A stretch of 51,782 nt of DNA from positions 1 through 51,782 of the forward strand of contig DYEV01000028.1 in assembly GCA_020725545.1 (NCBI GenBank), written 5' to 3'. The notes beneath the pieces were generated by a model. That model ran no database searches, was not told where the DNA came from, and saw nothing but the letters and a program-made list of their open reading frames with translations. This document shows, piece by piece, positions 1-51,782 of this stretch. Source of the DNA: Desulfobacca sp. Lineage in GTDB: Bacteria > Desulfobacterota > Desulfobaccia > Desulfobaccales > Desulfobaccaceae. The translations under genes and the position numbers were made by a program. The first letter of the stretch is position 1. Every line of letters begins with the position of its first letter.

Positions 1-1
1 C

Positions 2-163
2 AGCGGCAACGGCGCTAACGCCCAAGCCATATTAATGTCGGTTTATCGCACCCTCAAATTGCGCGGCCTTGATCCTTTGGATACCATCGTCAGCGCTCTC
101 AAAATTTATGTGGTTACCGGTTCCTTACCTCCTTTACCTGATGCGAAGCTCTCAGTTAACTGA
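2..163 (+). CDS. IS66-family transposase, C-terminal end (partial)
   Basis: An open frame enters from the left edge and ends at TGA 161-163, giving 53 residues. The peptide contains AQAILMSVYRTLKLRG and ends with GSLPPLPDAKL. This 'AQA-ILMS-R-LK-RG ... P' C-terminal pattern is typical of IS66-family (TnpC-type) transposases, which carry out DDE-type DNA cleavage and strand transfer. Only the tail is visible, so the catalytic residues, start and intactness of the element cannot be judged. No terminal inverted repeat was recognised in the AT-rich DNA that follows, so the right end of the element is not placed. Family assignment is by recall of the tail motif. Confidence 0.7.
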   Translation, partial: SGNGANAQAILMSVYRTLKLRGLDPLDTIVSALKIYVVTGSLPPLPDAKLSVN

Positions 164-524
164 AGTGTTACAAATAATTTTATTATGTTAATCATTAAAT
201 TATTTTAATAATTAATTTTATTAATTAATTCTAATTTTATGTTATAATTTATTCCTCTTCCTTTTCCACCTCTGCAAGGCTTGCCAAGGCTTCAGGCTGC
301 TATAGATCACAGTGGCTTTTCTCATTTTTAAGGAGTTGCTGTGATCGCTTTAATTCCGCTTGACTCACCAGAACCAGGTGATGGCCAGAGGGCAGGATGG
401 AAAAAAGAGGTGAAACCAGGGTGGAGAGGTTTCCGAGCGACAGGGCTCTCTCTTTCGAAAAGGGGGCAGTTGGGACCAGGCGCGTCAGAAAGTGGCGGTC
501 CGGCCCCGGCTGGCTATGTATTCG
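164..524. other. AT-rich intergenic gap after the IS66 tail
   Basis: The first ~90 bases (about 170-260) are strongly AT-rich, with repeated TTAATTAATT-like runs, unlike the GC-rich genome around them. This fits insertion-element flank or foreign DNA. From about 300 the composition returns to normal. A possible short frame starts with GTG at 341 behind AAGGAG but has no recognisable protein character. I see no terminator, RNA gene or clear promoter. Confidence 0.4.
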
Positions 525-1772
525 CTATCTATCTCGAAAAAACGGGGCATTTTTCGAGCGCGGTTTAGAGGAGGCGTTTTTTGGCTTTTCCCAACGGCCC
601 GGCGGTTGGCGCCACGCTCGGTCACTTTCAGCATCACGGGGCGAGGCCGCTTGGTTATAGTCAAACCCGTCCAGACGGCAATGTTCTACCTTAGCCCGCA
701 AAACGGTCTCAAGACGGCGCACCATGTCCTTATCCTCAGAAGTAATGAAGGTAAAGGCATCACCGCTTTTCGTCTGCCGGCCGGTGCGGCCGATCCGGTG
801 GGTATAGGCATCGAGGGTATCCGGCATATCATAATTGATGACGTGGGAAATCTGGGTCACGTCGATCCCCCGGGCGGCTATATCCGTGGCCACCAGGATT
901 TGAAAGGTGCCGTTCCGGAAGCCGTTCATCACGGCCTGGCGGCGGCTCTGGGACAGGTTGCCCTGGAGCGAGGTGGCCCGATAGCCGGCCTTGTCCAATT
1001 GTTCTCCCAACCGTTTGGCCCGGTGTTTCGTGCGGGTAAAGATCAGCACTGAGTCGGTGGCGGTATGGCGCAACAATTCCAAGAGGAGCGCGGTTTTCAG
1101 GTGCGGGGCGATGGGATAGAGGCGGTGCGAGACATTCTTGGCCGGCCCCGTCTTGTCCACCTGCACCGTTACCGGGGTCTGCAGCACTTCCTGGGACAGT
1201 TGCAGGATATCAGCCGGCATGGTGGCCGAGAACAGCAGCGTCTGCCGTCTGGCGGGCACCTGCTTGATAATTCTTCTGATATCGGGTAGGAAACCCATGT
1301 CGAACATCCGGTCCGACTCGTCTAAGACCAGCACTTCCAGATGGGACAGGTCAATGGTGCCTTGTCTGAGGTGGTCAAGGAGACGGCCGGGGCAGGCCAC
1401 GACGATCTCCACGCCGCGTTTAAGCTTGTCTGCCTGAGGGCCGAAGCCCACGCCGCCATAGACGGTAACGCTCCGGAGTCCCGTCCGGCGCCCCAGGAGC
1501 CGGATGGTTTCGTGAGTCTGTTCGGCCAGCTCACGGGTGGGGGCCAGAATCAGGGCCCTGACGTGATGGCGTTGGCCGTGCAGCAAACGCTGCAGGATCG
1601 GCAGCACAAAGGCCGCAGTCTTGCCGGTGCCGGTCTGGGCCAAGCCCACGATGTCGCGGCCTTGCATGACCAGGGGGATGGCTTTGGCCTGAATCGGCGT
1701 CGGCGTCTGATATTGGGCCGCGGTCACGCCGGCGGCCACCAGGGGGTGAAAATCAAAGAGGTTGAATTGCAT
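525..1772 (-). CDS. rhlE: DEAD-box ATP-dependent RNA helicase, RhlE type
   Basis: This 415-residue cytosolic RNA helicase unwinds or remodels RNA and would aid ribosome assembly or mRNA turnover. All motifs are present in order: Q motif (TPTPIQ, ~23-28), Walker A AQTGTGKT (45-52), PTRELA (78-83), CPGR (127-130), motif II (151-154), SAT (182-184), then LIFTRTK, ATDIAARGID and HRIGRTGR in the second RecA-like lobe. Motif II reads DESD instead of DEAD, confirmed in the codons. The basic tail after ~375 is typical of RhlE. AAGGA lies just upstream of the ATG. The gene sits beside RRM and cold-shock genes on the same strand, which suits a cold or RNA-structure role (inference). Confidence 0.92.
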   Translation of the reverse strand: MQFNLFDFHPLVAAGVTAAQYQTPTPIQAKAIPLVMQGRDIVGLAQTGTGKTAAFVLPILQRLLHGQRHHVRALILAPTRELAEQTHETIRLLGRRTGLRSVTVYGGVGFGPQADKLKRGVEIVVACPGRLLDHLRQGTIDLSHLEVLVLDESDRMFDMGFLPDIRRIIKQVPARRQTLLFSATMPADILQLSQEVLQTPVTVQVDKTGPAKNVSHRLYPIAPHLKTALLLELLRHTATDSVLIFTRTKHRAKRLGEQLDKAGYRATSLQGNLSQSRRQAVMNGFRNGTFQILVATDIAARGIDVTQISHVINYDMPDTLDAYTHRIGRTGRQTKSGDAFTFITSEDKDMVRRLETVLRAKVEHCRLDGFDYNQAASPRDAESDRAWRQPPGRWEKPKNASSKPRSKNAPFFRDR

Positions 1773-1902
1773 ATATTCCTTGTTATGCGCTCGGGCAATT
1801 AATTTCCCGATATGTTCAAATGATTAACTTTTTATGGCATGGTCTGGGCCGGACATTTTTCCTGTCGCTTGCCGGCAACCTGTCTCGCCAACCGAGGGCT
1901 TT

Positions 1903-2346
1903 TTAAGACTCGCTCTCTTTCGTGGTCTTTGTGGCCTTCGTGCTTTTCCTTTTCTTTTTTATCGGCTCTTTGGGGGCTTCTGCCGCCAGGGTTTCTATGG
2001 ATGGCGGCATTTCTGGACAGGCTGCCGCAGCCAAGATTTTCTCCTGGAGCGCGGTATCGATCTGCAGGTTCTGGAAAAACCCTCTCCGGAAAGAATCCCA
2101 CCCGAATTCAGTAAGTTGTTTTTTTCCTTGGCGTTCGGGCAGGTCCACATAGAGATACTCGCCCTCTATTTTCCTGATCGTCCCCAAGCCAAAAGTACAA
2201 TGATTGATAGAAAGTCCCACCAGTTCCTGCCAGCGATCTTCGTGGCTGGCAGCGTATTGGAAGAAACTTAAGGGGTCGATGGCGATGGTTGCCTGGGAAG
2301 CCAAACCATTACCTTCCTGCTCCTGCCCGACATCAGGTTGTGCCAT
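1903..2346 (-). CDS. Conserved small protein with possible CarD/Tudor-like beta module and Lys-rich tail
   Basis: I do not recognise a named family for this 147-residue soluble protein. The middle section (HCTFGLGTIRKI, then LYVDLPERQGKKQL) looks like the small beta-barrel modules of CarD, KOW or Tudor-like proteins, in which an 'FGxGTV...V.F...GkK.l' pattern recurs. The last ~25 residues are dominated by Lys, Thr and Ser (KKKRKSTKATK), suggesting contact with nucleic acid. I start it at the ATG at 2346 because GGGGAAT lies just upstream; an earlier in-frame ATG at 2376 lacks a ribosome site. It lies between rhlE and the RRM/cold-shock genes, separated from the latter by a terminator. A role in RNA or DNA binding is inference. 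Confidence 0.65.
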   Translation of the reverse strand: MAQPDVGQEQEGNGLASQATIAIDPLSFFQYAASHEDRWQELVGLSINHCTFGLGTIRKIEGEYLYVDLPERQGKKQLTEFGWDSFRRGFFQNLQIDTALQEKILAAAACPEMPPSIETLAAEAPKEPIKKKRKSTKATKTTKESES

Positions 2347-2457
2347 GATTTTATTCCCCTGCCACAGAGATTGCACCGCGACCGCACGCTAGGTTGCGTT
2401 TCTGGCCCGGTGCGCCAACTGTGACAATCTGCTGGCGGTGCCTCGATCTCTGAAGAG

Positions 2458-2482
2458 AAAGGCGACCCTGAGGTCGCCTTTT
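2458..2482 (-). terminator. Rho-independent terminator (possibly bidirectional)
   Basis: A perfect 7-bp stem, GGCGACC (2461-2467) and GGTCGCC (2472-2478), closes a 4-base loop. A-run 2458-2460 and T-run 2479-2482 flank it, so it could work on both strands. It lies downstream of the RRM gene on the minus strand and would end the csp-RRM transcript before the next gene. Confidence 0.8.
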
Positions 2483-2547
2483 GATTCCCTGGACTATAGA
2501 TGACCGGAAGCGACGCGTGCCTGATACCGGCCGTCTGCTTCCCGGTT

Positions 2548-2841
2548 TTAGCGATAGCCGCCCCGGCGACCGCCGCCGCCGAACCCACCTTTATTCTGGG
2601 GTTTGGCTTCATTGACGGAGAGGGCGCGTCCATCAACAGTCCGGCCATTCAACATGGAGATGGCTTTCTGGCCCGCTGATTTGGTTTCCATTTCTACGAA
2701 TCCAAAGCCCCGGGGTTGGCCGGTGTGCCGGTCGGTGATAATTTTGGCCGAGGTGACATAGCCTGCCTCGGAAAAGAGTGTGGTCAGTTGTTCTTCGGTG
2801 GTGTCGAAGGACAGGTTGCCCACATATAATTTCATACTCAT
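2548..2841 (-). CDS. Glycine-rich RNA-binding protein with one RRM
   Basis: This 97-residue protein has a single RNA recognition motif covering residues ~3-80, with RNP2 LYVGNL and RNP1 RGFGFVEM, followed by a short Gly/Arg tail (GGFGGGGRRGG). Such bacterial single-RRM proteins bind single-stranded RNA and are often cold-induced. Start choice: GGGAGA lies upstream of the ATG at 2841; a second ATG two codons later is also possible. It follows the cold-shock gene on the same strand after 104 bases with no terminator between, so the two may share a transcript. A co-acting RNA-chaperone role is inferred from that pairing. Confidence 0.9.
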   Translation of the reverse strand: MSMKLYVGNLSFDTTEEQLTTLFSEAGYVTSAKIITDRHTGQPRGFGFVEMETKSAGQKAISMLNGRTVDGRALSVNEAKPQNKGGFGGGGRRGGYR

Positions 2842-2945
2842 AACTTCTCCCTGTTGGTCTTGCCAGGATGAGGTGGTGGCCTGGTGGGCGGCAGGGATAT
2901 AGCCATCCCGGCAATCACCGCCTGACCACCAGCGCTCGATTCGGA

Positions 2946-3149
2946 CTAACGGATGACGACGTTTTGTGCCTGAGCCCCTTTGGGACCCTGGACTACTTCA
3001 AATTCCACGGTTTGATTTTCTGACAAAGATCGGTAGCCATCCGTTTGAATGGCGCTGTGATGCACAAACACATCGGGGCCGTTTTCCCGGCTGATAAACC
3101 CAAACCCCTTGGAATCATTAAACCACTTTACCGTACCAGTTTCCTTCAT
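2946..3149 (-). CDS. Cold-shock domain protein (CspA family)
   Basis: This 67-residue single cold-shock domain protein is the usual family length. RNP1-like KGFGFI (~14-19) and RNP2-like VFVHHSAI (~27-34) are intact, and the protein begins with the common TGTVKWFN pattern. It binds single-stranded nucleic acid and keeps RNA unstructured. A strong ribosome site (TTAGGAG, 8 bases from ATG) sets the start. A sigma70-like promoter at 3306-3333 predicts a leader of about 150 nt, about the length of the regulated leader of Escherichia coli cspA. That leader carries a terminator-like hairpin at 3217-3252. Expression is therefore probably controlled after initiation (inference). Confidence 0.95.
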
Positions 3150-3216
3150 GTTACAATCTCCTAACTTTACTGCATCGATATCCTACTAAAATAAGCAGGC
3201 GGCCAAGCCGTCAGCC

Positions 3217-3252
3217 AAAAAAAATCGGAGGAAGTACGCACACCCTCCGATT
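3217..3252 (-). terminator. Terminator-like hairpin inside the csp leader
   Basis: On the minus strand, AATCGGAGG and CCTCCGATT (3244-3252 and 3223-3231) form a perfect 9-bp stem with a 12-base loop, followed by eight U residues (A-run 3217-3224 on the plus strand). It lies between the predicted csp promoter and the csp start codon, so it would either attenuate csp transcription or end a separate short RNA of about 80 nt. Confidence 0.7.
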
Positions 3253-3305
3253 CTGCTCCAGGACTTGCGACCTGAATTACGTCTGACATGCTAAACACTA
3301 ATCTC

Positions 3306-3333
3306 AGTATACAAGAATATTTCTTGAAGTCAA
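3306..3333 (-). promoter_or_regulatory. Sigma70-type promoter with palindromic operator for csp
   Basis: On the minus strand, TTGACT (-35, 3328-3333) and TATACT (-10, 3306-3311) are 16 bases apart. The spacer is almost entirely a palindrome, CAAGAA-3 bases-TTCTTG (3312-3326), placed where a repressor would block polymerase. Predicted start is near 3299, giving a ~150-nt leader before the csp ATG. Confidence 0.65.
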
Positions 3334-3404
3334 GGAAATAAAAAAATTTCTTCTGTCGTGGAAATATTGCGGCCCTGCGAACGGCGACCCTCTGGTGAGA
3401 GAAA

Positions 3405-3457
3405 GGTCAGCCAGGTGCAGCGGCCCAAAAGCCTGGGCCACCGGCTGACGCTGCACC
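3405..3457. ncRNA. Candidate structured RNA element able to form a pseudoknot
   Basis: Three perfect complementary pairs are interleaved: GTCAGCC (3406-3412) with GGCTGAC (3443-3449), GGTGCAGC (3414-3421) with GCTGCACC (3450-3457), and an inner hairpin GGCCCA (3422-3427) with TGGGCC (3434-3439). The first two cross, giving either an H-type pseudoknot or two mutually exclusive helices. Both strands could fold. It lies 189 bases upstream of the plus-strand flavoprotein gene and upstream of the minus-strand csp promoter. I could not match it to a known riboswitch class. No gene was recognised here. Confidence 0.4.
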
Positions 3458-3645
3458 GCTACCACCTTGGTTATTTTTCTGGTGAATTTTCTTGAGATAA
3501 TCTTACCCATGATTAAAATGTACCTTATCATTATTTATAAGTTCGGGGTCTGTCCTGATCATGGCAGGGGGCTTGCCTGTCAGGTCGGGATACCAAAGAT
3601 CCCCTTAGCGCTGTTCCCGGTTCTCGTTATCGAGGGGAGATCGCC

Positions 3646-5949
3646 GTGGCCAAGGCAACCACAGAGGACCCGGCCGTTGACCGCCGGTCCCCCGAGGGTC
3701 GGCAAGAGTTCGAGGCGGCGCAGCCGGCTGGCTGGCGGCGGCCGCTCCTGCTGCTCACGGTCATCATCGCCCTGCTGGTCGTGGCCCGGGTCTTGGGGCT
3801 GGGAGAGAAGTTAGGAGCCCTGCGGGACTGGATCCAGGCTTTGGGTGCCTGGGGGCCCCTGGTCTTTTTCGTGCTCTATGTTGCCGCGGCGGTGGCAGCC
3901 ATCCCGGGCTCGGCCCTGACCGTGACCGGGGGCGTCCTCTTCGGCTCCTTCTGGGGGGTGATCCTTACCCTCCATGCCGCGACTCTCGGTGCGGCCCTGG
4001 CCTTCCTGGTCTCCCGCTCTCTGGCCCGGCAAGCCGTGGTCCGCTGGCTCGGTCAGAATAGAAATTTCCAGCGTCTGGACCGCCTCACCGCCGAACACGG
4101 CGCCATTATCGTGGCCCTGACCCGCCTTGTCCCCATCTTTCCCTATAACCTGCTCAATTATGGCTTCGGCCTGACCAAGGTGCCGTTTTGGACTTACGTC
4201 CTGTGGACCTGGCTCTGCATGCTCCCCGGGACCGTACTCTACGTGGTGGGCGCCGACGCGGTTTTTCAGGGGGTGGCCCGGGGCCAAGTACCCTGGACGC
4301 TGGTGGGGGTCTTGGTGGTGGTGCTGGCGGTCTTGACGGTCCTGGTCCGCCAAGCCCGGCAGCAGCTGCACCAGAAAGAGCTGGCGGTCCAGGCGGCAGA
4401 AACGGCTGGCCCGGCCGCGGCATCGCCGGCAATACCGGAGCTGGCCCCCGCTGATGAACACAACGAGGCCCTCTTGGCCCAGGTGCGGCCGCGCACCTGG
4501 CGCAACCCCACGCCCGCTCCCCGGTACAACCTGGTGATCATCGGCGCCGGCACCGCCGGCTTGGTCTGCGCCGCGGGGTCTGCGGGGCTGGGCGCCAAGG
4601 TGGCCCTCATTGAACGACGCCTCCTGGGCGGCGACTGCCTGAACTTCGGCTGTGTCCCTTCCAAGGCGCTCATCCGCGCCTCCCGGGCGGCCGCCGCAGT
4701 CCGGGAAGCGGCGGCCTTCGGGGTCCATGTCCCTCCGGGGGTTGCGGTTGATTTTGCCGAGGTCATGGCCCGCCTGCGTCGCTTGCGAGCCGAAATCAGC
4801 CGCCACGACTCGGTCCAGCGGTTCCAGGACCTGGGGGTGGATGTCTTCCTGGGCGCTGCCCGTTTCCGTGGCCCCGACACGGTGGAGGTGGCGGGCCAGA
4901 CCCTGCGCTTCGCCAAGGCGGTCATCGCCACCGGCGGCCGGCCGGTGCAGCCGCCCCTCCCCGGCCTGGCCGAGGCCGGTTTCCTCACCAACGAGACAGT
5001 TTTTGCCCTCACCGAAAGACCGGCGCGGCTGCTGGTCCTGGGCGGCGGCCCCATCGGCTGTGAGCTGGCCCAGGCCTTCCAGCGCCTGGGCTCCCAGGTG
5101 ACCCTGCTCCACAAATACGACCGCCTCATGAACCGGGAAGACCCGGAAGCCGCGGCCCTGGTACAGAAACAATTCCTGCAGGACGGCATGCAACTCCTGC
5201 TCAACGCCAAACCTCTGGGAGTAACCCGCACTGCCGGCGGCAAGGTGGTGCACTATGAAGCTGCGGGCCAGGCGGCCGCAATCGAAGTGGATGAAATTCT
5301 GGTGGGCGCCGGCCGGGCCCCCAATGTGGAAGGCCTCAACCTGGAAGCCGCGGGGGTGCAGTACGAGGGCGGCAAAGGCCGGGGGGTCATCGTCAACGAC
5401 CGTCTACAGACCAGCAACCCCAAGATTTACGCGGCCGGCGACGTCTGCCTGCCCTATCAGTTCACCCACCTGGCCGACGCCGCGGCCCGCCTCGTCATCC
5501 AGAACGCCCTGTTCTTCGGCCGCAAGAGATTTTCTGCCCTGACCATTCCCTGGTGCACCTACACCGACCCGGAGGTGGCCCACGTGGGTCTGGCGGAGAC
5601 CGAGGCCCGGAAAAAAGGGGTGGCTTATCAGACTTTTAGGAAGCCCTGGCGCGAGGTGGATCGGGCCATCTTGGACGGCGAGACCGAAGGGTTCGTGAAA
5701 ATCCTGGTCAAAGCCGGCACGGACAAGATCCTGGGAGCCACCATCGTCGCCCGCCATGCCGGCGAAATGATCAGCGAAGTGGCCACGGCCATGACCGCCG
5801 GTCTCGGCCTGGGCGCCCTGGCCGGCGTCATCCATCCCTATCCCACCCAAGCGGAGGCCATCCGCCAGACCGGGGACATGTATAACCGCTCCCGCTTAAC
5901 GCCCACCCTGAAACGCTGGCTGACCCGTTATCTGGCCTGGCGGCGCTAA
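3646..5949 (+). CDS. Fusion of VTT (TVP38/TMEM64, DedA-like) membrane domain with mercuric-reductase-like flavoprotein
   Basis: This 767-residue protein starts at GTG behind GAGGGGA. Residues ~32-52 form a membrane segment and ~60-235 a multi-span VTT domain (PGSALTVTGG near 87-96, then the conserved FPYNLLNYGFGL stretch). An Ala/Pro-rich linker leads to a pyridine nucleotide-disulfide oxidoreductase from ~293: FAD-binding GAGTAG (300-305), redox pair C331/C336 in GDCLNFGCVPSK, a second GGGPIG nucleotide site and a C-terminal HPYPTQAE with the catalytic His-Glu pair. Close relatives include mercuric reductase and dihydrolipoamide dehydrogenase. It lacks an N-terminal metal-binding domain and the C-terminal vicinal Cys pair of true MerA, so mercury reduction is unlikely. 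The natural substrate is unknown; a membrane-tethered thiol or quinone redox role is inference. Confidence 0.88.
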   Translation: MAKATTEDPAVDRRSPEGRQEFEAAQPAGWRRPLLLLTVIIALLVVARVLGLGEKLGALRDWIQALGAWGPLVFFVLYVAAAVAAIPGSALTVTGGVLFGSFWGVILTLHAATLGAALAFLVSRSLARQAVVRWLGQNRNFQRLDRLTAEHGAIIVALTRLVPIFPYNLLNYGFGLTKVPFWTYVLWTWLCMLPGTVLYVVGADAVFQGVARGQVPWTLVGVLVVVLAVLTVLVRQARQQLHQKELAVQAAETAGPAAASPAIPELAPADEHNEALLAQVRPRTWRNPTPAPRYNLVIIGAGTAGLVCAAGSAGLGAKVALIERRLLGGDCLNFGCVPSKALIRASRAAAAVREAAAFGVHVPPGVAVDFAEVMARLRRLRAEISRHDSVQRFQDLGVDVFLGAARFRGPDTVEVAGQTLRFAKAVIATGGRPVQPPLPGLAEAGFLTNETVFALTERPARLLVLGGGPIGCELAQAFQRLGSQVTLLHKYDRLMNREDPEAAALVQKQFLQDGMQLLLNAKPLGVTRTAGGKVVHYEAAGQAAAIEVDEILVGAGRAPNVEGLNLEAAGVQYEGGKGRGVIVNDRLQTSNPKIYAAGDVCLPYQFTHLADAAARLVIQNALFFGRKRFSALTIPWCTYTDPEVAHVGLAETEARKKGVAYQTFRKPWREVDRAILDGETEGFVKILVKAGTDKILGATIVARHAGEMISEVATAMTAGLGLGALAGVIHPYPTQAEAIRQTGDMYNRSRLTPTLKRWLTRYLAWRR

Positions 5950-5975
5950 GCCGCTGTAATTATAGACACAAGAGT

Positions 5976-6003
5976 TTGCGTTGTTGAGCCTCAAGAATAT
6001 ACT
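5976..6003 (+). promoter_or_regulatory. Possible promoter for the radical SAM/methyltransferase gene
   Basis: TTGCGT (5976-5981) and TATACT (5998-6003) are 16 bases apart, 62 bases before the chosen GTG start. The -10 is good and the -35 only fair. It would let the downstream gene be expressed separately from the flavoprotein gene. Confidence 0.4.
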
Positions 6004-6065
6004 GCCTGCCAATAGTAAAGACCGGCTTGGGGCAAAACCAGAACAAGGAAAGGAAAGGAAGAGCA

Positions 6066-9000
6066 GTGCTTTTCAGAATTGACCTCTGGAGCCGTTATGA
6101 ATTCCAGGGGACGCCCATTTATATCCGGGGGGATAAACCGGATTGGTTTGTCCCCAACGAGGCGGGGGAAAAGATTCTGCAGGAGCTGGCCAGAAATAGC
6201 CATCAAGGCCTGGATACGGCGGCCCGGCGGTTTTTGGCGCGGCTGCCCGACGAGCCAGTCCGGCCCTACCGGGGCCGGGCCGCACACTTGGCGAGCGAAC
6301 AATTACGGGAACTTTGGTTCCACATCACCAACCGCTGCAACCAGGCCTGCCGCCACTGTCTGTTTGCCTCCTCTCCGGCCCAGACGGCCGAACTCAGCGC
6401 CGACTGTATCCTGAAACTGGCCGCCCAAGCCCATGACCTGGGCTGCCGGGTCTTTGCTTTAACCGGCGGCGAGCCGTTGGTGCATCCCGCCTTCGAGGCC
6501 ATCGTGGACAATCTGTTGGGGTATGAAGCCACGCACGTCGTGGTCCTGACCAACGGCACCCTCCTGCCGCAGTACGCCCAGGCTCTGGGCCGTTGGCCCC
6601 GAAACCGGCTCCACCTGCAGATCAGCGTTGATGGTCTCGCGGCCAGCCATGACCTGCTGCGCGGGCAAGGCGCGTTCGCAGCTTTGCAGGCTAATTTGAA
6701 ATGGCTCAGGGAGCAGCATCGCACCTGCACCCTGGCCATGTGCGTCACTGCCGACAATGTGGTGGACATGCCTGCCTTGGTGGACTTTGCCGCTGCGCAA
6801 GGTGCCGCCAATCTCCATTTTTTATGGCATTTCCGGCGGGGGCGGGGTACTGCCAACCGTCTTGTCCCGCCTGGCGATATTTTCCCTTATTTTCTCCAGG
6901 CCGCACGGCGGGCCCAGGCGGCTGGCCTCAACATCGACAATCTGGAGGCCCTTAAGGCGCAGATCTTTGCCCCCAGCGGTACCAAACACGACGGCGCCGG
7001 CGGCGGTTGGGAATCGCTGGCCGTGGGGCCTGACGGCCGGCTATATCCCTCGCCGGCCTTGGTTGGGGTGGCGGCCCTGGCCAGTGATCTGTCTCCGGAC
7101 TTGGCCACCGCCTGGCGCCACAGCCCGATTCTGGTAAAAATCAGGGAGACCTCCGCCGCCCGGTTGAGCTCCCCCTGGCGTTTTCTGTTGGGTGGCGGTG
7201 ATCCGGATCACAGTTACTTTGCCGGTGGTGAATTGGTCGGCCAGGACCCTTACCTGCCCCTCTATGAGCAAGCGGCCCTCTGGCTCATCGCCCGGGAAGC
7301 CGCCGGTCAACCGGCGCAGAACGGCCAGCCGGGACTGCGCCTGAAGATGGGGGATATCCTGGTGAGCTGCGGGGCCCACGGCGAGGTGGCTCTGACCCAC
7401 AGCAACTGCCTGCTGACCGTGGCCAGCCCCGACAGCCGCGCCCATATCAAGGAATTTTATCAAACCACGGCGACATCCCCCCGCGAGGACATCCTCAACC
7501 CGGTTTGTTATCCGGCGGAGGTCATGGCCCACATTCCACCGCCCTACCGGTTCCGTGGTTATGGCTGCGGCAGCCCGGTCCTGGACGCCCAGCTGCGGGC
7601 CGGAGATACTGTCCTGGATCTGGGCTGCGGCACTGGTGTCGAGTGCTTCATCGCCGTACGCCTGGTAGGACCTCAGGGCCGCGTCATCGGCGTGGACATG
7701 CTGGAAACCATGTTGGAAAGAGCCGAACAGGGGGCTGCCGATGTGGCGGCCAATCTGGGGTACCGGAATCTGGAATTTATCAGAGGCTATCTGGAGGAGC
7801 TGCCGCTGCCAGCGGACTCCGTGACTGTGGTAGTGTCCAACTGCGTCATCAACCTCTCCAGCCACAAACGCCGTACTTTTGCGGAAATCTTTCGGGTTCT
7901 GCAACCCGGCGGCCGCTTGGTCATCGCCGATGTCGTCTGTGAATCGGAGCCGCCGCCGGCCATCAAGAACGACCCGGTCCTGCAGGGGGAATGTCTGGCC
8001 GGAGCCCTGACCCAACGGGATCTCTTCGGCCTCCTGGCCGAAACCGGGTTTGTAGCCGCCCGGGTTCTAAAACGCTTCCCTTATCGGGTGGTGCAAGGAC
8101 ATCGATTCTTCTCCCTGACCTATGCCGCCTATAAACCGGCCATCCAAGAGACCAGGCGGGTTATCTATCGCGGTCCCTTTGCGGCGGTCCTCACCGCCCA
8201 AGGCGATCTTTTGGAGGTGGGCCAGACCCGGGAAGTCGTTCCGGCCGAATGGCTGGCTGATCAGGAAGAGCTCTTCCTCCTGGACGAGGCCGGGGCCGTT
8301 GCCAATTTTGACCTGGCTCCGCCCGCCTGTTGCGCCGGGGCATCGACCCTCGCTTGCGAGACGCCGGCAGCAGATAATCTGGAGATGGCCGGAGCCGCGG
8401 GTGTTCCGGAAACCACGCCCCTGCCGGCAACGCGGCTCGCCTTACTTCGAGCCAACCCGGCCGATGAAACGGGCCCGGCTAAAAACGCCGTCGGCTGTTT
8501 AGTCTGCAGTGCCCCGGTTCATTATCTCACGGAGGAGGTACATCAGACCTGCGCCTTCTGTGGCTCCCGCAAGGCTGCCCAGGCCCTTTGCGCACAGGGG
8601 CATTTTATCTGCGACGCCTGTCATACCCAGGACGCAGTCGCCTTTCTGGAGCATATCTGTGAGGCGACCACCCTTACCGATATGATCCAGCTTCTCGCGG
8701 AGATCCGGCGGCATCCCAGCATACCGGTCCATGGCCCGGAGCACCACCTCATGGTGCCGGGCATCATCCTGGCCACATATCGGAACCTGGGCGGCCAGGT
8801 GCCTCGCACCATGCTCCACACCGCGTTGCGTCGCGGCCAGACCGTGCCGGGCGGCGCCTGCGCCTTTACCGGGGCCTGCGGTGCCGCCGCGGGGGTGGGT
8901 ATCGCCTTCAGCCTGCTCCTGGGCGCCAGTCCCGTAAAGGCCAGGGAACGCCAACAGGTCCAGCAGATCATCCAGGCGGTCATCCAGATCCAGGCCCGGT

Positions 9001-9167
9001 TCGCCGCGGCCCGCTGCTGCCAACGGGATAGCTGGCTGGCCTTACAGCAAGCCGCAAACTTGTCCAAAGATTATCTGCTTTTACCCCTGCAGGCGGAATT
9101 TCCCCTGCGCTGCCAGCAGGCCAGATTCAATCGGGAATGCCTGGGCAATACCTGCCCCTTGTGGTAA
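6066..9167 (+). CDS. Radical SAM / ArsM-like methyltransferase / Cys-rich DUF5714-like fusion protein
   Basis: This 1033-residue protein uses the GTG at 6066, preceded by AAGGAAAGGAAAGGAAG; a TTG at 6027 is possible but has no such site. The N-terminal part is a radical SAM domain with the cluster motif C91-x3-C95-x2-C98 and GGEP (~134-137); the SPASM-like stretch near 312-335 (VGPDGRLYPSP) has lost its cysteines. The middle part (~480-690) is a class I methyltransferase with DLGCGTG (~518-524). It matches arsenite methyltransferase ArsM, including the three arsenic-binding cysteines: YGCGSP (C501), SNCVINL (C593) and GECLAGAL (C643). The C-terminal ~220 residues hold CxxC pairs (811/814, 829/832, 849/852 with neighbours) and resemble DUF5714. 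Arsenic or other metalloid chemistry is inference; no ars regulator or pump is nearby. Confidence 0.85.
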   Translation: MLFRIDLWSRYEFQGTPIYIRGDKPDWFVPNEAGEKILQELARNSHQGLDTAARRFLARLPDEPVRPYRGRAAHLASEQLRELWFHITNRCNQACRHCLFASSPAQTAELSADCILKLAAQAHDLGCRVFALTGGEPLVHPAFEAIVDNLLGYEATHVVVLTNGTLLPQYAQALGRWPRNRLHLQISVDGLAASHDLLRGQGAFAALQANLKWLREQHRTCTLAMCVTADNVVDMPALVDFAAAQGAANLHFLWHFRRGRGTANRLVPPGDIFPYFLQAARRAQAAGLNIDNLEALKAQIFAPSGTKHDGAGGGWESLAVGPDGRLYPSPALVGVAALASDLSPDLATAWRHSPILVKIRETSAARLSSPWRFLLGGGDPDHSYFAGGELVGQDPYLPLYEQAALWLIAREAAGQPAQNGQPGLRLKMGDILVSCGAHGEVALTHSNCLLTVASPDSRAHIKEFYQTTATSPREDILNPVCYPAEVMAHIPPPYRFRGYGCGSPVLDAQLRAGDTVLDLGCGTGVECFIAVRLVGPQGRVIGVDMLETMLERAEQGAADVAANLGYRNLEFIRGYLEELPLPADSVTVVVSNCVINLSSHKRRTFAEIFRVLQPGGRLVIADVVCESEPPPAIKNDPVLQGECLAGALTQRDLFGLLAETGFVAARVLKRFPYRVVQGHRFFSLTYAAYKPAIQETRRVIYRGPFAAVLTAQGDLLEVGQTREVVPAEWLADQEELFLLDEAGAVANFDLAPPACCAGASTLACETPAADNLEMAGAAGVPETTPLPATRLALLRANPADETGPAKNAVGCLVCSAPVHYLTEEVHQTCAFCGSRKAAQALCAQGHFICDACHTQDAVAFLEHICEATTLTDMIQLLAEIRRHPSIPVHGPEHHLMVPGIILATYRNLGGQVPRTMLHTALRRGQTVPGGACAFTGACGAAAGVGIAFSLLLGASPVKARERQQVQQIIQAVIQIQARFAAARCCQRDSWLALQQAANLSKDYLLLPLQAEFPLRCQQARFNRECLGNTCPLW

Positions 9168-9208
9168 GATAAGTCAGGGGGCCAGGGATAAGTCAGGTCT
9201 TATCTTTT
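9166..9208 (+). terminator. Weak terminator-like inverted repeat after the fusion gene
   Basis: AAGATAAG (9166-9173) pairs with CTTATCTT (9199-9206), followed by TT, but the loop is 25 bases and AT pairs dominate the stem. A direct repeat ATAAGTCAGG occurs twice inside (9169-9178, 9188-9197). Function as a terminator is plausible but weak. Confidence 0.35.
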
Positions 9209-9265
9209 GCGGCTTTCGGCTTAATCCGGGAAACGGCCGAGCTCTTCACCAAACCAGAGGACGCG

Positions 9266-9297
9266 CGCCGGTAGGAATACCGGCGGGATGAATTGAT
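9266..9297 (+). repeat. Dispersed palindromic repeat with GGAA loop (single copy)
   Basis: CGCCGGTAGGAATACCGGCG (9266-9285) is a perfect 8-bp hairpin with a GGAA loop, followed by GATGAATTGA one base later. The same design, with GATGAACTGG after it, occurs in the three tandem units at 51675-51782 on the opposite strand, so this is one dispersed copy of that family. Confidence 0.7.
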
Positions 9298-9310
9298 TAT
9301 TCCTCTCATG

Positions 9311-9345
9311 CCTCTTGTTCCCAAGTTATACTTAGGAACAAGAGG
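9311..9345. repeat. 11-bp perfect inverted repeat upstream of gnd
   Basis: CCTCTTGTTCC (9311-9321) and GGAACAAGAGG (9335-9345) are perfectly complementary around a 13-base AT-rich loop. No T-run follows on either strand, so it is not a standard terminator. It could be a protein-binding site or an RNA hairpin. A 32-codon frame begins with ATG at 9352 behind AGGAG, but its peptide has no recognisable family. Confidence 0.45.
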
Positions 9346-9466
9346 AGAAGCATGAAAATTCGGCTTGGGCCGGGTGGCTGGCCAACGCCGGCAAGGAGGC
9401 CTGCGCCATCAACTGACTCCCAGCCACTCAGAACTATGAACAAGTAACGGTATTATCTTGGTAACC

Positions 9467-9494
9467 CGAAACTCGAAACTCGAAACTCGAAACT
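9467..9494 (+). repeat. Four tandem CGAAACT heptamers touching the gnd start codon
   Basis: Four exact copies of CGAAACT fill 9467-9494, ending one base before the gnd ATG at 9495. The repeat occupies the position where a ribosome-binding site would be expected, and none is visible there. A related run lies at 38821-38844. Confidence 0.9.
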
Positions 9495-10931
9495 ATGACC
9501 AGCAACACACCTGCCTGTGAGATTGGCTTAATCGGTTTGGGCACCATGGGCCGCAATCTGGCCCTGAACATCGCCGACCATGGCTTTGCCGTCGCGGTCT
9601 ACAACCGCACGGCAGACAAGACCCGGGAGTTCATGGCAGAGGTGGTGGGCAAGCCCATTGCCGCCGCTTATGATCTGGGGGAGTTTAGCCGCCGGCTGAA
9701 AAAGCCCCGGGCAGTACTCCTCTTGGTTGCAGCCGGACCGCCGGTGGATGCCATGATTACTGAACTCCAGCCGTATCTGGAGCCCGGCGATCTCATCATC
9801 GATGCCGGCAATTCCCACTTCCGGGATACGGACCGTCGGGGCCAGGAATTGGCCGCCGCCAGCCTCCTCTATATGGGGCTGGGGGTTTCTGGGGGAGAAG
9901 CCGGGGCCCGTTTCGGTCCCAGCCTCATGCCCGGCGGCCCTCCGGCAGGATACCAGCGGGTCGAACCCATCCTCAGGGCGGTGGCCGCCAAGGTCCGGGG
10001 CGAACCCTGCGTCGCCTATCTGGGGACCGGCTCGGCCGGCCACTACGTCAAGATGGTCCACAACGGCATTGAATATGGCCTGATGCAGCTTATCGCCGAA
10101 ACCTACGACCTGCTGAAGAACGGCCTGGGCCTGGAGAATGCAGATCTCCACCAGGTGTATACCCGCTGGCACCAGGCGGAGTTGGCATCCTATCTGGTCG
10201 AAATCACCGCCCAGATCATGAAAATTCGAGATGCGCAGACAGGCGGCTGGCTGTTGGACGTCATTGTAGACCGCGCCGGTGAGAAAGGCACCGGCATCTG
10301 GACCTCCCAGGAGGCCTTGGCTCTGCGGGTACCGATCCCCACCATTGATGCCGCCGTGAGCCAGCGGGCCTTGTCAGGGTTGCGGGAAGAACGCTCGGCG
10401 GCCAGCGCCGTCCTGCCCGGTCCGCCGGCCCGTCCCGCCGACCAGCCGGAGAATTTTATCGCCAAGGTCAAAAACGCCCTCCTGGCCGGCATGTTCATTA
10501 CCTTTGCCCAAGGTCTGGCCCTGCTGCGGCGGGCTTCCCGCCATTATGGCTATCAGGTGGACTTGGCGCAGGTAGCCAGGATTTGGCGGGGGGGGTGTAT
10601 TATCCGGGCCGCTATTCTGGACGATATTCGGACCGCGTATGGCCGCGATCCGGAGCTGGCCAATCTCCTCCTGGCGCCCAACCTCCGACCGGGGCTCTTG
10701 GCCATTCACCCTGATCTGCGGACAGTGGTGGCCGCGGCCGTGCTGGCCGGCATCCCCGTCCCCGGCTTGGCCGCCTCTCTGAGTTATTTTGACGCCTACC
10801 GCCGGGCTTGGCTCCCGGCCAATCTTATCCAGGCACAACGGGACTATTTCGGCGCCCACACCTATGAGCGGCTGGATGCTTCCGGCCGCTTCCATACCGA
10901 TTGGCAGAAGCTGGCCAGCCAAGACCAATAA
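9495..10931 (+). CDS. gnd: 6-phosphogluconate dehydrogenase (decarboxylating)
   Basis: This enzyme oxidatively decarboxylates 6-phosphogluconate to ribulose 5-phosphate with formation of NADPH (or NADH), in the oxidative pentose phosphate pathway in the cytosol. The 478 residues match the long form. The Rossmann motif GLIGLGTMG is at ~12-20, the substrate-binding stretch SGGEAGARFGPSLMPGG near 135-151, KMVHNGIEYG near 185-195, and the C-terminal signature NLIQAQRDYFGAHTYER is intact. The start codon is directly preceded by four CGAAACT repeats rather than a Shine-Dalgarno sequence, so initiation may be weak or repeat-sensitive. zwf follows after 47 bases on the same strand, and the two probably form an operon. 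Confidence 0.97.
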   Translation: MTSNTPACEIGLIGLGTMGRNLALNIADHGFAVAVYNRTADKTREFMAEVVGKPIAAAYDLGEFSRRLKKPRAVLLLVAAGPPVDAMITELQPYLEPGDLIIDAGNSHFRDTDRRGQELAAASLLYMGLGVSGGEAGARFGPSLMPGGPPAGYQRVEPILRAVAAKVRGEPCVAYLGTGSAGHYVKMVHNGIEYGLMQLIAETYDLLKNGLGLENADLHQVYTRWHQAELASYLVEITAQIMKIRDAQTGGWLLDVIVDRAGEKGTGIWTSQEALALRVPIPTIDAAVSQRALSGLREERSAASAVLPGPPARPADQPENFIAKVKNALLAGMFITFAQGLALLRRASRHYGYQVDLAQVARIWRGGCIIRAAILDDIRTAYGRDPELANLLLAPNLRPGLLAIHPDLRTVVAAAVLAGIPVPGLAASLSYFDAYRRAWLPANLIQAQRDYFGAHTYERLDASGRFHTDWQKLASQDQ

Positions 10932-10978
10932 CCGCTACAGGTTGCCGTCCTCAAACTCACGGTATCCAGGAGCTCCCC

Positions 10979-12559
10979 ATGAGTTCAATGCCAAGCCCGC
11001 TGAACCCGCCCGCCAAAGCCGTCGTCGACGGCACCGCCCCCGATCTGGGTCTGCCGGCCCAGGCCTGTCTCTTTGCCGGCGCTCTGGACCCCTGCACCAT
11101 CGTCATTTTCGGCGCTTCTGGCGACCTGACCTCCCGCAAACTGATGCCGGCCCTATACAATCTTTTTCTCAGCCAGGCCTGGCCCCAACCCTGCGGCGTC
11201 GTGGGGGTAGCCCGCACCCCCTGGCGGCGGGAAGAATTTCAAAACAAAATGCACGCCGCCGTTGCTTCCCAGAAGAATTATGACCCCCAAAAATGGCAGG
11301 AGTTTGCCCAGGGCTTGGCTTATTTTGCCATAGACTATGAGTCCCTGGCTGCTTTTCAGGGACTGCGCGCCTTTTTAGAGGAACTGGACGCCCGCCAGGG
11401 CACCGCCGGCAACCGCCTTTTTTATCTGGCCGTGCCGCCCTCCCTGTATCAGACCATCGGCCAGCAGCTGGGGCAGGTCGGGTTGGCACAGGAGCAGACC
11501 GGCGGCCAGGGTTGGGCCCGTATTGTCGTGGAAAAACCCTTTGGCCGCGATCTGGCCAGCGCCGTGGCCCTGAACGCCACCCTGCACCAGAGTTTCCAGG
11601 AGCAGCAGATCTTCCGCATCGACCATTACATGGCCAAGGAAACGGTTCAGAATATCTTGATCTGCCGCTTTGCCAACGCCATCTTTGAACCGCTCTGGAA
11701 CCGCAATTTCATCGACCGCGTGGGCATCATCGCCGCGGAAAAGATCGGCGTGGAGCACCGGGCCGGCTTTTATGAGCAGGCCGGCGTGCTCCGGGACATG
11801 TTCCAGAACCACATGATGCAGCTTTTGGCCCTCATCGCCATGGAACCGCCGGCCCGCTTTGTGGCCGAGCAGGTTCGTGATGAGAAGGTCAAGAGCTTCC
11901 GTTCGTTAAAACCGTTAGGCGGCCCTGATCTGGCCGCCAACCTGGTCCTGGGCCAATACGGCCCGGGGGTCATCGATGGGGCCAACGTGCCCGGCTACCG
12001 CCAGGAACCGGGCGTCAGCCCCGCTTCCTTGACCCCCACTTTTGCGGCCATGCGGCTCTTTATCGACAACTGGCGCTGGCGGGGCGTGCCCTTTTATCTG
12101 GCCTCCGGCAAACGCCTGCCCCAGAAGCTCACCCAACTCATCATCCACTTCAAAGAAGTGCCCCATTCCCTCTTTGACATGATCGGCTTGGAAGCCATTG
12201 CCCCCAACCGCCTTATTTTGGGCATCCAGCCCGAAGAGAAGATCACCCTGACCTTCCAGACCAAGAACCCGGGGGCCACCGTCTGCCTCCGGGAGGTCAC
12301 CATGGATTTCCATTATTACCAAAATTACCATGGTCCCATCATGGATGCCTATGAAAAAACCCTCATCGACGTCATGCAGGGGGACCAGATGCTTTTTTGG
12401 CGGCAGGACGGCGTTGAGGTGTGCTGGTCTTTTTTCAGCCCGGTGATCGAGGCCTGCGAAAGCTGCGCCATCCCGGAGGAGTTTATTCACTCCTACGCCG
12501 CCGGCACTTGGGGACCGACCACAGCGCAGACCATGATGAATCGTCTGGCCGCGCTTTAA
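10979..12559 (+). CDS. zwf: Glucose-6-phosphate 1-dehydrogenase
   Basis: This enzyme oxidises glucose 6-phosphate to 6-phosphogluconolactone, the first step of the oxidative pentose phosphate pathway, feeding gnd upstream after lactone hydrolysis. The 526-residue protein has the coenzyme motif GASGDLTSRKL (~43-53), EKPFGRDL and the active-site peptide RIDHYMAKE, where the usual HYLGKE has L-to-M and G-to-A changes. A frame extends further upstream to 10901, overlapping gnd, but AGGAG stands about 8 bases before the ATG at 10979, so I use that start. The first ~40 residues are Pro/Ala-rich and precede the catalytic core. No lactonase gene (pgl) lies beside it. Confidence 0.97.
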   Translation: MSSMPSPLNPPAKAVVDGTAPDLGLPAQACLFAGALDPCTIVIFGASGDLTSRKLMPALYNLFLSQAWPQPCGVVGVARTPWRREEFQNKMHAAVASQKNYDPQKWQEFAQGLAYFAIDYESLAAFQGLRAFLEELDARQGTAGNRLFYLAVPPSLYQTIGQQLGQVGLAQEQTGGQGWARIVVEKPFGRDLASAVALNATLHQSFQEQQIFRIDHYMAKETVQNILICRFANAIFEPLWNRNFIDRVGIIAAEKIGVEHRAGFYEQAGVLRDMFQNHMMQLLALIAMEPPARFVAEQVRDEKVKSFRSLKPLGGPDLAANLVLGQYGPGVIDGANVPGYRQEPGVSPASLTPTFAAMRLFIDNWRWRGVPFYLASGKRLPQKLTQLIIHFKEVPHSLFDMIGLEAIAPNRLILGIQPEEKITLTFQTKNPGATVCLREVTMDFHYYQNYHGPIMDAYEKTLIDVMQGDQMLFWRQDGVEVCWSFFSPVIEACESCAIPEEFIHSYAAGTWGPTTAQTMMNRLAAL

Positions 12560-12681
12560 CAAGCCGTTGACAAGATACTTCTCATGTCCTGCAGGGGGGA
12601 GAAAAACACTTCTTCCTGCTCGGTGGCGTGGCCAAAAGGTCTGGTTGGGGCTGAAGAAGGGAGAGAGAGGATAGGGGGTAG

Positions 12682-12729
12682 AGGGCTGTGGCCCTTGGCT
12701 ACCTTTCCACAAAGCCCTTTTTCGACAAC
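12682..12729. repeat. Imperfect intergenic hairpin, GGGTTTTGTGG-type family
   Basis: AGGGCTGTGG (12682-12691) pairs with CCACAAAGCCCT (12707-12718) with a two-base bulge, between the convergent zwf and kinase genes. Similar GC-rich hairpins with related arms recur in other gaps of the window. It may serve as a terminator for either gene. Confidence 0.4.
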
Positions 12730-12732
12730 CTG

Positions 12733-13986
12733 TTAAAAATCGAGCCAGCGCGGCAGTAGGATCTGGACCGCCGTCCCGGTGTCGGGACTTGAGGTGAGGT
12801 ACATTTCTCCCTGATGGTCAGAGATGATGCGGTGCACCGTGGCCAGACCCATCCCGGTGCCCTGTGGTTTGGTGGAGAAAAACGGGTCAAAGATGTAGGG
12901 CTGATCTGCAGGGTCGATCCCGCTGCCGCTGTCTTGCAGCGAGATTTGCAGATGCGTGGGCGTCGACGCCACCGTTACGGCCAGAACCCCGCCAGCCACC
13001 ATGGCCTCTCGAGCATTATCCAGTAAATGCTGCAGGGCCAGACGCAGAAGACGTTCATCCACAAAGACGGACGGCAGGTCGGGCGCGATCTGACTCTCTA
13101 ACCGGATTCCTTGTTGCGCCAACGCCAGGGCATTGTCCTCCAAGAATTTTGCCAGCAATTCACCCACATTGGTCGGCTGCAGACGGGGTTCCGGCAAGCG
13201 GGTGAATTCCTCTATCTCTCTGACCATCCGGCTCAATTTTTCCAACTCCGCCAAGATGAGCCGGCAAATCTCCTGGATCTGGTCGCCGGCCGGCGCCAAC
13301 TTCTGCAGGCGATGCGTAAAGCCGCCGATAATCATAATGGGGTTGCGGACTTCGTGGGCCACACCTTGGGCAATTTTGGCCAAACCTGCCAGCCGTTCCG
13401 CCCGGATGAGCTTTTTTTCGGCAACCTTTAATTCCTCCTGCGTCAACACCAGCTTATCGTTGAGACGCTGGTAAAGCCCGGCGTTCTCCAAGGCAATGCC
13501 GATCTGATTCCCCAAAATGGTTAAGAATTCCAAATCAGGGGACCCGAAATGCCCCCCGTCCCTCTTGTTGAGCACTTCCAAAACGCCGATAAGGCGATCT
13601 TTGGCCTTGAGAGGCACGCACAGAATGGATTTGGTCTGGAAGCCGGAGCGGGCATCAAAGACCTGGGAAAATCGCGGGTCATGGGCAGTGTCGTTACAAA
13701 TCAAGGGTTTTTCGGTCTGGGCCACCCAACCGGCGATACCCTCGCCGATTTTCAGCCGCAGGCCCTGGAGTTGGGCCCCCCTGGGCCCCCGGGCCAGACG
13801 GAAGTAGAGTTCGCCGGTGCTCTTATCCACCGCAAAGATGGAACTGACTTCGGCCCCCAAAAACTGCTCCACACAGTTCAAGGCATTTTCCAGAACTTCT
13901 TCGATGTTTAAAGAGGAATTGATTAAGGTGGAGAGGTTGACGAGCAGTTCAATCTCGGTGCGAGAGGCGGGCGGGGAAACTTCCAT
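12733..13986 (-). CDS. GAF-domain sensor histidine kinase (soluble)
   Basis: This 417-residue protein has a GAF sensory domain at ~28-170, a short helical linker, and a kinase core. The phospho-acceptor is H211 in AHEVRNP, the N box has N324 (LLDNAREAM), G1 is DSGSGID (352-358), and the F and G2 boxes are DPFFSTKP and GTGMGL (376-381). No membrane segment or signal peptide is visible, so the signal is probably cytosolic, such as a small ligand or redox state. No response regulator or receiver domain is next to it, so its partner is unknown. It is transcribed convergently with zwf and lies downstream of alaS on the same strand. Confidence 0.93.
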   Translation of the reverse strand: MEVSPPASRTEIELLVNLSTLINSSLNIEEVLENALNCVEQFLGAEVSSIFAVDKSTGELYFRLARGPRGAQLQGLRLKIGEGIAGWVAQTEKPLICNDTAHDPRFSQVFDARSGFQTKSILCVPLKAKDRLIGVLEVLNKRDGGHFGSPDLEFLTILGNQIGIALENAGLYQRLNDKLVLTQEELKVAEKKLIRAERLAGLAKIAQGVAHEVRNPIMIIGGFTHRLQKLAPAGDQIQEICRLILAELEKLSRMVREIEEFTRLPEPRLQPTNVGELLAKFLEDNALALAQQGIRLESQIAPDLPSVFVDERLLRLALQHLLDNAREAMVAGGVLAVTVASTPTHLQISLQDSGSGIDPADQPYIFDPFFSTKPQGTGMGLATVHRIISDHQGEMYLTSSPDTGTAVQILLPRWLDF

Positions 13987-14148
13987 ATGGCCAGGAACTC
14001 CAGAAATAAAAGGGCCAAGATCTCAAGAGAGGTTGCGATGGCATCTGGATGAGGCCGGGGGCGTTGGCCGCCGCCTGCCAACCCTGCCGCACCGTCCCTT
14101 GGAGCTGAGGCAAGACCGGGGGCAACGCCTCGTTTGCTCTGTTTGGCA

Positions 14149-14220
14149 AGAGGTGGGTTTTGTGGGCGGGGGCCAGGAGGCGGCGTTCCCTGCCACCCGC
14201 CTTGCAACACACTTTGGCAA
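14149..14220. repeat. Imperfect intergenic hairpin, GGGTTTTGTGGG-type family
   Basis: GGGTTTTGTGGGCGGG begins at about 14155. GGCGGG (14165-14170) pairs with CCCGCC (14196-14201), and TTTGGCAATAAC closes the unit. It fills much of the 263-base gap between alaS and the histidine kinase, in which no gene was recognised. Confidence 0.35.
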
Positions 14221-14249
14221 TAACTTGAGACAGCCTCTGAGATGAGCCG

Positions 14250-16889
14250 TCATTGTAACGATTTGGCAATGATATCATAGGTCTGGGCCAGGGCCGTCGG
14301 CAATTTTTCTTTCTCCGGGCCACCGGCCTGGGCCATGTCGGCCCGGCCGCCGCCTTTGCCCCCCACCAAGGCCGCCAGGGCGCCGACGATTTTGCCGGCG
14401 TGCAGACGGCCCGTCAGGTCTTTGGTGACCACGGCGATGAGCATGGCCTTGTCGCCCTTGCCGCTGCCCAGGACGATGACACCGCTTTTCAGGCGGTCTT
14501 TGAGTTTATCGGCGAAGTCCCGCAGGCCCTTGGGATCGCTGACATCCACTTCCAGGGCCAGGACCTGGACACCGTCGACGCTGCGGACCTGGTCCAAGAG
14601 ATCGCCGGAGCGGGCTGCGGCCAACTGCCCCTGGAGGGTCTCCACCTGTTTTTCCAATTCTCTCTGGCGCTGCAGGAGCTTGTCCAGTTTGCTGAGGACC
14701 TCGCCCCGCCCCGCTTTCAACCGCTGCGCCACGGCTTGGAGTTCCTGACTCTCCTCTTGGATATAGGCCAGGGCGGCGGGGCCGCAAACCGCTTCGATGC
14801 GCCGGATACCGGCGGCCACGCTCGATTCTGAGAGAATCCGGCACAGGCCGATGTCGCCGGTCCGGGAGACGTGTGAGCCACCGCACAACTCCACGCTCAC
14901 TCCGGGCACCGCCACCATCCGGACCTCATCCTCGTATTTCTCATCAAAAAGGGCCATGGCCCCGGCCGCCAGGGCCTGTTGCAGGGGAAGGTGGCGCACT
15001 TCCACCGGCAGGTTCGCCAGAATATCCTGCATGATATCCGCTTCAATCTGGGCCAGCTCAGCGCTGCTCAACCCGGCAAAATGGCTGTAGTCGAAGCGGA
15101 AGCGGTCGGGGGCCACCAGGGACCCGGCCTGTTTGACGTGCTCTCCCACCCGATGGCGGAGGGCCGCATGCAGGAGATGGGTGGCGGTATGGTGGCAGGC
15201 GATGCGCCGGCGGCGGTCGGCGTCGATGGTCAGCTGCACCGTCTGGCCAACCTGGACCTGACCTTGGACTACTTTGCCTTTATGCACGATGACCTCATTG
15301 GGCAGCTTTTGCACGTCTGTCACCATAACGAGCAGCCCTGGCGCCGTGATGGTGCCGGTATCAGCCACCTGACCGCCGGATTCAGCATAAAACGGCGTCG
15401 TCGCCACTACCAGCTCCACTTCGCCCCCGGCTGCGGCTTCGCTGACTGCAGCCTCTCCCTGAAGAATGGCCAGGACCTGGGATTCAGCCGTAAAGTGGTC
15501 GTAGCCCACAAAGGTCGTGGCCGGCAGATCCCCCAGGGACTGATAAGCAAGGGGGAGCTCGCCGGGCAGGCCGCCTTTCCAGGACTGCCGGGAGCTCTGC
15601 CGCTGCCGGGCCATGTGCTCTTCAAACCCGACGACGTCTAACTCCAAATGCTGCTCTTGCAAAACGTCGGTAATGAGATCCAAAGGGAAACCGTAGGTAT
15701 CATAGAGCTTAAAAGCCACCGTCCCGGGCAGGACCCGCTCGCCTTTCGCCTTCAGTTCCGCCAGTTCGTCATTGAGGATCTTGAGGCCGTGGTCCAAGGT
15801 CTCGGCAAAACGCTCCTCTTCGTTCCGGACCACTTGATCAATAAAGGTCTTGGCCCCATTCAGTTCCGGGTAGACATCGCCCATTAGCTCGATGACCTTC
15901 TGCCCCACCGGCGCCAGGAAGGGATTCTTAAACCCCAGGAGGCGGCCGAAACGCACCGCCCGCCGCAAAATGCGGCGCAGGACATAGCCCCGACCCTCAT
16001 TGCTGGGCAAAACGCCATCGGCGATCAGAAAGGTAATGGCCCGGCTGTGGTCGGCAATGACCTTAAAGGCCACGTCCAGGGCCGGGTCCCGACCATAGGC
16101 CGTACCCGCCAGCTCTTCGGTGCGGCCGATAATGGGCCGGATGAGATCGGTATCGAAGTTGGTGGCCACCCCTTGGATGACCGCAGCCAAGCGCTCCAGG
16201 CCCATGCCCGTATCAATGCTGGGTTTGGGCAGGGGGTGCAAATTCCCCTGCTCATCCCGATTGAACTGCATAAAGACCAAATTCCAGATTTCCAGATAGC
16301 GGTCGCAGTCGCATTGGCCGATGCCGCAGTTTGGCCCACAGGCCCGCTCTTCGCCCTGATCAATGATGATTTCGGAGCACGGACCGCAAGGACCGGTATC
16401 GCCCATGGCCCAGAAATTGTCTTTTTCCCCTAGACCCACAATACGCTCCCGGGGAATGTGGATCAGATCATGCCAGAGGTCTGCGGCCTCGGCATCATCG
16501 TAATAGACCGTGGCCCAGAGGCGGTCGGCCGGCAGTTTATAGTGTTCGGTCAACAGTTCCCAGGCCATTTCAATGGCCCCGGCCTTGAAATAATCACCGA
16601 AGGAGAAGTTCCCCAGCATCTCAAAGAAGGTATGGTGCCGGGCGGTCTTGCCCACATTCTCCAGGTCATTGTGTTTGCCGCCGGCCCGGACGCACTTCTG
16701 GACCGTGGCGGCCCGGGTATAGGGACGACTTTCTTCGCCGAGAAAGACCCGTTTGAACTGCACCATGCCCGCGTTGGTAAACAACAGGGTGGGGTCCTGG
16801 GCCGGGACCAGCGCTGAGCTGGCTACCCGGCTATGGCCTTTACTCTCAAAGTAGGCCAAAAATTTCTCTCTGATTTCCTTGCCGGTCAT
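14250..16889 (-). CDS. alaS: Alanyl-tRNA synthetase
   Basis: This synthetase charges tRNA-Ala and proofreads mischarged Ser and Gly. The 879 residues match the family. Class II aminoacylation domain lies N-terminal ([35 protein letters not shown]), followed by the tRNA-recognition helices ([16 protein letters not shown]), the zinc-binding editing domain (HHTATH near 565 and CGGSH near 670) and a C-terminal coiled-coil/oligomerisation domain with [16 protein letters not shown]. The editing motif reads CGGSH where CGGTH is usual. The ATG at 16889 overlaps the recA stop codon (ATGA), so alaS is translationally coupled to recA and ends this gene cluster. Confidence 0.98.
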
Positions 16890-17938
16890 GATCCTTCTCC
16901 CGAGGGCTCGCTGGGGGTCGTACCCGAGGATTGGCCGATCCCGTAGGTGGCCCGCACCTGCTGTTCCAACTCCGCCAGCAGTTCCGGATGATCGCGGAGG
17001 TAGGCCTTGGCGTTTTCCCGCCCCTGGGCCAACCGCTCTGCTCCATAACTATACCAGGAACCGCTCTTTTGCACCAGATTAAGATCAACGGCCAGGTCCA
17101 AGACATCTCCCTCCTTGGAAATCCCCTGGCCGAAAATAATGTCAAATTCGCACTCCCGAAACGGCGCGGCCAGCTTATTCTTAACCACCCGGACTTTGGT
17201 GCGGGCGCCGATGATGTCATTGCCGTCCTTCAGGGGCATGCCTTTGCGCACATCGAGCCGCTGGGAAGCATAAAATTTCAGGGCATTGCCGCCGGTGGTG
17301 GTCTCCGGGTTGCCGAACATGATGCCGATCTTCATGCGGATCTGGTTGATAAAAATAACCGTGGTCTGAGATTTACTGATGGCCGCGGTGAGCTTCCGCA
17401 AGGCCTGGGACATCAACCGGGCCTGGGAACCCATCTGGGCATCGCCCATATCGCCTTCAATTTCCGAGCGGGGCACCAAGGCCGCCACCGAATCCACCAC
17501 AATGGCGTCCAGGGCATTGGAGCGCACCAGAATTTCGGCTATTTCCAAGGCCTGCTCGCCGGTATCCGGCTGGGAAATGAGCAGATCCTCGGTTTTCACC
17601 CCGAGACGGCGGGCATAGTTTAGGTCCAAAGCATGTTCGGCGTCAATGAACGCGGCCAGCCCCCCCAGTCGCTGGGCCTCGGCGATGACATGCAAAGCCA
17701 GGGTCGTCTTGCCCGAGGACTCCGGACCGAAAATCTCCACCACCCGCCCCCGGGGGATGCCGCCAATGCCCAAAGCCAGGTCCAGAGAGAGGGAGCCCGT
17801 GGGGATCACCGCGATATCCGCCGGCTTTTCATCGGTGCCCAGGCGCATAATGGAGCCCCGGCCATACTGTTTTTCTATCTGATTTACCGCCTGTTCCAAG
17901 GCCTTGGTTCTGTCACTGGTAAGTGTGGGGGTGGCCAT
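16886..17938 (-). CDS. recA: Recombinase A
   Basis: RecA polymerises on single-stranded DNA for strand exchange and activates LexA self-cleavage. The 350-residue protein has Walker [10 protein letters not shown] (71-79), the L1/L2 DNA loops (including [16 protein letters not shown] and [17 protein letters not shown]) and a short C-terminal tail. The open frame begins earlier at 17965, but AAGGA lies before the ATG at 17938, giving the family-typical N-terminus. It follows thpR after 107 bases, in which I saw no convincing promoter or LexA box. The pgpA-cinA-thpR-recA order resembles arrangements seen in many bacteria, linking cinA and recA expression. Confidence 0.98.
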
Positions 17939-18045
17939 ACGGGGATTCCTTATGTGAATTGTCATTGGTTAGTGGTTGTGCTGCGTTCTATCTCGGTGCC
18001 GATCTCCAGGACGTGCTTCCCGCCTAAAGGAGGAGGACATTGCGA

Positions 18046-18621
18046 TTACAATTTTTCCATTTTTGCCAAACCGATTTTCCGGAGCGGCGTATAAATGGCC
18101 CCTGAGGGGCGCAGGGTGGATTGGTACAGGACCACCTCGGTAACCTGGAAGGCCGGGAAGGCTGGCAAAACCAGGGCCGCTAACTGGCGTTGCAGCTCCT
18201 CCCGCCCCCGGCTGGAGCGGACCCGGCCCAGAGTCAGATGGGGCGTGAACGGCCGCTTTTCCGCAGGGAAACCCAGGGGAACAAAGGCGCTCTCCAACAT
18301 CTGGGCTAATCTGCCGAGGACCTCGGTCTGGCCGCCCAGACCCAGCCAGATAACCCGGGGATTTTTCTGGCCGGGGAAAGTCCCGACGCTTTGGGCCTGC
18401 AGGGTAAAGACCGGCGTTGGCCCGGCCATGGCCGCGGCCGCGGCCGCAATGGCCTCCACTTGCACGTCGGAGACATCGCCGAAAAACTTGAGGGTCAGAT
18501 GGATGTTGGCCGGCGTCACCCAGCGGACGTCAGCGCCGCTCTTTTTCAAGGCCTCCTGCACGGCCGCCAGGCCAGCTCGATAGCCGTCCGGAACATCAAT
18601 GGCCAAAAAGGCTCGCACCAT
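18046..18621 (-). CDS. thpR: RNA 2',3'-cyclic phosphodiesterase (LigT/ThpR)
   Basis: This is a 2H phosphoesterase of 191 residues that hydrolyses RNA 2',3'-cyclic phosphates and can ligate tRNA halves in vitro. Both catalytic HxTx motifs are present: HLTLKFFG (~40-47) and HLTLGRV (~128-134), and it begins FLAIDVP, typical of the family. A longer frame runs upstream through cinA in another frame, but the homologous part begins at ATG 18621, just after the cinA stop with a 17-base gap. A GAGGAGGGG tract lies upstream but rather far from the ATG. The gene is common next to cinA and recA. Confidence 0.93.
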   Translation of the reverse strand: MVRAFLAIDVPDGYRAGLAAVQEALKKSGADVRWVTPANIHLTLKFFGDVSDVQVEAIAAAAAAMAGPTPVFTLQAQSVGTFPGQKNPRVIWLGLGGQTEVLGRLAQMLESAFVPLGFPAEKRPFTPHLTLGRVRSSRGREELQRQLAALVLPAFPAFQVTEVVLYQSTLRPSGAIYTPLRKIGLAKMEKL

Positions 18622-18638
18622 CAGGACCTGCCCCTCCT

Positions 18639-19922
18639 CTACCCTTTTCCCTCTTCCCTCATGCCTTCTCCCTGTATTTCCAGGCGGAGCCAGTCCAGGG
18701 CGGTCTGGGCCGTGAGAATCTTGATCTCTTCCCGGGAGCCGAAAAACCGGCAGTGGCGGGTCTTGACGCCGTGGGGGGTGGCTAAGCCCAGAAACACGGT
18801 GCCCACCGGTTTCTCCGGCGAGCCGCCCGTCGGACCAGCGATGCCGGTGACCGCCACGGCCAGATCGGCCCGGAAGCGGGCGGCCGCTCCCTGGGCCATG
18901 GCCTGGGCCGTGGGCGCGCTCACCGCGCCAAAGGTCTCCAGGGTCACGGCCGGCACCTCCAAGAAATCCATCTTGGCCTGATTGCTGTAGGCCACAATGC
19001 CGCCCAGAAAATAGTCGGAACTGCCAGCCACATTGGTGATGCGGTGGCAGATGAGGCCGCCGCTGCAGGATTCGGCCACCGCCAGAGACAGCCCACGGCT
19101 GCGCAGCACTTGCCCGACATTTTCCTCTAACGTGGCCGCTCCCAGGTAGGCATTCCCGGCTTGGGCTGCCAGGTCGCGGGTGACCTCGTCCATGGCCGCC
19201 TCCAATTTTTGGGAATCGGCCCCGCGCAGCGTCAGGGAAAGGTGGGTCTCCGGGAAGTTCGGGTAGTAGCCAACGCACAGGCCCTCGTGCTGTTCGCAAA
19301 GACCTTGGGCCACCGTTTCCAGGGCCGTCTCATGCAGACCGAAGAACCGCAGAGTGCGTTGGCAGACGGCTTCACCGCCGGCCGCGGCCTGGAGCAAGGG
19401 AGGCAGGACATAGCGGTCAAAGAGCAGACGCATCTCCCGGGGCACCCCTGGCAAAAAATAGAGGAGCGTGCCGTTATGGCGCAGAAAAAAACCGCAGGCC
19501 GCGCCTTCGGGATCCAGGAGGCAGGCCCCTTGGGGCACCAAGGCCAGGCGGGCATAGCGCTCTTCCCAGGCCAGACCCCGTTTCTCTAAACACTCCCGCA
19601 GACGGCGCAGGACATACTCATCCTTATAGAGGGGCAGCCCCAATACCGCCGCGGCCGCCTCCACCGTGATATCATCTGCGGTGGGCCCTAACCCGCCGGT
19701 AATGATTACGAAACGGGAGCGCCGCAGCGCCTGCGCCAGGGTCTCCTGAAAGAGCGGCGCCGCATCCCCCAAAAAGGTGATACATTGCAGCCGCAGACCG
19801 GCTTCATGCAAACGGGCCGCGGCATAGCGGGCATTGACATCGGCCACCCGGCCGCTGATCAACTCATCGCCGCTGCAGATAATTTCGCCCTGAAAACCTT
19901 GATCAACTACAGGGGCAGCCAT
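18639..19922 (-). CDS. cinA: CinA-like protein: nucleotide/NMN-processing enzyme
   Basis: This 427-residue protein has the two classic CinA parts. The N-terminal molybdopterin-binding-like domain (GDELISGRVADVN ~14-26, ITGGLGPTADDIT) hydrolyses pyrophosphate bonds such as ADP-ribose in studied homologues. The C-terminal domain from ~265 (AESCSGGL, VTGIAGPTGGSPEKPVGTV) is an NMN deamidase in pyridine nucleotide recycling. I use ATG 19922 rather than the TTG at 19943; either way it overlaps pgpA by at least 16 bases, so translation is coupled. The historic name reflects competence/damage induction with recA, which lies two genes downstream here. Confidence 0.95.
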   Translation of the reverse strand: MAAPVVDQGFQGEIICSGDELISGRVADVNARYAAARLHEAGLRLQCITFLGDAAPLFQETLAQALRRSRFVIITGGLGPTADDITVEAAAAVLGLPLYKDEYVLRRLRECLEKRGLAWEERYARLALVPQGACLLDPEGAACGFFLRHNGTLLYFLPGVPREMRLLFDRYVLPPLLQAAAGGEAVCQRTLRFFGLHETALETVAQGLCEQHEGLCVGYYPNFPETHLSLTLRGADSQKLEAAMDEVTRDLAAQAGNAYLGAATLEENVGQVLRSRGLSLAVAESCSGGLICHRITNVAGSSDYFLGGIVAYSNQAKMDFLEVPAVTLETFGAVSAPTAQAMAQGAAARFRADLAVAVTGIAGPTGGSPEKPVGTVFLGLATPHGVKTRHCRFFGSREEIKILTAQTALDWLRLEIQGEGMREEGKG

Positions 19923-20371
19923 CGGGACAACACCGCCAGGCAAAGGCCGGCCAAGAGACCAGCCAGCACATCATCGAGCACAATGCCCAGGCCGCCGGTC
20001 ATATGGACATTGACCCAACCGATGGGCCATGGTTTGAGAATATCGAAGACGCGAAACAAGAACACCCCCACCATGATCTGCCAGAGCGAGCCGGAGCAAC
20101 CGGCCAGAGCCACTAATTGCCCCACCACTTCGTCGAAGACAATTGCTGGCGCATCCTGCCGACCTAATGCAATCTCCGCCTGATCACAGAAGTAAATGGC
20201 CAGGGCGCTCAGGCCCACGACCAAACCGCTGTATACCAGTCCCGTCAGAGAACTGAACAGCCACCAGAGGGGCAGCGCCGCCAAAGAGCCCCAGGTACCA
20301 GGCATGACGGGCAGGCGGCCCACCCCAAACCAGGTGGCTACAACCAAACTCAAGTCTCTCCGCCAGGGCAT
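19907..20371 (-). CDS. pgpA: Phosphatidylglycerophosphatase A
   Basis: This membrane enzyme dephosphorylates phosphatidylglycerophosphate to phosphatidylglycerol. The 154 residues contain the PgpA signatures MPGTWGSLAALPL (near 23-35), IVFDEVVGQ (the acidic metal site, ~78-86), RVFDILKPWPI and DDVLAGL, separated by hydrophobic spans. I start at ATG 20371 because GGAAAGG precedes it at good spacing; a TTG five codons earlier is possible. It is the first gene of the pgpA-cinA-thpR-recA-alaS cluster, with a good promoter at 20416-20444. Confidence 0.93.
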   Translation of the reverse strand: MPWRRDLSLVVATWFGVGRLPVMPGTWGSLAALPLWWLFSSLTGLVYSGLVVGLSALAIYFCDQAEIALGRQDAPAIVFDEVVGQLVALAGCSGSLWQIMVGVFLFRVFDILKPWPIGWVNVHMTGGLGIVLDDVLAGLLAGLCLAVLSRWLPL

Positions 20372-20415
20372 CCAGAACCTTTCCAACAGTGATCACATCA
20401 CCCACTTACTAGTTG

Positions 20416-20444
20416 AAAATACATGGATATGCTCCTGCTGTCAA
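20416..20444 (-). promoter_or_regulatory. Sigma70-type promoter for the pgpA-cinA-thpR-recA-alaS cluster
   Basis: On the minus strand, consensus TTGACA (20439-20444) and TATTTT (20416-20421) are exactly 17 bases apart, about 45 bases before the pgpA ATG. No LexA-like palindrome was recognised beside it. Confidence 0.65.
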
Positions 20445-20515
20445 GGGCAACCGCTGACCCCGACACCTCGGCCGCCTGACGTTTCTCCGACTGCCGCCGC
20501 CAGGAACTGCGCCCT

Positions 20516-20695
20516 TTAATCTGCTTCATAGACAAAGTCCCCCACTTGGCCCTCCACCGGCAGATAATGCGGCATTTCATTGCTCAAAATCACCCCGGGA
20601 ATGCCCTCGGGAAACGCGGCACAGGTCAGGGTCTTGCTGTCCAAAGAACGTTGATGAAAATGTTTGCAGGAAATGCACAGAGGAATATTGAGCAT
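20516..20695 (-). CDS. Small conserved Cys-containing protein (59 aa)
   Basis: This 59-residue protein begins MLNIPLCISCKHF and carries CAAFPEGIP further on. The arrangement C-x2-C followed ~18 residues later by C-AAFP-x-GIP recurs, to my recollection, in small uncharacterised bacterial proteins, probably with a metal-binding knuckle. I start at ATG 20695 because GGAGAG precedes it; the frame extends 16 codons further upstream without such a site. The gene lies upstream of pgpA on the same strand and is divergent from queA. No function is claimed. Confidence 0.65.
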   Translation of the reverse strand: MLNIPLCISCKHFHQRSLDSKTLTCAAFPEGIPGVILSNEMPHYLPVEGQVGDFVYEAD

Positions 20696-21000
20696 AACGA
20701 TCTCTCCACCGGCGGCCCGGAGGCCCTCCGCCCCCTCGGTCACCTTGATACTTTCATCTCAGACAACTTGCCGGCTTGACTTTTCCGGTTTTTTCCTGTC
20801 TAGTTTTAATGGGGTGAGGGGAATAATGAAGTCTTCCTTAGAGTTAAATTATACAGTTGCTTCGACTCCAGCGTCACCATAGTTCCCTAAACCACGTTTC
20901 CGGATGAACCCTAGTCCTATTTCAAAAAAACTATCAGCCCATACGGTGGCCAGGGGGCAACGGCTGTCTAGTCCTTATCTTACCGGCCTCGGTATTTCCC

Positions 21001-22056
21001 ATGCCATCCATTCATGACTATGATTACCATTTGCCGGCGCACCTGATTGCCCAGGAACCCTGTCCGGAGCGGGACCGGGCGCGGCTGCTGGTGCTGGACC
21101 GGGCGCAGCGCTCGCTGACCCACAGCCATTTCCAGCAGCTCCCGACCTGGCTGGGCGACCAGGATGTGCTCGTGATCAACAACACCCGGGTTTTTCCAGC
21201 CCGACTGCGGGGGCACAAAGCCAGCGGCGGCCGGGTGGAAGTGCTCCTGCTGGCCCCTCCCCAGATCCAGGGAAACAGCCGCCTGGCTCGCCAAGCCAAG
21301 GCCCGAGGCCTCTGGCGCGCCTCCAAGCCCCCCCGCCTCGGCCAGCAGGTGTTGTTCGGCCTGGAACTCACTGCCGAAATTACTGCGATAACTGCGGCCG
21401 GAGAAGTGGAGTTGTCCCTCCAGAGCCGGGAGCGGGACCTGCGCCAGGTCTTGGCCCAGGTGGGGGAAGTGCCCCTGCCACCCTATATCCGTCGGCCGGT
21501 GACCGAGGCGGACCGCCAACGTTATCAGACCATTTTTGCCAGCCAGGAGGGGGCGGTGGCCGCGCCCACCGCCGGCTTACACTTTACCCCCCAGGTGCTC
21601 CACGACCTAACGGCCAAAGGGGTGACCGTGGTCCCCCTAACCCTGCATGTGGGTCCCGGCACCTTTCAACCCGTCCGCGAGGCTGATTATACCCGCCACC
21701 GCCTCGCCCCTGAATATTTTGCGCTCTCCAGCGAGAGTGCGGCGGTCCTCAATCAGGCCAAGGCAGCTGGCAAAAAGATCGTGGCAGTCGGCACCACCTG
21801 CGTCCGGGTCCTGGAGTCCCAATATCACAATGGCGCGCTGCACCCCGGAGAAGGGTGGTGCGATCTGTTCATTCACCCCGGTTATCAGTTCAGGGTAGTG
21901 GACCGGTTGCTCACCAACTTCCATCTGCCCCAAACCACTCTCCTGCTTCTGGTCAGCGCCTTTGCCGGCCGGGATTTTATCCTACAGGCCTATAAAACGG
22001 CAGTAGCCCAAGAATATCGCTTTTACAGTTATGGCGATTGCATGCTGATTCTTTAA
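21001..22056 (+). CDS. queA: tRNA preQ1(34) S-adenosylmethionine ribosyltransferase-isomerase
   Basis: QueA transfers and isomerises the ribosyl part of S-adenosylmethionine onto preQ1 in tRNA, forming epoxyqueuosine. The 351 residues are the usual length, with conserved stretches at the N-terminus (YDYHLPAHLIAQEP), VINNTRVFPARLRGHK, GAVAAPTAGLHFTP, HVGPGTFQPV and the C-terminal TNFHLPQTTLLLLVSAFAG. No other queuosine gene (tgt, queG) is adjacent. The gap of ~300 bases upstream, shared with the divergent small Cys gene, contains no other gene I can support. The stop lies only 4 bases from the convergent amidase gene. Confidence 0.97.
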   Translation: MPSIHDYDYHLPAHLIAQEPCPERDRARLLVLDRAQRSLTHSHFQQLPTWLGDQDVLVINNTRVFPARLRGHKASGGRVEVLLLAPPQIQGNSRLARQAKARGLWRASKPPRLGQQVLFGLELTAEITAITAAGEVELSLQSRERDLRQVLAQVGEVPLPPYIRRPVTEADRQRYQTIFASQEGAVAAPTAGLHFTPQVLHDLTAKGVTVVPLTLHVGPGTFQPVREADYTRHRLAPEYFALSSESAAVLNQAKAAGKKIVAVGTTCVRVLESQYHNGALHPGEGWCDLFIHPGYQFRVVDRLLTNFHLPQTTLLLLVSAFAGRDFILQAYKTAVAQEYRFYSYGDCMLIL

Positions 22057-22060
22057 TACC

Positions 22061-22900
22061 TTAAAAATTCCGGCTTTTGCCAGCCCAATATTCCTTCAGG
22101 GCCGTATATAAGGCCTCCACCAGCCGCTGCTGGTGACCAGGATCACAAAGCTTCACCTCTTCCTGGCTATTTTTGATCACCCCGCATTCAAAAAGCACCG
22201 CCGGCATGTCGGCGTTCTTGAGCACCGCCAGGTTGTCAAAGGCATAGATGCCCAATTGCCGGTCTACCAACACTTTATTGCCCCGACCGGCGTGATGCAA
22301 GGTGGGCCGCAAGCCGGCCCGGCGCATGGCGTTGCCGATGCTCTTGGCCAACTGCAGACTGGCCTCCGGATTGCCGTTCTTGGCGGAAAAAAAGATGGAA
22401 TGGCCGCTAAAGAGGTCACAGACATCCATGAGTCTGCCCTGATAGACCCACTTGGACAGCTGCTCCGGATAGACCGAATCATGGTGAATGGACAGGAAGA
22501 CGTTGGCTCCCCGGGCCGCAGCCACGGCCGGTCGGCTGGCCAACGGCACCGCCTCGCCGGTCTCGTTCACCAGAAAAGAACCCCGAAACATCGGGTCCTG
22601 CTGCAGCCGGGCCAAGAGGAGCCGGGCCATGTGGCGATTAAACCGGTATTCGGGCACTCCCCGGGCGCTGATGGCCCCTGGATCTCGCAAACTGTGGCCG
22701 ATGTCAATGGCGACCCGGCACTCCCGGAATTGGCTTGCGCCTGCAGCCACACCAGCAGCAAGGAGTATGGCCATGAAAAGAACAGCACCGACAATCGGCA
22801 AGCTCCAGACGCATGGCCTTTTCCTCGGAGCTCCACTCCTTTTTTGGGCCACCGTGTTGTATACCTTCAAAATCTGATCAGCACTCCGGCGTCTGTCCAT
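22061..22900 (-). CDS. N-acetylmuramoyl-L-alanine amidase (Amidase_3 type)
   Basis: This zinc amidase cleaves the bond between muramic acid and the stem peptide in peptidoglycan. It has 279 residues when started at ATG 22900, where GTGAGGG gives a ribosome site; the open frame extends ~100 codons further upstream without protein character. A basic N-terminus and hydrophobic span at ~38-55 indicate a membrane anchor or signal peptide. Zinc and catalytic residues sit in DIGHSLRDPG (His), VPEYRFN (Glu), SIHHDS (His) and FECG (Glu). It differs somewhat from AmiC, which normally has DAGHGG and SIHAN. It is convergent with queA. Confidence 0.88.
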   Translation of the reverse strand: MDRRRSADQILKVYNTVAQKRSGAPRKRPCVWSLPIVGAVLFMAILLAAGVAAGASQFRECRVAIDIGHSLRDPGAISARGVPEYRFNRHMARLLLARLQQDPMFRGSFLVNETGEAVPLASRPAVAAARGANVFLSIHHDSVYPEQLSKWVYQGRLMDVCDLFSGHSIFFSAKNGNPEASLQLAKSIGNAMRRAGLRPTLHHAGRGNKVLVDRQLGIYAFDNLAVLKNADMPAVLFECGVIKNSQEEVKLCDPGHQQRLVEALYTALKEYWAGKSRNF

Positions 22901-23447
22901 ATCACCCTCACGATTTACCCCTAGCGGCTGCATGACCATAGTCGGCAGAGCGGTGTACCGTGCCAACCTTTGATCCTCTCTCCAGCGGCCATCTGCGGCC
23001 GTGACCAATTCAAAACCTATCAGATTTGCCCCGCCAAAGGGGAGAGAAAAATCTCTGCAAATGCTCAGCCGCCGACTTCCCATACAAACCCTCCCCAACG
23101 GTGCGGTCGCACAACCCTGTTGCCAGCCAAACCAGCCAGGAGCCGGGCGATTTACAAATAATTTTTGCAATTTTCTTGACATTAAGAAATCTTTTCGCCG
23201 AAGATAATCCAACTTGTGTCCATCCGGAAACGCGGTTTAGGGGAGTATGGGACAACGCCAGGCCAAACTCCCGCACTACATAACTATAAGGAAAAATTAA
23301 TTATTACCCCTCACCCAACCATCTCCCTGCGTTGCGGGGAGAGTGAGCTAAAGACTTTCCCGATGAAAACTAACTGAAAAAGATATTGTTGGCTTCATTC
23401 TTGATACGCGCAGCCGGGGGGCGCACCAACGAAGACAGGAGGGGGGT
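22901..23447. other. 547-base gap between amidase and TPR/barrel genes
   Basis: No gene is supported here. It contains, on the minus strand, a copy-like stretch of the GGGTTTTGTGGG hairpin family (about 23080-23110) and a CCCTCACC-type palindrome at 23305-23350. TTGACA at 23176 with GATAAT at 23203 looks promoter-like, but the 21-base spacer is too long. Confidence 0.4.
23305..23350 (+). repeat. CCCTCACC-type palindromic repeat, copy 1
   Basis: Sequence from ACCCCTCACCCAACC to GGGGAGAGTGAG, with stem TCTCCC/GGGAGA around TGCGTTGCG. The reverse complement of 37719-37760 closely resembles it. Such CCCTCACC...CTCCC palindromes are widespread REP-like sequences. Confidence 0.55.
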
Positions 23448-24998
23448 GTGAAAGTGGCACGGAGAGAACGATTTTTCAATCATGTTTGGCAGGTTCTTGT
23501 CTGGCTGGCTGTGGCGGCCAACCTCATCATGCCATGGTCGGCCGGAGCCCAAATCCCCTCTGAGGACGTCTTGCTGGCCCAAGGATTACGCCATCTGCAA
23601 ATGGAAAATTATGATGAAGCCTTGGCGGACTTGCAGAAAGCCTGGGAAAAAGGTAGCAAGACTCCGGAAAAAGCCTTTTATCTCGGCATTGTCCACTTTC
23701 GCCTGACTCAATACGATCAGGCCGTGGTATTTATGGAACGGGCTCTCCGGTTGGCACCCACCTTCCAGGAAGCCCGCCTGCAGCTGGCAGCCATCTTGCT
23801 GGCCCTGGAAAAACCCGCCGAAGCCCTGCCGCATTTGCAGCAGCTGGAAGCCGAAGGATATAAACCTGCCCAGACTGCCATGCTTTTAGGCCAGGCGGCG
23901 TTGCGGCAAAAAAAATATAGCCCGGCCGTGGGATATTTCCGGGAGGCCGCCACAGATCCTGCGCTGGCCCAGGAAGCCAAGATTCAGGAAGGACTGGCCT
24001 TGTCCCAGCAAGATCGTCAGACCGAAGCCCGATGGGCCCTGGAACAGGCCATTTCCCTGAACCCCACTTCCCGTGAAGCCGGCTTTGCCCAACGGTATGT
24101 GGAGGCCTTGCGTCGCCGCCAACAGGAGCTGCGGCCTTGGCACATCCGTCTGGGTGCCAGTTTTGATTATGATTCCAACGTTTCCATCACCCCCGGCGAT
24201 GTGGCCGCAGCCAAGATCATTCCCTCCGGCAAAGGTGATGTTGTCTTTACCCAATTGGGGAATTTTGAGTATGATTTCTTTGTCGGCACGCCCTATGGCC
24301 TGGTGGCGAGCTATAATCTTTTCATGACCTGGCACCGCCGCCTGACCCTATACGACATCATGAGCCATACCTTAGGCCTTACGCCATCATACCGATTTGC
24401 TGAAGGTACTTTTTGGCTGCCCTTTCGGTTTAACTATACGGATCTAGACTCCAACAAATATTGGACGTCTTATACGCTGACGCCTACCTATCTCCATATG
24501 CTCAGCCCTGATCTGGGCTTGGAAACGGGCCTCAGATTGGTGCGCAACTATTTCTGGTGGCTGCAACCATTCCCCCAAGAAAACCGGAGCTCCCGGAATC
24601 TCGGCGGTAATCTCGGCATGTATTACTTTTTCAAAAAGCAGCAAGCCTATGTCCAGAGCCGGATCAGTTATGAGTATTACCAGGCCTCTGGCAGTAACTG
24701 GACCTCCTCTATTTACGGAGTCCTCCTGGCCGCCCTCTATCCCGTTACAGACACACTCCGGTTTAACCCCTCCTTGGAGCTGGTCTCCCAACCTTTTGAC
24801 CACCAATGGTTTAATGGCGCCGAGTATCTGGCTAAACGCCGGGACAAGATTATGGTGGCCGGTCTGCAAATCCTCTATAAATTTCAAAAAAATTTCGATC
24901 TTAATCTGCATTATTATTACATCCGTGCTGACTCAAATATCCCGTTATATGACTACGACCGGCAGATAACGGGCGTACTCGTGGAATACCGGTATTAA
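23448..24998 (+). CDS. Exported TPR protein with outer-membrane beta-barrel (Slam/DUF560-like)
   Basis: This 516-residue protein starts at GTG behind AGGAGGGGG. A signal peptide covers ~1-34 (ending SAGAQ). Residues ~38-225 are tetratricopeptide repeats (for example YDEALADLQKAWEKG and YDQAVVFMERALRLAPT). From ~231 the rest is Tyr/Asn/Trp-rich with alternating beta strands beginning LGASFDYDSNVS and ending in VLVEYRY, an aromatic outer-membrane C-terminus. TPR plus a ~14-strand barrel with an initial 'DSN' strand is the layout of surface lipoprotein assembly modulators (Slam) and related DUF560 porins. It is followed after 63 bases by a FecR-domain exported protein, a plausible substrate or partner (inference). 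Confidence 0.85.
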   Translation: MKVARRERFFNHVWQVLVWLAVAANLIMPWSAGAQIPSEDVLLAQGLRHLQMENYDEALADLQKAWEKGSKTPEKAFYLGIVHFRLTQYDQAVVFMERALRLAPTFQEARLQLAAILLALEKPAEALPHLQQLEAEGYKPAQTAMLLGQAALRQKKYSPAVGYFREAATDPALAQEAKIQEGLALSQQDRQTEARWALEQAISLNPTSREAGFAQRYVEALRRRQQELRPWHIRLGASFDYDSNVSITPGDVAAAKIIPSGKGDVVFTQLGNFEYDFFVGTPYGLVASYNLFMTWHRRLTLYDIMSHTLGLTPSYRFAEGTFWLPFRFNYTDLDSNKYWTSYTLTPTYLHMLSPDLGLETGLRLVRNYFWWLQPFPQENRSSRNLGGNLGMYYFFKKQQAYVQSRISYEYYQASGSNWTSSIYGVLLAALYPVTDTLRFNPSLELVSQPFDHQWFNGAEYLAKRRDKIMVAGLQILYKFQKNFDLNLHYYYIRADSNIPLYDYDRQITGVLVEYRY

Positions 24999-25061
24999 AG
25001 GTTTAAAAGTGGCTAGAAGCACGCTTTTGCACACCTTAACGTCAACAGAGGAGAACCGTTC

Positions 25062-26381
25062 ATGTCTTTCCTGGTTTCCACCATCGCCCTGTTGCTGGCC
25101 AGCCTGCTCCTGACCGGGCCTGTGGCCGCAGCCCAGGAGGTGGGTAAGATCGCCGAAGTGGTGGGTGGCGTCGATCTTCTCAAAGCCGGGAAGCTGCCGG
25201 CGACCCCTGCCAAAGTGGGCGATATCATCTCCCAGGGTGACATCATTCGAACCAAATCTTCGGGCAAGGTGAAACTGCATTTTGAGGATGACTCTATCCT
25301 GACGATCGCCCCCGAGAGCCGTGTCGCCATCAACGAATACGTCTACAATCCTGAGAAGAGTCAACGGCAAGCTCACCTGAAAATCTTCCACGGCCTGGTC
25401 CACACCCTGGTTAATAAAATCTTCAGGAAAGAAGCCCCGGATTTTATCGTCGAGACCCAGACCGCGGTTATCGGCGTTCGAGGCACCGATTACTTCACTT
25501 TAGTGGCCCCGGCCCTCTCTGATATCTACAATAATTCCGGCTCCACAGAAGTCAGAAATGTCTTCGCCGAAATCCCCGGCAAAGTTATCCTGAAAGGCAA
25601 AGAATTTACCCAAGTGGGAAGAAATCTGCCACCCACCCTACCCATGCCTCTCACAAATGAAGATATTGATTGGATCAAACGCCAGATGGTCCCCAAAGTT
25701 GCAGCCAAGACCAACGGCGGGGCTACCGGCACGGCGGCTGTTAATCTTTTCAGCGCCGCGGCCACCAGCGGCGCCGCCTCTGCCAGCCCGGTCAGCAACA
25801 TCACCCTCGCCAGCGGCACGCCGGCCCAGACCAGTCTGATCCAGAATCTACAAAGTGCGGTCTATGTGCCCCCGCAACCGGTCCCACCGGCACCCAGCGG
25901 TTTGGTCACACCCTTTAATATTATGATTTCCTGGGGAAGCGGCGCTCGTGACCTGGATCTCTATCTCACCGATCCCACCAATACCCAATATTATTACGGC
26001 AATACCGGCACATCCACCTCCCCTGTCTATTATCATTATGATTCAACAGTTAGGAACGGCGGCGAGGTTATTACCATCAATAAATGGGATCAGAGCGGCG
26101 TTTATACAGCTTCCGTAAAGGATTTCACCAATCGGGGGAACTCTGCCAGCAATGTCTTGTCAACCACTTCCGGGGTCTCCATGCAATTTATCCAGGGAGG
26201 TACGGTCGCCATCGTGCCCGTTGCCACCGGCGGTTCCAAGGCCCTAGTCACTGGGGGCAGTCCTTTGGCTGCCTTCCCGGCAATTACGCCACCCAGCGGC
26301 CAGCCTGGCAATACCTGGACCGCGGTGAAGATCAACCCTGCCGCCGGCACCATTACCCCGGTGAATACCATAGGACCGTAA
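25062..26381 (+). CDS. Exported FecR-domain protein with C-terminal DUF2135-like beta domain
   Basis: This 439-residue protein starts at ATG behind GAGGAG. It has a signal peptide (~1-24, ending PVAAAQ) and a FecR-type domain at ~27-140, with the family pattern VGDIISQGDIIRTKSSGKVKL, LTIAPESRVAI and AVIGVRGTDYF. A low-complexity Ala/Ser/Pro stretch (~205-285) leads to a C-terminal beta domain containing SWGSGARDLDLYLTDP, as in DUF2135/YfaP-type secreted proteins. It lacks the transmembrane helix of sigma-factor regulators, so it is a structural or sensory periplasmic or surface protein, not an anti-sigma factor. Pairing with the TPR/barrel gene suggests export through that barrel (inference). 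Confidence 0.85.
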   Translation: MSFLVSTIALLLASLLLTGPVAAAQEVGKIAEVVGGVDLLKAGKLPATPAKVGDIISQGDIIRTKSSGKVKLHFEDDSILTIAPESRVAINEYVYNPEKSQRQAHLKIFHGLVHTLVNKIFRKEAPDFIVETQTAVIGVRGTDYFTLVAPALSDIYNNSGSTEVRNVFAEIPGKVILKGKEFTQVGRNLPPTLPMPLTNEDIDWIKRQMVPKVAAKTNGGATGTAAVNLFSAAATSGAASASPVSNITLASGTPAQTSLIQNLQSAVYVPPQPVPPAPSGLVTPFNIMISWGSGARDLDLYLTDPTNTQYYYGNTGTSTSPVYYHYDSTVRNGGEVITINKWDQSGVYTASVKDFTNRGNSASNVLSTTSGVSMQFIQGGTVAIVPVATGGSKALVTGGSPLAAFPAITPPSGQPGNTWTAVKINPAAGTITPVNTIGP

Positions 26382-26424
26382 TGAAGGTCAGGAATAAGGG
26401 CCTGGGAAAAGGGAGTCTCAGCAC

Positions 26425-27399
26425 ATGAGCACCTTGCACCTCCTATACCTCACTATTCCCTTTTTTTTCGCTCACTGCTTACGGCGCCTGAGCAGCCCTG
26501 AATCATTGCCAGAAAACCACTCTGACTATGGCCTCAGTGCCACGGTAAAACTAGCCGACGGTCGGCGGTTGGGGTATGCCCAGTATGGTGACCGCCGTGG
26601 CTGGCCGTTGTTTTTCTTCCACGGCACTCCCGGTTCCCGGCTCATGGCCGGGTTTGCCGCGTCCCAGGCCCTGGTCCGGGGCATCCGCCTGCTGGCCCCG
26701 GAACGCCCGGGGTACGGCCTCTCTGACCCGCAGCCCCACCGACGCCTGCTGGATTGGCCTGCTGATGTGCGCCAACTGGCCGACGCCTTAGGTTTGGAAC
26801 GCTTCGGCGTGGTGGGAGTTTCCGGAGGCGGGCCGTATGTCGCCGCCTGTGCCTGGCGGCTGCCGGAGCGGATTCAGGTGGCCGGGATCGTCAGCGGTCT
26901 GGCACCCAGAGAGGCCTTAGACCAAGGCCTGTCGTGGCCGCAGCGGCTCCTGGCTCAACTGCTGCATAGGACCAGGCTGACTCAACCCTTTCTGACACTC
27001 TTGGTGACCGCCATCCGCCGATATCCCCAGCGCTTCTTGGCTGCGCTCTTGCCTCTGGTCCCGCAACCGGATCGGGCCGTGCTCTCCCGGCCAGAGGTCC
27101 GGCGCCTCCAGATCGACGGCGTGGTCCAGGCCTGCCGCCAGGGCGCGCAGGCCATTGCCCAGGATTTAGCCCTCTTCAGCCGTCCCTGGGGGTTTCAGGT
27201 GGAGGAGATCACCGTGCCCGTGCACCTCTGGCACGGCGTCCGAGACCGGGTTGTGCCCGTCGCCATGGGCCGCTACCTGGCGGCACACATCCCGGGTTGC
27301 CGGGCGCGTTTCATCCCAGCAGCCGGACATCTGTGGATTTTTGAGGGGTATCAAGAGGTGATAGAGACTCTCATGAGGTCTGCCCCGGATAACGAGTAA
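26425..27399 (+). CDS. Alpha/beta hydrolase
   Basis: This 324-residue alpha/beta-fold hydrolase shows the oxyanion-hole motif FFHGTPGSR (~69-77), a nucleophile elbow GVSGGG (Ser near 133), a late Asp in HGVRDRVVP and a catalytic His in PAAGHLWIFEG. The N-terminal ~20 residues are hydrophobic and could be an uncleaved anchor. This subgroup includes esterases, epoxide hydrolases and haloperoxidase-like enzymes; the substrate cannot be told from sequence. It follows the FecR gene by 43 bases and may share its transcript, then meets the zinc alcohol dehydrogenase convergently. Confidence 0.88.
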   Translation: MSTLHLLYLTIPFFFAHCLRRLSSPESLPENHSDYGLSATVKLADGRRLGYAQYGDRRGWPLFFFHGTPGSRLMAGFAASQALVRGIRLLAPERPGYGLSDPQPHRRLLDWPADVRQLADALGLERFGVVGVSGGGPYVAACAWRLPERIQVAGIVSGLAPREALDQGLSWPQRLLAQLLHRTRLTQPFLTLLVTAIRRYPQRFLAALLPLVPQPDRAVLSRPEVRRLQIDGVVQACRQGAQAIAQDLALFSRPWGFQVEEITVPVHLWHGVRDRVVPVAMGRYLAAHIPGCRARFIPAAGHLWIFEGYQEVIETLMRSAPDNE

Positions 27400-27450
27400 T
27401 CCCGGCGTCGGCCAGGACGCACCGGCTAACAGGGGCCACCGCCAAAAGCC

Positions 27451-27531
27451 ATCGTTGGGGGAGGGTTTTGTGGGGAGTAGGCAGGTGCCTGAGGCCCTTG
27501 GCTCCCCCGCGCCGCACTTTGGCAACAAGCC
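27451..27531. repeat. Imperfect intergenic hairpin, GGGTTTTGTGGG-type family
   Basis: Between convergent genes, ATCGTTGGGGGAGGGTTTTG opens a unit with stem GGGGAG/CTCCCC and ends near GGCAACAAGCC. A related unit lies at 28574-28655 (AGCC-TCGTTGG start, C-TTGGGCAACC end). It may also serve as a terminator. Confidence 0.45.
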
Positions 27532-27532
27532 A

Positions 27533-28540
27533 TTAGGCCATGGTTAACACTGCGGCGCCGTGGATCAGCCCCCGCCGCAGCAGATCCAGGGCTTCGTTGG
27601 CGGCGGTGAGCGGCAAGGGGTGGACTTCGGTGCGGATGGGGATCTGCGGGGCCAGGGCCAGGAATTCTTCGCCATCCTGGCGGGTCAGGTTGGCCACCGA
27701 CCGGACCAGCCGCTCCCCCCAGAGGATATCATAGGAAAACGACGGGATGGGGCTCATGTGGATGCCGCCGCAGACCACCACCCCACCCTTGCCGACGGCA
27801 GCCAAGGCCGCGGGCAGGAGAGCCCCCACCGGGGCAAAGATGATCGCGGCGTCCAATGCAACCGGCGGTTTACTGGTGGAATCGCCGGCCCAGACCGCGC
27901 CCAGGGACCGGGCAAAGGCCTGGGTGGCATGGTCGCCGGGCACGGTAAAGGCATAGACCTGCTGGCCGAAATGCCTGGCTACCTGGACGGTGATATGGGC
28001 CGCAGCGCCAAACCCATAGATGCCCAGGTGTTCAACATCGTCTCCGGCCAGGCGATAAGAGCGGTAGCCAATGAGGCCGGCGCAGAGCAGCGGCGCCGCT
28101 TGCACGGGGTGATAAAAAGTCGGCAGCGGAAAACAGTAGCGTTGGTCAGCCACCGTATAGTTGGTAAAGCCGCCGTCCAAGGTATAGCCGGTGAATCCGG
28201 GGGCATCGCAGAGGTTTTCCCGGCCCTTGCGGCAGTAGCGACAGTGGCCGCAGGTCTGCCCCAGCCAGGGGACGCCCACCCGGTCGCCCAGGCGGAATTT
28301 GGCCACCCGGCTCCCCAACCCCACCACGGTGCCCACGATCTCATGCCCCAGGATCAGAGGGAGTTTCGGCTGGGTAAGATCGCCGTCAGCCACGTGCAGA
28401 TCGGTACGGCAGACGCCGCAGGCCTGGACCTGCAGGAGCACCTGCTCGGGTCCCGGCATAGGCATGGGCAACTCCTGCCACAGCAACGGTGTGCCGGGAG
28501 CGGTCAGCACCATGGCTTGCCGAATTGCTGGAAGCGACAT
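27533..28540 (-). CDS. Zinc-dependent alcohol dehydrogenase (MDR family)
   Basis: This 335-residue medium-chain dehydrogenase oxidises or reduces an alcohol/aldehyde pair with NAD(P). The catalytic zinc ligands are in ACGVCRTDLH (Cys ~41), GHEIVG (His ~66) and later residues; the structural zinc site is CGHCRYCRKGRENLC (near 97-111). The nucleotide site reads GIYGFGAAAH, a variant of GxGxxG typical of the YjgB/AdhP-like subgroup. A strong GAGGAGG site precedes the ATG. Substrate cannot be assigned. It lies downstream of MrpORP on the same strand after a 120-base gap filled with a repeat, so co-transcription is uncertain. Confidence 0.92.
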   Translation of the reverse strand: MSLPAIRQAMVLTAPGTPLLWQELPMPMPGPEQVLLQVQACGVCRTDLHVADGDLTQPKLPLILGHEIVGTVVGLGSRVAKFRLGDRVGVPWLGQTCGHCRYCRKGRENLCDAPGFTGYTLDGGFTNYTVADQRYCFPLPTFYHPVQAAPLLCAGLIGYRSYRLAGDDVEHLGIYGFGAAAHITVQVARHFGQQVYAFTVPGDHATQAFARSLGAVWAGDSTSKPPVALDAAIIFAPVGALLPAALAAVGKGGVVVCGGIHMSPIPSFSYDILWGERLVRSVANLTRQDGEEFLALAPQIPIRTEVHPLPLTAANEALDLLRRGLIHGAAVLTMA

Positions 28541-28573
28541 GAAGCCTCCTCAGGCTTTTCGAGTGGGAGAAAA

Positions 28574-28655
28574 AGCCCTCGTTGGCATGAGGGCAGGGTT
28601 TGCGGGCAGGGGGCTCGGCTCCTTGGCCCCCTCCCCTTATCGCCCTTGGGCAACC
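28574..28655. repeat. Imperfect intergenic hairpin, GGGTTTTGTGGG-type family
   Basis: AGCCCTCGTTGG opens the unit, with stem GGGGGC/GCCCCC around TCGGCTCCTTG, and it ends at GGGCAACC. Its outer ends match those of the 27451-27531 unit. It fills the gap between the alcohol dehydrogenase and MrpORP genes. Confidence 0.45.
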
Positions 28656-28660
28656 GCGTG

Positions 28661-29875
28661 CTAATCTGCCTTGATTAACTCCTGGACCAGGCCCACAAGC
28701 GGCGTCCCGGCCTCGGCGGCAATGACCTCCAGCCCCTTGCGCTGGAAGAGTTTCCGGGCGTTTTCCGGCAGACCAGCGGCGATGAGATGGCTGACCCCCT
28801 GGCGCTCCAGCCAGTGCGGCAGCAGCCCTGGTTTGAAATCGGGCGGCGTCACCTGGAGCTGATTGACAATCTGCCCGTCTTGTACTGTTACGAGCAGGAA
28901 GCGTTGATTCTGATTGCATTGCGGGGCCAGGTTGCCGTCCACCACCGGCGCGGCAAAAATGGTGGTGCCCGGTTCTCGCGCCGGCGGCTGGGTTTGCGAC
29001 GCGGCCTGCTGCAAAGCCTCGACAATTTGAGTCACCACCGCCTCCATGGCCTGGAGAAAGGGGCTCTGGGAGGTCTCCAACGTGGTTAGACGGCCCTCAT
29101 CAGCCGCGGCCACCACCTCGGGATCAAAAGGCAGGGAGCCTAAGACCGGCAGCCCCAAAGCCTGCAGCTGCCGGCTGCCCTGGCCAGAGGTAAACAGGGG
29201 GATGGCCTTGCCACAATCCGGGCAGCGCAGATACCCCATGTTTTCCACCACGCCCAGAATCTGCATATCAACTTTCTGGCAGAACTGGATGGCCTTGCGG
29301 ACATCGGCCAGGGAGATCTCCTGGGGAGTAGTGACGATGACGGCCTGCACCTCTGGGATGGCCCGGGCCACCGTCAGGGGTTCGTCGCCGGTGCCCGGCG
29401 GCGCGTCGATAACCAGGAAATCCAGGTGGCCCCACTGGATTTCGGTGAGGAACTGCCGGATAATCTTATGTTTGACGGGGCCCCGCCAGATCACCGCGGC
29501 CTCCCGATTCTTCATCATGGCTTCCACGGAGACCAGTTTCAGGTTGCGGGCCACATCGGCGGGGAGATAATATTGGCCGTGCACCAGGTCCAGGGGCTCG
29601 CCCACGCCCAGCATGCGATACACATCAGGGCCGTGCAGATCAACGTCGATGAGACCCACCGCATAGCCCCGGCGGGCCAGCATGAGGGCCACGGCGACCG
29701 CCACACTGGTTTTGCCCACGCCCCCCTTGCCGCTCATCACCAATAATTTGTGGCGGATCTGATCCAGGGTCCAGCGGATCTGATAATCCTCCGTCTGGCC
29801 CTCTTGCCGTTCTTCTCTCAACAGTTCGCAGCCTTCGCAGGAGCCGTCTTCTTTTTGATGTGGGCATTTTTCCAT
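28661..29875 (-). CDS. Mrp/NBP35 P-loop ATPase fused to an orange-protein/NifX-like domain (MrpORP)
   Basis: This 404-residue protein begins with a Cys cluster (CPHQKEDGSCEGC), then an Mrp/ApbC-type ATPase with deviant Walker A SGKGGVGKT (48-56), DAPPGTGDE and the scaffold motif CPDCG (~217), which in the family carries a labile Fe-S cluster. From ~285 the C-terminus (VDGNLAPQCNQNQRFLLV ...) is a dinitrogenase iron-molybdenum cofactor (NifX/NafY)-like domain. Fusion of these parts is the MrpORP protein known from sulfate-reducing Desulfovibrio, whose orange protein binds a Mo-Cu sulfide cluster. It is a taxonomic pointer as well as a metal-cofactor carrier. The cupin gene lies 38 bases upstream. 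Confidence 0.92.
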   Translation of the reverse strand: MEKCPHQKEDGSCEGCELLREERQEGQTEDYQIRWTLDQIRHKLLVMSGKGGVGKTSVAVAVALMLARRGYAVGLIDVDLHGPDVYRMLGVGEPLDLVHGQYYLPADVARNLKLVSVEAMMKNREAAVIWRGPVKHKIIRQFLTEIQWGHLDFLVIDAPPGTGDEPLTVARAIPEVQAVIVTTPQEISLADVRKAIQFCQKVDMQILGVVENMGYLRCPDCGKAIPLFTSGQGSRQLQALGLPVLGSLPFDPEVVAAADEGRLTTLETSQSPFLQAMEAVVTQIVEALQQAASQTQPPAREPGTTIFAAPVVDGNLAPQCNQNQRFLLVTVQDGQIVNQLQVTPPDFKPGLLPHWLERQGVSHLIAAGLPENARKLFQRKGLEVIAAEAGTPLVGLVQELIKAD

Positions 29876-29913
29876 GGGCGTCTATTTCCCCTCCGTCATA
29901 CGCCGGCCGCAGC

Positions 29914-30186
29914 TCAATCGAACCGATAGACCTTGCGGATTTTTTGCTTTACTTCCCAAGTACAACTCAGCCCTCGGGGGAAGCGGACCAGATCGCCCGG
30001 ACCGATGTCCACCCTTTGGCCGTCAGGGCAGGTCACCGTTACCTGTCCTTCCAGAACGTAAGCCGTCTCATTGGCGTCATAAGTCCAGTCAAAGGTGCTG
30101 GGTTCACATTCCCAGGGGCTCCAGGTGTGCACCTGCAGGGACTCCAACTGCGACTTCGAAGGTTTTTCCTTGCTGATCTTTTCCAT
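29914..30186 (-). CDS. Small cupin-domain protein
   Basis: This 90-residue single-cupin protein (cupin_3-like) has the beta-barrel pattern NETAYVLEGQVTVTCPDG ... IGPGDLVRFPRGLSCTWEV. Cupin metal-binding positions are partly altered: the usual E-G-E/H set is reduced here, with Glu in ETAYVLEG. I start at ATG 30186 because GGAG lies about 10 bases before it; a TTG 5 codons earlier is possible. It sits 33 bases downstream of guaB and upstream of MrpORP on the same strand, so a guaB-cupin-MrpORP transcript is likely. Small cupins of this type have varied, often unknown, roles. Confidence 0.85.
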   Translation of the reverse strand: MEKISKEKPSKSQLESLQVHTWSPWECEPSTFDWTYDANETAYVLEGQVTVTCPDGQRVDIGPGDLVRFPRGLSCTWEVKQKIRKVYRFD

Positions 30187-30219
30187 GGCAGCAGACTCCA
30201 AAATTGGCGGACAGAGAAG

Positions 30220-31695
<1,476 letters not shown>

Positions 31696-31731
31696 TCATT
31701 GCCTAGAGGCTTGTCTTAAAATTAAACTATA

Positions 31732-31760
31732 ATTATATTTCGTATATAAAGAAACGTCAA
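31732..31760 (-). promoter_or_regulatory. Sigma70-type promoter for guaB
   Basis: On the minus strand, TTGACG (31755-31760) and perfect TATAAT (31732-31737) are exactly 17 bases apart, about 48 bases before the guaB ATG. This is one of the best promoter matches in the window. Confidence 0.75.
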
Positions 31761-31920
31761 TGACCATCCGGAAAATTCCAGCGCCGGTCCCAGACTCCCG
31801 CTCTCCAGGAAGACTTACCCTGGTCAAACTTCCCCTTTGCCGACCGACCATCATCCCAAAAAATATTTTTGCAGAAATCACTTAAGTTCCGCCACGAAAA
31901 ATTCGATGCATGATTAAGTC

Positions 31921-31971
31921 GTTATGAAAAATAATATAATCCCCTGAATTTATGTAAAGTTATGAAAAATA
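31921..31971 (+). promoter_or_regulatory. Pair of 13-bp direct repeats upstream of the MerR-like gene
   Basis: GTTATGAAAAATA occurs at 31921-31933 and again at 31959-31971, 38 bases apart, in an AT-rich stretch about 95-145 bases before the MerR-like start. TATAAT-like boxes overlap both copies. They could be duplicated promoter or operator sites; the rest of the 381-base guaB-merR gap shows nothing else. Confidence 0.4.
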
Positions 31972-32064
31972 TAAATAAATCTAAGAAAAACTTATAGATA
32001 GCTACGGTGGCGCATACCCTGTCTGCCAAGACCACCTCAAGCAGGCAAGGAAAGGAGAACAGCT

Positions 32065-32334
32065 ATGGTGGGAGACGTTTTGGGTGAAGAACTCTTATTA
32101 AACATTGATCAGGTGTCCCGTCTGACCGGGGTCCGGAAGTCCACGCTGCGTTATTGGGAAAAATCCTTTGAAGAATTTCTCAAACCGGTGCGCACCGAGT
32201 CCAACCGGCGGGAATATCGGCTGGCGGATGTGGAGGTTATCCAAACCATTAAAAGGCTGATTGAGGAGGAGCACCTCACCAATGTGGGGGTGCGGTTAAA
32301 ATTGCGGGCGATCTTCGGAGCTGATAAAAAGTAG
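32065..32334 (+). CDS. Minimal MerR-family transcription regulator
   Basis: This 89-residue protein consists almost only of the MerR winged helix-turn-helix: LNIDQVSRLTGVRKSTLRYWEK (~11-33) followed by the wing and RREYRLADVEVIQTIKRLIEEEHLT. There is no effector-binding or long dimerisation-helix domain, so any signal must act elsewhere, or it works as a constitutive DNA-bending protein. AAAGGAG lies before the ATG. It is divergent from guaB across an AT-rich gap with 13-bp direct repeats, and convergent with the CCG-domain gene. Targets are unknown; autoregulation at the repeats is inference. Confidence 0.9.
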   Translation: MVGDVLGEELLLNIDQVSRLTGVRKSTLRYWEKSFEEFLKPVRTESNRREYRLADVEVIQTIKRLIEEEHLTNVGVRLKLRAIFGADKK

Positions 32335-32343
32335 CCCGTGCCC

Positions 32344-33102
32344 TTAGCCCGCCTGGCGCGCCGCTTGCAGCAGAAAGGGTGCCAGGTGCAGCATGGGCAG
32401 GGGGAGGGCATGAGCCGCCGCGATACTTCGCAAGTGCAGCAGGCACCCCACATCCGGCGAGATTAGGACCTGCGCCCCGGTGGCCAGCACGGCCTGCAGA
32501 TAGCGCCAGCCAATGGCCAGGGACAGCTCCGGTTGTTTCAGTGCGAAGAGGCCGCCGAAACCGCAGCAGGCAAAGGCTGCGGGCAGGGTGCAGAGCTCCA
32601 AGCCGGACACTTTGGCCAACAGTCCCTTCAGAGTAGGCAGCAGCTCCAGTTCCCGAGCCCCACAGGATTGGTGCAGAAAAACCCGCCCCGGCCAGCGGAG
32701 GGACAAGGGAAAAGGGAATATTGAATAGATATATTCTGAAAGATCGACTAGTTGACAAGAAAGACGGCTCACCCCCGCCGCTTCCCCAGCGCTCTCGGCC
32801 AGATATGGATAGGCGCGCCGGACTGTTCGGAGGCAGGAGGGACCGGGGCACAGAATTTGTCCCTCTCCACAAAATACCTGCATAAAATGGCGCATCAGGC
32901 GCCGAGCCCCGGTCCAGTCCCCGGCGTTATAGGCAAATTGGCCGCAGCAGGTCTGGGCTGCGGGATACTGCCAGCCAATATCCAGCCGCGCCAAAAGGTC
33001 AATCACCGCCTGGCCCACTTCCGGGGCCAACTGATCCACGTAGCAGGGGATAAAGAGACGCACCGGCGTTCGGTCTGATCTTCCCGCACCCATCTCCTGC
33101 AT
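32344..33102 (-). CDS. LutA-like (Fe-S)-binding protein with two CCG domains
   Basis: This 252-residue soluble protein has two Cys-rich CCG-type repeats: CYVDQL ... TCCGQFAYNAGD in the first half and LHQSCGAREL ... FACCGFGGLFALK in the second. This is the layout of LutA/YkgE and of the CCG subunits of heterodisulfide reductase and glycolate oxidase GlcF, which bind an unusual [4Fe-4S] cluster. In Bacillus, LutA works with LutB and LutC in lactate oxidation, but neither is adjacent here. A good AAGGAG site precedes the ATG. It follows hypE by 41 bases on the same strand and is probably co-transcribed with it. Confidence 0.88.
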   Translation of the reverse strand: MQEMGAGRSDRTPVRLFIPCYVDQLAPEVGQAVIDLLARLDIGWQYPAAQTCCGQFAYNAGDWTGARRLMRHFMQVFCGEGQILCPGPSCLRTVRRAYPYLAESAGEAAGVSRLSCQLVDLSEYIYSIFPFPLSLRWPGRVFLHQSCGARELELLPTLKGLLAKVSGLELCTLPAAFACCGFGGLFALKQPELSLAIGWRYLQAVLATGAQVLISPDVGCLLHLRSIAAAHALPLPMLHLAPFLLQAARQAG

Positions 33103-33143
33103 CTCTTTTTCTCCTTCCCTTATATCTCTTCCCTTCCCCGTCT

Positions 33144-34142
33144 TTAACAGATTCTCGGCAGCAGCTCCCCGGTCGGCATCTCCAACAGGCGGGCCGTGCC
33201 AAAAGCGGTCCGGACTTGAACCCGGCCTGCAGGTCCAGGCAACACCGTCCCGATGGCCACCGCCCGTTCTCCATAGCGGCTCCCCCGGATGATGGCCAGG
33301 GCCCGGTCCGCTTCCCCAGGGGGCACAATGACCACCATTTTGCCTTCGTTGGCCACGGTGAGGGGGTCCAACCCCAGGGCTTCACAGGCTGCGGCCACGG
33401 CCGGCTGGATGGGTATGTGATCTTCCTGGATCTGGATGGCAGTCTGTGACTGCCCGGCGATTTCGTTGAGGGTGGCGGCCAGACCACCCCGGGTGGGATC
33501 CCGCAGGGCGTGCACGGCCACCCCCGCCCTGATCAGGTTGAGGACGATCTCCGTCAAGGGGGCCGCGTCGCTGCTAATGGGCGCCGCACCCAGCAGGTTT
33601 TCCCGAGCCAACATGACTGCGGTGCCGTGGTCGCCCACGCTCCCGGTCAGCAGCACCGCGTCCCCCGGCTGGGCCGCGGCCCCGGAAACGCCGGGTCGCA
33701 GGATCCGACCCAGGCCGGTGGTGGTAATGAACACCTGATCCGCGCTGCCCCGGGGCACGACTTTGGTATCCCCGGTCACAATGCTCACGCCGGCCTCCGC
33801 CGCGGTCTCCTGCATGGACAGCACAATGCGTTCCAAGTCAGCCAGCGGCAAGCCCTCTTCCAAGATAAAGGCCGCAGCCAGGGCCACAGGTTGGGCTGCG
33901 GCCGTGAGCAGATCGTTGACGGTGCCGGCCACAGCCAGCCGGCCAATATCCCCACCGGGAAAGAACAGGGGCGACACCACAAAGGCGTCGGTGGTCAAGG
34001 CCAGGCTGGCCTCGTCCAGAGGCAAGACGGCACTGTCATCCTGGCTGACCCCCGCCGGACTATAACGGCTCCGAAAGACGTCTTCAATGAGCTGCAGCAT
34101 ATCCCGGCCGCCGGCCCCGTGACTGAGAAGGATGCGTGACAT
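33144..34142 (-). CDS. hypE: Hydrogenase maturation factor HypE
   Basis: HypE dehydrates the thiocarbamate on its C-terminal cysteine to thiocyanate, supplying the cyanide ligands of [NiFe]-hydrogenase. The 332 residues (from ATG 34142, where homology with SRILLSHGAGG begins) show DDSAVL, TVNDLL, the PurM-like ATP loop VTGDTKVVPRGSADQ and DPTRGGLA. The protein ends PRIC, keeping the essential C-terminal Cys. No other hyp or hydrogenase structural gene is present in the window, so this gene is isolated, next to a CCG protein. Its partner HypF must be elsewhere. Confidence 0.95.
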   Translation of the reverse strand: MSRILLSHGAGGRDMLQLIEDVFRSRYSPAGVSQDDSAVLPLDEASLALTTDAFVVSPLFFPGGDIGRLAVAGTVNDLLTAAAQPVALAAAFILEEGLPLADLERIVLSMQETAAEAGVSIVTGDTKVVPRGSADQVFITTTGLGRILRPGVSGAAAQPGDAVLLTGSVGDHGTAVMLARENLLGAAPISSDAAPLTEIVLNLIRAGVAVHALRDPTRGGLAATLNEIAGQSQTAIQIQEDHIPIQPAVAAACEALGLDPLTVANEGKMVVIVPPGEADRALAIIRGSRYGERAVAIGTVLPGPAGRVQVRTAFGTARLLEMPTGELLPRIC

Positions 34143-34320
34143 GGTTGTGGTGGGCAACCAGCCGGCCGCGGGCGCGGCCAACGGTCACCGACTCTCCTTG
34201 TGGGAAGAAAAATTATGATATAATCATACCCTAAAAAATCTATCCTGGCTAAGCCGTCCGGCGGTGGCTCACGACGGGTCCAAAACCGCTTGCCGGCTGC
34301 CCCTTGGTCGATGAGTTGCC

Positions 34321-35118
34321 ATGGTAAACATCTACACACACCCGGAAAACCACCAACGCCTGGAGCCGGACAATACCTTCCGGTTTCAGTGCCACTCTGG
34401 GTTGGCCTGTTTCAACGAGTGCTGTCGCCAACCCACCCTTATCCTCAAACCCTATGACATCCTGCGGTTGCGGCGACGGCTGGGGATCACCAGCACCGCC
34501 TTTTTGGCCCGCTATACCGTCAGAATCATGGAAGAGACCTCCCGCCTGCCCCTGCGGCTGCTGGCCTTGCGGGAGGAAGAACCAGGGGGGTGTCCATTTT
34601 TGGACGCGGCCTGCGGCTGTACCGTCTATGAGGATCGCCCGGCCGCCTGCCGTCTCTTTCCCGTCATCCAGGGGAGCAGCTTAACCGAGGGCACGGTCAA
34701 GGCGGCATATTTCCTGAAAAAGCTGGATTTCTGCCAGGGATTTGCCCACGGACCGCAGTGGACCCTGGAGCAGTGGCGGGCAGACCAGGGACTGTTACCG
34801 TACGATGAACTTAATCACGAGTGGGTCGCCATCCTGCTGGAGCAAGGCGCCCGGCAACCCACGCCCGGCGCTTCTCCGGGTGCCAATATCTTTGAATTGG
34901 CGATCTCGGATCTGGATGCTTTCCGCCGCTTTGTCCTGGAAAGCGCCTTTGCCAGCACCCATGGGATCCAGGGGGCGGTTGCCGATGTCCTGCGCCAGAA
35001 CGACGAGACCCTGCTCCGTCTTGGCTACGCTTATGCCCGCCTGGTGCTGGGCCTGACTGACACCCCGCAGTTCCAAGCCGCCGTCCGGAGCTTGGCGTCC
35101 CCGCCCCGGGACTCTTGA
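34321..35118 (+). CDS. YkgJ-family cysteine cluster protein
   Basis: This 265-residue protein carries the YkgJ/CxxCxxCC zinc- or iron-chelating arrangement: FQCHSGLACFNECC (~22-36) and later GGCPFLDAACGCTVYEDRPAACRLFP, ending the metal site. The C-terminal ~130 residues are helical without a recognised domain. Members of this family are thought to bind Zn or Fe-S, but the function is unproven. It is divergent from hypE, with a shared 178-base gap containing TATAAT near 34217, and followed after 76 bases by the PxxKW protein with its own promoter. Confidence 0.85.
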   Translation: MVNIYTHPENHQRLEPDNTFRFQCHSGLACFNECCRQPTLILKPYDILRLRRRLGITSTAFLARYTVRIMEETSRLPLRLLALREEEPGGCPFLDAACGCTVYEDRPAACRLFPVIQGSSLTEGTVKAAYFLKKLDFCQGFAHGPQWTLEQWRADQGLLPYDELNHEWVAILLEQGARQPTPGASPGANIFELAISDLDAFRRFVLESAFASTHGIQGAVADVLRQNDETLLRLGYAYARLVLGLTDTPQFQAAVRSLASPPRDS

Positions 35119-35144
35119 CAATCTTTATTTAAACCTTATATAAT
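35115..35144 (+). promoter_or_regulatory. Sigma70-type promoter for the PxxKW gene
   Basis: TTGACA (35115-35120) overlaps the stop codon of the preceding gene, and TATAAT (35139-35144) follows after 18 bases, about 50 bases before the next ATG. Both hexamers are consensus. Confidence 0.75.
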
Positions 35145-35194
35145 AGAATATTTGCATTAAATAATGCCATTACGGGGAAAGGGGACTGATACCC

Positions 35195-35479
35195 ATGGAC
35201 TGTGTAACCATCAAAGTCGGCCAACCGTGCAGCTTCATGACCGCCAAAGGCTGCTCCTTCAACGGCGGCGCATGCCATCAGATTATTGACAAATGCGAGG
35301 GCTGCGATCGCATTCTCACCTTAGAGAGCGGCAAATATTGTGCGGCCGTACCCAATCCGGCGGTGAAGTGGCGTCTGGGTTCCTGCAATCTGGCGACCCA
35401 TGTTAAGACCGCCAGCAAGAACGGCCAGAACATCAAAATCAACCCGCTGAAGGCCTCCAAGCGCAGTATGCGCAAGTAG
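35195..35479 (+). CDS. PxxKW-type cysteine-rich small protein
   Basis: This 94-residue protein has cysteines at CSF, CSFNGGACH, CEGCDR, YCAAV and SCNLATH, with the family motif PAVKW in the middle and a basic tail (KRSMRK). Proteins with this Cys pattern and PxxKW motif are, to my recollection, a recognised but uncharacterised group largely found in Deltaproteobacteria. Metal or Fe-S binding is likely from the seven-plus cysteines. It has its own strong promoter (consensus -35 and -10) and a GGGAAAGGGG ribosome site, suggesting good expression. Confidence 0.85.
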   Translation: MDCVTIKVGQPCSFMTAKGCSFNGGACHQIIDKCEGCDRILTLESGKYCAAVPNPAVKWRLGSCNLATHVKTASKNGQNIKINPLKASKRSMRK

Positions 35480-35499
35480 TCCAGCCATTTTGAGGAGCA

Positions 35500-35525
35500 G
35501 CGCGACGGCCGTCTGGCCGGCGCGC
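35500..35525. terminator. Possible bidirectional hairpin between convergent genes
   Basis: GCGCG (35500-35504), GGCC (35507-35510), loop GTCT, GGCC (35515-35518) and CGCGC (35521-35525) make a stem with a small internal loop between the convergent PxxKW and aminotransferase genes. A T-rich stretch follows only weakly, so efficiency is uncertain. Confidence 0.45.
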
Positions 35526-35539
35526 TGGTGCCGCCTTGT

Positions 35540-36733
35540 TTAGCCTGCCAATTTCTGCAAGGCCGCTTTGATGCGCGCTAGACCCGTGGCAATCCGTTCC
35601 CGGGAAGTGGCATAGGAGAAGCGGATACACTTGTCCTCACCGAAGCCAGATCCGGCCACCAGGGCTACATGGGCCTCTTCCAACAGATAGGTAGCCAGGG
35701 GATCGGAGAGATTGCCGTCCTTGTCAGGTTGAAAATATCTGTAGTATTCAGAGAAATTCGGGAAAACGTAGAACGCCCCCCCTGGTTTGACGCATTTGAC
35801 CCCGGGGATATCGGCCAGCCGGGCCAGGATGTCATCCCGCCGCCAGGCGAATTCCTTGACCATGACGTCCACCATCTCCTGGGGGCCTCTGATCGCGGCC
35901 ACCGCCGCTTTCTGGGCAATGGAGGTGGGATTGGAAGTGCTCTGGCTCTGCAGATTGGTCATGGCCTTGACCACGGTGGCCTCCCCGGCCAGATAGCCGA
36001 TGCGCCAACCGGTCATGGCATAGGTCTTGGAGACGCCGTTCAGAATGAAGGTGAGTTTCTGTAGTTCCGGACTCAGTTGCGCCAGATTGCTGAAGGTCAG
36101 CCCATCAAAGAGAATCTTTTCATAGATATCATCCGAGACCACCAAGAGTTTATGGGCCAAAATCACTTCAGCCAGGGCCTCCAGTTCCTGGCGGGTATAC
36201 ACCGAGCCCGTGGGGTTGGAGGGGCTGTTGAGGATCAGGCCTTTGGTGCGCGGGGTGATATGGGCCCTGAGGATTTCCGGGGTCAATTTGAAGCCGGTGT
36301 CCTCGGGCGTCGGCACGATCACCGGTGTGGCATCGGCCAACTGGATCATGGGTGGATATGAGACCCAATAGGGCGTCGGCACGATGACCTCATCACCCCG
36401 TTGGAACAACACCTGAAAAAGATTATAGAGGGCATGTTTGCCGCCGCAGGAGACGATGATCTCCTCGGGTTTATAGGTCAGATTATTATCTCTCTGAAAT
36501 TTCTCGACAATGGCTTCCTTTAGTTCTTGGATGCCCCCCACCGGCGTATACCGGGTGAAGCCGTCCCGAATGGCCTGAATGGCCGCCTCTTTAATATGGT
36601 CAGGGGTGTCAAAATCTGGTTCGCCAATGCCAAAATTGACGATATCGATACCACTGGCCAGCATGGCTTTGGCCTTGCTGTCGATGGCCAGGGTGGGGGA
36701 AGGTTTGATCTGTTTAATCCGCTCGGTTAACAC
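35540..36733 (-). CDS. aspC: Aspartate aminotransferase-family PLP enzyme (class I)
   Basis: This 397-residue class I aminotransferase probably interconverts aspartate/oxaloacetate with glutamate/2-oxoglutarate. The PLP lysine is K236 in NGVSKTYAMTGWR, with SPSNPTG (~170-176) binding the cofactor and a C-terminal Arg in CIRFSYATS for the carboxylate. It belongs to the prokaryotic Ib subgroup (as in Thermus AspC) rather than the E. coli type; other acceptors such as prephenate are possible for this subgroup. It is divergent from nadK and convergent with the PxxKW gene. The divergent gap of 97 bases holds no clear consensus promoter. Confidence 0.93.
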   Translation of the reverse strand: MLTERIKQIKPSPTLAIDSKAKAMLASGIDIVNFGIGEPDFDTPDHIKEAAIQAIRDGFTRYTPVGGIQELKEAIVEKFQRDNNLTYKPEEIIVSCGGKHALYNLFQVLFQRGDEVIVPTPYWVSYPPMIQLADATPVIVPTPEDTGFKLTPEILRAHITPRTKGLILNSPSNPTGSVYTRQELEALAEVILAHKLLVVSDDIYEKILFDGLTFSNLAQLSPELQKLTFILNGVSKTYAMTGWRIGYLAGEATVVKAMTNLQSQSTSNPTSIAQKAAVAAIRGPQEMVDVMVKEFAWRRDDILARLADIPGVKCVKPGGAFYVFPNFSEYYRYFQPDKDGNLSDPLATYLLEEAHVALVAGSGFGEDKCIRFSYATSRERIATGLARIKAALQKLAG

Positions 36734-36830
36734 GTCTCGTCTCCTTTACAACAAGTATTCAAAACTTGAAAAGTATAGGAAAGTATGATATCTGTCAACG
36801 CACTGAGACTTTTTTTCGGCGTCCAAGGTC

Positions 36831-37664
36831 ATGATTAATACCATCTGCATCGTCGCCAAGAACAACCCTGCCGCCATCCAGGCCGGTGAGGGGCTGCAAA
36901 GCTGGCTGGCTGCCCGCAATATCCAGGCTAGCCTGCTTCTGAACGAACCGGAGCCTCATTATCCCCCTTTGCCTGCAGAAACCAAGGTTATCGTGGTTTT
37001 TGGCGGCGACGGCACCCTTTTGAGCGCGGCCCGTCACTACGGCCAGGACGGCATCCCCATTCTGGGGGTCAACGTCGGCGGTTTAGGATTTGTCACCGCC
37101 GTGAATCTGGGCAAACTCTATCCCATCATGGAAAGGGTCCTCCAGAACGATTATCAGGTGGAAGAGCGGATGCAGCTCATCGGCACGGTCATCCGCCAGG
37201 GGGAAATCCTCTGCCAGCAGAGCGTCCTCAATGATGTGGTCATTAATAAGGGCGCCCTGGCCCGCATCGTTGAACTCAAGGCTTATATCGACAATGAATA
37301 TCTGACCACCTATCGGGCCGATGGCCTCATCGCCTCTACTCCCACCGGCTCCACCGCCTATGTCTTGGCTGCCGGCGGCCCCATCGTCTTCCCGACCTTG
37401 CAGGCCATTACTCTCATCCCCATCTGTCCGTTTATGCTCACCAACCGGCCCCTGATTCTGCCGGACGACGTTGTCATCACCGTTGTCTTGGACGAACGCA
37501 GCCGGGATGTGTTTTTGACCTATGACGGCCAAGTGGGCTTCTCCCTGCAGCCCCATGATATCGTGGAAATCAAAAAAGCGCCGGGGGTCATCCGCCTCAT
37601 TAAATCTCCTTATAAAAATTATTTTGAGATCCTGCGGACCAAATTGCGTTGGGGCGAACTGTAG
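36831..37664 (+). CDS. nadK: NAD kinase
   Basis: NadK phosphorylates NAD to NADP, matching the NADPH needs met elsewhere in the window by gnd-zwf. The 277 residues contain the GGDGTLL motif (58-64), NVGGLGFVTAV, NDVVINKGALARIVEL and the second site STPTGSTAYVLAAGGPIV. Length and motifs are standard for bacterial cytosolic NadK. The start ATG has a short AAGG site close upstream. It is divergent from the aminotransferase gene. The following 246-base gap contains a palindromic repeat and no gene. Confidence 0.97.
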   Translation: MINTICIVAKNNPAAIQAGEGLQSWLAARNIQASLLLNEPEPHYPPLPAETKVIVVFGGDGTLLSAARHYGQDGIPILGVNVGGLGFVTAVNLGKLYPIMERVLQNDYQVEERMQLIGTVIRQGEILCQQSVLNDVVINKGALARIVELKAYIDNEYLTTYRADGLIASTPTGSTAYVLAAGGPIVFPTLQAITLIPICPFMLTNRPLILPDDVVITVVLDERSRDVFLTYDGQVGFSLQPHDIVEIKKAPGVIRLIKSPYKNYFEILRTKLRWGEL

Positions 37665-37718
37665 AGGGAAAGGGGTCAGTGCGCCCGAGGTAGATGGTAG
37701 CCATCCGGAAAGGCCTTA

Positions 37719-37760
37719 ATTCCCTCGCCCCGCCGCGCAAGGAGGGTGGTGAGGGGTATT
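37719..37760 (-). repeat. CCCTCACC-type palindromic repeat, copy 2
   Basis: On the minus strand this reads ATACCCCTCACCACCCTCC then CGGCGGGGCGAGGGAATT, resembling the plus-strand repeat at 23305-23350, including an upstream ATTAAT. It lies between nadK and fdhD. Confidence 0.5.
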
Positions 37761-37910
37761 AATCAATCTTTGCCAATTTTAGACTTCATTGAGGCCTGGC
37801 ACCCGTTTCATGCTGTCGACGCGCCGTCCGAGTTTCTGGATGGACACTAAAGAGATGGTTTTTTCCGAACCAACATGTATCACCGGCGTCCCGACGGAGA
37901 TTATGCTGCC

Positions 37911-38762
37911 ATGACCATCACTCCTGCGCCTGCCCAGACCCTTGAACGTGCCATCCACCGTTTGGAAAAGGGACAGATCCGCGCAACCCAGGATCTGGTG
38001 GTCCAGGAAGCGCTGTTAGCACTGACGATTAATGGCTTTCCTGCCTACCAGCTGCTTTATTTGCCCGGTCAGGAAACGGCCCTCTGTTTGGGCTTTCTCC
38101 TCAGCAGCGGCGTCATCGAAACCACCGCTGATATCCAGGAGATGCGCCTGCTGCCGGTCGATGCTGCGGCCGGGCGGCATTTTTTCCAGGTCCAGGTGCG
38201 TTTGACCAAGACCTTTGCCAACAAACGGGATCTGACCGCGCTCTTGGCTGCCGCGGTGCTGCGCAGCGACCCCACTGCCGCCCAACCCTTGACGGCCGCT
38301 CAATTCCGGACCTCCCCTGCCCAGGAGGTGCAAATATCGTTAGCCACCCTGATGAACCTGATGGCCGATCTGCCCAAACGTCAGGAAATCTTTCAGCAGA
38401 CCGGGGGAACCCATGCCATTTACCTGGCCGAGACTTCCAGCGGGGAGGTTATCCTGGGGGCCGAAGACGTAGGCCGGCACAACGCCTTCGATAAGGTCAT
38501 CGGTCAGGCCCTGCAGAAAAATTTACCGACCGCTACCTGCATCGCCCTGTTGAGCGGCCGGGCCAGCTTCGAGATGGTCCTCAAAGCCGCCCGGGCCGGT
38601 ATCCCCCTGATCGCCTCGGTCTCGGCCCCCACTTCCCTGGCCATCCGGCTGGCTGACCTGCAAGGCATTACTCTCGTCGGCTTTGCCCGGCCCGGGCGCT
38701 GCAACATCTATACGCACCCAGGCCGTCTCCTGGCAGCCGAGCCGATTGAACGGCCAGCATGA
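37911..38762 (+). CDS. fdhD: FdhD-family protein lacking the CxxC sulfur-transfer motif
   Basis: FdhD normally moves sulfur from IscS to the molybdenum cofactor of formate dehydrogenase, using a CxxC loop. This 283-residue protein retains the family features QTGGTHAIYLAE, EDVGRHNAFDKVIG, LSGRASFEMVLKAARAGIP, SVSAPTSLAIRLA and GITLVGFARPGRCNIYT. The region that should hold CGxCG (about residues 105-130) contains no cysteine at all; the only cysteines are in CLGFL, TCIALL and GRCNIY. Sulfur transfer by the known mechanism is therefore doubtful. I start at ATG 37911, where family similarity begins; an ATG at 37875 lacks a ribosome site. No formate dehydrogenase gene is in the window; a radical SAM gene follows. 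Confidence 0.85.
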   Translation: MTITPAPAQTLERAIHRLEKGQIRATQDLVVQEALLALTINGFPAYQLLYLPGQETALCLGFLLSSGVIETTADIQEMRLLPVDAAAGRHFFQVQVRLTKTFANKRDLTALLAAAVLRSDPTAAQPLTAAQFRTSPAQEVQISLATLMNLMADLPKRQEIFQQTGGTHAIYLAETSSGEVILGAEDVGRHNAFDKVIGQALQKNLPTATCIALLSGRASFEMVLKAARAGIPLIASVSAPTSLAIRLADLQGITLVGFARPGRCNIYTHPGRLLAAEPIERPA

Positions 38763-38820
38763 CCAACAGGGGGCGAGACCTGTTGCGGCCAAGGTCAAGG
38801 CGACAGCGGCGTCCAACCCC

Positions 38821-38844
38821 CAACTCGAAACTCGAAACTCAACT
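38821..38844 (+). repeat. CGAAACT heptamer repeat, second locus
   Basis: Two exact CGAAACT units (38826-38839) are flanked by CAACT on both sides. The same heptamer forms four tandem copies at 9467-9494. Confidence 0.75.
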
Positions 38845-38919
38845 TTTGCTGCCCTCTCAGTCCAGGGCCGTTGGGCGGCTAACCTCTGAAAACACCCAAC
38901 GCTATCGGTTCAGAAAACC

Positions 38920-39936
38920 ATGACGCCGCCTCTCTGGGCCAACTTTCTCGCCCCCCGCTTCGCCTGGCTGCAGATTGAGGTAACCACTCACTGCAATGCC
39001 GCCTGCCGCTATTGCCCCCATACCCTGTATCGTTCCCATTGGCAGAGCCGGCATCTGCCCTTGGAGGTGTACCGGCGCTTACTGCCCACCTTCAAGAAAG
39101 TCAATCTGGTCTATCTCCAGGGCTGGGGCGAACCCTTCCTCCATCCTGATTTTTTCACGCTGGTGGCGCTCGCCCGCCAGGCCGGCTGCCGGGTCGGCGC
39201 CACCACCAACGCCACCCTGCTGACGGAGGACGTCATCAACCGCTTGGTGACTTCGGGGCTGGACATCCTGGCCTTTTCCCTGACCGGGCTCGGCGCCCGC
39301 CATGATGCCTGGCGGCCGGGCACCAGCTATGATCAGGTCCTGGACGCCATTCGCTGCCTGACTGCAGAAAAACGCCGGCAAGGCCGGGAGACCCCCCAGG
39401 TGCACATCGCCTATCTGCTCCTGCGCTCCGGCCTGCCGGACCTGGCCGACCTTCCGGAAGCGCTGGGCGGGTTAGGCATCAGCCAAGTGGTCCTCAGCAC
39501 CCTAGATCTGGTGGCCGCCCCGGAGCTTCGCCCAGAGGCCTTGAGATTGGCCGGCCCCCTCGCTTGGCAGGAAGTGCAACGGCAACTCAGTGCCGTGACC
39601 AGGGTCGGGGCGCGCCAGGGCTTAACCATCCATCCCCCGCCCCTGCCCGCCCCTGGCCGCCAGCTCGTCTGCCCCGAAAACATTCTCCGGGCTGCGGTCA
39701 TCTCAGCCGCCGGTGACCTCGCCCCCTGCGTGTACCGGAATATCCCGACAACCGGCGGCCATTTATACGGCAATGGCCCCGCCCAGCCGGTGCCGATCTG
39801 CCATTTCGGCAATATCCAGGATCGCCCTTTCCTCGAAATCTGGGGATCAGATTCCTACCGCGCCTTCCGGCGCGTCTGGCAAACAGGCCAACTGCCGCCG
39901 GACTGCCGGGATTGTCTGAGAATTAAAGTGCACTGA
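38920..39936 (+). CDS. Radical SAM protein with SPASM-like C-terminal cysteines
   Basis: This 338-residue protein has the radical SAM cluster motif C-x3-C-x2-C in TTHCNAACRYCPHT (Cys ~26, 30, 33), the GWGEPFLHPDF glycine-rich motif and a TIM-barrel-length core. The C-terminal third has several cysteines: LVCPEN, APCVYRN, PICHFGN and PDCRDCLRI, the pattern of a SPASM/twitch auxiliary Fe-S site. Such proteins modify peptides, cofactors or enzyme residues. It is 157 bases downstream of the CxxC-less fdhD gene on the same strand, across a gap with a heptamer repeat. Whether the two work together is unknown; the reaction cannot be assigned. Confidence 0.9.
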   Translation: MTPPLWANFLAPRFAWLQIEVTTHCNAACRYCPHTLYRSHWQSRHLPLEVYRRLLPTFKKVNLVYLQGWGEPFLHPDFFTLVALARQAGCRVGATTNATLLTEDVINRLVTSGLDILAFSLTGLGARHDAWRPGTSYDQVLDAIRCLTAEKRRQGRETPQVHIAYLLLRSGLPDLADLPEALGGLGISQVVLSTLDLVAAPELRPEALRLAGPLAWQEVQRQLSAVTRVGARQGLTIHPPPLPAPGRQLVCPENILRAAVISAAGDLAPCVYRNIPTTGGHLYGNGPAQPVPICHFGNIQDRPFLEIWGSDSYRAFRRVWQTGQLPPDCRDCLRIKVH

Positions 39937-40251
39937 CTTTTCGCACCCAATCCTGCCGCTTTTCAAAAAATTTCCCAACAACTTATTAGGTGTTGAAAGA
40001 TAAGCCAAAAGGTTGTAAGAGATCATTATTATTATTTCAATTTATTATACCCTAATCTTGTGTGACGGATACTTGCACTGATCTCACTCAGAACGGTTCC
40101 CGGCTCCAAAGCCGCTGCCGAGATAAGGAGGTGAACCCAGAAATCATCAGGCTGTGAGGAAAGTGTGGTTCGGTCCCAAACTTTGCCGTGGCTGCCAGTT
40201 GGCTTGATCTCTGTCGGCAGCCCCGTGATTGACGGAAAGGAGGTGCACCAC
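39937..40251. other. Gap upstream of the sulfate exporter gene
   Basis: This 315-base stretch begins AT-rich. It contains a near-perfect anti-16S tail match, TAAGGAGGTGAACC, at about 40124-40137 with no start codon at proper distance, and an inverted repeat GGCTGCC (40190-40196) / GGCAGCC (40216-40222) with a 19-base loop in the presumed leader. No gene is supported; the repeat could be a regulatory hairpin. Confidence 0.4.
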
Positions 40252-41946
40252 ATGAAATATTATCAACTGGAAAGTATAAAAAAACTGCTGGGACTCCCTT
40301 CTAAGGCCAGTGCCAGCCAGGTGGAGGCCCGCCTGGCCGAACTGCTGGCCAAAGAACAGGAACTGGAAGCCCTGCGCGGCGAATGGGAGGCCCGGGAAAA
40401 AAAAGAGCTGGGCATGAGCCAATGGCAGGCCCTGTATAAATCCGAAGACTGGCTCGGCGTCTGGATCGGTCTTGGAATAATTTTCATTGCCATCCTTTAT
40501 TTTTCCCTGACGGGCCTGAGCTTTAAGGCCCCCAGTTTCAGATGGACTACCGACGCCGAATTCCACAGCCATGCCGCTGGGATCTTGCCTTTAGTGGACC
40601 GCATCATCCAACAGGCTGAGGCCAAAGGCGAGACTGCTCTCCTGGAACCCGCCCAGTCACTGAAAACGGCCATAGAAACGAAAAACCGCAAGGCCGCCGG
40701 GGCCGCGGCCAAGAAAATGACGGAGGCCCTGAAACAGACCAAAGACAAGGGCCTGAAGGAGACGGCCGGAGAAGTGGCCAAAGATATCTCCAGCCAGTCA
40801 GGTTATCTATTTGATAAAGTCATTTCCGGGGACAACATCCTGCTGGCCATTTACATTGCCGTCGCCTACCTTATTATTGGCATGATCGGTATGGCCCTCA
40901 TGGGCAATCCGGTGGGCCAATTCATCGCCGGGTTCCCCTTCGTCTTCATCATCTCCTGGCTGGCCCTCTTCCTGGCCGGCAACTTCACCATCCACGAATA
41001 CGGCTTGGAGTACGTCCTCTTCTGCCTCTTCATCGGCCTGGCGGTAAGCAACCTGATTGGCGTGCCCAATTGGCTGATGGCCGCGGTCCGTACCGAATTC
41101 TATATCAAGATCGGCTTGGTCATCCTCGGTGCCCGGGTCCTCTTCGGCGTCATCTTGAAGGCCGGTTTTTTGGGCATGGTGCAGGCCCTGGCGGTCGTGG
41201 GGGTAATTTGGTATAGTTGCTGGTGGCTGTGCAAAAAGATGGACATCGACGACGAGTTCTCGGCCATGTTGTCCAGCGCCGTCTCCATCTGCGGCGTCTC
41301 CGCGGCCATTGCCACGGCCGGGGCGGTGAAGGGCGACCCCAAAAAGCTTTCGTACGTCACCTCCATCGTCCTGATCTGTGCCGTACCCATGATGGTGCTC
41401 ATGCCCATCATCAGCAAGGCCTTCGGCATCCCCGATGCCGTGGCCGGCGCCTGGCTGGGCGGCACCCTGGACACCTCCGGCTCGGTGGTCGCGGCTGGCG
41501 CCCTGATCAGCGACCTGGCCATGAAGGTGGGCGTCACCGTCAAGATGTCCCAGAACGTCCTCATCGGCGTGGCCGCCTTCATCCTCTCGGTGGTTTGGAC
41601 CATGAAGGGCGTCAAGGAAGGTGAAGAGGTCAGCCTCTGGGAGATCTGGTATCGCTTCCCCAAATTCGTCCTGGGCTTCCTGGCTTCCTCCATCCTGTTC
41701 TCCTTCATCCTGAGTGAACCGGTCACCAAAGCCATCAGCAAGCCCTTGCAGAACCTGGAGGTCTGGTGGTTTGCCCTGGCCTTTACCAGCATTGGCCTGG
41801 AAACTCGGTTTACGGACATCGCCACCCTGGGTGGTGGCCGTCCGGCCTTGGCCTTCCTCATCGCCCAGGCCTTTAATGTCATCTGGACCCTGATCCTGGC
41901 CTTCCTCTTGTTCGGCGGCATCCTCTTCCCGGCGCCAGTGTTTTAA
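40252..41946 (+). CDS. YeiH/PSE-family putative sulfate exporter with N-terminal extension
   Basis: This 564-residue membrane protein starts at ATG 40252 behind a perfect AAAGGAGGTG. The C-terminal ~340 residues are the PSE/UPF0324 (YeiH) transporter with ~10 helices and the conserved VRTEFYIKIGLVILGAR, SSAVSICGVSAAIAT, GAWLGGTLDTSGSVVAAGAL and FTSIGLETRF stretches. The family is proposed to export sulfate or related sulfonates; direct proof is limited. Unusually, ~200 residues precede it: an amphipathic, possibly coiled-coil segment (~1-60), one membrane span (~68-88) and an Ala/Lys-rich soluble loop (~95-195) before the second span. Typical relatives are ~340-450 residues. The gene is monocistronic here. 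Confidence 0.88.
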   Translation: MKYYQLESIKKLLGLPSKASASQVEARLAELLAKEQELEALRGEWEAREKKELGMSQWQALYKSEDWLGVWIGLGIIFIAILYFSLTGLSFKAPSFRWTTDAEFHSHAAGILPLVDRIIQQAEAKGETALLEPAQSLKTAIETKNRKAAGAAAKKMTEALKQTKDKGLKETAGEVAKDISSQSGYLFDKVISGDNILLAIYIAVAYLIIGMIGMALMGNPVGQFIAGFPFVFIISWLALFLAGNFTIHEYGLEYVLFCLFIGLAVSNLIGVPNWLMAAVRTEFYIKIGLVILGARVLFGVILKAGFLGMVQALAVVGVIWYSCWWLCKKMDIDDEFSAMLSSAVSICGVSAAIATAGAVKGDPKKLSYVTSIVLICAVPMMVLMPIISKAFGIPDAVAGAWLGGTLDTSGSVVAAGALISDLAMKVGVTVKMSQNVLIGVAAFILSVVWTMKGVKEGEEVSLWEIWYRFPKFVLGFLASSILFSFILSEPVTKAISKPLQNLEVWWFALAFTSIGLETRFTDIATLGGGRPALAFLIAQAFNVIWTLILAFLLFGGILFPAPVF

Positions 41947-42124
41947 AGGCAGACGCCGGCTTCTTGAGGGGAGGACGGGGTTTCCACTCCCATCCTCCCC
42001 TCAAATTGCCCTCCCAATGAGGCCATCGGGCTGCTTCCTCTCCTCTGCCAGGCTGCACCGGCGTCAAAAATCCCTCCCGCCGAGGTTTTCCCCAACCCCT
42101 TCTCATAATGTAGATTTGACTTGC

Positions 42125-42148
42125 AAAATCTGGCAAAAAATCTGACAA
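42125..42148 (+). promoter_or_regulatory. 12-bp tandem direct repeat upstream of livK
   Basis: AAAATCTGGCAA (42125-42136) is followed immediately by AAAATCTGACAA (42137-42148), 11 of 12 bases identical, about 95 bases before the livK ATG. Tandem sites on one helix face suggest a regulator-binding site; TTGACT at 42116 lies beside it, but no good -10 was found. Confidence 0.4.
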
Positions 42149-42243
42149 TATCCTGACCTGAAAATTTGTCAGCTGGGGGCCATCGGCCTCGCCGGGAAGG
42201 AGGCCTTTCCCGAACCCGCAGGTTTTGCCAAAGGAGGAAGAGT

Positions 42244-43509
42244 ATGAAAGGAAAAGTGACTGTCATGGCGGCGCTGGTGGCCGTTTTTTGCCTCTTCATG
42301 GTAGGAGCGGTCCAAGCCCAGGCACCGGCCGCTAAAAATGTCGTCATCGGCTTCACCGCCTCGCAGACCGGTAAACTTAATGTGGAAGGCATGCGGCAGA
42401 TCAACGGCCTCAACCTCTGGATGGAGCGGGTGAATGCGGCCGGCGGCGTCAAGCTGGCAGACGGTTCGGCGGTCAAATTCAGCTCCAAATTCTACGATGA
42501 TGAGAGCAATAAAGGCCGGGTGCAGGAGCTCTACACCAAATTAATCAATGACGACAAGGCCAATTTCCTGGTCAGCCCCTACAGCAGCGGCCTGACGGAC
42601 GCCGCCGCAGTCATCGCCCAACAGAATAACCGCATCATGATCACCGCCGGCGCGGCTTCGGACTCCACCTATAAAAAAGGCTTCACCTTGGTCTTTCAGA
42701 CCTATACGCCGGCCAGCCGCTATCTCACCGGCGCTGTGGATATCCTGGCCAAATTGAATCCCAAAGCCAAGAAAATCGCCATCGTCCATGAAAAAGACAA
42801 GTTTTCCACCGACGTGGTCAATGACCTGAAAAAGTATGCCGAAGGCAAAGGCTACCAGATCGTCCTCTTTGAGGGCTATGATCCCGGCACCACCGATTTT
42901 GCCCCGTTTATCAATAAATTCCCCGCCGATGTCGACGCCATCATGGGCGGCGGCCATTTTGCCGATACCAGCACCTTTGCCAAACAGCTCCATGAAAAGG
43001 GCATTAAACCTACCGTTGTCGCTCTGTTGGTGGCCCCGCCGGAACCCAAGTTTGCTGAGTTAGGCGAGGCTGCGGTAGGCATCATCGGTGCCAGCCAATG
43101 GGAACCCGCGGCCAAATATGCTCCTGAGGTCGCCAAGGCCAAGAATCTGGAGTGGTTCGGCCCGACCGTGGCCGAGTTTGTGGAAGCCTACAAGAAAAAG
43201 TATAACGAAGAGCCCTCCTATCACAGCGCCGGCGGCTTTGTGGCCGGTTTGCTGATCGAGAAAGCCATTGCCACGGCGGGCAGCATTGACACCGAGAAGG
43301 TCAAAGCGGCCCTGGATGCCATGGATATTATGACCTTTTACGGCCATATCAAGTTTGACACCTCGCCTGCGGCCCACGGTCTGCAGGTTGGCCACGATAT
43401 GATTTATATCCAATGGCAAAAAGACCCCAAGGGCGCTTTGGTCAAGGAAGTGGTCTGGCCCGAAGAAGCCAAAACCAAGGACGTGATCCCCATGCCCAAG
43501 AAGAAGTAG
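42244..43509 (+). CDS. livK: Branched-chain amino acid ABC transporter, periplasmic binding protein
   Basis: This 421-residue exported protein has a signal peptide (MKGKVTVMAALVAVFCLFMVGAVQAQA, cleavage near 27) and a periplasmic binding fold type I of the Leu/Ile/Val or amide-binding group (VVIGFTASQTGKLNVEGM, YSSGLTDAAAVIAQ, EGYDPGTTDF). A long frame begins at 42166, but AAAGGAGGAAGAGT marks the ATG at 42244. It is the first of five genes in the order K-H-M-G-F, all on the plus strand. The actual ligand may be an amino acid, amide or urea; sequence alone does not decide. Here the gene symbol marks position in the system. Confidence 0.9.
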   Translation: MKGKVTVMAALVAVFCLFMVGAVQAQAPAAKNVVIGFTASQTGKLNVEGMRQINGLNLWMERVNAAGGVKLADGSAVKFSSKFYDDESNKGRVQELYTKLINDDKANFLVSPYSSGLTDAAAVIAQQNNRIMITAGAASDSTYKKGFTLVFQTYTPASRYLTGAVDILAKLNPKAKKIAIVHEKDKFSTDVVNDLKKYAEGKGYQIVLFEGYDPGTTDFAPFINKFPADVDAIMGGGHFADTSTFAKQLHEKGIKPTVVALLVAPPEPKFAELGEAAVGIIGASQWEPAAKYAPEVAKAKNLEWFGPTVAEFVEAYKKKYNEEPSYHSAGGFVAGLLIEKAIATAGSIDTEKVKAALDAMDIMTFYGHIKFDTSPAAHGLQVGHDMIYIQWQKDPKGALVKEVVWPEEAKTKDVIPMPKKK

Positions 43510-43548
43510 CCGACCGCGGTGCAGGGGATCAGAAAATAAGCGAGAACT

Positions 43549-44403
43549 ATGCAACTGCTCTCTTCCCTCATTGACGGTATCCTCATCGGGTTTGTCTATG
43601 GGGTGGCGGCAGTGGGTCTGACCCTGATCTGGGGGGTGATGAGCGTCATCAACCTCAGCCACGGGCCGGTTATGGCCCTGGGAATGTTCAGTACCTATCT
43701 GCTCTTCGCCAACCTGGGGGTGAACCCGTATCTGGCCCTCATCGGGGTGGCGGTCTTCGGGCTGGTGCTCGGCCTGGTGATCTACACCGTGGCCGTGCAC
43801 CGGGTCATTTCGGCTCCCCACCTTTCCAGCCTGTTGGCCACCTTTGCCGTTAATATGATCATCATTGGCATCGGCACGGCGGTCTTCAGCACCTCGCCGC
43901 ATAATATTGACTTCTCACTGGGCTCCATCTCCCTGGGGCCCATCATCCTCCCGGCCACCCGCCTCCTGGCGGCCGTGGCGGCCATCCTCTTTACGGCGCT
44001 GCTCTATATTTTTCTGTACTTCACCCGGCCCGGCAAGGCCATCCGGGCGGTGGCCAACAATCGCACGGCCGCGGAACTCATGGGCATCCCCTCGGCCCAG
44101 GTCCTGGCCCTGAGCTTCGGCATCGGCACTGCTCTGGCCTGTGTGGCCGGGGGGCTCATCGCCACCTTTTTCCCCTTTACCATCCTGAGCGGCGGCCCCT
44201 ATGAATTGAAGTCCTTTGTCATCTGCGTCCTGGGCGGCTTGGGAAATCCTTTGGGCGCCCTCCTGGGTGGACTCTTGCTGGGCGGCCTGGAGGGTCTGAT
44301 TCCCACCGTCATGCCCGTCAGTTGGGTGCCGGTGCTGGAATTCGGCCTCTTTATCCTGGTGCTGTTGGTGAAACCCAGCGGCCTCTTGGGAGCCAAATCA
44401 TGA
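43549..44403 (+). CDS. livH: Branched-chain amino acid ABC transporter permease LivH
   Basis: This 284-residue inner-membrane permease has about eight hydrophobic spans and the LivH-type pattern DGILIGFVYGVAAVGLTLIWGVMSVINLSHG near the N-terminus, KAIRAVANNRTAAELMGI (the loop contacting the ATPases) and a C-terminal ILVLLVKPSGLLG. It forms the channel with LivM. Its stop codon overlaps the livM start (ATGA at 44400-44403), so translation is coupled. It follows livK after 39 bases. Confidence 0.95.
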   Translation: MQLLSSLIDGILIGFVYGVAAVGLTLIWGVMSVINLSHGPVMALGMFSTYLLFANLGVNPYLALIGVAVFGLVLGLVIYTVAVHRVISAPHLSSLLATFAVNMIIIGIGTAVFSTSPHNIDFSLGSISLGPIILPATRLLAAVAAILFTALLYIFLYFTRPGKAIRAVANNRTAAELMGIPSAQVLALSFGIGTALACVAGGLIATFFPFTILSGGPYELKSFVICVLGGLGNPLGALLGGLLLGGLEGLIPTVMPVSWVPVLEFGLFILVLLVKPSGLLGAKS

Positions 44404-45364
44404 AGGCCTGGCGGCAACCCGGTTTCTGGCTGCCCGTCTTGTTTATCCTGGTGTGGGGCCTCTATGTTCTGATAGTCCGCCAGGACAGCACCCGGGAACA
44501 GGCCTTCACCCTACTCATGTTCGTAGGCCTCGCTTCCAGCCTCAACATCCTGCTGGGTTACACGGGCTACGTCAGCTTCGGCCACATCGTCTTCTTCGGC
44601 CTGGGGGGCTACAGCGGCTTTTACTTTTTGAGCGCCCATAATCTGCCCCTCATGCTCTCCGCCATTCTGGGCGGCGTGGTCTCGGCGGTGCTGGCCGGAC
44701 TCATTGGCTTGGCGGTGCTGCGCCTGCGGGGAGCCTACTTTGCCCTGGCCACCATCGGGGTGAACGAAGCGGCCCGAGCTTTTGTCAGCAACTTCGAGCC
44801 GTTCGGGGGAGCCACGGGCCTGTTCGTCAACTACTCGGTGTACGAAGGGTTTGGCGGCCCCGGCCCCGCCCTCTGGCGCACCTTTATTTACCTATGGATC
44901 ACCGTCCTGATCATTGTCGTGGTCAGTTATGCCATTAAGAATTCCCGTTTCGGTCTGGGTCTCCTGGCCATCCGGGAAGATGAAGACGCGGCCATGGTCA
45001 TGGGGGTGCAAGCCCCCCGGGCCAAGACCGTGGCCTTCATGTTTTCGGCTTTTTTCCCCGGCCTCATCGGCACCCTGTACTTCTTCAAGAATGGCAACGT
45101 CGAGCCCGGCGATGCCTTTAGCCTGCACATGTCCATCGAGATGCTGGTCATGGTGATGTTGGGCGGCATGGGGACGGTTTTTGGGCCGGTCATCGGCGCC
45201 GTGGCCTATCAGGGTTTACGGGGCTTCCTCCTCACCAACCCCTTGTTTAAGAACCTGCATCTGGCCATCGCCGGGGTCTTTTTGCTCCTCATCGTCCTCT
45301 TTGTGCCGGCCGGTGCCATTGGTTGGCTGCGGGAGCGTTCTTTAAAACTACGGAAGGTATTGGA

Positions 45365-45368
<4 letters not shown>
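44400..45368 (+). CDS. livM: Branched-chain amino acid ABC transporter permease LivM
   Basis: This 322-residue permease has about nine spans and the family stretches NILLGYTGYVSFGHIVFFGLGGY, LRGAYFALATIGVNEAARAF, the ATPase-contact loop RFGLGLLAIREDEDAAMVMGV and GGMGTVFGPVIGAVAYQ. The open frame extends upstream inside livH, but the ATG at 44400 overlaps the livH stop and begins MKAWRQPGFWLP, a normal LivM start. Its own stop overlaps the livG ATG (45365-45368) in the same ATGA manner. Confidence 0.95.
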
Positions 45369-46126
<758 letters not shown>

Positions 46127-46182
46127 TCCGGGGCAATGGCAAGCCACCGGCCCCCTGCAAGTTTTTTAGGTGGAGTCTATCC

Positions 46183-46893
46183 ATGGCTGTTCTTGAAGTC
46201 GCCGACCTCGCTTCCGGTTACGGCGAAGTGCAAATCCTCTGGGGCGTGAATCTGACCCTGGAAAAGGGAAAACTGACCACGTTGGTGGGTTCCAATGGCG
46301 TGGGCAAAACCACTCTGCTGCGCACTGTTATGGGGCTGTTGCGGGCTATCCAGGGCACCGTGACCTTTGCCGGCCAAGATGTCACTCATCTGGCCCCCCA
46401 CGCCCGGGCCAATCTCGGCCTGGTGCTGGTGCCCGAAGGCCGGCAATTGTTCACGGAAATGACTGTTTACGAGAACCTGGAAATGGGCGCCTTTTCCAAA
46501 CGGGCCCAGGCCCATGTGCAAGACAACCTGGAAAAGGTCTTTACCCTTTTCCCCCGCCTCAAAGAACGACGCTCCCAAAAGGCCGGCACCCTGAGCGGCG
46601 GCGAACAGCAGATGGTGGCCGTGGGCCGGGGTCTCATGGCCGAACCGGAATTGCTCATCTTGGACGAACTCTCTTTGGGCCTCTCCCCTCTTCTGGCCCT
46701 GAACCTCTTTGAATCCCTCCTGACCCTGAAAAAATCCGGCCTGACCATGCTCCTGGTGGAGCAGAACGTCCAGATGGCCCTGGCGGTCAGCGACTACGGC
46801 TACGTCCTGGCCGAAGGCAAGGTGCAGCTCCAGGGCGAGGCCCGATCCTTGTTAAACAATGAAGAGGTGCAACGGACGTATCTGGGGATCTAA
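46183..46893 (+). CDS. livF: Branched-chain amino acid ABC transporter ATPase LivF
   Basis: This 236-residue ATPase has Walker A GSNGVGKTT, LVPEGRQLFTEMTVYENLEMG (characteristic of LivF), an intact signature LSGGEQQMVAVGRGL, Walker B LLILDELSLGLSP and the His-to-Gln switch in LVEQNVQ. It starts 56 bases after livG behind GGTGGAG and ends the operon. No terminator was recognised in the 224-base gap that follows, which does carry the rplM promoter. Confidence 0.95.
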   Translation: MAVLEVADLASGYGEVQILWGVNLTLEKGKLTTLVGSNGVGKTTLLRTVMGLLRAIQGTVTFAGQDVTHLAPHARANLGLVLVPEGRQLFTEMTVYENLEMGAFSKRAQAHVQDNLEKVFTLFPRLKERRSQKAGTLSGGEQQMVAVGRGLMAEPELLILDELSLGLSPLLALNLFESLLTLKKSGLTMLLVEQNVQMALAVSDYGYVLAEGKVQLQGEARSLLNNEEVQRTYLGI

Positions 46894-47059
46894 GAGGGAC
46901 CGGCACACCGTGCACCGCAAGCGATGGGCCGCAGCCGGGACGGGAGCCGTTTATGCTCCCCCTACCTTTCTTTTCCGAATTATCGGACCTTGTTGGCCTA
47001 TCAGGAAGCATTTTTGCCGGAAACCAAAAACCAGAAACCGCTTTTTTTCCCCCTGCCCC

Positions 47060-47088
47060 TTGACAGGCACAAATTTTCCGGGTATATA
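47060..47088 (+). promoter_or_regulatory. Sigma70-type promoter for rplM-rpsI
   Basis: TTGACA (47060-47065) and TATATA (47083-47088) are exactly 17 bases apart, about 29 bases before the rplM ATG. The short implied leader leaves little room for a ribosomal-protein operator. Confidence 0.72.
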
Positions 47089-47117
47089 AATTTGTTCCAA
47101 CTGTTCTGGAGAGAAAT

Positions 47118-47543
47118 ATGAAGACCTTTGTCGCTCGTGAAAAAGATGTGGCCAAACAATGGCACCTGGTGGACGCCACGGACCAGATTGTCGGCCGTCT
47201 GGCCAGCCGGATCGCCATGCTGCTGCGGGGCAAAACCAAGCCGATTTTTACCCCTCACTGCGATACCGGTGATTTTGTCGTGGTGGTCAACGCCGAAAAG
47301 GCCGTTTTTACCGGCCGCAAGCTGGATCAGAAGATCTATTATCGCCACAGCGGCTATATGGGGGGCACGAAAGCCCTGACGGCCCGCCAGGCCATGCAGA
47401 CCAAACCGGAAGAGGTCTTGCGCTGGGCGGTCTGGGGTATGCTGCCCAAGAATAGCCTGGGACGGCGCCTCTTAAAGAAATTAAAGGTTTACGCCGGGCC
47501 GGAACACCCGCATCAGGCCCAGAAGCCTGAGCCTCTGGCGTAA
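47118..47543 (+). CDS. rplM: 50S ribosomal protein L13
   Basis: This 141-residue protein of the large subunit binds 23S rRNA early in assembly. It has the L13 hallmarks [45 protein letters not shown] and [21 protein letters not shown] site precedes the ATG, and a consensus promoter lies just upstream. rpsI follows after 24 bases, the nearly universal L13-S9 pair. Confidence 0.99.
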
Positions 47544-47567
47544 CCAAGTCACTGTCTGGGAGAAACT

Positions 47568-47963
47568 ATGGCCCAACCTTTTGATATTCATGCCGTGGGG
47601 AAACGCAAGAATTCCATTGCTAGGATCTACGTCCGCCCCGGCACCGGCAAAATTGTCGTCAATAAACGGGAATTCGAGGATTATTTCCCCGTGGAAATTT
47701 CCCGCATGATCATCCGGCAGCCCCTGGAACTAGTGAACGTCGGCCCTGAGCTGGACATTTATGTCAACGTTCAGGGCGGCGGCGTCTTCGGCCAGGCCGG
47801 CGCCATCAAGCAGGGTCTGAGCAAGGCCCTCTTGCAGCTCAACCCGGAGTTCCGCCCGGTCTTGAAGAAAGCCGGATTCCTCACCCGGGATGCCCGCATC
47901 AAAGAACGGAAGAAATACGGCCAGCGTGGCGCCCGGGCCCGGTACCAGTACTCCAAACGCTAA
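47568..47963 (+). CDS. rpsI: 30S ribosomal protein S9
   Basis: This 131-residue small-subunit protein has the S9 features AVGKRKNSIARIYVRPG near the N-terminus, GQAGAIKQGLSKALL and the C-terminal tail KKYGQRGARARYQYSKR, whose end reaches the ribosomal P site. It forms an operon with rplM. The 255-base gap before argC contains an imperfect palindrome. Confidence 0.99.
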   Translation: MAQPFDIHAVGKRKNSIARIYVRPGTGKIVVNKREFEDYFPVEISRMIIRQPLELVNVGPELDIYVNVQGGGVFGQAGAIKQGLSKALLQLNPEFRPVLKKAGFLTRDARIKERKKYGQRGARARYQYSKR

Positions 47964-48104
47964 GGCGGTGGGCTGGCAACGCACCTGGCAGGGCTCATAT
48001 TCCGGCACCACATTCAGGCTGGGAGCGGCAAGACCGCGCCTGGCCTGTTTTGCTTCTGCCGGCCCAGCCCATGGCCGGGGCGGCAAACCACCTGAGCAGG
48101 CTGT

Positions 48105-48169
48105 CGCAAAACCCTTTCGTCGTCCTAGTCGGCGCAGCCCAAAGGCTTAGATTGACGAGGGTTTTCGCC
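48105..48169. repeat. Imperfect palindrome between rpsI and argC
   Basis: GCAAAACCCT (48106-48115) plus CGTC (48118-48121) pairs with GACG (48154-48157) plus AGGGTTTTCGC (from 48158) with small bulges. The arms resemble the GGGTTTTGTGGG-type hairpins in other gaps. It may act as a terminator for rplM-rpsI. Confidence 0.45.
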
Positions 48170-48218
48170 AACCCCGTGAGTGACCCGGCGTCTGGACATT
48201 TTTAGAAGGAAAGACAGT

Positions 48219-49256
48219 ATGGTAAAGGTAGCCGTGATCGGCGGTTCGGGTTACACCGGCCTGGAGTTGCTGCGGCTGTTGGCTCGGCATCCGGCCGTGG
48301 TGCTGACGGCAGTAACCTCCCGGGAATATGACGGCAAAGGCGTGGCCGAGGTCTTTCCGGCCCTGGCCGGCATCTGTCCTTTGCATTTTTCTTGGCCGGA
48401 TCCCGCCAAACTGACCCAATTGGCTGAATTCTTCTTTGTCGCCCTGCCCCATAAAACGGCCATGGCGGTGATTCCGGCGCTCCTGGCTGCCGGGGCCAAG
48501 GTGGTGGATCTGAGCGCCGATTTCCGCTTCCGGGACCGGGCCGTGTACGAGAGCTGGTACCAGGAACATACTGCGCCGGAGCTGTTGGCCGAGGCCGTCT
48601 ACGGCTTGCCGGAGCTGTACCGCGAGGCCATCAAAACCGCCCGGTTGGTGGGCAATCCCGGCTGTTACCCAACGAGCGTCATCCTGGGACTGGCACCGCT
48701 CTTGACTAACGGCCTCATTGATCCCCAGAGCATTATTGCCGACTGTAAATCCGGGGCCAGCGGCGCCGGCCGGGGCCTCAATTTGGGCATGCTCTACTGC
48801 GAGGTCAACGACGACTTCCGGGCCTACAAGGTGGCGGGACATCGGCACACCCCGGAAATGGAACAAGAGCTCAGCCGTCTGGCCCAAGAACCTCTCACCA
48901 TTACCTTTACACCCCATTTGCTGCCCATGAGCCGGGGCATTTTGGCCACCCTATACGCGACCCCTCGGCAGCCTCTGACGGCCGAGGCTTTGCAGGCCCT
49001 CTATGAGCGGTTTTATCAGCAGGAGCCGTTCGTCCGGGTCTGCCCCCCTGACACCCTGCCCACCACCACAGCGGTGCGCGGCTCCAACTACTGCGATATC
49101 GCTGTCCGGCTGGACCGCCGGGCCAACCGGGTAATCGTCCTCTCTGCCATTGATAATCTCACCCGGGGAGCCTCCGGTCAGGCTGTCTGCAACATGAACC
49201 TGATGCTGGGGCTGCCCGAAATCCAGGGGCTGGACGTGGTCCCCTTCCTGCCTTAG
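48219..49256 (+). CDS. argC: N-acetyl-gamma-glutamyl-phosphate reductase
   Basis: ArgC reduces N-acetylglutamyl phosphate to the semialdehyde with NADPH in arginine biosynthesis. The 345 residues contain the nucleotide motif VIGGSGYTGLEL at the N-terminus, the catalytic Cys149 in VGNPGCYPTS, SGASGAGRGL and the closing DNLTRGASGQAVCNMN. The start is ATG 48219 behind AGAAGGA; the frame runs 13 codons further upstream without a ribosome site. No other arg gene lies beside it. Confidence 0.98.
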   Translation: MVKVAVIGGSGYTGLELLRLLARHPAVVLTAVTSREYDGKGVAEVFPALAGICPLHFSWPDPAKLTQLAEFFFVALPHKTAMAVIPALLAAGAKVVDLSADFRFRDRAVYESWYQEHTAPELLAEAVYGLPELYREAIKTARLVGNPGCYPTSVILGLAPLLTNGLIDPQSIIADCKSGASGAGRGLNLGMLYCEVNDDFRAYKVAGHRHTPEMEQELSRLAQEPLTITFTPHLLPMSRGILATLYATPRQPLTAEALQALYERFYQQEPFVRVCPPDTLPTTTAVRGSNYCDIAVRLDRRANRVIVLSAIDNLTRGASGQAVCNMNLMLGLPEIQGLDVVPFLP

Positions 49257-49659
49257 GAAATGCAGTTGTTGGTTGCTGGTTGTTAGTTATTAGTTTTTAG
49301 TTTTTCGTTGTTGGTTGTTAGTTGCTGGTTGTTGGTTGTCAGTTTTCGGAAAGAAACTACGGATTCTGGTATCTGTTCGGGAAACGGGCCTTGCAAAGGC
49401 TGTAAAGACTGCGCCACCGATTTTCATATTTTCCAGTGGGTGCGGGCCGCCGTGCCCGCCCAAGCTGGCCATGCGCGACACGCTTGCACTGTTGAGGAGC
49501 CCAGAGGGGAATCATCTCCGGCGGCCCCGGGCCGCCCGATGGTATTGCCCATTCTGGTTTTTGGAAAAAATTACCCTTGACCTCAGGTTCAGCAGTTGCC
49601 TTCCCTCATTGGCTGGCCCGAAGCTTGGCAAAACCGACCCCCAGACCTGACTTGGCTGC
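49257..49659. other. 403-base gap with low-complexity and REP-like sequence
   Basis: Bases 49263-49345 are a GTTGTTGGTTGCTGGTT-type low-complexity run made almost only of G and T. Around 49438-49465, TGCGGGCCGCCGTGCCCGCCC resembles widespread GGGCGGGCACGG-type intergenic repeats (revcomp). No gene, terminator or promoter was convincing. Confidence 0.5.
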
Positions 49660-50475
49660 ATGATGGCCGCACCCACCGCCCCCGAAAAAGATTCCTCTAA
49701 TACTTCTTCCGGCTTCCAGACGGCAGCGGCCCAAGCTTGGCGCACCATCCGCCTAACCCTCGAATACGACGGCTCCGGCTACCATGGTTGGCAACGCCAG
49801 CCCAATGGTCTGACCATCCAGGAAGTGCTGGAAGCGGCTCTGGCCAAAATTCTGGGCCAGGAAGTCCGGGTGCATGGCTCCGGCCGGACCGACGCCGGTG
49901 TCCATGCCCTGGGTCAGGTGGCCCATTTCCGCATCGCCACCACTCTCCCGGTGACGGCTTTTCGGGACGGTTTAAACAGTTTACTGCCCCGCGACATTGC
50001 GGTTTTGGACGCGCAGGAGGCACCCGCAACTTTCCATGCCCGCTATGCGGCACTGGCCAAAACCTATGAATACCGCATCCTAAACCGGCCGGTGCGCTCG
50101 CCGCTGCACCTCCGCACCTGCTGGTGGCTGAATCGGCCGTTGGATCTCCACCGCTTACAGGCAGCAACCCAGAATATCGTCGGCGAACATGATTTTGCCG
50201 GCTTCCAGGCCAGTGGCAGCGATGTCAAAACCACGGTCCGCCGGGTGCTCAAGGCCACCTGGGAGGAACAGCCCGGTGGTTGGAAATACTTTCGCATTAC
50301 TGCCAACGGTTTTTTGCGGGGTATGGTGCGCAATCTGGTGGGGACCATGGTGCAGGTGGGCTGGGGCAAACGCCCGGTGGAGGATGTGGCTCGGATTTTG
50401 GCCAGCGGGGATCGGCGTCAGGCCGGGCCAACCGCGCCGGCCGCTGGCTTGTTCCTGGTGGCAGTAATCTACTAA
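49660..50475 (+). CDS. truA: tRNA pseudouridine(38-40) synthase
   Basis: TruA converts uridines 38-40 of the anticodon stem to pseudouridine. The 271 residues have the catalytic Asp78 in SGRTDAGVHALGQ, the substrate-binding stretch YDGSGYHGWQRQ, and the C-terminal FLRGMVRNLVGTMVQVG. About 28 low-complexity residues precede the conserved core, so the true start could be at either tandem ATG (49660/49663) or later. The low-complexity gap upstream separates it from argC; the next gene is convergent. Confidence 0.96.
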   Translation: MMAAPTAPEKDSSNTSSGFQTAAAQAWRTIRLTLEYDGSGYHGWQRQPNGLTIQEVLEAALAKILGQEVRVHGSGRTDAGVHALGQVAHFRIATTLPVTAFRDGLNSLLPRDIAVLDAQEAPATFHARYAALAKTYEYRILNRPVRSPLHLRTCWWLNRPLDLHRLQAATQNIVGEHDFAGFQASGSDVKTTVRRVLKATWEEQPGGWKYFRITANGFLRGMVRNLVGTMVQVGWGKRPVEDVARILASGDRRQAGPTAPAAGLFLVAVIY

Positions 50476-50506
50476 GGCCAAGGCTAGCGGACGAAGCCCC
50501 CTCCCC

Positions 50507-51661
50507 TCAGCCCCGGCGGCTGGAGAAATCCAGGTCAGACACTTCGCCGGTGAGAGCCACATGTTCGATGACATCGACCTCTTGGCCGTGAACCATCTGA
50601 CGGCTTAGGGTGCGCCGGCTCATTTCAGGGTCCTGGTCCAGGACCGCCAGGGTTGCGGCCAACACCTTCTCCACAGGCAGATCGGTGAGACAGACGGGAT
50701 CGGGGCAAGTCCGCTTCCGGCAGGGGCTGCAGGCGACGCCGGTGCGCACTACCTGATGTTGGCGGCCAAACGGGCCGGTGCGCCAGGGCGCCGTGGGACC
50801 GAAGATGGCAGCCACCGGCGTGCCCACCGCTGCGGCCAGATGCATGGGCCCGGTATCGGTGGTGACCGCGGCGTCGGCGTGAAAAAAGAGGCGCGCCAGG
50901 CCCGGGAGATCGGTCCGGCCGCTGAGATCCACGGCCTCACCCTGCATGGCTGCGCGTATCTGGGCAATGAGGGGCCGATCCGCAGCGCTGCCGGTGAAAA
51001 CAATCCTGGCCCGACGCGCCTGCTGCAGCGCGTCGGCCAATTGGGCAAACATCGCCGGCGGCCAATGTTTGCTGGGCCAGCGGGTGCCGGGATGGAGAAC
51101 AATGAGGGGACCCTGGCCCTCGGTCCACAGCTCTCGCAGCTGGACATCGGTCTCGGGCGGCAGGGCCAGACGAAAGCGGACCGGCGTCACCGTCGCGCCC
51201 AGATGCGCGGCCAGGCGCAGGTAGCGCCGCACGGCATGCTCGTCGGGATCATAAGGGGGCAGGCGGTCGCTCAGAACCAGATAGCTGCACTCCCGGGTGC
51301 CGGCAAAACCGATCTTACGGGGGCTGCGGGCCAGCCAAGTCCAGAGGGCGCTTTTCAATAAGCCCTGCAGATCAATGACCGCATCAAAAGGCTGGCCGCG
51401 CAGGGCTTGCAACAATTGGCGGCATTCTCGCCAAACAGCCGGCAGGCCACGCCAGGTCTGGACCGCCCGCAGCCAGGTCTGGCGGCGGGAGATGAGGACC
51501 CTATCCAGGGCCGGCTGCCGGCTGAGAAGCGGCGCCGCGGCCTCCTCCACCAGCCAGGAAATCTCGGCTTGGGGATAAGCAGCGCGCAGGGCCTCCAGCG
51601 TCGGCAAGGTCTGGATCACGTCCCCTAAGGCGCTTAATTTGATGAGCAGGATGCGGGTCAC
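50507..51661 (-). CDS. Glycosyltransferase family 9, LPS heptosyltransferase-like
   Basis: This 384-residue GT-B enzyme resembles WaaC/WaaF, which add heptose from ADP-heptose to the lipopolysaccharide core. It begins ILLIKLSALGDVIQTLPTLEALR, and the C-terminal half has VLHPGTRWPSKHWP and TDTGPMHLAAAVGTPVAAIFGPT. A terminal Cys cluster (CSPCRKRTCP) precedes the end, common in this family. I use the GTG at 51661; the open frame extends to 51781, but that part translates the 36-bp tandem repeats. Convergent with truA. The precise heptose acceptor is not assignable. Confidence 0.9.
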   Translation of the reverse strand: MTRILLIKLSALGDVIQTLPTLEALRAAYPQAEISWLVEEAAAPLLSRQPALDRVLISRRQTWLRAVQTWRGLPAVWRECRQLLQALRGQPFDAVIDLQGLLKSALWTWLARSPRKIGFAGTRECSYLVLSDRLPPYDPDEHAVRRYLRLAAHLGATVTPVRFRLALPPETDVQLRELWTEGQGPLIVLHPGTRWPSKHWPPAMFAQLADALQQARRARIVFTGSAADRPLIAQIRAAMQGEAVDLSGRTDLPGLARLFFHADAAVTTDTGPMHLAAAVGTPVAAIFGPTAPWRTGPFGRQHQVVRTGVACSPCRKRTCPDPVCLTDLPVEKVLAATLAVLDQDPEMSRRTLSRQMVHGQEVDVIEHVALTGEVSDLDFSSRRG

Positions 51662-51674
51662 AAAATAGTTAGTA

Positions 51675-51782
51675 GCGCCGACATTCCTGTCGGCGTTAGC
51701 CCAGTTCATCGCGCCGACGTTCCTGTCGGCGTTAGCCCAGTTCATCGCGCTGACATTCCTGTCGGCGTTAGCCCAGTTCATC
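51675..51782. repeat. Three 36-bp tandem units each holding a GCCGACA palindrome
   Basis: Units span 51675-51710, 51711-51746 and 51747-51782 (window end), with at most two base changes each. Every unit carries GCCGACA-TTCC-TGTCGGC or a one-base variant, then GTTAGCCCAGTTCATC. There are no spacers between units. They lie immediately upstream of the heptosyltransferase start, and the array may continue beyond the window. Confidence 0.95.

Follow-up and report, generated by a model that had tools for sequence, protein, structure and literature searches.

To our knowledge few enzymes are known which form carbon-arsenic bonds by radical chemistry, namely ArsS and ArsL. According to a review (PMC12159101), which takes the statement from Cheng 2021, ArsS adenosylates arsenic, and ArsL transfers an aminocarboxypropyl group (PMC8552651). 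The arsenic methyltransferase CmArsM binds arsenic through its cysteines C72, C174 and C224 and depends on them in the first methylation step, C72 being needed for that step only; the human counterpart of CmArsM C44 is likewise required in the first methylation (PMC3877260).

The gene analysed here is located at 6066..9167 on the plus strand of the window, the whole stretch of 51,782 nucleotides from a Desulfobacca sp., and joins a radical SAM enzyme to an ArsM-type methyltransferase. It belongs to a fusion family that is real, widespread and conserved in many anaerobic bacteria and was apparently undescribed before; a search in a literature collection with few subscription papers found no paper on such a fusion or on DUF5714. 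The fusion is a variant of the ArsM plus radical SAM route to organoarsenicals in which no curated score identifies the radical SAM half as ArsS.

When 85,000 genomes were scanned with the radical SAM half as query, 159 relatives were obtained in genome contigs, of which the best 80 were kept. They are mostly from Desulfobacterota MAGs, and a few are labelled Planctomycetota, Fibrobacterota (Chitinivibrionales), Myxococcales or Eisenbacteria. The fusion homologues are collinear over the full length and the order of the parts is conserved. With this number of relatives and the invariant cysteines described below, the arrangement goes far beyond what chance would give. Conservation is given for an alignment of 71 copies, including the window protein, which were chosen by a frame length of at least 960 residues, so that the set favours intact fusions.

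Architecture of the fusion protein

By ORF analysis the frame 6027-9167 (+) is single and uninterrupted, and it contains no in-frame TGA (Sec codon). The GTG at 6066 is the likely start because AGGAAAGGAAG, a purine-rich ribosome-binding site, is found just upstream of it; the first-pass annotation therefore had the coordinates 6066-9167 right, and the protein, which has full-length collinear homologues, consists of 1033 aa. From the N- to the C-terminus it is composed of a PqqD/RRE-like domain, a radical SAM barrel, a SPASM-like region, an ArsM-type methyltransferase and DUF5714. The first-pass annotation had recognized a radical SAM part, an ArsM-like methyltransferase and a Cys-rich, DUF5714-like region on one polypeptide, and had proposed a Pfam profile search and a structure prediction. 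All three parts are matched by Pfam and NCBIfam, in Pfam as Radical_SAM (PF04055, residues 87-241, E 2.4e-19), a class I methyltransferase (PF13847, residues 511-652, E 2.2e-31) and DUF5714 (PF18978, residues 862-1033, E 9.3e-55; 185 bits compared to a gathering score of 26.2). The AlphaFold2 model of the whole chain (mean pLDDT 87.4) has an N-terminal half which resembles a peptide maturase and a middle which resembles CmArsM; DUF5714, modelled alone, is also folded confidently (pLDDT 93.4). Three features had gone without mention: the N-terminal PqqD/RRE-like fold, a conserved pair of linker cysteines and the accompanying arsenosugar genes.

Residues 1-75 (6066..6290, +) form the PqqD/RRE-like domain, a fold which binds peptide leaders, modelled with three strands and two helices. 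Pfam did not detect PqqD in the window protein itself, and PF05402 (PqqD) is significant in the homologue from genome G043 (27.6 bits compared to a cut-off of 23.4). The model of residues 6-415 aligns, from residue 6 onwards, with the sactipeptide maturase CteB (5wgg; Z 29.1, 3.6 Å, 388 residues); TigE is a further structural match of the same residues (Z 26.2) and, like CteB, covers the N-terminal region. The radical SAM barrel (PF04055) follows at residues 76-300 (6291..6965, +). It carries CxxxCxxC at C91, C95 and C98 (6336-6359), which is kept in 71/71 long-frame copies, and has 23 invariant positions.

Residues 301-425 (6966..7340, +) are a SPASM/twitch-like region without the cluster cysteines, and the structure match reaches residue 413-432. 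The stretch had been described in this way before, and the alignment of the fusion family with its stand-alone relatives agrees: the cysteines of the SPASM auxiliary clusters are present in the stand-alone relatives and replaced in the fusion family, where the replacing residues, GGGDxDH, are themselves conserved (D379 in 70/71, D381 in 71/71 and H382 in 69/71 copies). The further step, that a protein which has lost these cysteines is not a standard peptide modifier, does not follow from the loss alone, because residues 1-415 fold like a sactipeptide maturase including the leader-binding domain. The linker at residues 426-470 (7341..7475, +) holds C435 and C448, both present in 71/71 copies. 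Equivalents of both are found at the C-terminus of the stand-alone radical SAM relatives as a C..CxC tail, so the pair belongs to the radical SAM unit.

The ArsM-type methyltransferase occupies residues 471-700 (7476..8165, +). Its best solved relative by sequence is the crystallised CmArsM (4kw7, E 4.7e-39), and the model of residues 480-730 aligns with CmArsM 4fr0 at Z 27.0 and 1.8 Å with 41% identity over 216 residues. The motifs YGCG, SNCV and GECL, which the first-pass annotation had picked out as the contexts of the arsenic ligands, align with the CmArsM ligand cysteines 72, 174 and 224. Free variation of these cysteines had been named as an observation that would speak against a metalloid substrate; the equivalents C501, C593 and C643 do not vary in any of the 71 aligned long-frame copies. 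The fusion is thus like ArsM/AS3MT in its fold and in the three arsenic-ligand cysteines, and unlike it in its longer chain, in the missing conservation of the C44 equivalent and in its score against the NCBIfam arsenite methyltransferase model NF008823 (E 1.1e-62), where 212 bits are under the curated cut-off of 263. The C44 equivalent is column 481, with A in 26, C in 25 and H in 8 of the 71 copies, and Cys in the window protein. Since it is not conserved, the disulphide which regenerates the enzyme must arise differently; one might speculate that it is formed with cysteines of the linker or of DUF5714. Within residues 701-805 (8166..8480, +) the ArsM fold continues in the model to about residue 742 and gives way to a disordered linker. 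This linker has a CxC/CC motif at 754-756, whose cysteines are found in 68/71 (C756) and 59/71 (C754) copies.

The C-terminal residues 806-1033 (8481..9164, +) consist of a CxxC-rich ribbon and the helical DUF5714 domain (PF18978), with 14 cysteines which are nearly invariant in the 71 copies. No clear relative of DUF5714 was found in the PDB by fold (best Foldseek E 0.5) or by profile (best E 0.1), and VIA gave Z 5.6 over 139 residues at 4.6 Å, where 7-8 is typical without relatives. The fusion shares its C-terminal domain, DUF5714, with the double selenoprotein MbdU; unlike MbdU it has no Sec and is joined to radical SAM and methyltransferase parts, and it scores 122 bits against the MbdU model NF045648, compared to 600.

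Gene neighbourhood and relation to ArsS

The gene upstream (3646..5949, +) codes for a protein with a VTT (TVP38) membrane domain and a MerA-like FAD disulphide oxidoreductase on one chain (Pfam and NCBIfam; neighbour clusters c2 and c3). Genes of this kind are recurrent neighbours of both fusion and ArsS loci, and one is found beside ArsS in locus L171 and another beside an ArsS-ArsM fusion in L176. When the neighbours of 83 loci were clustered, the commonest partners were TIGR04282/TIGR04283 glycosyltransferases, VTT-domain (TVP38) proteins and MerA-like FAD oxidoreductases. Glycosyltransferase genes of the two families are direct same-strand neighbours of the fusion in 13/80 loci, taken from the best 80 of the 159 relatives (L036, L038, L047, L052, L054, L055, L082, L084, L091, L092, L097, L112 and L115; in L092 a small predicted ORF lies between the two genes), and are also found in L164, L165 and L168. 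Every glycosyltransferase scanned is above the curated "arsenosugar biosynthesis" cut-offs. In the genome of the window TIGR04283 and TIGR04282 are side by side on contig 28, which is not the contig of the window. The first-pass annotation had left the substrate open; it is less open than was stated, because arsenosugar glycosyltransferase genes adjoin the fusion in relatives and occur in its own genome. It should be noted that this argument from context is partly circular, since TIGR04282, TIGR04283 and TIGR04169 owe their arsenosugar names to their association with ArsS.

The distribution was surveyed in 345 genomes of the phylum, with ArsS taken as TIGR04167 at E<=1e-60; ArsS is found in 107 of them and TIGR04283 in 161, and 28 genomes from 16 families have the fusion. 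The Fisher p-values given here are optimistic because the tested genomes are related, though 16 families are involved: TIGR04283 is present in 27/28 fusion genomes compared to 161/345 overall (5e-9), ArsS is present in 0/28 fusion genomes compared to 107/345 in the phylum (1.8e-5), the exclusion of ArsS and fusion among the TIGR04283-bearing genomes has a value of 8e-14, and ArsS is found in 3/50 further fusion genomes (1.2e-5). Because of these last three genomes the exclusion is strong, not absolute. The first six genomes searched had no ArsS above the cut-off, and one genus, g112, has both solutions, with the fusion in G214 and G236 and ArsS in G316. Among the 35 TIGR04283-positive genomes free of both, 7 have a stand-alone relative, G043 has a shorter radical SAM-ArsM fusion, and 27 have neither. 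In 19/22 fusion genomes, that of the window included, no ArsM-like protein apart from the fused domain is found at E<=1e-35. ArsM is found in only 8/22 sampled ArsS genomes of the phylum, so the substrate of ArsS in this phylum may not always be dimethylarsenite; a search for AsSugarArsM in ArsS genomes gave none above the cut-off.

The fusion resembles ArsS in being a radical SAM enzyme, in its gene company and in the mutually avoiding distribution, and ArsS too occurs fused to ArsM. It differs by its RRE-like domain and SPASM-like region and by lacking the C-terminal CYGC...SSC pattern of ArsS, and against TIGR04167 it scores 56.5 bits where the cut-off is 300. In a radical SAM tree with long branches ArsS forms one clade (100/100) without the fusion, and a joint clade of ArsS and fusion is not rejected (p-AU 0.22); a distant kinship of the two is possible.

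Canonical ArsS, above the TIGR04167 cut-off, is joined to ArsM in both orders: as ArsS-ArsM in genome G115 (L176, 2796-4802) and as ArsM-ArsS in G152 (L177, 5201-7267). The cassette around the latter also contains genes for TIGR04283, a rhodanese, a dicluster/VTT protein and TIGR04282, and its glycosyltransferases were located by genome search and reading of the frames. ArsM has thus been joined to a radical SAM enzyme more than once, and this is the strongest argument that both halves act on the same arsenical. In two arsenosugar cassettes (G049 and G086, the former also with TIGR04282) the place of ArsS, between a TIGR04169-like peroxidase gene and TIGR04283, is taken by a stand-alone protein that is related to the radical SAM half of the fusion and has SPASM cysteines. 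The first-pass annotation had named separate genes in relatives as weighing against a coupling of the parts. Separate genes do exist, for the radical SAM half in these cassettes and for DUF5714, which is a gene of its own directly downstream in L044, L100, L101 and L165 and is absent in L079, and they argue for one pathway, not against it.

Proposed function and alternatives

On balance we consider it probable that the protein is a single-chain ArsM plus ArsS-like enzyme which makes an arsenosugar-type organoarsenical, with a radical half that is not a recognisable ArsS and has the fold of a peptide maturase. Its genomic company suggests that both carbon-arsenic bond-forming steps which open arsenosugar synthesis are placed on one chain. 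This reading rests on the architecture, the invariant cysteines, the predicted folds, the co-occurrence with glycosyltransferases, the avoidance of ArsS and the independent ArsS/ArsM fusions. The earlier idea that methylation of a metalloid is coupled to a radical step on one chain gains from the invariant ArsM cysteines, the conserved fusion order and the arsenosugar gene context, and its link to ArsS and ArsM was a good guess.

We infer the substrate, the order of the steps, the group transferred and the roles of the linker cysteines and DUF5714 as follows. The ArsM domain would bind trivalent arsenic via C501, C593 and C643 and use SAM to methylate it, with dimethylarsenite as the probable product. 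A second SAM would be cleaved by the radical SAM half, which would attach a SAM-derived group to the methylated arsenic, most likely 5'-deoxyadenosyl as by ArsS. C435 and C448 are candidates for holding or handing over the methylated arsenical, the Cys-rich DUF5714 tail is a candidate thiol or metal site which may load or reduce it, and the products would pass to the TIGR04282/TIGR04283 glycosyltransferases.

Several points speak against an arsenosugar enzyme: the partly circular context, the glycosyltransferases on another contig in the genome of the window, the 3 genomes bearing ArsS as well, a C44 equivalent which is Cys in only 25/71 copies, the RRE-like and peptide-maturase-like radical half, and ArsM in only 8/22 ArsS genomes. 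The main rivals are peptide modification and another metalloid substrate. A RiPP-type maturase, whose RRE-like/radical SAM/SPASM half binds a peptide for methylation or metallation by the ArsM-like half, would be in keeping with the PqqD domain of the G043 relative, with NCBIfam radical SAM matches which are mostly peptide maturases, and with CteB and TigE as the top structural matches across the N-terminal region. The fusion shares the fold of residues 1-415 with CteB, SkfB and TigE, but it has lost the auxiliary-cluster cysteines and is joined to a methyltransferase, and within 1 kb in about 80 loci no conserved small ORF for a precursor peptide was found, only shadow ORFs of flanking genes; with the invariant arsenic-ligand cysteines, the strong link to TIGR04283 and the avoidance of ArsS this makes peptide modification unlikely. 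A further possibility, to which we give little weight, is that the radical SAM enzyme derives from a peptide maturase and not from ArsS and was recruited to form carbon-arsenic bonds, with the leader-binding domain and DUF5714 carrying the arsenic from one active site to another as an adduct to a protein or peptide thiol; the arsenical would then be built on a carrier within one chain.

The same two-step chemistry could instead have antimony, selenium or mercury as its substrate, or else a ligand bound through a thiol. The "metal-binding" selenoprotein family MbdU also contains DUF5714, MerA-like oxidoreductases are among the neighbours, and ArsM-like selenoproteins without an assigned substrate are abundant in relatives; we nevertheless find such a substrate improbable, as none of the three ArsM ligands has been lost and the fusion co-occurs with the arsenosugar genes. 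Arsinothricin synthesis, where a radical SAM enzyme and ArsM act in turn on one arsenic atom as predicted for the fusion, provides another model: the radical SAM half would work like ArsL and transfer the 3-amino-3-carboxypropyl group from SAM onto arsenic, and the ArsM half would methylate. The ArsL/ArsM pair makes carbon-arsenic bonds in such a manner (PMC8552651), and the ArsM half with the C-terminal stretch matches the arsinothricin ArsM model NF040538 (E 1.6e-50), but at 172 bits this is far under the cut-off of 500. ArsL is of a different radical SAM family, and the arsinothricin genes are separate, with arsQ, in an arsQML cluster without glycosyltransferases (PMC8552651), which leaves this product quite unlikely. 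That the ArsM half alone is active in plain arsenic detoxification, with a degenerate radical SAM half as scaffold, might be read from the lost SPASM clusters, but with CxxxCxxC in 71/71 copies and 23 invariant barrel positions it is very hard to believe.

If the protein is a single-chain enzyme for an arsenosugar-type organoarsenical, it would add a third, widespread layout to those of ArsS and ArsL, with the methyltransferase on the same chain as a different kind of radical SAM enzyme, and one could test directly how a toxic arsenical moves from one active site to the other. It would also account for the enzyme behind the arsenosugar-type gene sets of many ArsS-free anaerobes, and arsenosugar-type metabolism would then reach across much of the Desulfobacterota.

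Variant forms of the fusion

The fusion found in genome G043 (locus L032, 7456-9942, minus strand) is shorter and joins only a PqqD/radical SAM part to ArsM. It has kept the SPASM cysteines and lacks DUF5714, and it is likely to be an intermediate form. DUF5714 is also absent from the 811-aa fusion of genome G025 (L029, 2336-5888, minus strand), which has a stand-alone ArsM gene directly upstream, and from the fusion copy at L079. At L079 (7334-10379), L088 (7472-11108) and L111 (6824-10313), all on the plus strand, the open frame reaches some 180-390 residues further upstream than the start of the fusion; these extensions gave no Pfam match. Genome G002 carries an intact fusion (L028) and, on a different contig, a broken second copy (L033, 4477-6071, minus strand) adjoining 6PGD/G6PD genes, which are also neighbours of the fusion in the window.

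Radical SAM and ArsM genes, separate and joined

Stand-alone PqqD-like/radical SAM/SPASM proteins occupy the ArsS position of an arsenosugar cassette at L161 (2011-3567) and L162 (1698-3248), both on the minus strand, and appear to constitute a family without a name. The window also encodes a stand-alone radical SAM/SPASM protein unrelated to the fusion (38920-39936, plus strand). In genome G010 a different radical SAM protein and an ArsM are encoded by separate neighbouring genes (L034, 6544-8133 and 8130-9515, minus strand) with a 4-base overlap. Canonical ArsS is itself fused to ArsM in two genomes, in reversed order: ArsS-ArsM at L176 (2796-4802, 668 aa) and ArsM-ArsS at L177 (5201-7267, 688 aa), both on the plus strand. 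No ArsM-like protein was found at E<=1e-35 in 14 of the 22 sampled ArsS-bearing Desulfobacterota genomes.

Cysteine and selenocysteine

Many ArsM-like genes of several relatives contain a single in-frame TGA and are probably selenoprotein genes; members of the fusion family have cysteine throughout.
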